In this document: piece by piece, positions 1 to 34,725 of the stretch
Position numbering within the stretch: position 1 is the stretch's first letter
Layout of the letters: every line of letters starts with the position of its first letter
Virus record (IMG/VR): IMGVR_UViG_3300007514_000040
Coordinates: 1-34,725 of that record
Length of the DNA stretch: 34,725 bases
Reading direction: 5' to 3' (one strand)
Origin: a virus
Translations under genes and position numbers: made by a program
Notes under the pieces: model-generated
The model's input: the letters and a program-made list of their open reading frames with translations, nothing else
Database searches by the model: none
What the model was told of the DNA's origin: nothing

Positions 1-208
1 TTTGCGGATTTTGACTAAGTCCGCAGAATTAACACTAGTGCTAAAAGTTAGGCACTAGTTAGGCACTAGGCGGAAAAATTAGCACTAGGGGCGCGCGCTT
101 AAATGCTTCTAGGGTGGTAGAAATTTTTTATTGCGTTACTATGTAGGTAGAATTTTTCTCTTTGATAATTTTCCACTTGTGTTTTCTTTTTAATATAATA
201 GACCCCCC
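1..208. other. left-edge non-coding region
   Basis: No ORF is convincing here. It lies downstream of the leftmost - strand gene. It holds the CACTAG iterons described separately, a GCGCGCGC run at 91-98, and a short inverted repeat (TGCGGA at 3-8, TCCGCA at 20-25). The GC-rich islands stand out in AT-rich surroundings and resemble those in the 33.3-33.6 kb region. Confidence 0.6.
29..88 (+). repeat. CACTAG iterons, left cluster
   Basis: Four copies of a TTA(nn)CACTAG element: TTAACACTAG at 29-38, TTAGGCACTAG at 48-58 and directly abutting at 59-69, and TTAGCACTAG at 79-88. The middle two are a perfect 11-bp tandem. The same element occurs twice at 33508-33541. Iterons of this kind usually bind a replication initiator or regulator; that role is inferred. 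Confidence 0.75.
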
Positions 209-1000
209 CTACTTAGAATTTTCAGGAGACACCCCCCCTGTCTTATACTCGTAAATAATCTCATACAAGTCTTCAATGTAATCATCTCTTTTATGGACAA
301 ATTCCTCTAATGATCCGTCCTCTCCACTGATTAAAATAACTATTTGTTCAATCTTTTCCCCTGTAAGTTCTTCCCACATGAGTGAGTATGCTGTTGTTTG
401 TAGGAAATATTTGTTAATCCAATCCTCTTTCTTCTTCTTACTAGAGGTTTTAAAGTCAATTATAGACTTTTGACCGTTATATTCAGCAATACAATCGGCG
501 GTTCCTGCTAGACCGAGTTCTTTACTGCATAATCTAGTCTCCACACCTATGATATTAGTGATATTATTGACCAGTTTCTTGATATTGTTGAAGTGTGCAT
601 TTGCCAACAGGTTAGTTTCTACCAAAGGTTCATTATTAAGGTATAATTCTATGGTATTGTGCATTTTAGTACCAATTCCCATAGCCTTTCCTGATACATA
701 ATTTGCTACGTCTTCTCCAACTGCTTCTCGCCACTTTTGAAGTCCTTCTTTATCCCTAAAACCTACCACATTTGTTGTAGATTCATACTGATTGCCTTCC
801 TCATCAACGTACACTCTTCTTCCGTCCAAGTTCTTACGCTTTAGTTCGGGCAGATCATATTTTGTTTCAACATGTTCAAAGACTTTCTTCTTAGGCATAA
901 CTCTATCATGTGTTAGTTCATGAAATACTTTATCATTGAATCCAATTAGATCGTTAGTAAAAAGTCTATCACAATGGTTACACTTTAATCTACTAACCAA
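209..1000 (-). CDS. RecB/Cas4-type PD-(D/E)XK exonuclease with N-terminal zinc finger
   Basis: A 263-residue predicted DNA exonuclease of the PD-(D/E)XK superfamily, acting in the cytoplasm in replication, recombination or DNA processing. Visible catalytic features: H114 in GTKMHNTIE, D169 in GLAGTAD, the D182-x-K184 pair in IIDFKTS, and Q201/Y205 in FLQTTAYSL, the usual H...D...DxK...QxxxY order. Residues 7-31 form a C-x2-C-x16-H-x3-H zinc finger ahead of the nuclease. The start is TTG; it was chosen because it keeps the zinc finger and overlaps the stop of the upstream gene by 16 nt. The upstream protein carries the same type of finger. The C-terminus ends next to two G7 tracts (mRNA sense). 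Exact substrate unknown. Confidence 0.85.
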   Translation of the reverse strand: MVSRLKCNHCDRLFTNDLIGFNDKVFHELTHDRVMPKKKVFEHVETKYDLPELKRKNLDGRRVYVDEEGNQYESTTNVVGFRDKEGLQKWREAVGEDVANYVSGKAMGIGTKMHNTIELYLNNEPLVETNLLANAHFNNIKKLVNNITNIIGVETRLCSKELGLAGTADCIAEYNGQKSIIDFKTSSKKKKEDWINKYFLQTTAYSLMWEELTGEKIEQIVILISGEDGSLEEFVHKRDDYIEDLYEIIYEYKTGGVSPENSK

Positions 1001-1134
1001 GTTACTTTACCCCGTATTATATTCTGGAATTTGTATATAGTACCATCATGTCTTTCTTCATGTCTCACTTTTCTTTCATTAAGTAGATCATCATTCTCGT
1101 CTATTTCAAACGAGCAAAGGTTACACTTTATCAT
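985..1134 (-). CDS. C2H2-type zinc finger micro-protein (49 aa)
   Basis: Starts MIKCNLCSFEIDEN. A single C-x2-C-x17-H-x3-H zinc finger fills most of the protein, so it probably binds nucleic acid or a partner protein. The same spacing is seen at the N-terminus of the downstream nuclease and in the micro-protein at 23010-23099. The start at 1134 overlaps the stop of the 43-aa gene by 14 nt; an in-frame ATG at 1230 exists, but it would put 96 nt inside that gene. It overlaps the nuclease start by 16 nt, so the genes are likely translated together. Confidence 0.7.
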   Translation of the reverse strand: MIKCNLCSFEIDENDDLLNERKVRHEERHDGTIYKFQNIIRGKVTWLVD

Positions 1135-1252
1135 GACATTTACACCCACATCTGCCATAATTACCTTTGCATTGTTTATGGTGGTGCCTAAAACATTTTG
1201 TTGTGAATGTTGAAGTGTCCAAGAAAACATCTTGTTGATATGAATCGCCCAT
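1121..1252 (-). CDS. Cys/His-rich micro-protein (43 aa)
   Basis: Starts MGDSYQQDVFLDTS and ends in a metal-ligand-rich tail, with CFRHHHKQC followed by CGCKCHDK. The CxCxCHD ending is also seen in the 348-aa protein at 2751-3797 (CKCPCHD), which argues that this frame is real. Its ATG shares a base with the stop of the upstream membrane peptide (TAATG). A longer in-frame ORF reaching 1402 exists, but that extension overlaps the 67-aa gene. Function unknown. Confidence 0.6.
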   Translation of the reverse strand: MGDSYQQDVFLDTSTFTTKCFRHHHKQCKGNYGRCGCKCHDKV

Positions 1253-1326
1253 TATACGCCACCTGTCAACATACCTAATGTTATTATAAACATTGAAGTT
1301 CCAACTAGTAATATTTCCATAATCAT
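1252..1326 (-). CDS. single-pass membrane micro-peptide (24 aa)
   Basis: Reads MIMEILLVGTSMFIITLGML and then TGGV: one hydrophobic helix and little else. Support is positional. Its ATG overlaps the upstream stop in a TAATG, and its own stop overlaps the next ATG in a second TAATG, so it sits exactly in a chain of coupled genes. Could be chance, but an exact fit at both ends is unlikely. Function unknown. Confidence 0.5.
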   Translation of the reverse strand: MIMEILLVGTSMFIITLGMLTGGV

Positions 1327-1529
1327 TATTTATTATTCTCCTTCTTCCATTTCTTCCATGCGATATACAATCGGCTTGGATCTTCCAACATATCAAACAC
1401 AAAATCTTGTAAATGATTTTCCATTTCTTTATTATTATTGGTAGATGATCTGTATAATTTCATTGAATCTTCTGGAGAATATCCCATGTAGAAATGCTCC
1501 ATGAGAAAGTTTAGACATTTTTTACACAT
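1326..1529 (-). CDS. small CxxC protein of unknown function (67 aa)
   Basis: Starts MCKKCLNFLMEH, with one CxxC near the N-terminus, and ends in a basic Lys/Trp-rich tail (AWKKWKKENNK). Not recognised. A TATA-like TTTAAATA lies about 26 bp before the ATG, which suggests a leaderless transcript starting here and running through the following micro-genes to the nuclease. Confidence 0.65.
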   Translation of the reverse strand: MCKKCLNFLMEHFYMGYSPEDSMKLYRSSTNNNKEMENHLQDFVFDMLEDPSRLYIAWKKWKKENNK

Positions 1530-1550
1530 GGTTAGTATACGTGTAAGGGA

Positions 1551-1558
1551 TATTTAAA
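1551..1558 (-). promoter_or_regulatory. TATA box for the 1529-to-209 gene chain
   Basis: TTTAAATA (on the - strand) is centred about 26 bp upstream of the ATG at 1529, the distance expected for an archaeal leaderless promoter. It lies between two genes with a 30-bp gap. Confidence 0.5.
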
Positions 1559-1559
1559 T

Positions 1560-2057
1560 TTAACTTTGATATCCTGTTAGATATACTTTCAAGCCTGCAC
1601 CCGCTGTGCTAGAACCAATTTGGTCTATATCTACCGTAATTAATGCCCCTGAAGCTAAAGAAGTATCGCTTAAAGTTGGAGCTTGTGCTGCTGTTGCAGT
1701 AGAGGTTTCACTTGCGTCTATGACTATTTTGTTTGAAGCCATGATTGTGGTTCCTGCTTCATTCACATCTACCACTAGAGTTGCTCCTACAGGAGCAGTT
1801 GTAACTGAAGCTGAAATACCTGTAAGTGTGAAAGCGTAAGGCATAATGAATTTAATTTTATCGGTTCCGGCTTCGAGGTCGGAAGTTTCATCTGAACAAG
1901 CTAGCATAATACATTCGGTCTTTGCTGTAGTTGCTACATCTGCTAATGTGATTGTACCATCTTGAATCTTACTTGAAATAACTGCGTCAGCAGCAAGTTC
2001 GATTTGTTCTACAGATGAACCGACACCTGAAGTGTCTTGAGGTGGGTAATTAGCCAT
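1560..2057 (-). CDS. virion beta-structure protein, paralogue of 14167-14775
   Basis: 165 residues, Thr/Ala/Ser-rich, with the look of a secreted or virion beta-sandwich. From about residue 50 to the end it is clearly homologous to the C-terminal half of the 202-aa protein at 14167-14775. Shared strings include LACSDETSDL, VDVNEAG/VDINEAG and VDIDQIGSSTAG. I take it as a fibre, decoration or receptor-binding component, by context of the paralogue. It follows the 114-aa gene by 5 nt. Its location 12 kb from its paralogue, outside the main tail block, is odd. Confidence 0.65.
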   Translation of the reverse strand: MANYPPQDTSGVGSSVEQIELAADAVISSKIQDGTITLADVATTAKTECIMLACSDETSDLEAGTDKIKFIMPYAFTLTGISASVTTAPVGATLVVDVNEAGTTIMASNKIVIDASETSTATAAQAPTLSDTSLASGALITVDIDQIGSSTAGAGLKVYLTGYQS

Positions 2058-2062
2058 TAATC

Positions 2063-2407
2063 TTAACCTTCCATACCGACTTCGGAAACTCTACATATTT
2101 TTATTGTAGTGCCACTTCCATTAGTGGTTCGTAAATTGAAAGTATCTCCAAATCTTACAGGGATATCGAAAATGTATAATGCTTCTGCTACTAAGTTATT
2201 ACCACTGTTAATTTTTAGCCATGTCGAACCTGAATCTAACGTACATTGTAAATCTACTGCTGATGATACTGCTACTGTTAATCTAAATTTTGCTGCTTCC
2301 TGATCAGAACTTAGTGTTTCTGGAGATAAATCTGAACTAAACCATTCAGCGTTTTGTGCTTTTGTGCCTGAAGCTTCGCCTGTTACTTCAACGTGGGTAC
2401 CAACCAT
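2063..2407 (-). CDS. small beta-rich, probably structural protein (114 aa)
   Basis: Starts MVGTHVEVTGEAS. Predominantly short beta-prone, Ser/Thr/Gly-rich stretches, low in charge clusters, like small virion decoration or fibre proteins. It probably forms a unit with the adjacent 165-aa virion-like protein. A purine-rich AGAGGA lies 4 nt before the ATG, one of the few Shine-Dalgarno-like sites in the window. No family recognised. Confidence 0.55.
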   Translation of the reverse strand: MVGTHVEVTGEASGTKAQNAEWFSSDLSPETLSSDQEAAKFRLTVAVSSAVDLQCTLDSGSTWLKINSGNNLVAEALYIFDIPVRFGDTFNLRTTNGSGTTIKICRVSEVGMEG

Positions 2408-2422
2408 GATAATCCTCTACAC

Positions 2423-2602
2423 CTAATCATTATCAGAAGTAAATTTCTTACGTTCTGCTACTAATGCTTTAGCCATAATCATGAGTTTGTGCATTAACTC
2501 TAGGTCTTTTTCCTTAATCTTGTCTTCTTTATGTGCAAAGGCTATCTCGTACCATGATATTATTACCCTATAATCTGCCTCATCTAGTTCAACATCTACC
2601 AT
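2423..2602 (-). CDS. small charged helical protein (59 aa)
   Basis: Starts MVDVELDEADYRVIIS and continues as a mostly helical, Lys/Glu-rich protein ending KFTSDND. It overlaps the 50-aa gene by 7 nt (ATGGTAG), consistent with coupled translation. Not recognised. Confidence 0.6.
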   Translation of the reverse strand: MVDVELDEADYRVIISWYEIAFAHKEDKIKEKDLELMHKLMIMAKALVAERKKFTSDND

Positions 2603-2748
2603 TCTAATTCCTCTACCTTTCTTCTGTTATCACGTTCTGCTAAGAAAAGATCCATAATAATAGCATATTCCTTAACCAATGATGGTGTAAAATTACCTTC
2701 CTCTAGGAGTTTACATATCAGCATACACTGACGAGCAGTTAAGTTCAT
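2596..2748 (-). CDS. small helical protein (50 aa)
   Basis: Starts MNLTARQCMLICKLLEEG. Predicted helical with two Cys, acidic/basic C-terminus (ERDNRRKVEELEW). It begins 2 nt after the stop of the 348-aa gene and overlaps the next gene by 7 nt. Not recognised. Confidence 0.6.
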   Translation of the reverse strand: MNLTARQCMLICKLLEEGNFTPSLVKEYAIIMDLFLAERDNRRKVEELEW

Positions 2749-2750
2749 AC

Positions 2751-3797
2751 CTAATCAAAGAAGGTAGGGTGGTCTTGTAAGAAGAATTCACATTGATTAC
2801 ATTCATCTTTTTCAATATGTGCTGAAATGACTCTTTTCTTTGATGAATTATTCATATATTTATCTATTTTAGGATTCTTTAATAGTATTTTGGCAAACGG
2901 ACATAGATCGCTCCAATCTTCGTCCATAATTTTCTTCATTCTTTCATCTAATTCTTTTAGATATTTATTTGTATTTATTGCGAATTTCAATCCCTTCGTG
3001 GTCATTTTTTTAACTACATCATGACATGGACATTTACATTTAGTTGCTGCGCACTCTATCTTATCCAAACAGTTTCTACAATTTCGTTCATCTTCGGCAA
3101 TTTCCCATCTAGTTTTAAATCCATACTCTCCTTGTACAACATTTGCAAGTGAGGTCGTACTATTACATGCAACTATCAATGCTTCATATTCCATCATAGG
3201 TGTAGCAAATCTACTATCCCTTGCTGATTTAACATGCTTTGATATTTTAGTACATAGTTTAGGATCATGTTTTTCTTTATGATCTTTCTCCATCTTGATT
3301 GCCAACTTTGCCAATTCCCCTGCTATGAAACATTCAAAGTTATATCTTTCGATATCTTCCTTAGTCTCTTTGATCTTTATATCTTGTGAAGGTGTTCTCT
3401 CCATATCCTTGATCTTCCTAATGATCTCGTCCTTGTGCAAGTAGAGTTCCTTTGGTGTTAACTGGTTAAGATTTAACTCTTCTTTCTCTACCTTCTGTTC
3501 ATGCTTGTACTTCTCCGGTAGTATGCGGTAGATCCAAGCCTTGCTTACAACCTCAAAGTTTTCATCACGAAGTTTGTTCAATAATAATGCTATATCTTTT
3601 GGAGATACAGGTTCGTTAGTACGGTATTTCTTTATGTTTTTAATCTTAACTATGACGCTAGGCGTTTGTTCTTTGATTGCTTCCTCGTATATCTTTGCCA
3701 ATTCCAATATTCGTGCCTTGACTATTGGTTTGGTATCATTGGAAAAATGTTTGATTTCAGATATTAATTTCTCTGCTTCTTTTTGACTGAAAGGCAT
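2751..3797 (-). CDS. zinc-binding protein of unknown function (348 aa)
   Basis: A highly charged protein. Residues about 60-105 (VSPKDIALLLNKL ... VSKAWIYRILPEKYK) look like a helix-turn-helix. The second half carries several Cys clusters: CRNCLDKIEC, then CKCPCHD, and near the end CNQCEFF, likely binding two or three zinc ions. This suggests a DNA- or RNA-binding regulator. A TTATTAA box lies about 28 bp before the ATG, followed by a pyrimidine-rich TTCTCTTTTTTTTAT. No family recognised. Confidence 0.6.
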   Translation of the reverse strand: MPFSQKEAEKLISEIKHFSNDTKPIVKARILELAKIYEEAIKEQTPSVIVKIKNIKKYRTNEPVSPKDIALLLNKLRDENFEVVSKAWIYRILPEKYKHEQKVEKEELNLNQLTPKELYLHKDEIIRKIKDMERTPSQDIKIKETKEDIERYNFECFIAGELAKLAIKMEKDHKEKHDPKLCTKISKHVKSARDSRFATPMMEYEALIVACNSTTSLANVVQGEYGFKTRWEIAEDERNCRNCLDKIECAATKCKCPCHDVVKKMTTKGLKFAINTNKYLKELDERMKKIMDEDWSDLCPFAKILLKNPKIDKYMNNSSKKRVISAHIEKDECNQCEFFLQDHPTFFD

Positions 3798-3840
3798 ATA
3801 AAAAAAAGAGAAGAGATAGTGTTAATAAGCCTTATTAAAC

Positions 3841-4260
3841 TTATTCACTATTTTTATCTACCGCTTCTTTGAGAATCGATAGACGGTTTGCAATAGTCAA
3901 CTGTATCAACTTGTCCTGTTTCGCAGAAACAATCATGCCAAAAGTTTGCGAATTTGGACTCATTTCAGGGTGCAACGTTCTTGTTATCTCAAAGGCGAGA
4001 GATTCATACTCTTGCTCTTGACGAAGAAGAGAGTCATATTGTGCAAGAATTTCCTGTGTAGGTTTCTCCCACTTGACTTCTTTTTCTGCACCACCGAAAA
4101 CAGTTTGTTGCTGTGTTCCTTTAGCAAAAGGCTTTTGAGGAATATCCCCAAGTATCTTAGAAATGATCTCTGAAGCTTCCTGCTTTGTAGTAGGAGCAGT
4201 TCCAGAGTAATTTCTTTTACTCAAGAAAGCCAGTTGCTTTTCGGTTGGTAAATCCGTCAT
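3841..4260 (-). CDS. protein with small N-terminal TxxQ-type domain (139 aa)
   Basis: Starts MTDLPTEKQLAFLSKR. The first 40 residues (T-x-KQL-x-FL-x-K ... T-x3-EASEIISKIL) resemble a short helical domain common in phage and plasmid proteins, where it is often fused to DNA-metabolism domains. The rest is a coiled-coil-like region. The start at 4260 was chosen over the in-frame ATG at 4275 because a TTATAA box lies 23-28 bp upstream of 4260. Role in DNA metabolism is possible only. Confidence 0.55.
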   Translation of the reverse strand: MTDLPTEKQLAFLSKRNYSGTAPTTKQEASEIISKILGDIPQKPFAKGTQQQTVFGGAEKEVKWEKPTQEILAQYDSLLRQEQEYESLAFEITRTLHPEMSPNSQTFGMIVSAKQDKLIQLTIANRLSILKEAVDKNSE

Positions 4261-4282
4261 GGTTTGTATACACAAGTCTTAG

Positions 4283-4288
4283 TTATAA
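4283..4288 (-). promoter_or_regulatory. TATA box for the 4260 gene
   Basis: TTATAA on the - strand at -28 to -23 relative to the ATG at 4260. The gap also holds a pyrimidine-rich TCTTTTCTTTTTTTTAT next to the upstream stop, which could be a U-rich terminator. Confidence 0.45.
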
Positions 4289-4320
4289 GTGTTTGGATAA
4301 AAAAAAGAAAAGAGTTGCAA

Positions 4321-4632
4321 TTATGCAAGTCTTGATTTTCTAAGTTTTGCAAGGTCTTTTGCGCTCATGACAGTAATTGGATTACCATCATCATCAACTA
4401 GTTTTGCTCCTAGTTGTTCAACGCATAGAGTCTTGAAAGCTTCTACTGCAAATTTGGTATTTGAATCTGATACACCAAGTAACAAAGAGTCCAACACAAT
4501 AGGGTTGTTTGGGTCAATGTTCAAAGTAACACCAATTTTAGATACCTTTGAGAATCTCTCTAACTTTAAGTGGAGAGGCTCTGCTGTTTTTACAGTTGTT
4601 GTTTTGTCTACGAATGTTGCTTCTGTTGACAT
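4321..4632 (-). CDS. unknown protein (103 aa)
   Basis: Starts MSTEATFVDKTTTVKTAE. Mixed alpha/beta, ending in a basic helix (AKDLAKLRKSRLA). It begins 8 nt after the stop of the Hjc-like gene, so is probably in the same transcript. Not recognised. Confidence 0.55.
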   Translation of the reverse strand: MSTEATFVDKTTTVKTAEPLHLKLERFSKVSKIGVTLNIDPNNPIVLDSLLLGVSDSNTKFAVEAFKTLCVEQLGAKLVDDDGNPITVMSAKDLAKLRKSRLA

Positions 4633-4640
4633 ACCTAGTA

Positions 4641-4970
4641 TTACAACGCGTCCAATATAATCTTTTCCCCTTCTATTGTTCTCATGGCAATCTTACCATT
4701 ATCATTCCATGCAACCAACACCTGACCTTGCCACTTTTGTTCTAAAAGTTTCTCGCGTTCTTTGGGTGGAACGTACCCATTGGTCTTTGCCTGTATTAAG
4801 AGTGGATAATTAAACCATTTATCTGCACCATAGGGCTTTGGTGGTATTGCTATAATGTCATACAATCCCTTTGATCCGTAAGCTCTCATACAATAATATC
4901 CTTTCATTCTTAGAAACTTCATTACTCTGTATTCAAAGTTTCTTCCTTTGATATAATTTTTACTAGACAT
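4641..4970 (-). CDS. hjc: Hjc-like Holliday junction resolvase
   Basis: 109 residues, a size close to archaeal Hjc. It should cleave four-way DNA junctions during recombination or before packaging. Seen: N-terminal KGRNFEYRVMKFLRMKGYY with catalytic E13, AYGSKGLYDIIAIP with D38, and LLIQAKTNG with the Q-x-K pair (Q60, K62), the archaeal Hjc pattern. It overlaps the methyltransferase-like gene by 8 nt. An internal insertion around residues 43-55 (PPKPYGADKWFNY) lies between the D and QxK motifs. Strong family call; in vivo role inferred. Confidence 0.8.
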   Translation of the reverse strand: MSSKNYIKGRNFEYRVMKFLRMKGYYCMRAYGSKGLYDIIAIPPKPYGADKWFNYPLLIQAKTNGYVPPKEREKLLEQKWQGQVLVAWNDNGKIAMRTIEGEKIILDAL

Positions 4971-5532
4971 TTCCCCATTGGTTAGCCATAGCTTCTGCTA
5001 TACCTGTAAATGTTCTACTTCTATCTGTTGAGTTTCTTGGTGTCATATACCAACCTCTTGTATATCTATGACCGTTCTTCGTGGTTATGTATGTTAATTC
5101 AACTATTTTTGTATGATTTAACTTTGGTAGATTTTTTAACCAAAGACATGTCTTTTTTGAATGGTCGTGTCCAAATTGGTATGGTTGTATTATTTGATCA
5201 TACTTAGGAAGCCCTGCCTTTAACGAAGGCACTGGATTCTCAATACAAATCTTTTCTATTGGCGCATTAAGTAAAGACATAAATAAACTTGTGTCTATTT
5301 TTCTGTTTTCTTTTTCATTAAGCCTAGCTCTGTTTCTACAAATAAATGTACAAACAGGGTGTCCTATCATCATATCCCAACCCTCATCTAAGTGATTTAA
5401 TACATCATCTTGTATGTGATAATCACTATCTATTTCAGTTGGTTTTAAATCACACGACCAAGCGTCATGTCCTTTATTTCTAAAGGCTTCTCTAACTATA
5501 CCTGAACATTCACAAGCCACTAAAACTTTCAT
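4963..5532 (-). CDS. DNA cytosine methyltransferase-like phage protein
   Basis: 189 residues. N-terminal MKVLVACECSGIVREAF is the SAM-binding strand-loop of a protein family common in phages and usually annotated as DNA (cytosine-5) methyltransferase. The family signature late in the protein is present (IIQPYQFGHDHSKKTCLWLK followed by NLP). The usual HPPCT catalytic loop reads HPVCT here (residues 58-62), so the Pro before the catalytic Cys is replaced. It may modify viral DNA or have another nucleotide-directed role. It lies directly upstream of hjc, with which it overlaps. Confidence 0.65.
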   Translation of the reverse strand: MKVLVACECSGIVREAFRNKGHDAWSCDLKPTEIDSDYHIQDDVLNHLDEGWDMMIGHPVCTFICRNRARLNEKENRKIDTSLFMSLLNAPIEKICIENPVPSLKAGLPKYDQIIQPYQFGHDHSKKTCLWLKNLPKLNHTKIVELTYITTKNGHRYTRGWYMTPRNSTDRSRTFTGIAEAMANQWGNV

Positions 5533-5553
5533 AACTTTTATTTCAACTAGCTT

Positions 5554-5805
5554 TTATTTCAACTTATGTCTTATCCCATGTGCATATAGCAACATGAGTA
5601 TGTTAACCAAACTTAAAAGTTCTACCAAGTCAACACCGTATAGAATAAAGTCTAAAATCGGGTGTACTCTTGATATAATTCCTAACTGTAAATATGCGTC
5701 CGCTGCCCATATCATGTGAGGTATCTGAACAATATGTACCATTAACAAAAATGCTAATGAACCCATTAACTGTTTCTCATACCAATTCCAAAATTTATTC
5801 CACAT
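5554..5805 (-). CDS. small membrane protein (83 aa)
   Basis: Two hydrophobic stretches: about residues 14-34 (MGSLAFLLMVHIVQIP) and 60-76 (VELLSLVNILMLLYAH), ending in a basic tail HGIRHKLK. Likely a two-pass membrane protein. The ATG overlaps the stop of the 39-aa zinc protein (TAATG). Holin-like function is possible, but it sits among replication genes rather than the late block. Confidence 0.6.
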   Translation of the reverse strand: MWNKFWNWYEKQLMGSLAFLLMVHIVQIPHMIWAADAYLQLGIISRVHPILDFILYGVDLVELLSLVNILMLLYAHGIRHKLK

Positions 5806-5924
5806 TATGTTTCACTAAATACCTCTTGAATACATTTCTCACATTCCTGCCACTCATAATCTTTAGGCATTAAATTCTTACATCTTTCACATATAGGAAA
5901 TTCATGCTCGTTTACTCTGTCCAT
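5805..5924 (-). CDS. zinc-ribbon micro-protein (39 aa)
   Basis: Starts MDRVNEHEFPICERC. Two CxxC knuckles (CERC and CEKC) about 16 residues apart make a single zinc ribbon. It overlaps the upstream zincin gene by 13 nt and shares its stop with the next ATG (TAATG). Function unknown; probably a nucleic acid or protein adaptor. Confidence 0.65.
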   Translation of the reverse strand: MDRVNEHEFPICERCKNLMPKDYEWQECEKCIQEVFSET

Positions 5925-6145
5925 TCTTCTGCCCACTGTATTCGATAAATTGTTTTCTCTTCTTGATCTTCATCTAATGTTTCATCTGCTTTATCTATTG
6001 CAGCATGAATTAATTCATGATTTATAGTGTAAATCAAATCTTCTATGTTCTCATGTTGTATTGGATATATTATAATTCTTTCTGTTTCAGAATAATATAA
6101 TCCTCGATTCTCTCCAGTCTCTAGTTTAAAATCAATGGACACCAT
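5912..6145 (-). CDS. small zincin-like protein with HExxH
   Basis: 77 residues. The helix INHELIHAAID contains H43-E44-x2-H47, the zincin active-site signature. Acidic residues downstream (ETLDEDQEE, then EEWTE) could supply a third ligand. This is a minimal metallopeptidase-like fold of the kind seen in phage and toxin-antitoxin ImmA-type proteins, but no wider family can be named. A Shine-Dalgarno-like AGAGGT lies 5 nt before the ATG. Upstream is a Cys-rich micro-protein, downstream a zinc ribbon that overlaps it. Confidence 0.6.
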   Translation of the reverse strand: MVSIDFKLETGENRGLYYSETERIIIYPIQHENIEDLIYTINHELIHAAIDKADETLDEDQEEKTIYRIQWAEEWTE

Positions 6146-6154
6146 GTTTTACCT

Positions 6155-6265
6155 CTAAACACTATGTTTATCTGAAGCAAATGTGTTATGTAATTCCATA
6201 CAACAATCACACTCGTCGCATTGTTCTGAATCCCAGTGCATACAAATACCGCAAACACATTCCAC
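6155..6265 (-). CDS. Cys-rich micro-protein (36 aa, GTG start)
   Basis: Begins with GTG 1 nt after the stop of the winged-helix gene and reads (M)ECVCGICMHWDSEQCDECD, then CCMELH. Seven Cys plus two His in 36 residues point to one or two bound zinc ions. It ends 9 nt before the zincin ATG. No in-frame ATG precedes the Cys cluster. Function unknown. Confidence 0.55.
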   Translation of the reverse strand: MECVCGICMHWDSEQCDECDCCMELHNTFASDKHSV

Positions 6266-6266
6266 T

Positions 6267-6524
6267 TTAAACCCTCGTGAAGACTTTAGACCATGCTGCA
6301 CCGCCATTATATCTTATAAGTTTATCTTCGCTAGTAAAATACCCTTCTTCTTCTAATTGATTTAATGTCTCTGAAACTCTCTTTTTATTCCTGCCTATCT
6401 CTTTTGCAATAACTGAAGCGAGAGTTTTGTCTCCTGATTTTAAATGGTTAAGAATAAACTCTTTAATATTAACCTCACTAATAATCATACTGTCGTCTAT
6501 TGTAAGCGAGTATTTCTTCTTCAT
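6267..6524 (-). CDS. winged helix-turn-helix DNA-binding protein (85 aa)
   Basis: Residues about 20-75 form a winged helix: FILNHLKSGDKTLASVIAKE, then RNKKRVSETLNQLEEEGYF with a wing. A probable transcription regulator of viral genes. Its ATG overlaps the stop of the phosphoesterase gene in a TAATG, so the two are co-translated. Confidence 0.65.
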   Translation of the reverse strand: MKKKYSLTIDDSMIISEVNIKEFILNHLKSGDKTLASVIAKEIGRNKKRVSETLNQLEEEGYFTSEDKLIRYNGGAAWSKVFTRV

Positions 6525-7342
6525 TAAAGTTCCAACACCTTTGGTTTGTAGTCAATCTCTGCTATGAATTTATCAAAGTCAACATCTCCATTAGGATAAA
6601 TGGTAAACATTACTGAACCAATATCAGCAGTAGTGCCTGCCAAACCACCACGAAACAAATGTGAATCAGGATATTTCCATGCGGGTGTTGTACAACCATG
6701 TGTATGTGTGAACTCTACATGTGTAAAGTAATGAACATGACTTCGTACCATAATATCTGCTCTACCTAGTTTATCATGTTGGAAGTGCATACCTACCATC
6801 TCTCTTGCAAGTGCTGTAGTCCTATATGCTTCTGACTTTGAGAAACCAATGTGATGAGTAAAGTTAAATGTTTTACCGTAAATCTTAACAAATGCAAAAT
6901 AATCAGTCTTACCTTCTCCACCGTATGCTTTATACTTTATACAGTCTCTTAGTTTATCTGCCATTATTTCTTCAAAGTTTGTACCATCAACCTGTTCATG
7001 ATAATTAGAACCCCTAAGAATTAACACTTTTTTATATGGTATCATCTCTATGAGTTTCTTAGCGTCATTCATCATATCATCAATGTTTGTTGTCCATGAT
7101 TGTTGTCCTACTTGTTTCACGTTTGCACCATCAATACATTCCCCATTGATAACTAAAAGATCAACACTACCACCTAGAGATTTAATCATATCTTTCCAAG
7201 CCTTGAAGAAAGTCTTCTGCAGTTTGTTTGGTTTGTATGTTGTATTAAGATCAGCAATAACAGGACTTTCAGAACATAATGCAGTAGATGAACCTACATG
7301 TAAATCACTCACAACTAGAACTCTTTTTGCTTTCTTACTCAA
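6524..7342 (-). CDS. calcineurin-like metallophosphoesterase
   Basis: 272 residues, predicted two-metal phosphoesterase acting on DNA, nucleotides or phosphoprotein. Motifs in order: SDLH (D13, H15), NGECIDG (residues 66-72, where GDxxDxG is expected), LRGSNYHE (in place of GNH[DE]), THH at 162-164, and SHVH (201-204) for GHxH. Two motifs depart from consensus, but the metal-ligand order is kept. It lies between the 76-aa gene (8-nt overlap) and the winged-helix gene. Mre11/SbcD-like nuclease function is possible, though no partner ATPase is seen. Confidence 0.7.
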   Translation of the reverse strand: MSKKAKRVLVVSDLHVGSSTALCSESPVIADLNTTYKPNKLQKTFFKAWKDMIKSLGGSVDLLVINGECIDGANVKQVGQQSWTTNIDDMMNDAKKLIEMIPYKKVLILRGSNYHEQVDGTNFEEIMADKLRDCIKYKAYGGEGKTDYFAFVKIYGKTFNFTHHIGFSKSEAYRTTALAREMVGMHFQHDKLGRADIMVRSHVHYFTHVEFTHTHGCTTPAWKYPDSHLFRGGLAGTTADIGSVMFTIYPNGDVDFDKFIAEIDYKPKVLEL

Positions 7343-7565
7343 GGTCTTTCTCCATTTTTTCCCATGCGTTCGTGTCGACTCTTATTGGTTTGAACTCTTT
7401 ATTGGTCATGAACACAGTAGTATTTTCCCAACCTTTGAAAGCATTTTCTAATACAATTCTTGCCTTTTGAACTTCTTCATCAGAGAATCCATCTCCAACT
7501 AGAACAAGTATTCTTTTCATGTCTATATAATCGCCCTGTGGTTTATTAACGTTACTATTGGACAT
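7335..7565 (-). CDS. small protein with Rossmann-like core (76 aa)
   Basis: After a 15-residue polar N-terminus, MKRILVLVGDGFSDEEVQKA looks like a beta-alpha unit. A second ATG at residue 16 is possible. It overlaps the MCM stop by 11 nt and the phosphoesterase start by 8 nt. Not recognised; by position it may assist replication. Confidence 0.5.
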   Translation of the reverse strand: MSNSNVNKPQGDYIDMKRILVLVGDGFSDEEVQKARIVLENAFKGWENTTVFMTNKEFKPIRVDTNAWEKMEKDLE

Positions 7566-9372
7566 ATTCGTACATATCCTCTCCGTCGGCTTCTATTAAT
7601 ATACCTTCCCTTTGAAGAACATTAAGCAAGAACTGTGTTGCTATAACTTCAGTTTTAAACCATTTCTCTCCATCATCAACCATTTTCTCAACCAATTTAG
7701 GTAGGGAGAATCTATTATTAGTATCAGATATTGATTTTATACTCTCTAACACAAAGTCTTTTTTATTCGTGAAAACAGGAATTGTTGAAGCTGTAAACTC
7801 TCCTTGTGTTGACATACCGAAGGTTTCTAAACTATATCTGAATATCCTTATTGCTTCATCAACATCTCTTTCATCTACTTCATCACAAAATCTTAACTTT
7901 GCATGTGCAGTAGCCAATCTAATTAACCCTTCAAACCCCCTCATGTCTATTGCAATAGAATCACTTGGTTGCTCCATAGACCTAAGATTAACAAAGAAAT
8001 TCTCAAGTTTGTCCAATGCCACCTCGTTGAGTTTTGGTTCCTGTCTCTTACAATAGTTAATCAGTTTGGTCATTTCTTCTATTGAAAGAACTTCACAATT
8101 ATTTTTGTTTTGTCTTACTTTGGAAATATGTTTAAGTTTCTTCATATCCATATCTCTGTGTGCAATATCACGAACTAGAAATATCAAGTCAAATCTTGAC
8201 AGTAATGAATCAGGCATGTTGATATTTTGAGAGATGGATAATTTAACGTTATACTTTGAGGTTTTAGGGTTCGCTGCAGCAAGTATGACTGTCTCTGCAG
8301 GCATTGTAAGGTTTGACCCAATCTTGTTTAATGTTGCTGTTTGTTGCTCCATAGCTTCGTGTAATGCAGAACGGTCTTGATCTGCCATCTTGTCAATTTC
8401 ATCAATACATACACACCCACCACTACATAAAACAACCGGACCGGCTTTTATCACATTACGACCATCTGCTAATTTATCAACACCCATGACTAATCCCGCT
8501 GCTGAAGCAGAACGACCAAGTGCATACGCTGACTTGTTTGTAATCTTTAATACATATTTCAACAATCTGGACTTTGCTGTACTAGGGTCGCCAACCAATA
8601 ATGTGTTAATGTCGCCCCGTAGATCCCCAATACGTGATCCACTTACAAGGCTTAGAATTAAGGCTTCTTTCTCTTCCTTCAACCCGTAAATCTCTGGGGC
8701 GAAAGAATCAGTAAGTTTTGTGATCCAATCATCATTTAACATTTCTTTGAACTTTACTATTTCCTCTTCGGTTGGTAGTATGTCTTTACCCTCATCTATG
8801 GATTTTATATCCGCTACATCAAAAACAATACGATTAGTTGTTTTTTTCTTTACCGCTCTGAAAATACCACTAAGTATTTTATCCTGACCAATGTACACAT
8901 TCTTTGCATTATCTCCTGTAACTATTGCTTCAAGTGTCATGGGTGTCATATTAGAAGCCTGATCGAATGGTTCTTGAATGATTAATGACCTGATAAGTTT
9001 AACTTTACATAACGCTTCCATACGTTGCATTTTAACACTACAATCATTACACTTTGGAGCTTCAGGAACTTCTCTATTTTCATCAGCTTTAAACTCTATT
9101 TGACTGTTACAAATACGACATTGATAAACAACTAACTCATCAAAGTTTTCCAAGTCGCCCCTTGCAATAATTCTTGCTTGGAATGAACCTTGTTTGTTAT
9201 GCCATGTTTCATCATACTCGTTCATTTTCATATTGATAGGGTCGAATGGTCTAGAACTATCCCATTCATCTGTAACTTCAATACAATAATGACCTAATGC
9301 TTTACACTCTACAATTTCAAGTTTGTTATCTCCTTTGAAATGTTTACCACATTCAGTACAAAACCTATGCAA
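7555..9372 (-). CDS. mcm: MCM replicative helicase
   Basis: 605 residues. The hexameric 3'-5' DNA helicase of archaeal replication, here virus-encoded. N-terminal zinc sites (C5/C8 with C23/C30; C85/C88 with C108/C111) precede the AAA+ core. Walker A is GDPSTAKS at 261-268, Walker B CIDEID at 322-327, sensor 1 ILAAANP around N368, and the arginine finger is in LLSRFDLIF (R393). A winged-helix-like region closes the C-terminus. The start is TTG at 9372, overlapping the upstream RHH stop by 8 nt. No DNA polymerase or primase is seen in the window, so host enzymes may be used. Confidence 0.95.
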   Translation of the reverse strand: MHRFCTECGKHFKGDNKLEIVECKALGHYCIEVTDEWDSSRPFDPINMKMNEYDETWHNKQGSFQARIIARGDLENFDELVVYQCRICNSQIEFKADENREVPEAPKCNDCSVKMQRMEALCKVKLIRSLIIQEPFDQASNMTPMTLEAIVTGDNAKNVYIGQDKILSGIFRAVKKKTTNRIVFDVADIKSIDEGKDILPTEEEIVKFKEMLNDDWITKLTDSFAPEIYGLKEEKEALILSLVSGSRIGDLRGDINTLLVGDPSTAKSRLLKYVLKITNKSAYALGRSASAAGLVMGVDKLADGRNVIKAGPVVLCSGGCVCIDEIDKMADQDRSALHEAMEQQTATLNKIGSNLTMPAETVILAAANPKTSKYNVKLSISQNINMPDSLLSRFDLIFLVRDIAHRDMDMKKLKHISKVRQNKNNCEVLSIEEMTKLINYCKRQEPKLNEVALDKLENFFVNLRSMEQPSDSIAIDMRGFEGLIRLATAHAKLRFCDEVDERDVDEAIRIFRYSLETFGMSTQGEFTASTIPVFTNKKDFVLESIKSISDTNNRFSLPKLVEKMVDDGEKWFKTEVIATQFLLNVLQREGILIEADGEDMYEYVQ

Positions 9373-9601
9373 TATTTTCTACCTCACTCACAATTCTCTT
9401 AATCTGATTTAGTATATTAGCGTTTTGCTTACAAGCAATTTTTATTGCAACAGGATCAATGGTTGAATCTTTGCATAACATTTTTAATGCACGTTTTATT
9501 ATTACTGATTTTGAACAATCAAATTGTGTTGCTAAATCATCTATAATTTCTAATAAGTATTTATCCTTACTTGGAATTGAGAATGAAATTATTATTGCCA
9601 T
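9365..9601 (-). CDS. ribbon-helix-helix DNA-binding protein (78 aa)
   Basis: Starts MAIIISFSIPSKDKYLLEII. A short strand, then two helices (LLEIIDDLATQF and CSKSVIIKRALKMLC), the arrangement of RHH/CopG-type repressors. Likely a dimeric transcription regulator of the replication genes, since it is directly upstream of and overlapping mcm. The start at 9601 was preferred to 9607 because it begins at the strand. Confidence 0.65.
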   Translation of the reverse strand: MAIIISFSIPSKDKYLLEIIDDLATQFDCSKSVIIKRALKMLCKDSTIDPVAIKIACKQNANILNQIKRIVSEVENIA

Positions 9602-9619
9602 TAACAATAGTTAATAGTA

Positions 9620-9814
9620 TTAGACATTAATATATTTTTTCCTATTTGAAGCGCGTTTTGGTTTAGTCCTTAATATAGTAGAACAACAATGACAACGAAT
9701 AGATGGTAATTCAATCCATGCTTCACAAACAGTACAACGACCATAAAGATCATAAATTCTTAGATGTTTATGTGATGGTGTTGATTGATCACAAAGTCCT
9801 TTACAATAGCGCAT
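9620..9814 (-). CDS. double zinc-knuckle protein (64 aa)
   Basis: Starts MRYCKGLCDQST, then CTVCEAW and CHCCSTIL, with a basic C-terminal tail (RTKPKRASNRKKY). Several CxxC-type pairs suggest one or two zinc sites and nucleic acid binding. TTTATAAA lies about 10 bp before the ATG, too close for a leaderless TATA box; AT-rich sequence further up could serve. Confidence 0.65.
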   Translation of the reverse strand: MRYCKGLCDQSTPSHKHLRIYDLYGRCTVCEAWIELPSIRCHCCSTILRTKPKRASNRKKYINV

Positions 9815-9852
9815 GGTTTATAAAGGGGGTACCAATTTATTAATACTGATGT

Positions 9853-10293
9853 TTAAATCCACTTTGTCAACTCTTGATCCAAATACTCTTCGACACTCTG
9901 CTTCCTTTCTTTTATATCTGCTAGATTCACTACTATAAGTTTCATATGTGCGTCTCTATACAATCTATTCCTCTCAACTGTCTTTGCTACCTTTCTATCG
10001 TGAACCGCACCATCTATCTCTATAATGACTAATCCGCATGTTTTATACCATAGAATAATATCAGGATTCTTAACTATATACCTCTCTGCTTCTTCTTTGG
10101 TAACCGAATCAGTCCATTTATGCAGGCGTTCTTTCTCCTTATCAAAGAGTAAATACCACTCTATTTTTATCCATCTTATCTTCCACTTTTTATAGATATA
10201 CCTTTTGACATTAACTAAAGTTTCAATATCTGATTGTGCATTTTGTTTGGTTCTTTGACCAAAATTAATACCGCCTTGTTTTCCTCTAGGCAA
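9853..10293 (-). CDS. PD-(D/E)XK-type endonuclease-like protein (146 aa)
   Basis: The core reads KNPDIILWYKTCGLVIIEID, then GAVHD, followed by ERNRLYRDAHMKLIVVN. This is a PD...ExD arrangement with a trailing His and Arg, like Vsr/DUF559-type nucleases. Here the ExK Lys is replaced by Asp. It may be a repair or nicking endonuclease; substrate unknown. The start is TTG (TTGCCTAGAGG), overlapping the stop of the 31-aa zinc finger gene by 8 nt. Confidence 0.6.
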   Translation of the reverse strand: MPRGKQGGINFGQRTKQNAQSDIETLVNVKRYIYKKWKIRWIKIEWYLLFDKEKERLHKWTDSVTKEEAERYIVKNPDIILWYKTCGLVIIEIDGAVHDRKVAKTVERNRLYRDAHMKLIVVNLADIKERKQSVEEYLDQELTKWI

Positions 10294-10381
10294 ATTCGTG
10301 TTCCTCGCATAATTCTATTGAGCGTTGGTGTCGTGTGAAGAGTTGTTTTTTACAAACTCTGCATAGTATTTTGTTACGCAT
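10286..10381 (-). CDS. zinc-finger micro-protein (31 aa)
   Basis: Starts MRNKILCRVCKKQLFTRHQR and ends ELCEEHEFA: C-x2-C near the start and C-x2-H near the end, one treble-clef-like knuckle. The ATG directly follows an AT-rich repeat (TTATTAATTATTAATTATTA) that could hold its promoter. It overlaps the TTG start of the nuclease. It may be the first gene of the replication block that runs to mcm. Confidence 0.65.
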   Translation of the reverse strand: MRNKILCRVCKKQLFTRHQRSIELCEEHEFA

Positions 10382-10403
10382 TAATAATTAATAATTAATA
10401 ATC

Positions 10404-10583
10404 CTAATAAACCTTAGATAGACTTATATTGAACACTAACGTAATAGTATTGTTCGGATTCCGAGAGTCTTGACAACAAGGTAAACACTCGGAATTTGGA
10501 CTAACAAAAATGTTGGGCGGACACATCATTTTGTTCTCACTCATTGGCTGTCGTGGTTTTGTTTTCCATAGTCCGCCTAACAT
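10404..10583 (-). CDS. possible Cys-containing protein (59 aa)
   Basis: Starts MLGGLWKTKPRQPMSENKMM and contains CPP...CLPCCQD. Its ATG overlaps the previous stop (ATGTTAG), as in neighbouring gene pairs, which supports it. Against it, the same DNA carries long inverted repeats and could instead encode a structured RNA. Not recognised. Confidence 0.4.
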   Translation of the reverse strand: MLGGLWKTKPRQPMSENKMMCPPNIFVSPNSECLPCCQDSRNPNNTITLVFNISLSKVY

Positions 10584-10590
10584 ATTTTTG
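10458..10590. repeat. two inverted repeats, possible structured RNA or control region
   Basis: Repeat 1: ATTCCGAG (10458-10465) and CTCGGAAT (10488-10495), an 8-bp perfect stem. Repeat 2: CAAAAATGTTGGGCGGAC (10505-10522) and GTCCGCCTAACATATTTTTG (10571-10590), pairing over about 18 positions with one mismatch and a 2-nt bulge, and a 48-nt loop. The region lies between the tail-fibre block and the replication block. Confidence 0.6.
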
Positions 10591-10723
10591 TCATAGCCAT
10601 GTTTGGATTATAACATTCTTTTGCGGTAGTTATATCAACGTCCGACGCAATAAACAGATGGAGTGCAAATACCCCTAAACCTGATAATAATAGGATAATT
10701 CCTAACCTTTTAGAGTGATCCAT
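10577..10723 (-). CDS. small secreted or membrane-anchored protein (48 aa)
   Basis: Starts MDHSKRLGIILLLSGLGVFA, a short basic N-terminus and a hydrophobic helix typical of a signal anchor, followed by a 25-residue outside domain with two Cys (KECYNPNM, KIC). Overlaps the fibre-like gene by 14 nt. Function unknown; possibly virion-membrane or cell-surface related. Confidence 0.6.
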   Translation of the reverse strand: MDHSKRLGIILLLSGLGVFALHLFIASDVDITTAKECYNPNMAMTKIC

Positions 10724-11327
10724 TTTGGTGCAACTCGTTCACTTGGACTACAAATAAATCTCCAGAACTTAATGTAAAATCGGTAAATACTACTCTTGCG
10801 TGCATGATACCACTTGTTGCAGCAGTAAATAACCCTGCTTCTTTAATTGTTAATGGAACACCACTTATATGAGAATCTTGCCATAACATTCCATATTTTG
10901 CAGTTTGGTTTACTACCTTACGCTGTCCTGCTGAAGCTAATGCTCGTCTTGCATAAGAACCACCTGAATCTTCTGAACCCAATGTTGTTTGTGATTCTGC
11001 TTCTGCTACTGATGAAGTTCCAATTCCTACATGAGTTACTGACGTTGAGGTTTCTCCCGTATCTCTCTTTGCTGATTCTGCTAATCCTGTTGTTGTTAAA
11101 ATATTATTTGCTATGTCAACTTGAGTTGGAAGTACGGTCTTTCTAGGATTTCCTTCACAGTCTAAAATTTCTCGTAATAATTTTTCATGGTTATCTACTA
11201 TGTGCGTAGGATTTTTTGCAAAGTCAACTTCGTCTTCTCTCCACTTTGTAATTATCCAATTATCAGTTTGTAAGTTAACATGACGAGATACCCCCCCTGC
11301 TAACTTTTCGAGATCAATCAGTTCCAT
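10710..11327 (-). CDS. tail fibre / baseplate-associated protein (205 aa)
   Basis: Pattern typical of phage fibre-attachment proteins: a middle region with VTHVGIGTSSVAEAESQTTL, then KEAGLFTAATSGIMHARVVF and TLSSGDLFVVQV. Such proteins give virions their adsorption apparatus. It overlaps the upstream fibre gene by 14 nt. The GGG GGG GTA codons near residue 12 (GGV) form one of the five G7 tracts. Exact position in the virion unknown. Confidence 0.6.
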   Translation of the reverse strand: MELIDLEKLAGGVSRHVNLQTDNWIITKWREDEVDFAKNPTHIVDNHEKLLREILDCEGNPRKTVLPTQVDIANNILTTTGLAESAKRDTGETSTSVTHVGIGTSSVAEAESQTTLGSEDSGGSYARRALASAGQRKVVNQTAKYGMLWQDSHISGVPLTIKEAGLFTAATSGIMHARVVFTDFTLSSGDLFVVQVNELHQNGSL

Positions 11328-12381
11328 ATACTGTTATCTCCGAACCTTCTGCAAAACTTCCTGTTCCACTATTGTTTGCTTGTATTGATGTTATAGCATT
11401 ACTTGTGTTAGCCCATTTACCTATAATTTCTTTTCTTTCAGGTGCATTACCAGCTCCACTTGCCACTTCCATTCCCTCTGATATGAATAATTTTTCTTTA
11501 TCGGCTATGTTGATTATATGAATATTTGCAAATACATTACCTGTTACTGTACCTGTTAAATTATCTGTATTTGTAATACTTACATTTGTTGAATCACTAC
11601 CACCATTTACATTTTCTCTTATTCCATAATTACCACCTGTGTCTCCATTAAATGTTAAATTACAGTTTATTGTACCACCTGTGCCTATACCTTTAACTTG
11701 AACAAGTAAGTGTTTTTTTTCTTCCATTCCTGAAACCAACATTGTATCACTTGAGTTAGTCATTGTTGTTGTACCATTATAAAATTTTATGTTTTCAACT
11801 TCCCAAGTATGATTTCCTGTATGATCTCCTGTACCCGAACCAATGTATGATAGTCCACCTATTGTGCTTGAAGTGATAGATTGTGTAACTGAACCACCTG
11901 ATCCTGCGTCCCTATCTGATGATGATGTTGACATTACAACTTTAAATGATGTGTCAGAAAGACGTGTCAGTCTTCCATAATATTTTGTACCCTGTGTATT
12001 TGCTGTCCAACCTTGAGCTGTATGTGTTGTACCTTCTTTCTTAAAGAGATTGAAATTTGTATCTTGATATGCTCCTATTGTGTCGTTATCACTACTATCT
12101 GCAGGAGCATTTGTATTCTCACTTACATATATTGGTCTTGCATTATTACCACCACTTGATGTTCTTGTAAATTCAAAATCAAGAATCCAATTTGAAGCGT
12201 GTGATGTAAAACCCAATGCTTTGTAAACTCTTGCGTTTGCAGTAGCACCAGCTCCTGTTATTTTACCATTACTGTCTATAGTGATACCTGTTCCAACTTG
12301 TGTCCAACTTGTGTTATTTGTTGCTTCAAAATCTGGAGTTCTTGCTCCAATTTTTTTTGAACCTAATTTCTCCCAACCCAT
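11314..12381 (-). CDS. tail fibre-like protein with one copy of a repeated domain (355 aa)
   Basis: The N-terminal 200 residues look like a LamG/jelly-roll beta sandwich (W-rich strands, GLSYIGSGTGDHTGN). The C-terminal ~135 residues are one copy of a domain found twice in the next protein up: FNGDTGGNYGIREN, EKLFISEG, GAGNAPERKE, GKWANTS, then GSFAEGSEITVYG. Likely a receptor-binding virion protein. The ATG overlaps the upstream stop in a TAATG. Confidence 0.65.
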   Translation of the reverse strand: MGWEKLGSKKIGARTPDFEATNNTSWTQVGTGITIDSNGKITGAGATANARVYKALGFTSHASNWILDFEFTRTSSGGNNARPIYVSENTNAPADSSDNDTIGAYQDTNFNLFKKEGTTHTAQGWTANTQGTKYYGRLTRLSDTSFKVVMSTSSSDRDAGSGGSVTQSITSSTIGGLSYIGSGTGDHTGNHTWEVENIKFYNGTTTMTNSSDTMLVSGMEEKKHLLVQVKGIGTGGTINCNLTFNGDTGGNYGIRENVNGGSDSTNVSITNTDNLTGTVTGNVFANIHIINIADKEKLFISEGMEVASGAGNAPERKEIIGKWANTSNAITSIQANNSGTGSFAEGSEITVYGTD

Positions 12382-14165
12382 TAGTCAAAACCCCATACTT
12401 TAATTGAACTTCCACTACCAAAGTTACCTGAATAACCATCTCCACCTGTTACACGAATAGAAGATATTTGAGCTGATGTGTTTGCCCATTTGCCAACCTG
12501 TTCTCGTCTATGTCCTGCATTACCAGCTCCAGAACCTGTCTTGTTAAGATACCATTCCATAATACATAATTTTTCTTGGTCTTGTTTATTAATTATAAAT
12601 ATATTACCAAACCATTCTGATCCTGCTGCAGCACTACCTAATGTATCAATAAATATTTCATCATCACTTGCGATTGTAGAATCAGTACCACCATTATCAT
12701 TTCTTCTATAAGTATAATTAGTACCTGTATCAGAGTTAAATTCTATACCTACACCTATTGCGTCGTCTTTTACCATGCGTATCTGACACCAAAGATATTT
12801 TTTAGCTGTGAAAGAAGCTGTTAATGTCGATCCTGCACTACCTAAACTATCACTACTTAATTCTGCCCAAACATTTCCACCTTCAGTATCATCTGGATCA
12901 TAACCTAATACTACAACTTCTGAACCTGCACCAAAGTCGCCTGTTCCATCATTATAAACATTGACACTTTTTATTTCATCTGCTGTGTTTGCCCACTTTG
13001 CAAAATGCTCATCTCTTTTAGGTGCGTTTCCTGCTCCTGCACCACCATCTGCTTCAACGTCATGACAAATAAATAATTTTTCTTGAGTTGGAATAGTAGA
13101 TACAAAAGTTGTGCTAAATGCTTTAGCGTCTCCACCACCATGATAAAAGTCTAATCTATTGGTACTTGTCAATGTTGCGTCAGTACCACCATTTTGTGAT
13201 GTTCTTATTGCATAATTATTACCTGAATCACTATTGAATCTATATCTTGACCTACAATTTCCTGATGGTATTTTATGCTCTAATATCATCATGTATGGTT
13301 TTGCTGTCAAATCTGCTACTACAGGTGCAACATTATTATAATATTTAAGTTCTGTAAGATGTCCTGCAACGGCATAAGAACTGTTACCCCATTGATCTTC
13401 ACTAGACCAAATACCAAAGTATTTTATTGGATCTCCTGTACCGTTTGCCCAATCTGTACCAAGATCCCAAGTTTTATCTACTCGTAAAGTACCATTATAA
13501 CTATCTGTCCATACCTTTACTGTTACATTAGCACCATCTCTTGAAATTTCAATATAATACCATTCTTCTGCGTTATCTCCTGAAACTGTATATTGTGTTC
13601 CTGAATCATCTCCTTCACTTCCATTATCACAATGCCAAGCTCTGACTGCAGAACCACCTGTTGTATTGTAGAAATTAACTCCTATTGCATTATCGCCTGC
13701 TGCTACTGCTTTATATTTGTTATTTGTGCTAACATCTGTTCGTGAAAATGATGACAAGAGAAAGCCAGCGTGAGACCATCTTGAATCATTACCATATAAC
13801 TCTGTAAAATTAATTTTAAATCTAACTGACCATTTAGATGTATTAAATGCAGCATTTATTCCTGTTGAACTTGTAAGGTCTCTAGTCATAGCTGACCACG
13901 TATTATTTTGTTGATGGCTAAATTCTAATCTATCAGTAGTAGCATTAAATTTCTGCCATTGGTTACTTGATTCTTCACTTGAATCATAATCACTTGCAAG
14001 GTTTTGTGTAAAGTCCTCTGTCCATGTGTGATCTGCTGCTTCTCCTGTAACATCTATATTATCTGAAGTACCTGTTAATGTTTTTCTTCCAAGTTCTATC
14101 CATTGTAATCCTGCTGCTGCTGCTCCACCAAGCCAATAGCCTGTGGCTAAATTACCCCAAACCAT
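12381..14165 (-). CDS. tail fibre-like protein with two copies of the repeated domain (594 aa)
   Basis: Residues about 1-285 form a large beta-rich LamG-like domain (many W, GIWSSEDQWGNSS). Two tandem copies of a ~130-residue domain follow, at about 290-425 and 450-594, each with FNSD(S/T)G, NGGTD, EKL(F/C)I, GAGNA, KWANT and ending in a V(L/W)G(Y/F)D strand. Copies are clearly diverged. Very low Lys/Arg content fits a secreted virion surface. Probable host-recognition fibre. Confidence 0.65.
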   Translation of the reverse strand: MVWGNLATGYWLGGAAAAGLQWIELGRKTLTGTSDNIDVTGEAADHTWTEDFTQNLASDYDSSEESSNQWQKFNATTDRLEFSHQQNNTWSAMTRDLTSSTGINAAFNTSKWSVRFKINFTELYGNDSRWSHAGFLLSSFSRTDVSTNNKYKAVAAGDNAIGVNFYNTTGGSAVRAWHCDNGSEGDDSGTQYTVSGDNAEEWYYIEISRDGANVTVKVWTDSYNGTLRVDKTWDLGTDWANGTGDPIKYFGIWSSEDQWGNSSYAVAGHLTELKYYNNVAPVVADLTAKPYMMILEHKIPSGNCRSRYRFNSDSGNNYAIRTSQNGGTDATLTSTNRLDFYHGGGDAKAFSTTFVSTIPTQEKLFICHDVEADGGAGAGNAPKRDEHFAKWANTADEIKSVNVYNDGTGDFGAGSEVVVLGYDPDDTEGGNVWAELSSDSLGSAGSTLTASFTAKKYLWCQIRMVKDDAIGVGIEFNSDTGTNYTYRRNDNGGTDSTIASDDEIFIDTLGSAAAGSEWFGNIFIINKQDQEKLCIMEWYLNKTGSGAGNAGHRREQVGKWANTSAQISSIRVTGGDGYSGNFGSGSSIKVWGFD

Positions 14166-14166
14166 T

Positions 14167-14775
14167 TTAAGCAGTCCTATATCCTTCTATCTTTACTTTA
14201 AGTCCTTTTCCTGCTGTAGATGATCCAATCTGATCAATGTCAACAGTTATTTCTGCGTCAGAAGCTAAAGCAGTATCAGATATGACTGCTGCACTTGCTG
14301 CTGTGGTTGAAGTTTTTTCTGAAGCGTCAATCGATAATTTTGTTGAAAGTATGGTTGATCCTGCTTCGTTAATATCTACAATAATCGTACTTCCTACGGG
14401 AGCTGTTTGACATGAAGCACTTACACCTGTTACTGTCATAGCGAAAGGCATACGGAACGAAACTTTTCCTGTACCAACTGTGAGGTCAGAAGTCTCATCT
14501 GAACAAGCCAATAATATGACTTCATTAAATACGTTAGCATGAACATCTCTGTCAGGCATATTCAATACTCTAGTTTGTGAAGCACTAACTGTGCCTGCGT
14601 CTATTCTTACTCGTTTAGTTGTAGTTGAAGGATCTGTAATTACAATATCATCATCTTTAATATAGGCAATTTCTGAACCACCACCGTTTAACCAATTACC
14701 AATTTTGTTTAATGCAGTACCACCGAATTTGGTACTTGTAGAAGCCGAATCCCCTGAAATAGTATCAAAGACCAT
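14167..14775 (-). CDS. virion fibre/decoration protein, paralogue of 1560-2057 (202 aa)
   Basis: An N-terminal region (MVFDTISGDSASTSTKFGGT ... DDDIVITDPSTTTKRVRID) resembles phage fibre trunk segments. The C-terminal ~115 residues are homologous to the protein at 1560-2057 (LLACSDETSDLTVGTGKV, VDINEAGSTI, VDIDQIGSSTAGKGLKV). A late-type TACTTCTC element sits exactly 35 bp before the ATG, so this gene likely starts its own late transcript covering the fibre block. Confidence 0.65.
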   Translation of the reverse strand: MVFDTISGDSASTSTKFGGTALNKIGNWLNGGGSEIAYIKDDDIVITDPSTTTKRVRIDAGTVSASQTRVLNMPDRDVHANVFNEVILLACSDETSDLTVGTGKVSFRMPFAMTVTGVSASCQTAPVGSTIIVDINEAGSTILSTKLSIDASEKTSTTAASAAVISDTALASDAEITVDIDQIGSSTAGKGLKVKIEGYRTA

Positions 14776-14802
14776 AATGTATTATCCCATATAAATTAAA
14801 AA

Positions 14803-14810
14803 GAGAAGTA
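14803..14810 (-). promoter_or_regulatory. late-promoter-like element TACTTCTC
   Basis: TACTTCTC at -35 from the ATG at 14775, followed by TTTTTAATTTAT in TATA-box position. It touches the upstream stop codon. One of nine such elements in the structural block. Confidence 0.6.
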
Positions 14811-15899
14811 TTAATAAACCTCATCATTAACACTTACGGCTTCATTTGTGATAAATTGGATTGCATTTAGTTGATTTTTAGTGGTCATTCTAGCATTATC
14901 ATGAAAATTGGCTATTTCTGCAGTTGATAGTGGTTTAGATTCAAAGAACCAATGTGCCAATGAACCCTGTAAAGTTCTAGTTCCAGATTTATCTGCTCCA
15001 ATCATAGCGTTTACGGTTGTATCTAAATTATCTATTACTGCTGAAGAAGTGCTACCTAATGATACCTTATCCAAGAATATCTCCAAAACCTCACTTCCTG
15101 TTACTACTGTTTCATAATCATCTGCGTCATAGTTTGCTGCCAAATAATCTGGATCAGATAACACCGTACTATTTACGCATATACTGTGCCAATTACCGTC
15201 AAATATGTTAGTTGCAGTTGTAGCGTCTAATGATACTGTGTCAGTTCCATCTTCAATTTCCACATATACACTGTTCTGAACATTTGATGTTGAAAAATTA
15301 TCTGTGTCAAAATCTGCTGATGAGAAATTATCATTCTGTGCAGGATTTATTATAACTTCCATTCCCGATTCTGCCGGTTGAACTTGTAAGTAATCTGCTG
15401 CTAGATAATCATCTGAATCATAATCTGGATCAGAATCTGTTATGTTTGATTTTGAATATATTGCTCCACCCTGTTGTGATGATTTAAACCAAAATATCAT
15501 TCCAAAGTTTGCGTCTTGTGGAGATAGTGCAGTATTATGTGGTATAGTAATGTATGTATTTCCGTCAAAAACTCCCTCTGCTCCAAACTTTAAATCTGTC
15601 AACGGGAATGTTATAGTTCCTGTAGTTGTATTAGTTACAGGATATGCTGATTTTGAACCCGGAGTTAAAGTAAATGTAAAATCATCTCTATCCTTAGTTA
15701 GTGAACCTAGTGAATCAGCTCCACCTGAATTATCCGTTAACGTTCTATCTCTGATTTCAGGACTAAATGCAATTTTTTCTTGTAAAGAGTCTTGCTCTAC
15801 TTCTGGATTTGCTGCCTGAAGGGCTTCCAGTATTTTATTTATGGTTTGTCTATCGGTTGACTTTCCACTTCTGATATAATTATTAATGTCTATACTCAT
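14811..15899 (-). CDS. LamG/concanavalin-like tail protein with Asp/Tyr repeats (362 aa)
   Basis: From about residue 105 it is a LamG sandwich: GVFDGNTYITIPHNTALSPQ, FWFKSSQQGG, WHSICVNS, LEIFLDKVSLG, and finally LAHWFFESKPLSTAEIANFH. Interrupting the sandwich are acidic repeats: DPDYDSDDYLAADYL, SSADFDTDNFSTSN and DPDYLAANYDADDYE. These Asp-x-Asp-rich inserts could bind calcium or be variable loops. It follows the hub gene directly (stop and ATG adjacent). Probably a glycan-binding tail-tip or fibre protein. Confidence 0.65.
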   Translation of the reverse strand: MSIDINNYIRSGKSTDRQTINKILEALQAANPEVEQDSLQEKIAFSPEIRDRTLTDNSGGADSLGSLTKDRDDFTFTLTPGSKSAYPVTNTTTGTITFPLTDLKFGAEGVFDGNTYITIPHNTALSPQDANFGMIFWFKSSQQGGAIYSKSNITDSDPDYDSDDYLAADYLQVQPAESGMEVIINPAQNDNFSSADFDTDNFSTSNVQNSVYVEIEDGTDTVSLDATTATNIFDGNWHSICVNSTVLSDPDYLAANYDADDYETVVTGSEVLEIFLDKVSLGSTSSAVIDNLDTTVNAMIGADKSGTRTLQGSLAHWFFESKPLSTAEIANFHDNARMTTKNQLNAIQFITNEAVSVNDEVY

Positions 15900-17597
15900 C
15901 TAATAATGCACTTCCTCTAATCCTAATATTACCTGATCTGCCCCAACAGAAGTTATTCCTGATTTAGAAGCCATATGTATATCCATTGATATAATTGAAG
16001 CCTTTACATTTAAGCCTGTTTGACTGTCAACAACACGACAGAATTGACCAAGTGGTACTCTAAGTGTTGGTGGAGACACCGTAACTTGAGAATAATGCCT
16101 TCTTTCTAAACCTAATACCTCTCCTGCATTGATTAACGCTTCTCTTGCAGAACCTTCTTCTTGACCCGCATTAAAGTTAACCACCTTCTCTCTTACACCA
16201 TATTTTGCCTTTGCCCTAGTATTTTCAAGAATAATATGTAAGGCTTTTTGTGAATAATCTCTAAATGAGAAACTACCTGTTGCACTTGACCAAGTATCTC
16301 CATCTGATGAAGTATAAAATGTACCTGTACCTGTTTGATAATCCATTGTAAAGTTATTACTACCGTCTCCATATTGGTTAACAACTATCATTAACGGTGT
16401 GTTTGGTTCTACGTTAATCTTTTCATCTAATGATATTTCTTCCCAAGCACCACTTGTTGTTAATCCTTGTATTCTTTTACTGTCAAGGACAATACTTTTC
16501 CTTAAATTATCCACCTTTGGTTTATTATTTGATGTATCAATACCTGTAATCTGAATTGTTGCAGGGGAAGTAGGAGTTCCTGTTTTTGCTATCTTTAATG
16601 CTATCTTACCAATATTATCTGTTGTAGGCGTAAATGGTATTCCAATCCATGATACGTTTGAAGCCCTCGTTGCATTTTCTGAACCAACCTTTGAAGTGTC
16701 TATTTTTACAGTGTTTGCACCTAATCCATGTAAGAAAGAATATGCACCATCATAAGATGAATCTCTCCATGATTGACTAGCGTTTATTAAATATCCAATT
16801 CTTGATGAATCCCAATTTTGTGATACTGATGAACTCAAGTCGTTTGTAAATAAGAATCCAGAATCCACACTGTTTGGATCTCTTAAGAATAAATCTCTAT
16901 CTGGGTCAACACCATACATTACATTACCACTAGATGATAATTCTGATAGAACTGTTGCATACGTTGCAAAATTTTTCTGTAAGTCAGGTAGTTTAACATC
17001 TACATCTTTAACACCCGTTGTTGTTATACCTAAATCATCATTTGTAAGACCATGATCTGCCTGATGATCATTATCTGTAACTACTTGTTTTACCAATTCA
17101 CTTACTTTGGTTGTGGTATTTGTATTATCTACAGTTACCCCATCTGCTGCCTTTCCCTGAAAACGCTTAATATTTGTAATTCTATCCCTTAATGTTACAC
17201 CCCAACCAATACAAGTTATGATTAATGTTTGCCTATTTGTAAATGGTCTTTGAATATCAACATCATAAATCTTACCATAAAAATATCGCTGAAGTAAAGG
17301 TTGTGATTTACCTAGATAAATCTGAATATCCCACTGTCTTTCAATCTTTGAATCCCTAAGCTTTGTAGTTGTATCAGTAAGGTTATTATCTCTATCATCT
17401 ATCTTTAATATTGCATATCCATAATCACTGTTTATACCACTATGTATTTGTAGTTCTGATAATGTAAAGTCCTGTTGTGGAGATACAGAAGCGGTTGTTA
17501 CTGTTGTTTCATATCTGTATTTCTCCGTTCCTGTTCTATCAGTTATGATAATCTTAGGACTAAGAGGATTAATATCGTAATTTGGTGTTAAGCTCAA
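15900..17597 (-). CDS. baseplate hub / tail-tip protein (565 aa)
   Basis: Order after the tape measure, plus N-terminal strands with LQRYFYGKIYDVDIQRPFTN and LIITCIGWGVTLRDR, suggest a gp27/gpD-like hub. A central insert (about 270-460) is a beta-sandwich carbohydrate-binding-like domain (IGIPFTPTTDNIGKIALKI). The end (PLGQFCRVVDSQTG, then GADQVILGLEEVHY) again fits a hub. The start is TTG, overlapping the tape-measure stop as TTGA. The family is assigned from layout and general pattern only. Confidence 0.55.
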   Translation of the reverse strand: MSLTPNYDINPLSPKIIITDRTGTEKYRYETTVTTASVSPQQDFTLSELQIHSGINSDYGYAILKIDDRDNNLTDTTTKLRDSKIERQWDIQIYLGKSQPLLQRYFYGKIYDVDIQRPFTNRQTLIITCIGWGVTLRDRITNIKRFQGKAADGVTVDNTNTTTKVSELVKQVVTDNDHQADHGLTNDDLGITTTGVKDVDVKLPDLQKNFATYATVLSELSSSGNVMYGVDPDRDLFLRDPNSVDSGFLFTNDLSSSVSQNWDSSRIGYLINASQSWRDSSYDGAYSFLHGLGANTVKIDTSKVGSENATRASNVSWIGIPFTPTTDNIGKIALKIAKTGTPTSPATIQITGIDTSNNKPKVDNLRKSIVLDSKRIQGLTTSGAWEEISLDEKINVEPNTPLMIVVNQYGDGSNNFTMDYQTGTGTFYTSSDGDTWSSATGSFSFRDYSQKALHIILENTRAKAKYGVREKVVNFNAGQEEGSAREALINAGEVLGLERRHYSQVTVSPPTLRVPLGQFCRVVDSQTGLNVKASIISMDIHMASKSGITSVGADQVILGLEEVHY

Positions 17598-19207
17598 GTT
17601 ACAACCCCCGTACTTTGTGCTTCAAGTCTTAGTTGAAATAATAACATATCAGAAAGTGTTTGTTCTCCTTGTGCTTTATCTCTTAAAACTTTCAATGCTT
17701 CTTGTTGTGATAAACCTAATCCTTGATCTCTAAATTGTTTCACTTTTGCTTCCTCTGCTGCAATCCTAGCTGATATACTTGCTGCTAATGCTCTTGCATT
17801 GTTTTCTGTTTGTTTTACAAGCCAACCTAAATGTATATCCCTGCCTCTATCAAACGCTTCTCTACCATAATTTGAAACTTGAGAATTATGTGAATTTGCT
17901 AATGATTCAAACGCTGCATGATCTTCTTCTGTTATGGCAACACCTCTATATCTTGCAACAATTCCATGTCCATTACCACCTGTTCTCACTGTTCTATTTT
18001 GGTTTTGTTCTTTGTTCCAAGTTGCTCTACCTAATGCTTGTGCTGCTGCATGACTTCTTGCCATAGCACCTGTAGCTTCTCCATACACAACATTTCTGTA
18101 ATATGATTGACCTTGTGATACTGCCAAGTTTGCTGCACCACCTACGCCTGCTGCTAACAGTTCTTGTTGGAATGATATTCCACCACCTAATACACCTCTT
18201 GAATCTCCAAACGCAAGTTGTCTTTTTCTTGCTTCTTCTTCTCGTGCTTTAAATGCTGAAATTGGTATGTTAACTTGTCTTGTTTTCATTGTTTGTGATA
18301 TAGGATCCCAATATTGTTCTTGTTCTGTTATAACATCTCCAACGGGTAATAACTCGCGACCTAAGCTGGTTTCAAGGTATAGATTTCCGCCTTTTTCCAC
18401 AACCTTACCACCTTCTGTAATTGCTTTGAATCTAAGTTGTTGTTCTTTGTTTATTGCATTAGTACCACGTTGTAACATCATGGCTTGTTGTAATTGTGCT
18501 ACACCTGATTTCTTATATTTATCTTGAAGAAGTTCTGTACTTATTACACCATCATGTATTGCACTAGGTAGCCTTCCGAAAGCAGTTGTTATTCCAAAGT
18601 TTAATCCTTTTTTAGCAAGTTTGAACTCTTCTTTTTGTTTTGGTGTTAACACTTCTTCTGCTACAACTTGTGTTAAAACGTCAAAGTATCTTTGTGCTAA
18701 AGCAGGGTCGGATTCTTTATATTGTGATATTTTAGATTCTAATATTTTTGTCTTTTCTTTATTTCCCATTGAATCGTAAATTGCAAGTCCTTGAGCAGTA
18801 AATGGATCTGCCATAGCCATAAATGCGTTCAAGTCAGGTGTTGGTTGTTGTTGTGGTTGTGTACCTAATGTAGAAGGATCAAAGACTACACTTTTTTGTT
18901 TTGCGTCCACACCTTGCATTACAGCACTTGAAAATGTTGTATCTGATGTGAATGTGAATCCTTGTGATTTTTGTTTTAGTTTTTCGCCTTCTTGTTCTGT
19001 AACAGGTTTTACTACACCACCGCCTCTTGCAGATATAGCAGTTGGAGCTGAAGTAGTTGGACTTGAAGTTGGTGCTGCTTGTGGTTTTGCTGTTTGTGGT
19101 ACACCTTGTTCTGATGGTACTTGTACACCACCACCTGTTGAACCTGTTGCAAATCCTGCAGGACTTGTTCCTGTTACTGCTTGGGGGCTAGTTAAGCCCC
19201 CTAACGA
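17594..19207 (-). CDS. tape measure protein, C-terminal part (-1 frame)
   Basis: Open for 537 codons in the -1 frame relative to the 19201-20298 gene. The first 96 codons (to 18919) contain no ATG, GTG or TTG start yet read as a protein-like Pro/Thr/Ser/Gly linker (PSEQGVPQTAKPQAAPTSSP). So I infer it is reached by frameshifting and yields a fusion of about 901 residues. An independent start at ATG 18919 (MQGVDAKQKSVVFD, 441 aa) cannot be excluded. The rest is Gln/Ala-rich and helical (ALAASISARIAAEEAKVKQF), fitting the inside of a tail tube. Confidence 0.6.
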   Translation of the reverse strand, partial: SLGGLTSPQAVTGTSPAGFATGSTGGGVQVPSEQGVPQTAKPQAAPTSSPTTSAPTAISARGGGVVKPVTEQEGEKLKQKSQGFTFTSDTTFSSAVMQGVDAKQKSVVFDPSTLGTQPQQQPTPDLNAFMAMADPFTAQGLAIYDSMGNKEKTKILESKISQYKESDPALAQRYFDVLTQVVAEEVLTPKQKEEFKLAKKGLNFGITTAFGRLPSAIHDGVISTELLQDKYKKSGVAQLQQAMMLQRGTNAINKEQQLRFKAITEGGKVVEKGGNLYLETSLGRELLPVGDVITEQEQYWDPISQTMKTRQVNIPISAFKAREEEARKRQLAFGDSRGVLGGGISFQQELLAAGVGGAANLAVSQGQSYYRNVVYGEATGAMARSHAAAQALGRATWNKEQNQNRTVRTGGNGHGIVARYRGVAITEEDHAAFESLANSHNSQVSNYGREAFDRGRDIHLGWLVKQTENNARALAASISARIAAEEAKVKQFRDQGLGLSQQEALKVLRDKAQGEQTLSDMLLFQLRLEAQSTGVVT

Positions 19208-19210
19208 AAA
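19183..19210 (-). promoter_or_regulatory. candidate -1 frameshift site with stem-loop, tape measure
   Basis: mRNA sense: GAT TTT CGT TAG. Four U residues (19210-19207) allow the Phe codon to slip back one base. After a 5-nt spacer, a perfect 7-bp stem (GGGGGCT / AGCCCCC, 5-nt loop TAACT) starts at the G of the UAG stop. No U-tract follows, so it is not an intrinsic terminator. Confidence 0.55.
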
Positions 19211-20298
19211 TCCGCCAGTACGCCTGAACTTTTAAGTATCTCTGCTTGTGTTCTAATTAATGATAATTTTTGTTGGAAAGTTTCAGCATTATCTATTGCA
19301 TTTTGTAATCCTTTTACCATGACTCTAGTACCGTCAGGTATTTGGTTTTTCATTGTATCTGCTGTAGATTTTAATGATGAATCTAAACCTGTTACTGCGT
19401 CAGTTGTTGTATTTAATTCAGATTCAACTTCTTCTAATGCGTCGGACATTCCGAATATTCCTCTGCCTATCTCATCTAATGAACCAAAGACTTTACCTAA
19501 GTGCATATCCCATGTTGCTAATAATGTAGTTACACCAGCTATTGCCCAACCCACCGGACCGAGTGCTAAATACAAACCTCTAACTGCACCAGTTAATGTT
19601 CTTGTAGCAAACGCTTTTGCGAGTTCAGCTCTGCCTGCTGCTGTCATTACTGCGGGTATCATGGCTGTTTTTGATAACAAACCTGTTGTTTGCCAATTCA
19701 ATCCTTTTTGTGCAGCAGTTAAACCCGCTGTACCAATCCCTGCCATTTTCATAGCAGATATTGTAGTACCTAATGATACTGCTACGTTTAATAAGTTAAC
19801 ACCAAATAATATATAAACATCATTAAGTTTTGATTTTTCAATTCTAAGTTTTTCTAATTTTGCTGTATGATCTGCTGTTGCGGTTCTTAATTCATTTTGT
19901 AAGTTTAATGCTTTTTGTGAGTTTCCTAAACCTTTTGCTACTAATTCATCATATCTTAATTGTTTAGCATTAAGTAAATCTTGAGCTCTTGCCACACCAA
20001 TATGTGCAGTTGCTACTCTGTGTTCTGCTGAAGCTAAGTTTGTAAATGAGGTATAAGTTTGGGCTGCTGAAGTTGTAACGTTAAGCATACCCTGTGCCAT
20101 AGTTTGAAAGCCAACTGCGCCTGCTGCTGCTTGATCTCCCATACGACCAGCTTGTGTGCCTGTTTGTTGCATGGCATTTCCTGCTGATCTAACTTTACGT
20201 TCGGTTTCTCCAATCTTTTGATTAAAAGATACAATTTTACCTGTTGCTTTATCAATATCTATGGATATTGTTAGCCTAGAAATCTCGTTACGTGCCAT
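19201..20298 (-). CDS. tape measure protein, N-terminal part (365 aa)
   Basis: Sets tail length and may help DNA entry. Starts MARNEISRLTISIDIDKATG, then coiled-coil (residues about 30-160: KVRSAGNAMQQTG, LDVRYD-like heptads, LEKLRIEKSKLND) and hydrophobic segments around 165-195 and 240-262 (LYLALGPVGWAIAGVTTLLA). Position between the chaperone and hub genes supports the call. Alone it is short for a tape measure; the -1 frame downstream stays open for another 537 codons. A TAGTTCCC element lies 34 bp before the ATG. Confidence 0.75.
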   Translation of the reverse strand: MARNEISRLTISIDIDKATGKIVSFNQKIGETERKVRSAGNAMQQTGTQAGRMGDQAAAGAVGFQTMAQGMLNVTTSAAQTYTSFTNLASAEHRVATAHIGVARAQDLLNAKQLRYDELVAKGLGNSQKALNLQNELRTATADHTAKLEKLRIEKSKLNDVYILFGVNLLNVAVSLGTTISAMKMAGIGTAGLTAAQKGLNWQTTGLLSKTAMIPAVMTAAGRAELAKAFATRTLTGAVRGLYLALGPVGWAIAGVTTLLATWDMHLGKVFGSLDEIGRGIFGMSDALEEVESELNTTTDAVTGLDSSLKSTADTMKNQIPDGTRVMVKGLQNAIDNAETFQQKLSLIRTQAEILKSSGVLADFR

Positions 20299-20324
20299 GT
20301 ATATTACTACTCACTAATCATAAA

Positions 20325-20332
20325 GGGAACTA
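20325..20332 (-). promoter_or_regulatory. late-promoter-like element TAGTTCCC
   Basis: A variant of TACTTCTC at -34 from the tape-measure ATG (20298); it overlaps the upstream stop codon. Followed by an AT-rich TTTATGATTA. Confidence 0.45.
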
Positions 20333-20968
20333 ATTTGCTTGAGCTCTTTTAATCCATTGACCTGTTCTTCTACGTCTTCCAAGTCTTCTTTTGAACTGTT
20401 TTCTACCTGTTCTAGCCCTAACCATTGTGATTTTACCCCTTCCTCGAAGGCTAGAAACTTTAGTTCCTGTAAGACCTACGGTTTTTGTAAGGTTTGAGGT
20501 TTTTGGTACACCACCTGTTGTTGAAATATGATTAAATAATCTGTTATGTTTCCTCATCTGAACGTGCATGACATCTTTCATAATTTTATCTAGTTGATTT
20601 ACTACATGTATAATATGTGGTCGTGGTTGTGTACCCATGTGATCTACTTCCTTTCTGAATATTCCGCCAAAAGACAGAAAATCTGTTGATTTTGCTCTAA
20701 TTTTATGTGGTCTAGTACCATTCTCTAACCAATTAAATAAATCAGGCATGCTTGTATCTATAACAATAAACTTTGCACCCCTCTGAACAACTGTCCATGA
20801 GTTAGCATACTCTCCTGTATCTTTAGGAGCAGCCTGTTTAATCATTTTTAATGTTAAATTTTCTAAAATTTTAAGATATTCTTTCTCATAACGTGTCTTT
20901 GCTTTCTGTAATGACATAAGCTTTTGCTTATACTCTTTAATTCCTGTCCATTTAATTCCGCTAGCCAA
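20330..20968 (-). CDS. HK97 gp10-like minor head/tail protein (212 aa)
   Basis: Residues about 15-75 (LKMIKQAAPKDTGEYANSWT, then VVQRGAKFIV) match the PxxTGxLxxS pattern of HK97-gp10-like tail-completion proteins. The C-terminal 50 residues are strikingly basic (GRKQFKRRLGRRRRTGQWIK), a likely DNA- or capsid-binding tail. The start is TTG (TTGGCTAGC), overlapping the stop of the frameshifted chaperone. Placement between the chaperone and tape measure is unusual, since gp10 homologues normally come before the tail tube gene. Confidence 0.55.
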   Translation of the reverse strand: MASGIKWTGIKEYKQKLMSLQKAKTRYEKEYLKILENLTLKMIKQAAPKDTGEYANSWTVVQRGAKFIVIDTSMPDLFNWLENGTRPHKIRAKSTDFLSFGGIFRKEVDHMGTQPRPHIIHVVNQLDKIMKDVMHVQMRKHNRLFNHISTTGGVPKTSNLTKTVGLTGTKVSSLRGRGKITMVRARTGRKQFKRRLGRRRRTGQWIKRAQAN

Positions 20969-21233
20969 CTCTATGTGAATTACGACTATCTTGTTCTTGT
21001 AAAGTATTTATGATTTTTTGAACTGTGCCTAATTCAGTAAGGAATTTTTCGCCATATTTGTCTTTAATGTCTAATACATCACGTAAGCTCCCAAAACCTA
21101 GATTGATAGAGTTAAGAATTAAGACTATATTCTTTAGTTCAGGAAAGTCTTTGAACGCCTCTAGTCGTTCTTTTGGATCTCCTTCGTAGCAATAGCGAAC
21201 TGCTTCGCCAAAGCGGTCGACCCAAATTTTGTT
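20961..21233 (-). CDS. tail assembly chaperone, -1 frame extension (gpGT-like)
   Basis: 90 codons open in the -1 frame from the slippery site, beginning NKIWVDRFGEAVRYCYEGDP and ending DSRNSHRVG. There is no ATG in the frame. With the first 98 residues of the upstream frame it makes a 188-aa fusion. This is the classical tail assembly chaperone arrangement of long-tailed phages, where a small fraction of ribosomes shift to make the longer form that guides tail-tube assembly around the tape measure. Confidence 0.8.
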   Translation of the reverse strand, partial: NKIWVDRFGEAVRYCYEGDPKERLEAFKDFPELKNIVLILNSINLGFGSLRDVLDIKDKYGEKFLTELGTVQKIINTLQEQDSRNSHRVG

Positions 21234-21526
21234 AAAAAAACAAACGTAGAAGCTGCTAATTCTCTTAATTCCCCTTCTGTGAGATTATCTATATCATCTT
21301 TTTTAAAGTCTTTTAATCCTAGTGGTAATACTGTGTTATACCATTCATCTTCGAGTTTTTCCATATCATCTTGTGATATACTCTCAACACCTTTCTCTTC
21401 TAATTCAGAGTGTTTTTTTCTAAGATCCCTTATTACTTGTAAATCTTTACGTGTTACTAATTCTCTAAACTCATAAATGAGGTCGTCGCGGACAATAACC
21501 TTGCCGTTTTCTAAATCAACTTCCAT
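21161..21526 (-). CDS. tail assembly chaperone, short form (gpG-like, 121 aa)
   Basis: Starts MEVDLENGKVIVRDDLIYEF; acidic, helical and of the usual size and position (between tail tube and tape measure). Codons 96-98 are GTT TTT TTA, holding the slippery U UUU UUA. The zero frame continues 23 residues further to its own stop (KEIQKND). A TTATAAA box at about -27 and an AT-rich 21-mer abut the ATG. Confidence 0.75.
   Translation of the reverse strand: MEVDLENGKVIVRDDLIYEFRELVTRKDLQVIRDLRKKHSELEEKGVESISQDDMEKLEDEWYNTVLPLGLKDFKKDDIDNLTEGELRELAASTFVFLTKFGSTALAKQFAIATKEIQKND
21231..21241 (-). promoter_or_regulatory. canonical -1 frameshift slippery site U UUU UUA
   Basis: mRNA sense G TTT TTT TTA AC; the heptamer T TTT TTA is at 21239-21233, in the correct zero-frame phase (codons 97-98). 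Downstream, GCGAA-GCAG-TTCGC can form a small hairpin. The shift opens a 90-codon extension. Confidence 0.8.
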
Positions 21527-21546
21527 TAATAACTAATAATTATTAA
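21526..21546 (-). repeat. AT-rich 21-mer, copy next to chaperone ATG
   Basis: TTAATAACTAATAATTATTAA on the + strand; 20 of 21 bases match the copies at 26808-26828 and 33035-33055. Its ends are inverted (TTAATAA / TTATTAA), like an operator. Confidence 0.6.
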
Positions 21547-21549
21547 GCC

Positions 21550-21556
21550 TTTATAA
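21550..21556 (-). promoter_or_regulatory. TATA box for the chaperone gene
   Basis: TTATAAA on the - strand, centred about 27 bp before the ATG at 21526. The tail tube stop lies just before it. This gene uses a plain TATA box rather than the TACTTCTC element of its neighbours. Confidence 0.5.
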
Positions 21557-21559
21557 GCC

Positions 21560-22474
21560 TTATGCTATGGTTAAGCCTTCTGCTCTTACATTAACGCTTT
21601 CTACAAATGCGTCAGTTGTAGTTGCACTTCTAGCACTTGACCAACCTGTGATTACACAATTTGAGTAGGTTAAAGTCTTGCTTGGACTAGATGAGAATTT
21701 GTATGTTGCTGCTCTTGCTGTCTTTGCTTTAAAGTCAGTCATGAATGTCGTATTCTTTACAAATGCGTCAACACTGAACTCAATTCTTCTTGAGGTTGGT
21801 TTTGCATAAGTAATTTTATCTTCTCCGTTTACTGATAGGACAGATGTTTCTCTTGTTACAGTTGTTGAGAATCTTCTTTCAGGTGTTGCTACAGAGTTCC
21901 ATGTGAAAGGGTCAGATCCTGCGTCAGTGTGAGTTAATGGACTTGCTGTAGGAATTGATACAAATGTTGGGTTAGTTAAACCATGTGAGGTTGCAGGGGT
22001 TGTGATTTCTTTACAAATCCAAGTCATATCTGCGTTCCAAGTTCCTCTCTCTAATGATAGAGTTGTAGAAGTTGGTAAACAACCTTTTAAAATAGTGAAA
22101 TATTCTGTGTTATCTAATTTCTCTGAAAATATGAATGATAGTGAAGCGTCAATAGTTCCTGTTCCTGCTCCAGATACTAAACCGTAATTTAGTAATACTG
22201 AATCTGTTGGATTAAATCTTGTTGTAAATGTATATAATTCTCCTGTTTTTACAGCGTCAACAACATCTTCTGATCCTAGAACGTCAACATCTTGGTGTAC
22301 AACATCTGGGTTTAATGTGATTTCTGTGTTAAGTCCTGCTGCTACAAATGTAGGACTAGATGTTGGTGTAGTTCCGTATGCAGTTGGTGTAGTTAATGTG
22401 TTAGTTGTTTCTTGAATATACTGTAGTGGTTTTACAATATCTTTCTTAGTAGTGATATTATGTGCCGTTACCAT
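21560..22474 (-). CDS. major tail (tube) protein (304 aa)
   Basis: Starts MVTAHNITTKKDIVKPLQYI. Thr/Ser-rich beta protein of the size and position of a siphovirus tail tube subunit: after the tail terminator and before the chaperone pair. A Thr-rich C-terminal domain (SRRIEFSVDAFVKNTTFMTD ... VESVNVRAEGLTIA) fits a polymerising tube. A perfect TACTTCTC sits 35 bp before the ATG, as expected for a highly expressed virion protein. Called from context plus composition. Confidence 0.65.
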   Translation of the reverse strand: MVTAHNITTKKDIVKPLQYIQETTNTLTTPTAYGTTPTSSPTFVAAGLNTEITLNPDVVHQDVDVLGSEDVVDAVKTGELYTFTTRFNPTDSVLLNYGLVSGAGTGTIDASLSFIFSEKLDNTEYFTILKGCLPTSTTLSLERGTWNADMTWICKEITTPATSHGLTNPTFVSIPTASPLTHTDAGSDPFTWNSVATPERRFSTTVTRETSVLSVNGEDKITYAKPTSRRIEFSVDAFVKNTTFMTDFKAKTARAATYKFSSSPSKTLTYSNCVITGWSSARSATTTDAFVESVNVRAEGLTIA

Positions 22475-22501
22475 AGTAAACCCTTAGATTAAAATAATAA
22501 A

Positions 22502-22509
22502 GAGAAGTA
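22502..22509 (-). promoter_or_regulatory. late-promoter-like element TACTTCTC
   Basis: Exact consensus at -35 from the tail tube ATG (22474), followed by TTTATTATTTTAAT in TATA position. It starts 1 nt after the upstream stop. Confidence 0.6.
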
Positions 22510-22510
22510 T

Positions 22511-23026
22511 CTATGATTTATCCTTATACCATACTATAATCAAGAATCCTTGACTACTAGGATTGGTGTCTAATTCTCCTTCAGGTTCAATACGGTTAAA
22601 TTCTAATTCAGTGTTTTCAAAAAATTGTGCCTCACTGTTAGCTCCGTTTGATTTAACTAATCTTGTAGAATTATCAGGAGCTCTTTCCCAAACTATACGA
22701 TTAACTTCATCTTCAAATAAACCCAAAGTTTCTAAATCCTCTGCCCAAACATCAACTGAAACTTCAGTTCTCCATTCATGTGAACCATCTCCGTTTGGAT
22801 CATTTTCAGAATCAGAACTTCTTGCTCTACTAACGACGTTGATAAAAATTTTATTTGCACCTGTTATATCCTGTCTAGCCATAAAGTCAGGATCATCAGT
22901 TCCATTTTCTATATCAGGTGTAACCCCCCCTGTGTTACCTGAAGTCCAATCGTTTGTTAAATGATAGTCAAGAACTTTATCAAAGTTTTCTCTTGCACCA
23001 CTTAGATTTCTAATCGTTACGGTCAT
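22511..23026 (-). CDS. tail terminator / completion protein (171 aa)
   Basis: Starts MTVTIRNLSGARENFDKVLD. Position between connector and tail tube genes, plus alternating strands (KIFINVVSRARSS, EWRTEVSVDVWAED, LGLFEDEVNRIVWE, QGFLIIVWYKDKS), fit the tail terminator fold. It overlaps the small zinc finger gene by 17 nt. Assignment rests on layout. Confidence 0.55.
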   Translation of the reverse strand: MTVTIRNLSGARENFDKVLDYHLTNDWTSGNTGGVTPDIENGTDDPDFMARQDITGANKIFINVVSRARSSDSENDPNGDGSHEWRTEVSVDVWAEDLETLGLFEDEVNRIVWERAPDNSTRLVKSNGANSEAQFFENTELEFNRIEPEGELDTNPSSQGFLIIVWYKDKS

Positions 23027-23099
23027 GCCACATCAAGTGATCCTCATATTGATTGTTTCCATCATCAGTTATATTATTTCCACATATTTCACATTTCAT
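23010..23099 (-). CDS. C2H2-type zinc finger micro-protein (29 aa)
   Basis: Starts MKCEICGNNITDDGNNQYED and continues HLMWHDRND: C-x2-C-x14-H-x3-H. The same finger type is found at 985-1134 and at the start of the nuclease at 209-1000. The ATG shares ATGA with the stop of the 21-aa ORF; an alternative in-frame ATG at 23120 gives 36 aa. It sits between the connector and tail terminator genes, a strange place for a zinc finger. Confidence 0.65.
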   Translation of the reverse strand: MKCEICGNNITDDGNNQYEDHLMWHDRND

Positions 23100-23161
23100 T
23101 TTCTTTTCAACCAATCCCATTCCGGTCTTTCTTCTTCCTCACTACCACACGAACCTAACAT
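23096..23161 (-). CDS. possible micro-peptide (21 aa)
   Basis: Reads MLGSCGSEEEERPEWDWLKR and then K. Its ATG lies inside the end of the connector gene and its stop overlaps the zinc finger ATG (ATGA). Only the exact overlap supports it; it may be chance. Confidence 0.3.
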   Translation of the reverse strand: MLGSCGSEEEERPEWDWLKRK

Positions 23162-23468
23162 TTCCCCAATTACCCTCTTGAGTAGGAATTTGTTGATCTC
23201 GTACTGCTAGTAAGACTTCCATAGCCTGTTTAGTAAAAGTGGATTCTCGACCTGTCCTTGCTTCTTGGATAAGTCCTGCTGCATATAATTCTGCTATAGT
23301 TTTAATCCTTTCTGGAACTGAACTCATATCTGTTTGTAAATTTAATACTGAATTAATCTTAGTTGTAGCCACCTGTAAAGCACTTGCTACGTTTGCAGGG
23401 GTTGAAGACTTTACATTCCCCCAAACTAGCTTCTGAACTTCTGCTGAATCTCCATATACCATATACAT
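23142..23468 (-). CDS. head-tail connector/adaptor protein (108 aa)
   Basis: Begins MYMVYGDSAEVQKLVWGNVK (or 2 residues later at ATG 23462). Helical core with LQVATTKINSVLN, VPERIKTIAELYAAGLIQEA and FTKQAMEVLLAVRDQQ resembles gp6-like adaptors that bridge the portal and tail. An AACTTCTC element lies 31 bp before ATG 23468, a different spacing from the other late genes. A longer in-frame ORF to 23528 crosses that element and is unlikely. Confidence 0.55.
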   Translation of the reverse strand: MYMVYGDSAEVQKLVWGNVKSSTPANVASALQVATTKINSVLNLQTDMSSVPERIKTIAELYAAGLIQEARTGRESTFTKQAMEVLLAVRDQQIPTQEGNWGNVRFVW

Positions 23469-23491
23469 CTTTATATTAGGGATTATATAAA

Positions 23492-23499
23492 GAGAAGTT
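23492..23499 (-). promoter_or_regulatory. late-promoter-like element AACTTCTC
   Basis: One base from consensus; followed by TTTATATAAT, a good TATA-like box. Spacing to the nearest ATGs is 31 or 37 bp rather than 34-35, so transcription may start a few bases away from the start codon. Confidence 0.5.
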
Positions 23500-23640
23500 A
23501 TGCAAATTTTATTACAACAAAACAACATAAAATGGCTAGGAGATATGGAAAGATATGTGTATAAAACAGGCGATTTTATGGAAGAATTTGATTTTATTGC
23601 AACAATACTCTTACGTCAAGTACGTCAATCTTTGGAATAA
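23500..23640 (+). CDS. possible antisense micro-gene (46 aa)
   Basis: On the + strand, inside the - strand late block: starts MQILLQQNNIKWLGDMERYV and ends RQVRQSLE, overlapping the 3' end of the metzincin gene by 47 nt. A TTATATT box lies about 26 bp upstream. The composition is protein-like, but an open frame of 46 codons can arise by chance in AT-rich DNA. Confidence 0.25.
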   Translation: MQILLQQNNIKWLGDMERYVYKTGDFMEEFDFIATILLRQVRQSLE

Positions 23641-24424
23641 ACCATTCCAAACTTTCTATTTTTTTACCTACAAATAAGGGATTTGGTTTACCCCACCCGT
23701 CTTCTCCATATAGTTGAACTATTCCATATACATCTCTAGGTTGTATTTCCATATAAAAATCTGTAAATGGATCAAAAACAGGGTGCATTACACTCTTAAT
23801 TTCGTTTGATTTATCTGTATTCCAATGGTGTAGTAATCCTACTGCATGTCCATACTCATGTTTTACTATATGATGAATATCAGAATCAGGCACTCTAACT
23901 GATTTTAATACTATTTCTATATGATCTCCATCTTGTATTACACCCAAATCAATATTAAGTGATTCTTTATCTATTGTATTTGAGAATACTACTATATGTG
24001 AATATTTGTGTTTTGACCAACTATGATTAAAATAATTAAATCCTAATGCACTGTTGTTTACAATCTTACCATCATTATGTTCTTCAAATGTTATAAAAAT
24101 ATCACAATTCATAAAATCATGAACTTCTTTATCTACATGATCTTCCCATTCATATACATAAATTGGGATATACCAATCTCCACCCGTTGCTCTAGTTAAT
24201 GTGTTTTCCCATTCCTTCACACCTGTGAATACTGCATTAAGTTGGTTTGAATTAAAATAATCTTCATCATATTCGGGTTCAAATATACAAGTTACAGGAT
24301 TGTCATTATATCTAATATTTACTGCGTCAAAATAATCTGCAAAAGCAGCTTCCATAGTTACACCAATCATTAGTCCAACCATAGCAAATGCTAAGAAAAA
24401 AAGGAGAATGTATAGGTATTCCAT
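23594..24424 (-). CDS. membrane-anchored metzincin (matrixin-like) metalloprotease
   Basis: 276 residues. N-terminal hydrophobic segment (about 3-22, YLYILLFFLAFAMVGLMIGV) is a signal peptide or membrane anchor. The zinc site HEYGHAVGLLHH (189-200) is the full metzincin HExxHxxGxxH signature, the Met-turn SVMHP follows at 211-215, and PRDVYGIVQLYG is the matrixin C-terminal helix. It should act outside the cell membrane, perhaps on the S-layer during entry or release. It follows two small membrane proteins. A TATA-like TTATATAAA lies about 24 bp before the ATG, without the TACTTCTC element. Confidence 0.85.
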   Translation of the reverse strand: MEYLYILLFFLAFAMVGLMIGVTMEAAFADYFDAVNIRYNDNPVTCIFEPEYDEDYFNSNQLNAVFTGVKEWENTLTRATGGDWYIPIYVYEWEDHVDKEVHDFMNCDIFITFEEHNDGKIVNNSALGFNYFNHSWSKHKYSHIVVFSNTIDKESLNIDLGVIQDGDHIEIVLKSVRVPDSDIHHIVKHEYGHAVGLLHHWNTDKSNEIKSVMHPVFDPFTDFYMEIQPRDVYGIVQLYGEDGWGKPNPLFVGKKIESLEWFIPKIDVLDVRVLLQ

Positions 24425-24443
24425 ATTATATACCTAAATTTTT

Positions 24444-24452
24444 TATATAAAA
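24444..24452 (-). promoter_or_regulatory. TATA box for the metzincin gene
   Basis: TTTATATAA on the - strand, about 20-28 bp before the ATG at 24424 and directly after the upstream stop. Confidence 0.5.
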
Positions 24453-24457
24453 GCAGT

Positions 24458-24616
24458 CTATTCGTTTCTATGTTTAATTTGATCTGCTACTATAAATGCT
24501 GCTACAGGTGCAAGTAATATAACTGCTCCCTCAACATCTTTTACAATGTCTTTTGCAACTAACAGTGCAGAGATCAAACCATAAGAAATGATTCCTACAT
24601 ATCTTGTTGTCCACAT
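24458..24616 (-). CDS. holin-like small membrane protein (52 aa)
   Basis: Starts MWTTRYVGIISYGLISALLV, then a polar AKDIVKDVEG turn and a second hydrophobic segment AVILLAPVAAFIVA, ending in a charged tail (DQIKHRNE). Two membrane helices in 52 residues resemble a small holin. It lies between an XhlA-like gene and a secreted protease. A TACTTCTA element sits 35 bp before the ATG, supporting this start. Confidence 0.6.
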   Translation of the reverse strand: MWTTRYVGIISYGLISALLVAKDIVKDVEGAVILLAPVAAFIVADQIKHRNE

Positions 24617-24643
24617 ATCAAAACCCCCATGATTCTATCAAAT

Positions 24644-24651
24644 TAGAAGTA
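24644..24651 (-). promoter_or_regulatory. late-promoter-like element TACTTCTA
   Basis: Seven of eight bases of TACTTCTC, at -35 from the ATG at 24616; overlaps the region just before the upstream stop. Confidence 0.5.
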
Positions 24652-24655
24652 ATAT

Positions 24656-24868
24656 TTAAATGCTAGGTAAGTAGTCCATTATACTGAATAATCCTACAGC
24701 ACCAATAATTGTGCCTAGTACGCCTACTGCCTTATTAAATTTTCGTTCAGAGTTTTCTCTTTCTAATGTGATATATGCGTCAATCTTCTCAATACGATTA
24801 CATGTATCATCTAAACGTTCTTCGAACTTGTCGATTCGTTGAAAAAGACGATCTTCAATATCTACCAT
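24656..24868 (-). CDS. XhlA-like coiled-coil/membrane protein (70 aa)
   Basis: Starts MVDIEDRLFQRIDKFEERLD; a heptad coiled coil to about residue 45, then a C-terminal membrane helix (VGVLGTIIGAVGLFSIMDYL). This is the architecture of XhlA-type haemolysin/holin-helper proteins of phage lysis cassettes. With the two downstream genes it makes a candidate egress cassette. An AACTTCCC element lies 35 bp before the ATG. Confidence 0.6.
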   Translation of the reverse strand: MVDIEDRLFQRIDKFEERLDDTCNRIEKIDAYITLERENSERKFNKAVGVLGTIIGAVGLFSIMDYLPSI

Positions 24869-24895
24869 TGTTTAGTTTAAATAATAAAAAGATAA

Positions 24896-24903
24896 GGGAA
24901 GTT
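24896..24903 (-). promoter_or_regulatory. late-promoter-like element AACTTCCC
   Basis: Six of eight bases of the consensus, at exactly -35 from the ATG at 24868, followed by TTATCTTTTTATTATTT. Confidence 0.45.
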
Positions 24904-24926
24904 ATTTACTAGTCTAACCTTATTGA

Positions 24927-26801
24927 CTAATCTTGTTTGCTACTTAAGATAACGTAAGCGTTGCTGTCCAATATTCCTGCGTTGGTTCTATGTGTTGCAA
25001 CTACAGAAACGGATTGGTTATCAATGTTCTTGTCAAACTCTAATTCGAGTTTTCTTCCTGAAGCAACTGCGAAAGCTTTGCCTTTAACCCACATTACATT
25101 TCTGTAAGAGTTATTTGCAGTTCGTAGTGTGTTTGTAACAAATAGATCGACACCTAAGTATCTTTCCAATCTACCTTGTTGTGAGATAGAAGGATCTCCG
25201 TTTTGTACAAATCTTGCTATGTCAGGATCAGAAATTAATGTTCTAAAAGCTCTTGGTGTGATTGCCAAGACAACGTTGCCCGGACTTACATCATAGCCTG
25301 CTTCTTCTAGTTTTTGACGACCAAACTCTACACCCTCTTTCAAGAACTCTCCAGCTGCGTCTTCGTCAGATGTTGATCCAACGTTTGCGCCTGTGTCAGC
25401 TCTCAAATGTTTGCCTGCAACAAAAGTGTTATATCCACTTGCTGCTGCAGCTGGTGCTGCGATATCTTTCAAGATAATACTTGCTTCGTCTTGGATAGCT
25501 CTTAGTCTTGCAGTAGAACGGATTGCTTCTAATAGACCACTTGGGTATTTTTCAATCTCTGTTTTCTTTACTACTTGACGGAAACCACGAGGGGTATCTG
25601 CTGCAACATCAATACTAGTTAAAGTATGGGTGCTTGCAGTAATGTCGCTTCCACCTTCAGTGATATCGCCAAATGCAGGGATATCAATCTTGTAGAAACG
25701 AACTTTGTCGTTGCCTTGCGGAATCTCTTTGAACTGTGTCCATTGTCTTACAGGTTTGACACTAATGCCACCCGGTAGAACAATGATATCTCTTTGAGCA
25801 GAAACGGTTGGGATAGTACCTGAAGTAGAAACTGCTTCTGTAACAGGAGAGTTTTCTTTTACAGTGTGGGCTTGATAAAAGTCCTCTTTGTCAATTTCAA
25901 TGACAACACTGTTTCCTTTTAGCACTTTTTTGAGGTCTTCGACCTGTTGGTCAACACCTTCTTCAACGTAGCCTTTTGGAACTGCGTTTTCTTCAACCTT
26001 TGCTTTTGGAGAATAGTTCTCACGAATCTCATCTTGAATGGATTCTAGTTTGGCTTCAACCTTTGCATTAATATCTGTTTCAACATTGGTTTCCTCTGCT
26101 TTAGTTTCCTTAGAACAACCACAATCTTCTTGAGGTGCTGCTACTTGAGCGGTTGGTGCAGGAACAACTGCTTCAGGTGCTTTTGGAGCTTCTGGAGCTG
26201 GTGCTTCTGGAACACATTTACCGTCCTTGTAGGTTTGACCTTCAGGACATTGAGGTGCTTCTACTGGTTTTTCAGCAGGAACTTCCTTTGTATCTACAGT
26301 AACCTTTGTTTCGGTTTCTTCTGCCATGCTTATTTCTTTATTGGAAGTATTATTAGAAGTATTTTCACAATCACACTCTTCAAACTTAACTGATTCTGTT
26401 GTAAAGTATTCAATAACGTCTAAAGTAGCTTCAGGAATTCCCGGAGTTTCTACTATTGACATTTCTTTAAAATTTAATCCTAATGGAACGTTATAACATT
26501 TACCTTCATCATGACAAATACGTTCTTCTTTCTGTGGTTCTGCGCCTAGACTTACTTTAAATTCTTTATTTCCTAATTGTGATTCTATTGCTTCATTTTC
26601 TACTGTTGCTTCATAATTAATCTGCATTTTTTCCTCATCATACATAAGTTTTGCTGTACCAATGATACCTTCGTTGTCTTGGATATGATTCCATCTCAAA
26701 GGTACTGTTTTACCATCTGCTTTTGCTAATTCTTCTGGAAAATAGAAATTACCATTACGAGAAATACGAGGTAAAGCTAGTAAACCTGTAATTTTCTTCA
26801 T
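24927..26801 (-). CDS. fused prohead protease - major capsid protein (624 aa)
   Basis: Residues 1-130 match a HK97-type (S78) prohead protease: GNFYFPEELAKADGKTVPLR-WNHI with catalytic-type H39, IIGTAKL, then FKVSLGAEP with S84, and FKEMSIVETPGIPEATLDV like the family's ExSlvxxPaxpxA strand. Residues about 135-290 are a Glu/Pro/Ala-rich linker with Cys clusters (ECDCEN, CPEGQTYKDGKC, DCGCS) and a coiled coil, probably a scaffold (delta-like) region. From about 300 the HK97-fold capsid protein follows (VSAQRDIIVLPGGISVKPVR to the C-terminus). Self-cleavage would be needed during maturation. A TACTTCTA element sits 35 bp before the ATG. Confidence 0.8.
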   Translation of the reverse strand: MKKITGLLALPRISRNGNFYFPEELAKADGKTVPLRWNHIQDNEGIIGTAKLMYDEEKMQINYEATVENEAIESQLGNKEFKVSLGAEPQKEERICHDEGKCYNVPLGLNFKEMSIVETPGIPEATLDVIEYFTTESVKFEECDCENTSNNTSNKEISMAEETETKVTVDTKEVPAEKPVEAPQCPEGQTYKDGKCVPEAPAPEAPKAPEAVVPAPTAQVAAPQEDCGCSKETKAEETNVETDINAKVEAKLESIQDEIRENYSPKAKVEENAVPKGYVEEGVDQQVEDLKKVLKGNSVVIEIDKEDFYQAHTVKENSPVTEAVSTSGTIPTVSAQRDIIVLPGGISVKPVRQWTQFKEIPQGNDKVRFYKIDIPAFGDITEGGSDITASTHTLTSIDVAADTPRGFRQVVKKTEIEKYPSGLLEAIRSTARLRAIQDEASIILKDIAAPAAAASGYNTFVAGKHLRADTGANVGSTSDEDAAGEFLKEGVEFGRQKLEEAGYDVSPGNVVLAITPRAFRTLISDPDIARFVQNGDPSISQQGRLERYLGVDLFVTNTLRTANNSYRNVMWVKGKAFAVASGRKLELEFDKNIDNQSVSVVATHRTNAGILDSNAYVILSSKQD

Positions 26802-26807
26802 AAAATG

Positions 26808-26828
26808 TTAATAACTATTAATTATTAA
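26808..26828 (-). repeat. AT-rich 21-mer, copy in the capsid gene leader
   Basis: TTAATAACTATTAATTATTAA on the + strand, identical over 21 bp to 33035-33055 and one base from 21526-21546. It lies between the late element and the capsid ATG, with inverted ends TTAATAA/TTATTAA. Confidence 0.65.
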
Positions 26829-26836
26829 TAGAAGTA
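26829..26836 (-). promoter_or_regulatory. late-promoter-like element TACTTCTA
   Basis: At -35 from the capsid gene ATG (26801), 1 nt after the portal stop codon, followed by TTAATAATTAATAG in TATA position. Confidence 0.55.
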
Positions 26837-26837
26837 A

Positions 26838-28163
26838 TTAGTCTATGCTAGACTTTTTAGGTCGTCCACGAGGTTTTGGTATCTTTTCTTTGACTAAATC
26901 CTTCAATTCCTCTAGTTTTTCATCAAATTCTGTTGGTATTTGTTGATTTTGAAGGTCGTTTGTTGGTGTAACGCTTGTAATTGGTGGTTGATCTCCATCT
27001 TTTTCATCATCTAGGTCAATAATTGTATTCTTTTTGAGATAACCTCTTACTTCATCTCTTGTAATCGTTCCTTTTTCGAATAATTTCTGAATATCATCAG
27101 CAGATAACTCAAATTTACTCTCTGTTTCGAAAATAATGCTAACATCTGCCTTATCTGGATCAATTTTACTCATTTTTAGCATAGGATTAATGATTTCTAC
27201 CTTGATTTGCTCGGATAATCGTCTTTGAATACGTTTAATCTTTCTTAAAACGACAGAATCGGTTGTTTCTGAAGAAGCTCTTGCTGTAAATCCTGCGTTA
27301 AACATCTGTAATGGGAATTGTGAACCGACTTCTATCACATCTTGCTGCAAATGCTCAATATATTTATCAAATTTGCTTGCAGGGTTAACTTCGAATACTT
27401 TTACATCAAATTCCTTATCTGTGAGTATTTTTGCACCCGGTTTAGCCTTTTTAAATGCGTCGGCTTGTTTTTCTATGAATTGTTCGCCTGCGTCAGCGAA
27501 ATGAATCAACATCATAGGGCTAGCATAAGACTCAAAAATCTTAACCATAGCATTTTCTACTTTCCACATAGATTCTATTGGACTTGGTTCATAAACACCA
27601 TCAATAAGTCTTCTTGAGGCTACAGATTGGAATAATCCTCTACCCCAAACCTCTCTATGCCTATTTGATAATTTGAAATGACATATATCTTTAGGTTTCA
27701 GTCTATTTTCTACACCATCTACCTCTTGTACATATTCTATTACTTTACCATGATCATCTCTAACAATCTCTTTTACTGTTGTAATATCAACTTCTACTAA
27801 ATCTGCATACATTGGGAATTTCTCAAAAATAGCGTTTCCTGTTACTACTAGGGAATGTGTAGCGTCTTCTAATTTACGTTCAAATTGAGTTACTTTAAGC
27901 CATTTATCAATTTTCTTTTTTGCTTTGACATTTTGAGTTTTTATCTTTAATCCAGAACCTAAGATAAGTTGGACATAAGTATCACATGCTAATGATAATC
28001 TAGCGTCATGGTCATTGGTATAAAATAGGTCTTCAAAACTAACTTCAGGTTCAAATGTAAAATCTCTAAATCCACCATCAGAACTTCTAACCAAAGCACT
28101 ACCATGCTCTTCGTTAATAACGGCTATTCTACCCTCTGTTACTTTTGGTTTAAATATTGCCAA
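26838..28163 (-). CDS. portal protein (441 aa)
   Basis: Forms the dodecameric DNA entry port of the capsid. Seen: DARLSLACDTYVQLILGSGL, LEDATHSLVVTGNAIFEKFP, the WGRGLFQSV region, and the C-terminal ETTDSVVLRKIKRIQRRLSE then QIKVEIINPML helix, the usual portal order. It ends in a charged, Pro/Lys-rich tail (KPRGRPKKSSID), an AT-hook-like GRP. The start is TTG (28163), supported by a perfect TACTTCTC exactly 35 bp upstream. It lies between terminase and capsid genes as expected. Confidence 0.85.
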   Translation of the reverse strand: MAIFKPKVTEGRIAVINEEHGSALVRSSDGGFRDFTFEPEVSFEDLFYTNDHDARLSLACDTYVQLILGSGLKIKTQNVKAKKKIDKWLKVTQFERKLEDATHSLVVTGNAIFEKFPMYADLVEVDITTVKEIVRDDHGKVIEYVQEVDGVENRLKPKDICHFKLSNRHREVWGRGLFQSVASRRLIDGVYEPSPIESMWKVENAMVKIFESYASPMMLIHFADAGEQFIEKQADAFKKAKPGAKILTDKEFDVKVFEVNPASKFDKYIEHLQQDVIEVGSQFPLQMFNAGFTARASSETTDSVVLRKIKRIQRRLSEQIKVEIINPMLKMSKIDPDKADVSIIFETESKFELSADDIQKLFEKGTITRDEVRGYLKKNTIIDLDDEKDGDQPPITSVTPTNDLQNQQIPTEFDEKLEELKDLVKEKIPKPRGRPKKSSID

Positions 28164-28190
28164 TAAACAATAAATGTTGGTAATTAATTA

Positions 28191-28198
28191 GAGAAGTA
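28191..28198 (-). promoter_or_regulatory. late-promoter-like element TACTTCTC
   Basis: Exact consensus at -35 from the portal TTG start (28163), directly after the upstream stop codon. Followed by TAATTAATTA. Confidence 0.6.
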
Positions 28199-28570
28199 TT
28201 AGGTAATTGTAGGCACGTTTCTTACGAGTAGTTCATCTGATCCTTTTATACCTACTGCAGATAGTCTTTCATCAGTCTTAGATAGTTGAATAACTACTCT
28301 GTATAATCCTGCGTCGTCTAGTTTGTTTATGGTTGGTTTATATCTCCAAGTACCATCTGAACCTGATACAATATCAGCGTCTTCCGATAATTGATACCAA
28401 TCAGGTCTTTCTTTAGGATAAACCTTGATTTTAAGGGTATAAGATGATATATTTACTGCACTAGATAGTGCTTCATCACTATAAATTGTACCTGTAAGGG
28501 CTAGAGTATTATCATTAACATAATCTCCTGCTCCCCATGTTTTTTGGTCTAACTTAAGGTAATAAACCAT
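28199..28570 (-). CDS. BppU/Ig-like small virion protein (123 aa)
   Basis: Starts MVYYLKLDQKTWGAGDYVND. The pattern GDxxNDNTLALTGTIYSDEA, then YTLKIKVYPKE and DDAGLYRVVIQLSK resembles the N-terminal beta domain of phage baseplate/upper proteins (BppU-like). Lying between terminase and portal, it may be a capsid decoration or neck protein. A TAGTTCTC element lies 34 bp before the ATG. Confidence 0.5.
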   Translation of the reverse strand: MVYYLKLDQKTWGAGDYVNDNTLALTGTIYSDEALSSAVNISSYTLKIKVYPKERPDWYQLSEDADIVSGSDGTWRYKPTINKLDDAGLYRVVIQLSKTDERLSAVGIKGSDELLVRNVPTIT

Positions 28571-28596
28571 ACGGTATGTATAATCTAAATCAAAAA

Positions 28597-28604
28597 GAGA
28601 ACTA
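28597..28604 (-). promoter_or_regulatory. late-promoter-like element TAGTTCTC
   Basis: One base from consensus, at -34 from the ATG at 28570, overlapping the terminase stop codon (TAG), followed by TTTTTGATTTAG. Confidence 0.5.
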
Positions 28605-30005
28605 ATATACCACTTTGGCTACACCGCCACCCATTTTGTAGTACCAAAGACACATCAGAAAAGCGTCTCCAAGATCGAATGGGTTATGGTTGTTCTTATC
28701 AGGTGTTCCCTTTGTATTATATTTTATAGTCATAAGTTGAGATATCAACCTCTTCATTGTAGGGTGTATTCTAACATCTAATTTTGCTACTTTCTCTGAA
28801 GCGTTTGCTGTCATTTCTTTTCCTGATACTCTAAAGTTTAATCCAACAACATCAAACCCTAATTCTCTCAAATCTTTAATTAATTCGGGTCTTGATGAGT
28901 CAACCCGTATTTTCCTGATTTTATAGCTTTTAGCCAACGTTTTAATTTTTGAGAGTATTTGTGTGTATGAAGTTCGTTCAAAATCTTCTGCAAAAATTAT
29001 GTGTGGTATCTTATTATACCTTTGTGCTATAACTATTCCAAAGTTTGAAGAACTGAATCCGGGATCGAGTGCCATTACTCTGTCATACGAATCGTCGTTT
29101 GGTTTAATAGGATAATCATCATTAGATACACCTTCTAGTGCTTCTGCACTAAATATGTCTCCAGAGTTTGAACCCCACTCTCCGCAATATTCTCTAGCAA
29201 AGGAACGTGCTTCCATAGCAGAATCTATAAACTCTTTATTGAATACACTTGTCTTTGTCTTCTTATCTTTCTTTAATCCCCATTCATAATAGAACTCTAA
29301 TTTCTTGTAGATTGAATCTTTCTCTCCCATTATATCAAAAAAGAATCCTGCAGCTTCTTCTCCTGCTGTAGATACCCAAACTACCCAAGAGTTTGATTTA
29401 CCAATGTAACGTTCTCCTACAGTTCTTACAATATTATCATCTCTAATTTTAAAGAAGGCTGCTTCGTCTCCAAAGAAACAAGAAATTTTTGGTTTACCCC
29501 TAGCAGAGTGAATGTTGTTTGAAGGATAACATTTAATTCTACTACCATTTACAATAAACTCATAAACCCCTGCGTCCTGATAGTCTATCTTATCTCTGAT
29601 TAAATCCTTAGCCCTTTTAATAATATCCTGTGCCAAATCAACATTCGGTCCGGTTATAATTATGGCTTCTTTACCAAAGAAAAAATCATCAGTTAGTGAT
29701 TTCCATACTAACCATCTAATCATGAATTCAGTAATACCTAACCCGGTAGCTTTGTATACTGCTAGACATTTCTCTTTTTCTAATTCATCTAGTAATATTT
29801 GCTCATATTCGTAAACAGGGTGGTATATATCATCACGTTCTGGACTTCCTACAAAATGCCAAAAACAACAGTCTTGTCTTTTAGATAGACTATTCTTACA
29901 CCAAAATGGTTGCGGTACTACCGTTTGGTCAGAGTCGACTTCACTTAGAATAAGTTTCTTAGTATCTTCTGCTGCTAGTCCTTTAGGCAAATGACCCAAC
30001 CCCAA
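28602..30005 (-). CDS. terL: terminase large subunit (467 aa)
   Basis: The DNA-packaging motor: ATPase plus headful nuclease. Walker A-like YKATGLGITEF at about 84-94, Walker B CFFGDEAAFF at about 173-182, coupling motif WVSTAGEE. Nuclease: ALDPGFSSSNFG, then IRVDSSRPELI, and NPFDLGDAFLMCLWY near the end supply the acidic residues. An N-terminal CxxC-like patch (CKNSLSKRQDCCFWH) could bind zinc. The start is TTG, 15 nt after the small-subunit stop. Directly downstream of terS, no late element. Confidence 0.92.
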   Translation of the reverse strand: MGLGHLPKGLAAEDTKKLILSEVDSDQTVVPQPFWCKNSLSKRQDCCFWHFVGSPERDDIYHPVYEYEQILLDELEKEKCLAVYKATGLGITEFMIRWLVWKSLTDDFFFGKEAIIITGPNVDLAQDIIKRAKDLIRDKIDYQDAGVYEFIVNGSRIKCYPSNNIHSARGKPKISCFFGDEAAFFKIRDDNIVRTVGERYIGKSNSWVVWVSTAGEEAAGFFFDIMGEKDSIYKKLEFYYEWGLKKDKKTKTSVFNKEFIDSAMEARSFAREYCGEWGSNSGDIFSAEALEGVSNDDYPIKPNDDSYDRVMALDPGFSSSNFGIVIAQRYNKIPHIIFAEDFERTSYTQILSKIKTLAKSYKIRKIRVDSSRPELIKDLRELGFDVVGLNFRVSGKEMTANASEKVAKLDVRIHPTMKRLISQLMTIKYNTKGTPDKNNHNPFDLGDAFLMCLWYYKMGGGVAKVVY

Positions 30006-30020
30006 TAGTATAGCTCATAA

Positions 30021-30536
30021 TCATTCAACGTTATCACTCTCCTTTTGCTCAAAAACAGAAGTATCTCCTACACCATCTCCCTGTGGTATTTCTTTGATAG
30101 TGGACAGTTTCTTCTTTCTTTCCATTTTTAATTTTTTAACTGCTAGTGGTAATTCAATATCTTGTAACATCTTCATTTTATCCAATCTAATCTCATGTCT
30201 TAACCTCATAAGTTTAATTCTTACATCTTCATCTTCTGTAGCCTTTATCATTTCATCTACGTCGTCTAGTTCATGATCAAATGAGTTTTGTAATCTTACA
30301 AACTCTGCTGTATATTTATCAATCGCGTCTTCTCCTATGAATTGTTCATATTCTGATTTAATTTTCTGTATATGGTAGTTTACACCGGGTACGGTAATGG
30401 TACCATATTTTCGTGTAAATTCTTGATCTTCGTTTAACTCTCTTGTTATACTAGATGGGCTTTTATGAAAGAATATATACAAATCTCTTATTTTACTTCT
30501 AACCTCATCTGTCCTTTTCTGCCTGTTGTTAAGCAT
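30021..30536 (-). CDS. terS: terminase small subunit (171 aa)
   Basis: DNA-recognition subunit of packaging. An N-terminal helix-turn-helix (VRSKIRDLYIFFHKSPSSIT ... VPGVNYHIQKIKSEYEQF) is followed by a long coiled coil (DELDDVDEMIKATEDEDVRI-like, IRLDKMKMLQDI) that would oligomerise, and an acidic tail. It is followed by terL. Its promoter is the GGTATATTA box in the divergent region. The call rests on order and architecture. Confidence 0.7.
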   Translation of the reverse strand: MLNNRQKRTDEVRSKIRDLYIFFHKSPSSITRELNEDQEFTRKYGTITVPGVNYHIQKIKSEYEQFIGEDAIDKYTAEFVRLQNSFDHELDDVDEMIKATEDEDVRIKLMRLRHEIRLDKMKMLQDIELPLAVKKLKMERKKKLSTIKEIPQGDGVGDTSVFEQKESDNVE

Positions 30537-30569
30537 AATCTTTATATTGAAACAATAGTAATATACCGT
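30537..30569. promoter_or_regulatory. 33-bp divergent promoter, two TATA boxes
   Basis: TTTATATT (30541-30548, + strand) is centred about 26 bp before the + strand ATG at 30570. GGTATATTA (30559-30567, read on the - strand) is centred about 27 bp before the - strand ATG at 30536. Each box lies almost on the transcription start of the other gene, so the two leaderless promoters must compete. Confidence 0.65.
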
Positions 30570-31049
30570 ATGGAACGTATTTGTAAGAATATTGACTGTC
30601 AGAAGCCTTTTACCTTATTTGATAAGTATGCAAAATCTAGCAAGCCTTCAAAACATTTCTATTGTATTAATTGCAGAAAACACCCTTCCAAAGTAACAAT
30701 AAAATGTGTTGGTTGTGAGAAACGGTTTCAACCTTTAAAATTATCTCAAGTTTACTGTGAATTAAACTGTAAGGTTCGTATATCTAACCGTCGTGCTTAT
30801 AACAGGAATAGGTTAAGAAGGGCAAAGATTGTACATTGTAAATTCTGTAGTATTGAAATACCACCTACAGATGTACCTAGAAATAGGATATGTAAACTAT
30901 GTGAGGAAGGGTTTATTAAGAGATTGAGCGATATGAAATGTATGTTGTGTGGGGTTAAAGTTAAAAGTAAAATGTATTGTTCTGGAAAATGTAGAGCGTA
31001 TTCACAATTAGTTTTATCGAGGAATAAGAAAAATGACGGTGTGTTGTAA
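30570..31049 (+). CDS. multi-zinc-ribbon protein (159 aa)
   Basis: Starts MERICKNIDCQKPFTLFDKY. About four zinc knuckles: YCINC, CVGC with YCELNC, HCKFC with CKLC, and CMLC with YCSGKC. The YC-x2/3-C half is repeated three times. Basic linker (RISNRRAYNRNRLRRAK) suggests nucleic acid binding. It is the first gene of the + strand unit. The start at 30570 was chosen for the TATA box 26 bp upstream; the in-frame extension to 30465 runs antisense into terS. Confidence 0.7.
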   Translation: MERICKNIDCQKPFTLFDKYAKSSKPSKHFYCINCRKHPSKVTIKCVGCEKRFQPLKLSQVYCELNCKVRISNRRAYNRNRLRRAKIVHCKFCSIEIPPTDVPRNRICKLCEEGFIKRLSDMKCMLCGVKVKSKMYCSGKCRAYSQLVLSRNKKNDGVL

Positions 31050-31128
31050 TGAAAATTGGGGAGACGAAGTGTTAATTTGCCTGAAGTGCAACAAGAGACT
31101 AAGGAAGGAGAAGGTTTTTACTTTATAA
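31033..31128 (+). CDS. zinc-ribbon micro-protein (31 aa)
   Basis: Starts MTVCCNENWGDEVLICLKCN and ends KRLRKEKVFTL: CC and CLKC pairs make one zinc site with a basic tail. It overlaps the upstream gene by 17 nt and shares bases with the 62-aa ORF in another frame. Confidence 0.55.
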   Translation: MTVCCNENWGDEVLICLKCNKRLRKEKVFTL

Positions 31129-31244
31129 AGGTGGAGATAAATGATGGAACAACGTCATTCAACAAAGACAAAACAATCACACTCTCGTCAAAAGACGAAA
31201 ACTGCGAAAAGCTCCTCAAACTCGCAGAACATTATTTGTCCTAG
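31056..31244 (+). CDS. small alpha/beta protein in an overlapping frame (62 aa)
   Basis: TTG start; (M)GRRSVNLPEVQQETKEGEG, then FYFIKVEINDGTTSF and CEKLLKLAEHYLS: two strands and a helix with natural composition. A GTG at 31131 is an alternative start. It overlaps the 31-aa zinc ribbon at its 5' end and the 66-aa zinc protein at its 3' end, each in a different frame. Codons used here (CTC, TCG, GAC) differ from nearby genes. Confidence 0.5.
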   Translation: MGRRSVNLPEVQQETKEGEGFYFIKVEINDGTTSFNKDKTITLSSKDENCEKLLKLAEHYLS

Positions 31245-31341
31245 ATGTGCTTTCGAAATGGGGGAATTATCTGCTTGTCATTTAAGGTGTACTAACTGTG
31301 GTGCTGAAATGGACTGTTCTGACAAAGGTAGTGTTTGGTAA
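31141..31341 (+). CDS. zinc-ribbon protein with basic N-terminus (66 aa)
   Basis: Starts MMEQRHSTKTKQSHSRQKTK, a Lys/Ser/Thr-rich leader, then a zinc ribbon with CPRC and CTNCGAEMDC. A GGTGGAG Shine-Dalgarno-like site lies just before the ATG pair. The leader overlaps the 62-aa ORF by 104 nt. The ribbon half is convincing; the leader could be shorter in reality, but no later start codon is in frame. Confidence 0.6.
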   Translation: MMEQRHSTKTKQSHSRQKTKTAKSSSNSQNIICPRCAFEMGELSACHLRCTNCGAEMDCSDKGSVW

Positions 31342-31559
31342 TGGTTAGAGATAATAAGGAAGAATTAATGAGGATATTAACATTATTAATAGATAAATAT
31401 GAGCATAATGATACTGCTGTAAAGGAATTAGCAGGGGAGATGGCTATATTGGCAAAGGAATTAAAAACTACAATAGAATTTACTAAACTTTCAGATGTTA
31501 ATTGTATTAAAGATTTACTAGCAAATGTTTTAAATGTTTCAGTAGGAGATGATAAATAA
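31341..31559 (+). CDS. small helical protein (72 aa)
   Basis: Starts MVRDNKEELMRILTLLIDKY. Helical, heptad-like throughout, Lys/Glu-rich. The ATG shares TAATG with the upstream stop, which fixes this start over a TTG at 31335; its own stop shares TAATG with the next gene. Not recognised. Confidence 0.6.
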   Translation: MVRDNKEELMRILTLLIDKYEHNDTAVKELAGEMAILAKELKTTIEFTKLSDVNCIKDLLANVLNVSVGDDK

Positions 31560-31786
31560 TGGGGTTTGGTAACTTATTTGGATTATTAAAAGAACAGGAT
31601 TATGACCTTCCTGATCCTAATGTTGTTCAGGCTAGACTACATGAATTAGAGAAACAAATGCTTACTGCTACAGGTTCGGAATATACTAAATTAGTCTATA
31701 CTGTAGCAAACACTATGCAGTTACTTAGAATTTGCCGTTCTGCTAGGAAAAAGGGTGGTAAATGGGTGTGGGTTGACATTGATTAG
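31559..31786 (+). CDS. small unknown protein (75 aa)
   Basis: Starts MGFGNLFGLLKEQDYDLPDP, then a helical region with QARLHELEKQMLTATG and a basic Trp-containing end (SARKKGGKWVWVDID). TAATG overlap with the upstream gene. Not recognised. Confidence 0.6.
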   Translation: MGFGNLFGLLKEQDYDLPDPNVVQARLHELEKQMLTATGSEYTKLVYTVANTMQLLRICRSARKKGGKWVWVDID

Positions 31787-32054
31787 TGATAGAGAGAAAA
31801 TAGCATGGGTTTTTGGCTATTTGAAGGCTAATTTCGATATATTTGTAGAACAGGGTGCTAATGCTAATCACATGAGTGATACACTACAGGCACTTACTAT
31901 AGAGGTGTTAAAAATATTAGGTATTAAAGACGCCATGTTGATTAACCATACTATAATGGAGATGGACTCTATTGATATGGAATTAGCAGTTAGAAGGGCT
32001 TTACAGAAGGCAGAGGACGAGTCAGATGGTAAGAGGTTTACCGCTGTATTTTAA
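31779..32054 (+). CDS. small helical protein (91 aa, TTG start)
   Basis: TTG at 31779 overlaps the upstream stop by 8 nt and gives (M)ISDREKIAWVFGYLKANFD; a longer in-frame start at 31755 would run into the upstream gene. All-helical, with acidic and hydrophobic alternation (EMDSIDMELAVRRALQKAED). Not recognised. Confidence 0.55.
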   Translation: MISDREKIAWVFGYLKANFDIFVEQGANANHMSDTLQALTIEVLKILGIKDAMLINHTIMEMDSIDMELAVRRALQKAEDESDGKRFTAVF

Positions 32055-32247
32055 GATTGTTGCCCTTGTGGCAACGATCCTTTTTTTCGTTCCTAGTGCA
32101 GAGGGTTGTTTCATTCCAAAGTCCGATATTAAGGACACTGGTTCTCAATGGGTAAGAGATAGATATGACTCTTCTAATTGGGAAAGAGAAGATAATATAT
32201 TTAATCCTAAAAACTTTGATTTTTGTAAGGCTTCAGGTTGGTGTTAA
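32026..32247 (+). CDS. secreted or membrane-anchored small protein (73 aa)
   Basis: N-terminal signal (MVRGLPLYFKIVALVATILF) ends at VPSAEGC, a weak lipobox-like site. The mature part is polar with a Trp/Asp-rich core and Cys pair near the end (FDFCKASGWC). It may act at the cell surface, for example in superinfection exclusion; that is speculation. Overlaps the upstream gene by 29 nt. Confidence 0.6.
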   Translation: MVRGLPLYFKIVALVATILFFVPSAEGCFIPKSDIKDTGSQWVRDRYDSSNWEREDNIFNPKNFDFCKASGWC

Positions 32248-32366
32248 TGAGTATTCAACCATGTCCTAAATGTAAGGCTACTAAAGGTTGGGAATGGATT
32301 TGGGGTAAAAATGATGGACATTCTACAGGGTATTCCAAATGTAAGGGTTGTGGTGCTAAGTTTTAA
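32247..32366 (+). CDS. zinc-ribbon micro-protein (39 aa)
   Basis: Starts MSIQPCPKCKATKGWEWIWG and ends KCKGCGAKF: a CPKC/CKGCG zinc ribbon about 30 residues long. TAATG overlaps with both the previous and the next gene firmly fix its limits. Probably a nucleic acid-binding or adaptor protein. Confidence 0.7.
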   Translation: MSIQPCPKCKATKGWEWIWGKNDGHSTGYSKCKGCGAKF

Positions 32367-32965
32367 TGGACGTTAGAATTATCCCTAGAGAACAGGCTAA
32401 ACCATTCGTTGAGAAACACCATTATACTCAATCATTAGGTAAGGCTTCTCTAATTACAGGTATGTTTCAAAAGGACATTCTAGTGGGTGTAATCACTTTT
32501 GGTCAAGTCAGCGGTAGGCTTTTAGCCCAATCTATCTGGGAAGGTGGTAATCAATCAAACACCTTTGAGTTTCTTAGAATGTGTGTCTTAGATGAATGTA
32601 TAACACCTAGAACCTTTTTTATCTCAAAGTCCATTAAAATACTTAGACAGAAATTTCCACAAATCAAATGTTTGGTGTCTTTTGCAGATCAAACAGAAGG
32701 TCATATTGGTACTGTATATCAGGCTGCTAGTTGGTTATATTGTGGTCAAACAGGACGTAAATACCACTATATAAAGGACGGAGAAAGGGTCAATAAAAGG
32801 GTGGTTTGGGATCTATCAAAGAAAGAGGGTCTAAAAGAGAAAGAATGTGCAGATAAGCATGGGTATGAAAAGGTTCCTGAATTACCTAAATTTAGATATG
32901 TTTTTCCTTTAAAGCCTGTAAAACTGAAATTAAAGGTTTTAGATTATCCTAAGAGTGCTACTTAG
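32366..32965 (+). CDS. Mom-like DNA modification protein (199 aa)
   Basis: Resembles the phage Mu Mom family, a GNAT-like fold that alters adenines in viral DNA and protects against restriction. Seen: HHYTQS at 18-23, LVGVITFGQ, FEFLRMCVLDEC, SKSIKILRQKFP and the signature FADQTEGHIGTVYQAASWLY (106-125), with YCGQTG after it. The basic C-terminal extension is poorly conserved. It is the last gene of the + strand unit. Family call is good; the exact chemistry is not shown by the sequence. Confidence 0.75.
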   Translation: MDVRIIPREQAKPFVEKHHYTQSLGKASLITGMFQKDILVGVITFGQVSGRLLAQSIWEGGNQSNTFEFLRMCVLDECITPRTFFISKSIKILRQKFPQIKCLVSFADQTEGHIGTVYQAASWLYCGQTGRKYHYIKDGERVNKRVVWDLSKKEGLKEKECADKHGYEKVPELPKFRYVFPLKPVKLKLKVLDYPKSAT

Positions 32966-33024
32966 CTACGGTAGTCCTTCCCATAGGGATATGCAAGCTC
33001 ACACCACACTCTTAATAATAACAC

Positions 33025-33055
33025 TTAATAACTATTAATAACTATTAATTATTAA
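33025..33055. repeat. TTAATAA-type AT repeats incl. exact 21-mer
   Basis: Tandem TTAATAACTA units, ending in TTAATAACTATTAATTATTAA (33035-33055), which is identical to 26808-26828 in the capsid gene leader. Confidence 0.65.
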
Positions 33056-33057
33056 CC

Positions 33058-33065
33058 TTTTTTTT
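33058..33065 (+). terminator. T8 tract, probable terminator of the + strand unit
   Basis: TTTTTTTT following the AT repeat, about 95 bp after the Mom-like stop. Archaeal transcription commonly ends at T-runs without a stem. Confidence 0.45.
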
Positions 33066-33086
33066 GGGCAGGAATAATATCTTGGG

Positions 33087-33094
33087 TTTATAAG
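33087..33094 (+). promoter_or_regulatory. TATA box for the 33116 gene
   Basis: TTTATAAG centred about 26 bp upstream of the ATG at 33116; indicates a leaderless transcript. Confidence 0.6.
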
Positions 33095-33115
33095 ATACCA
33101 GTGTATATATATCCT

Positions 33116-33271
33116 ATGAAATGTGGATTATGCGAAGAATTAGCCTCTTTTCACATACAAGTGGATAAGAACACCCACCATTTATGTCGAAAACACATGG
33201 AAGAGCATAGCCGTTCAGGCAAACGCTATGAGATAATATGGAGAAAGGCTTCCGAACTCATGAAGGACTAA
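33116..33271 (+). CDS. zinc-finger micro-protein (51 aa)
   Basis: Starts MKCGLCEELASFHIQVDKNT, then HHLCRKHMEEH: C-x2-C and C-x2/3-H pairs make one zinc site, with a basic helical end (KRYEIIWRKASELMKD). It has its own TATA box and is followed by a hairpin plus T-run, so it is a single-gene unit beside the control region. It may regulate or bind that region. Confidence 0.65.
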   Translation: MKCGLCEELASFHIQVDKNTHHLCRKHMEEHSRSGKRYEIIWRKASELMKD

Positions 33272-33283
33272 CCGCCCATTTTT

Positions 33284-33304
33284 CGAGATTTTTTCTCGGT
33301 TTTT
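33284..33304 (+). terminator. hairpin plus T-run after the 33116 gene
   Basis: CGAGA (33284-33288), loop TTTTT, TCTCG (33294-33298), then GTTTTT. Lies 13 bp after the stop codon. Confidence 0.5.
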
Positions 33305-33361
33305 AAAAAGGGGGGGCGCGCCTTGTATATAAGTGTATCTGTCGGTCGCTTTTTTTTATAA

Positions 33362-33510
33362 GTACCGTACTTTACCGTACCGAATCCGAAACAAATAAAT
33401 AAGGCGCGCTACGCAGAAATGCTGCCCGATTGTTAATTTTTTTTGTACCGTACTTTGCGGTACTGGTACCGTAATTTACAGTACGCGTACCGTTCGGAAC
33501 GGTACCGTTA
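33362..33510. repeat. GTACCGTAC repeat cluster
   Basis: GTACCGTACTTT occurs exactly at 33362-33373 and 33445-33456. Related direct and inverted copies (TACCGTACCG, GCGGTAC, GGTACCGTA, CGTACCG, GGTACCGTTA) fill the rest up to 33510. Symmetric half-sites suggest binding of a dimeric protein. Confidence 0.7.
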
Positions 33511-33541
33511 GTCACTAGGCGACGGTGCGGTTATGCACTAG
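33508..33541 (+). repeat. CACTAG iterons, right cluster
   Basis: TTAGTCACTAG at 33508-33518 and TTATGCACTAG at 33531-33541, the same element as the four copies at 29-88 and in the same orientation. Confidence 0.7.
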
Positions 33542-33679
33542 TTTTCAGGAATCATAAAGCAAAGAAAAAGGCGCGCGGATTTATTCCATAAAGCAAGGGA
33601 AGTAATTCACAGGCGCGTTTATTGCTGTCGTTTGAGTGAGACTTAGAGAATAATATGATTAATCTTAACCATTAATATC

Positions 33680-33706
33680 AATGGTATGAATGGTATGAAT
33701 GTGATG
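33680..33706 (+). repeat. 9-bp tandem repeat AATGGTATG
   Basis: AATGGTATG at 33680-33688 and 33689-33697, then a diverged AATGTGATG at 33698-33706. It overlaps the inverted repeat CCATT...AATGG (33669-33684). Possible operator for the 33870 gene. Confidence 0.6.
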
Positions 33707-33839
33707 ATTAAATAGATTCGAATATCCTATAGGGTTATGAATAGTGATTTAATTCCAGTACAATATCTCCGCCCAAAGTTAAGTAATACTTAATCAGTAT
33801 ATATAATATAGCATAATATTCTAAAATTGTGATACATGA

Positions 33840-33848
33840 CTATATATA
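33840..33848 (+). promoter_or_regulatory. TATA box for the 33870 gene
   Basis: CTATATATA, centred about 26 bp before the ATG at 33870. Upstream lie palindromes including AAGT-AAT-ACTT near 33780-33790. Confidence 0.6.
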
Positions 33849-33869
33849 GTGATATAGGTAAATTCCTAC

Positions 33870-34448
33870 ATGCCAAAAGTTAATTCAGAACTAATGGAAA
33901 ACGAACATTTTCAAAAAATGTTTGTTCAAAAATTCGGCGTTGAGCCAACCGTATATTTCAACAAATACGGCGAAAACTACAACGCTATTGAATTCGGAAT
34001 TGATGACAATGGCAATTTGAGAGCATTAGTTCGCTCTGATATTGCAGAACTAGTTTGTAAGAAACTAGAGTATAACGTCAGTTCTTCGAATTCTAGACAA
34101 TTCAGAAATCTATCCCGCTCAAGATGCGGAGACTCTGAAACCCTTCAAGAATTTTTTAACAAAACCAGCGCACCAATTGAGGGCGGTTCACAAAACCTCA
34201 TGGTTAACGGACAGCCAAATCTCAACGTTTTGAGATTCAACAAAGTTGGAGAAAAAAACGGACAACGTGTAACCTTCAAAGGCGTCTACATGCTCGAGGA
34301 CGTGAAAACATGGGCAAATACAGCACGCGATTTAATCGCAAAATGTCAACGTGAATTACTCACTGAGGTCTTTCAAGAATTCAGCGGAGTTTTGAAAATT
34401 CACGTAACATCAAAAATCGAATATGTTGACGAGGTGCAAAACTCATGA
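33870..34448 (+). CDS. unknown early-type protein (192 aa)
   Basis: Starts MPKVNSELMENEHFQKMFVQ. Mixed alpha/beta and polar; the Ser/Arg-rich stretch NVSSSNSRQFRNLSRSRCGD could bind nucleic acid. It is the first gene to the right of the candidate origin, with its own TATA box, which suits an early or replication protein. Codon choice (AAC, TTC, CTC, GGC) is richer in C-ending codons than most other genes. Its stop overlaps the next start (ATGA). Not recognised. Confidence 0.6.
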   Translation: MPKVNSELMENEHFQKMFVQKFGVEPTVYFNKYGENYNAIEFGIDDNGNLRALVRSDIAELVCKKLEYNVSSSNSRQFRNLSRSRCGDSETLQEFFNKTSAPIEGGSQNLMVNGQPNLNVLRFNKVGEKNGQRVTFKGVYMLEDVKTWANTARDLIAKCQRELLTEVFQEFSGVLKIHVTSKIEYVDEVQNS

Positions 34449-34725
34449 GCCAACAAATTCACAACCAAGAAACCGTAAGAACTGAAATCTCTGAAATTAT
34501 GGAATACATAACAACAGAGTTTGAAGGTGCTTTGGACTATTGGAAAACACAAAACAATAATCCAGAAAATTATTTCAACACTGGATTAGAAAAATTCGAT
34601 TTTGAAACTTTGCACAGCGAAGGTTCAGAATTAAAACAAAAAGTTGACCGTTTAGTAATTCTAATTGGTCAACTTGAATTCAAAAATATTTTTGCAACCA
34701 ACCAAGAATTTGAAGGAAGAATGGA
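34445..34725 (+). CDS. unknown protein, truncated by window edge
   Basis: Starts MSQQIHNQETVRTEISEIME; 93 complete codons are visible and the frame is still open at the edge. Helical, Glu/Asn/Gln-rich (KQKVDRLVILIGQLEFKNIF). It is coupled to the gene before it through an ATGA overlap and shares its codon style. Not recognised. Confidence 0.6.
   Translation, partial: MSQQIHNQETVRTEISEIMEYITTEFEGALDYWKTQNNNPENYFNTGLEKFDFETLHSEGSELKQKVDRLVILIGQLEFKNIFATNQEFEGRM

Follow-up and report, generated by a model that had tools for sequence, protein, structure and literature searches.

A Conserved Candidate −1 Frameshift Signal in the Tape Measure Gene of Viruses With Probable Thaumarchaeal Hosts

The Locus and Its Viral Context

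The stretch of DNA considered here (the window) is an IMG/VR virus record of 34,725 nt, IMGVR_UViG_3300007514_000040. It encodes a terminase, a Mu-like portal, a major head protein, an HK97-gp10-like protein, and an MCM replicative helicase (7555-9372, minus strand), the last of which fits an archaeal host. The structural genes include a tail module in which a putative tape measure gene, whose product would set the length of the tail, is followed directly by a gene for a baseplate-like protein (Table 1). Each of these two proteins has only one match in the phage collection, to Nitrososphaera phage Pro-Nvie1, in which gene 21 carries the annotation putative tail tape measure and gene 23 that of putative baseplate protein; the 365-residue tape measure product of the window is 23.5% identical to the former. 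Identification as a tape measure gene rests on its position between the chaperone/tail-completion and baseplate genes and on this relation to gene 21, while the helical layout of such a protein is supported by a low-confidence structural model only. Pfam and PHROGs recognized none of the tape measure, C-terminal, or baseplate-like proteins, and no near DNA match to the window was found in the phage collection.

A thaumarchaeal host, probably among the ammonia-oxidizing archaea, appears likely. Because two contig scans of GTDB genomes revealed no relative, this assignment is inferred only from the Pro-Nvie1 match and the MCM helicase. Two further genes of the window may be recorded in passing. 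A Matrixin-like (Peptidase_M10) protein with an HExxHxxGxxH motif and an N-terminal hydrophobic segment is encoded between the capsid and tail genes (23594-24424, minus strand), and a similar gene occurs in a related virus (L002:926-1714). On the strand opposite the structural genes, 32366-32965 (plus strand) encodes a Mom-family protein (Pfam PF25680, E 4e-43), which could be a DNA-modification gene with an anti-restriction role.

Table 1. Features of the tail module in the window (positions are those of the window).
Feature	Position	Strand	Basis
Zero-frame short isoform, putative tape measure protein, 365 aa, ends ...LADFR*	19201..20298	-	ORF
Slippery heptamer G_GAU_UUU (GGATTTT; codons 363-364, Asp-Phe)	19207..19213	-	Sequence; homologous heptamers in 24/25 other genes
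Spacer CGTTA, 5 nt	19202-19206	-	Sequence
Zero-frame stop TAG, one codon past the heptamer; its G is base 1 of the stem	19201..19203	-	Sequence
Putative stimulatory stem-loop GGGGGCT-TAACT-AGCCCCC, perfect 7 bp, 5 nt past the heptamer	19183..19201	-	Fold; covarying hairpins in relatives
−1 frame continuation: Pro/Thr/Gly linker and C-terminal region, 537 codons + TGA	17594..19207	-	Same region zero-frame in all relatives
Baseplate-like protein, directly downstream; TTG start overlaps the −1-frame stop	15900..17597	-	22.7% identity to putative baseplate protein of Pro-Nvie1
gpG-like tail assembly chaperone, 121 aa, same tail module	21161..21526	-	Position; conserved ORF pair
U_UUU_UUA slip heptamer, gpG/gpGT-type	21233..21239	-	Conserved in 12/12 viruses examined
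−1 open frame with gpT-like chaperone extension, ends ...HRVG*	20961..21284	-	Conserved ORF pair

The Junction Within the Tape Measure Gene

The zero frame of the tape measure gene (20298-19201, minus strand) terminates in GCG GAT TTT CGT TAG. The −1 frame continues across the same place as GGA TTT TCG TTA GGG GGC TTA ACT AGC CCC CAA and stays open between about 19228 and a TGA at 17596-17594. Its earliest ATG, GTG, or TTG lies at 18919, 96 codons past the slip site. The stem is formed by pairing of 19201-19195 with 19189-19183 around a TAACT loop. A ribosome shifting at the heptamer would join 364 zero-frame codons to 537 codons of the −1 frame, giving a 901-aa fusion with the predicted junction peptide ADF followed by SLGGLTSPQAVTGTSPAGF. 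A preliminary description, made from sequence alone, had set out the placing of the stop codon, the 5-nt spacer, the perfect 7-bp stem, a −1 frame open to 17594 with 96 start-less codons, and a product of about 901 aa; each of these held.

The hairpin is exceptional within its own genome. None of 2,859 coding windows sampled from that genome folds as stably as the 36 nt that follow the heptamer, and no other among 750 in-frame slip-like sites has so strong a downstream hairpin. Relative to 1,000 synonymous recodings, the hairpin gives z −5.1 (p 0.001). A search of the window for a second copy of the junction palindrome found none, and an Rfam search of the window returned no match. The junction is identical in a second IMG/VR contig, 3300008740_000043, which differs from the window at one of 11,095 bases (99.99% identity), and whose reads have not been established to be independent of those of the window.

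A separate frameshift signal is present in the gpG-like chaperone gene of the same tail module. The chaperone matches no Pfam or PHROG family, and its U_UUU_UUA site is interpreted, by inference from sequence and with frameshifting unmeasured, as an archaeal counterpart of lambda gpG/gpGT. That the tape measure site might itself be this chaperone frameshift could be ruled out, as it lies inside the tape measure gene and the true gpG/gpGT site is found elsewhere (Table 1).

Conservation of the Signal in Related Viruses

The tape measure, baseplate-like, and major tail proteins served as queries in scans for relatives, and 25 other distinct tape measure genes remained once duplicates were removed. 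The N-terminal region of the window protein is homologous to that of all of them. In every one (25/25), the reading frame runs unbroken across the region homologous to the window break, and the Gly/Pro/Thr/Ser linker is read in frame; the second half of the window gene therefore belongs to the same protein. Complete proteins measure 680-1171 aa, with a few genes running off their contigs. An N-terminal tree places the window as sister to L002/L003 (100/100), followed by L010 (99/97), nested inside the set, and the reversed frame of the window is therefore derived.

At the homologous point (aa 325-370), 24 of the 25 relatives have an NNT TTT in frame and, 5-6 nt beyond it, a GC-rich hairpin, so that with the window the combination is found in 25 of 26 distinct genes. 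The in-frame U4 is invariant in all genes that bear the signal. The most common heptamer among the relatives is G_GGU_UUU (13 genes), with A_AAU_UUU in three (L016, L039, and L051) and G_GAU_UUU, as in the window, in two (L040 and L041); weaker forms occur in L002, L043, L044, L047, L052, and L056. The stems vary widely and include GCCCTC/GAGGGC, GCCTCC/GGAGGC, GGGTGG/CCACCC, GGGC/GCCC, GGGCAGT/ACTGCCC, and GCCCATCAAC/GTTGGTGGGC, among others; the hairpin of L016 has only 4 bp. The remaining relative, L010, is without the U4/hairpin signal and has instead a run of nine A residues at aa 367 (L010:4224-4232), the only run of eight or more in the examined pieces of its contig, with both other frames stopping soon after.

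The preliminary description had proposed conservation of stem and frame in relatives as a check. The signal is conserved as described above, but in the relatives it is the zero frame that encodes the full-length protein, and a −1 slip in most of them would lead to an immediate stop and a short form of about 350-370 aa. The window is accordingly a role-reversed member of a conserved system inferred to make two isoforms, which had been missed. An outcome named in advance as refuting, namely relatives that lack the linker and in which a second gene starts at MQGVDAK, was not seen; the linker is present and no relative starts there.

As a separate observation, the C-terminal regions past the linker diverge far more than the N-terminal regions and the neighboring genes (e.g., L010:4300-6004 and L002:6140-7523), which suggests module exchange at the linker.

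Tests of the Signal

The hairpin is more stable than expected from synonymous recodings at p<0.05 in 21 of 24 genes (median z −2.7), the exceptions being L002, L049, and L055. Mean folding energy is −13.1 kcal/mol at the site (n=23) compared with −3.7 kcal/mol at control NNT TTT sites in the same genes (n=81). A MAFFT alignment of all 24 signal regions left the stems out of register owing to differences in loop length, and covariation was for this reason counted on the 13 sequences of equal geometry. In these, six of the seven stem pairs have changed on both sides while 94.5% of pairs are maintained, a level reached by none of 500 shuffles and approached by no slid register. At least 14 distinct stems are present; arms are 100% paired with their own partners and 52% paired when swapped between genes, although the arms in this comparison were picked for complementarity.

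In 18 of 23 genes (not in L002, L043, L044, L052, or L056), the heptamer and the P-site codon begin with the same base, where 4.3 such genes would be expected from third-position usage; the same match is seen at 16 of 81 control sites. Such a match is expected under tandem re-pairing of tRNAs and not under a signal acting at the level of DNA or peptide. In 19 of 23 relatives, a stop is the very first codon met in the −1 frame; the figure for controls is 29 of 81 (36%), from which it is apparent that −1 stops are common by chance past NNT TTT. Where serine follows the phenylalanine it is encoded by AGT or AGC in 12 of 12 genes (AGY makes up 23% of serine codons overall), and where arginine follows it is encoded by AGG in 4 of 4 (AGG is 12% of arginine codons). 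With these codons, a stop falls in the −1 frame.

These five lines of evidence (recoding, control energies, covariation, P-site match, and −1 stop) agree in direction. The sequences are related, and the p-values consequently overstate their independence. The existence of the signal, its conservation, the covariation of its stem, and the arrangement of the frames are shown by these data.

Position of the Slip Site in the Protein

AlphaFold2 models were of low confidence (mean pLDDT 47 and 50) and were used only for the layout of helix and disorder. In the model of relative L037, the protein is helical to residue 350 and disordered from about 351 to 436, and the slip codons are 357-358. The signal is thus predicted, with low confidence, to sit at the border between a helical N-terminal region and a disordered linker, and the short form would therefore comprise the whole helical N-terminal region.

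Proposed Mechanism

The interpretation considered likely is that of a conserved programmed −1 frameshift in the tape measure gene that yields two isoforms, the roles of which are reversed in the window. Such frameshifting calls for an in-frame slippery heptamer, a structure 5-9 nt downstream, and conservation beyond amino-acid constraint, and all are met, the structure lying at 5-6 nt. A two-isoform system further calls for one outcome that stops at or near the slip site and another that is full length, which is likewise met. The second −1 signal in the same viruses, the classical U_UUU_UUA chaperone site, is counted as support. That frameshifting occurs, its efficiency, the ratio of the isoforms, and the action of both in tail assembly are all inferred, as protein, ribosome-profiling, and reporter data are lacking. 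The proposal of the preliminary description that the tape measure is completed by a −1 frameshift at the U4 beside the stem-loop is nonetheless strongly supported by the relatives, with frameshifting itself unmeasured.

In the proposed mechanism, the hairpin would stall the ribosome, and in a fraction of passages tRNA-Phe would re-pair from UUU to the −1 UUU. In most relatives, ribosomes that remain in frame would produce the full-length protein, and those that shift would usually stop at once to release the N-terminal isoform. In the lineage of the window, where UAG lies one codon past the heptamer and the C-terminal part is in the −1 frame, unshifted ribosomes would instead make the 365-aa protein and shifted ribosomes the 901-aa protein. 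Both isoforms would probably be needed, in a ratio that can accommodate the swap; tau and gamma of bacterial dnaX offer a parallel. An efficiency near 50%, with products at 1:1, is inferred only from this tolerance of role reversal, and the reversal by a one-base change itself rests on one viral population, represented by two contigs, the raw reads of which were not inspected.

A bolder reading, judged less likely than not, holds that tail assembly requires two tape measure isoforms at a set ratio maintained by −1 frameshifting, that a one-base change reversed their roles without loss of function, and that transcriptional slippage at the A9 run replaced the signal in one lineage. For example, and by analogy only, a mixed bundle of short and long forms could reconcile a tape measure of six chains with a baseplate hub of three-fold symmetry; in HFTV1 the tape measure protein is hexameric and the hub trimeric (PMC12494034).

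Alternative Explanations

The break in the window could stem from a single base wrongly assembled or sequenced, or from a deletion that has lately inactivated the gene; the virus would then have either an ordinary single-frame gene or a broken one, and the split would have no function. In favor of this, each of the 25 other genes is one ORF, the split is confined to one lineage, and strong stems can provoke sequencing errors. It is considered unlikely, since the separate contig has the same junction (with the reservation about its reads given above), the break falls exactly on the conserved signal with heptamer, spacer, and stem intact so that slippage could rescue it, and the −1 frame remains open for 537 codons. 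Were an assembly error to be demonstrated, the role reversal would be lost and the conserved signal unaffected.

Alternatively, the hairpin might act without frameshifting: for instance, it could make ribosomes pause between two protein domains, govern the stability of the mRNA, or, at the DNA level, mark a place where C-terminal modules are exchanged. Its placement exactly at the boundary between N-terminal region and linker, and the much greater divergence of the C-terminal regions, would suit such roles. They are nevertheless improbable, as they leave unexplained the in-frame U4, the P-site match, the AGY/AGG −1 stops, and the reversed frame of the window. Against the recombination version in particular, stem sequences differ among viruses, and hence there is no shared recombination sequence.

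Transcriptional slippage at a homopolymer, as in Thermus thermophilus dnaX, finds some support in the nine A residues of L010 at the homologous place, with both other frames stopping soon. As a general explanation it is very unlikely, because slippage is known at runs of nine (PMC5009743), far longer than the four T residues here, and what is conserved is a hairpin lying downstream at a distance typical of ribosomal signals; for L010 alone it remains possible. Two separate genes, encoding the 365-aa protein and a 441-aa protein from the ATG at 18919, which does open an ORF of that length, are likewise very improbable given that the 96 codons upstream of this ATG are open, start-less, and encode a linker that the relatives have in frame.

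Comparison With Known Systems

The frameshift arrangement favored here resembles that of bacterial dnaX, in which one gene yields two products (tau and gamma) with a common N-terminus by way of a −1 slip heptamer and a 3′ stem-loop. In Escherichia coli dnaX the −1 frame stops one codon later, whereas a few bacteria make the long product by frameshifting and have the zero-frame stop directly past the site (PMC5009743). The A9 run of L010 recalls the transcriptional slippage of Thermus dnaX. The present genes differ in encoding a virion protein of viruses and in a heptamer that ends in UUU, where that of dnaX ends in AAG. Homology to dnaX was considered and not upheld, this being a tail gene by its relation to Pro-Nvie1, and the likeness is in working only.

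The preliminary description had placed the slip site outside the canonical X XXY YYZ pattern and suggested that it might be a new variant. This did not hold, as G_GAU_UUU_NNN_UAG matches the site of pea enation mosaic virus (PEMV) RNA 2, an umbravirus: G_GAU_UUU_UGG_UAG in PEMV RNA 2 and G_GAU_UUU_CGU_UAG in the window share the heptamer, a UAG 3 nt on, and a 3′ structure. G_GGU_UUU, the commonest form among the relatives, is among the most shifty heptamers on mammalian ribosomes, and in PEMV RNA 2 a change of the stop to a sense codon sharply affects frameshifting. The PEMV RNA 2 and dianthovirus sites differ in belonging to eukaryotic plant RNA viruses, in serving a polymerase product, and in their structure and long-range pairing. 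The window site does not constitute a new slip-site class; it is the gene and the probable host group that are new for it.

Frameshifting by −1 in the tail module is shared with phage lambda gpG/gpGT and with the haloarchaeal viruses HVTV-1 and HCTV-1, -2, and -5, such frameshifting being known or predicted in archaeal hosts. In those systems the signal lies in the upstream chaperone gene, whereas here the tape measure gene itself contains it. Pro-Nvie1 has a tape measure gene with a homologous N-terminal region and homologous neighboring genes, but the product measures 594 aa and a search of the gene for a U4 run gave none.

Significance

Tail-module frameshifting has been known from the gpG/gpGT chaperones. 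A second conserved signal, situated within the tape measure gene and predicted to yield two isoforms of its product, has no counterpart in the literature searched, which covered few subscription journals and described no tape measure isoforms made by frameshifting. A gene arranged like that of the window would be called broken or split by annotation. The signal adds well-conserved −1 candidates for archaeal (probably thaumarchaeal) ribosomes, for which few cases have been reported. If the sequence of the window is right, its role reversal is natural evidence of frameshifting efficient enough to supply a probably essential structural protein, and the arrangement raises a testable claim as to the number of tail-ruler forms present in each virion.
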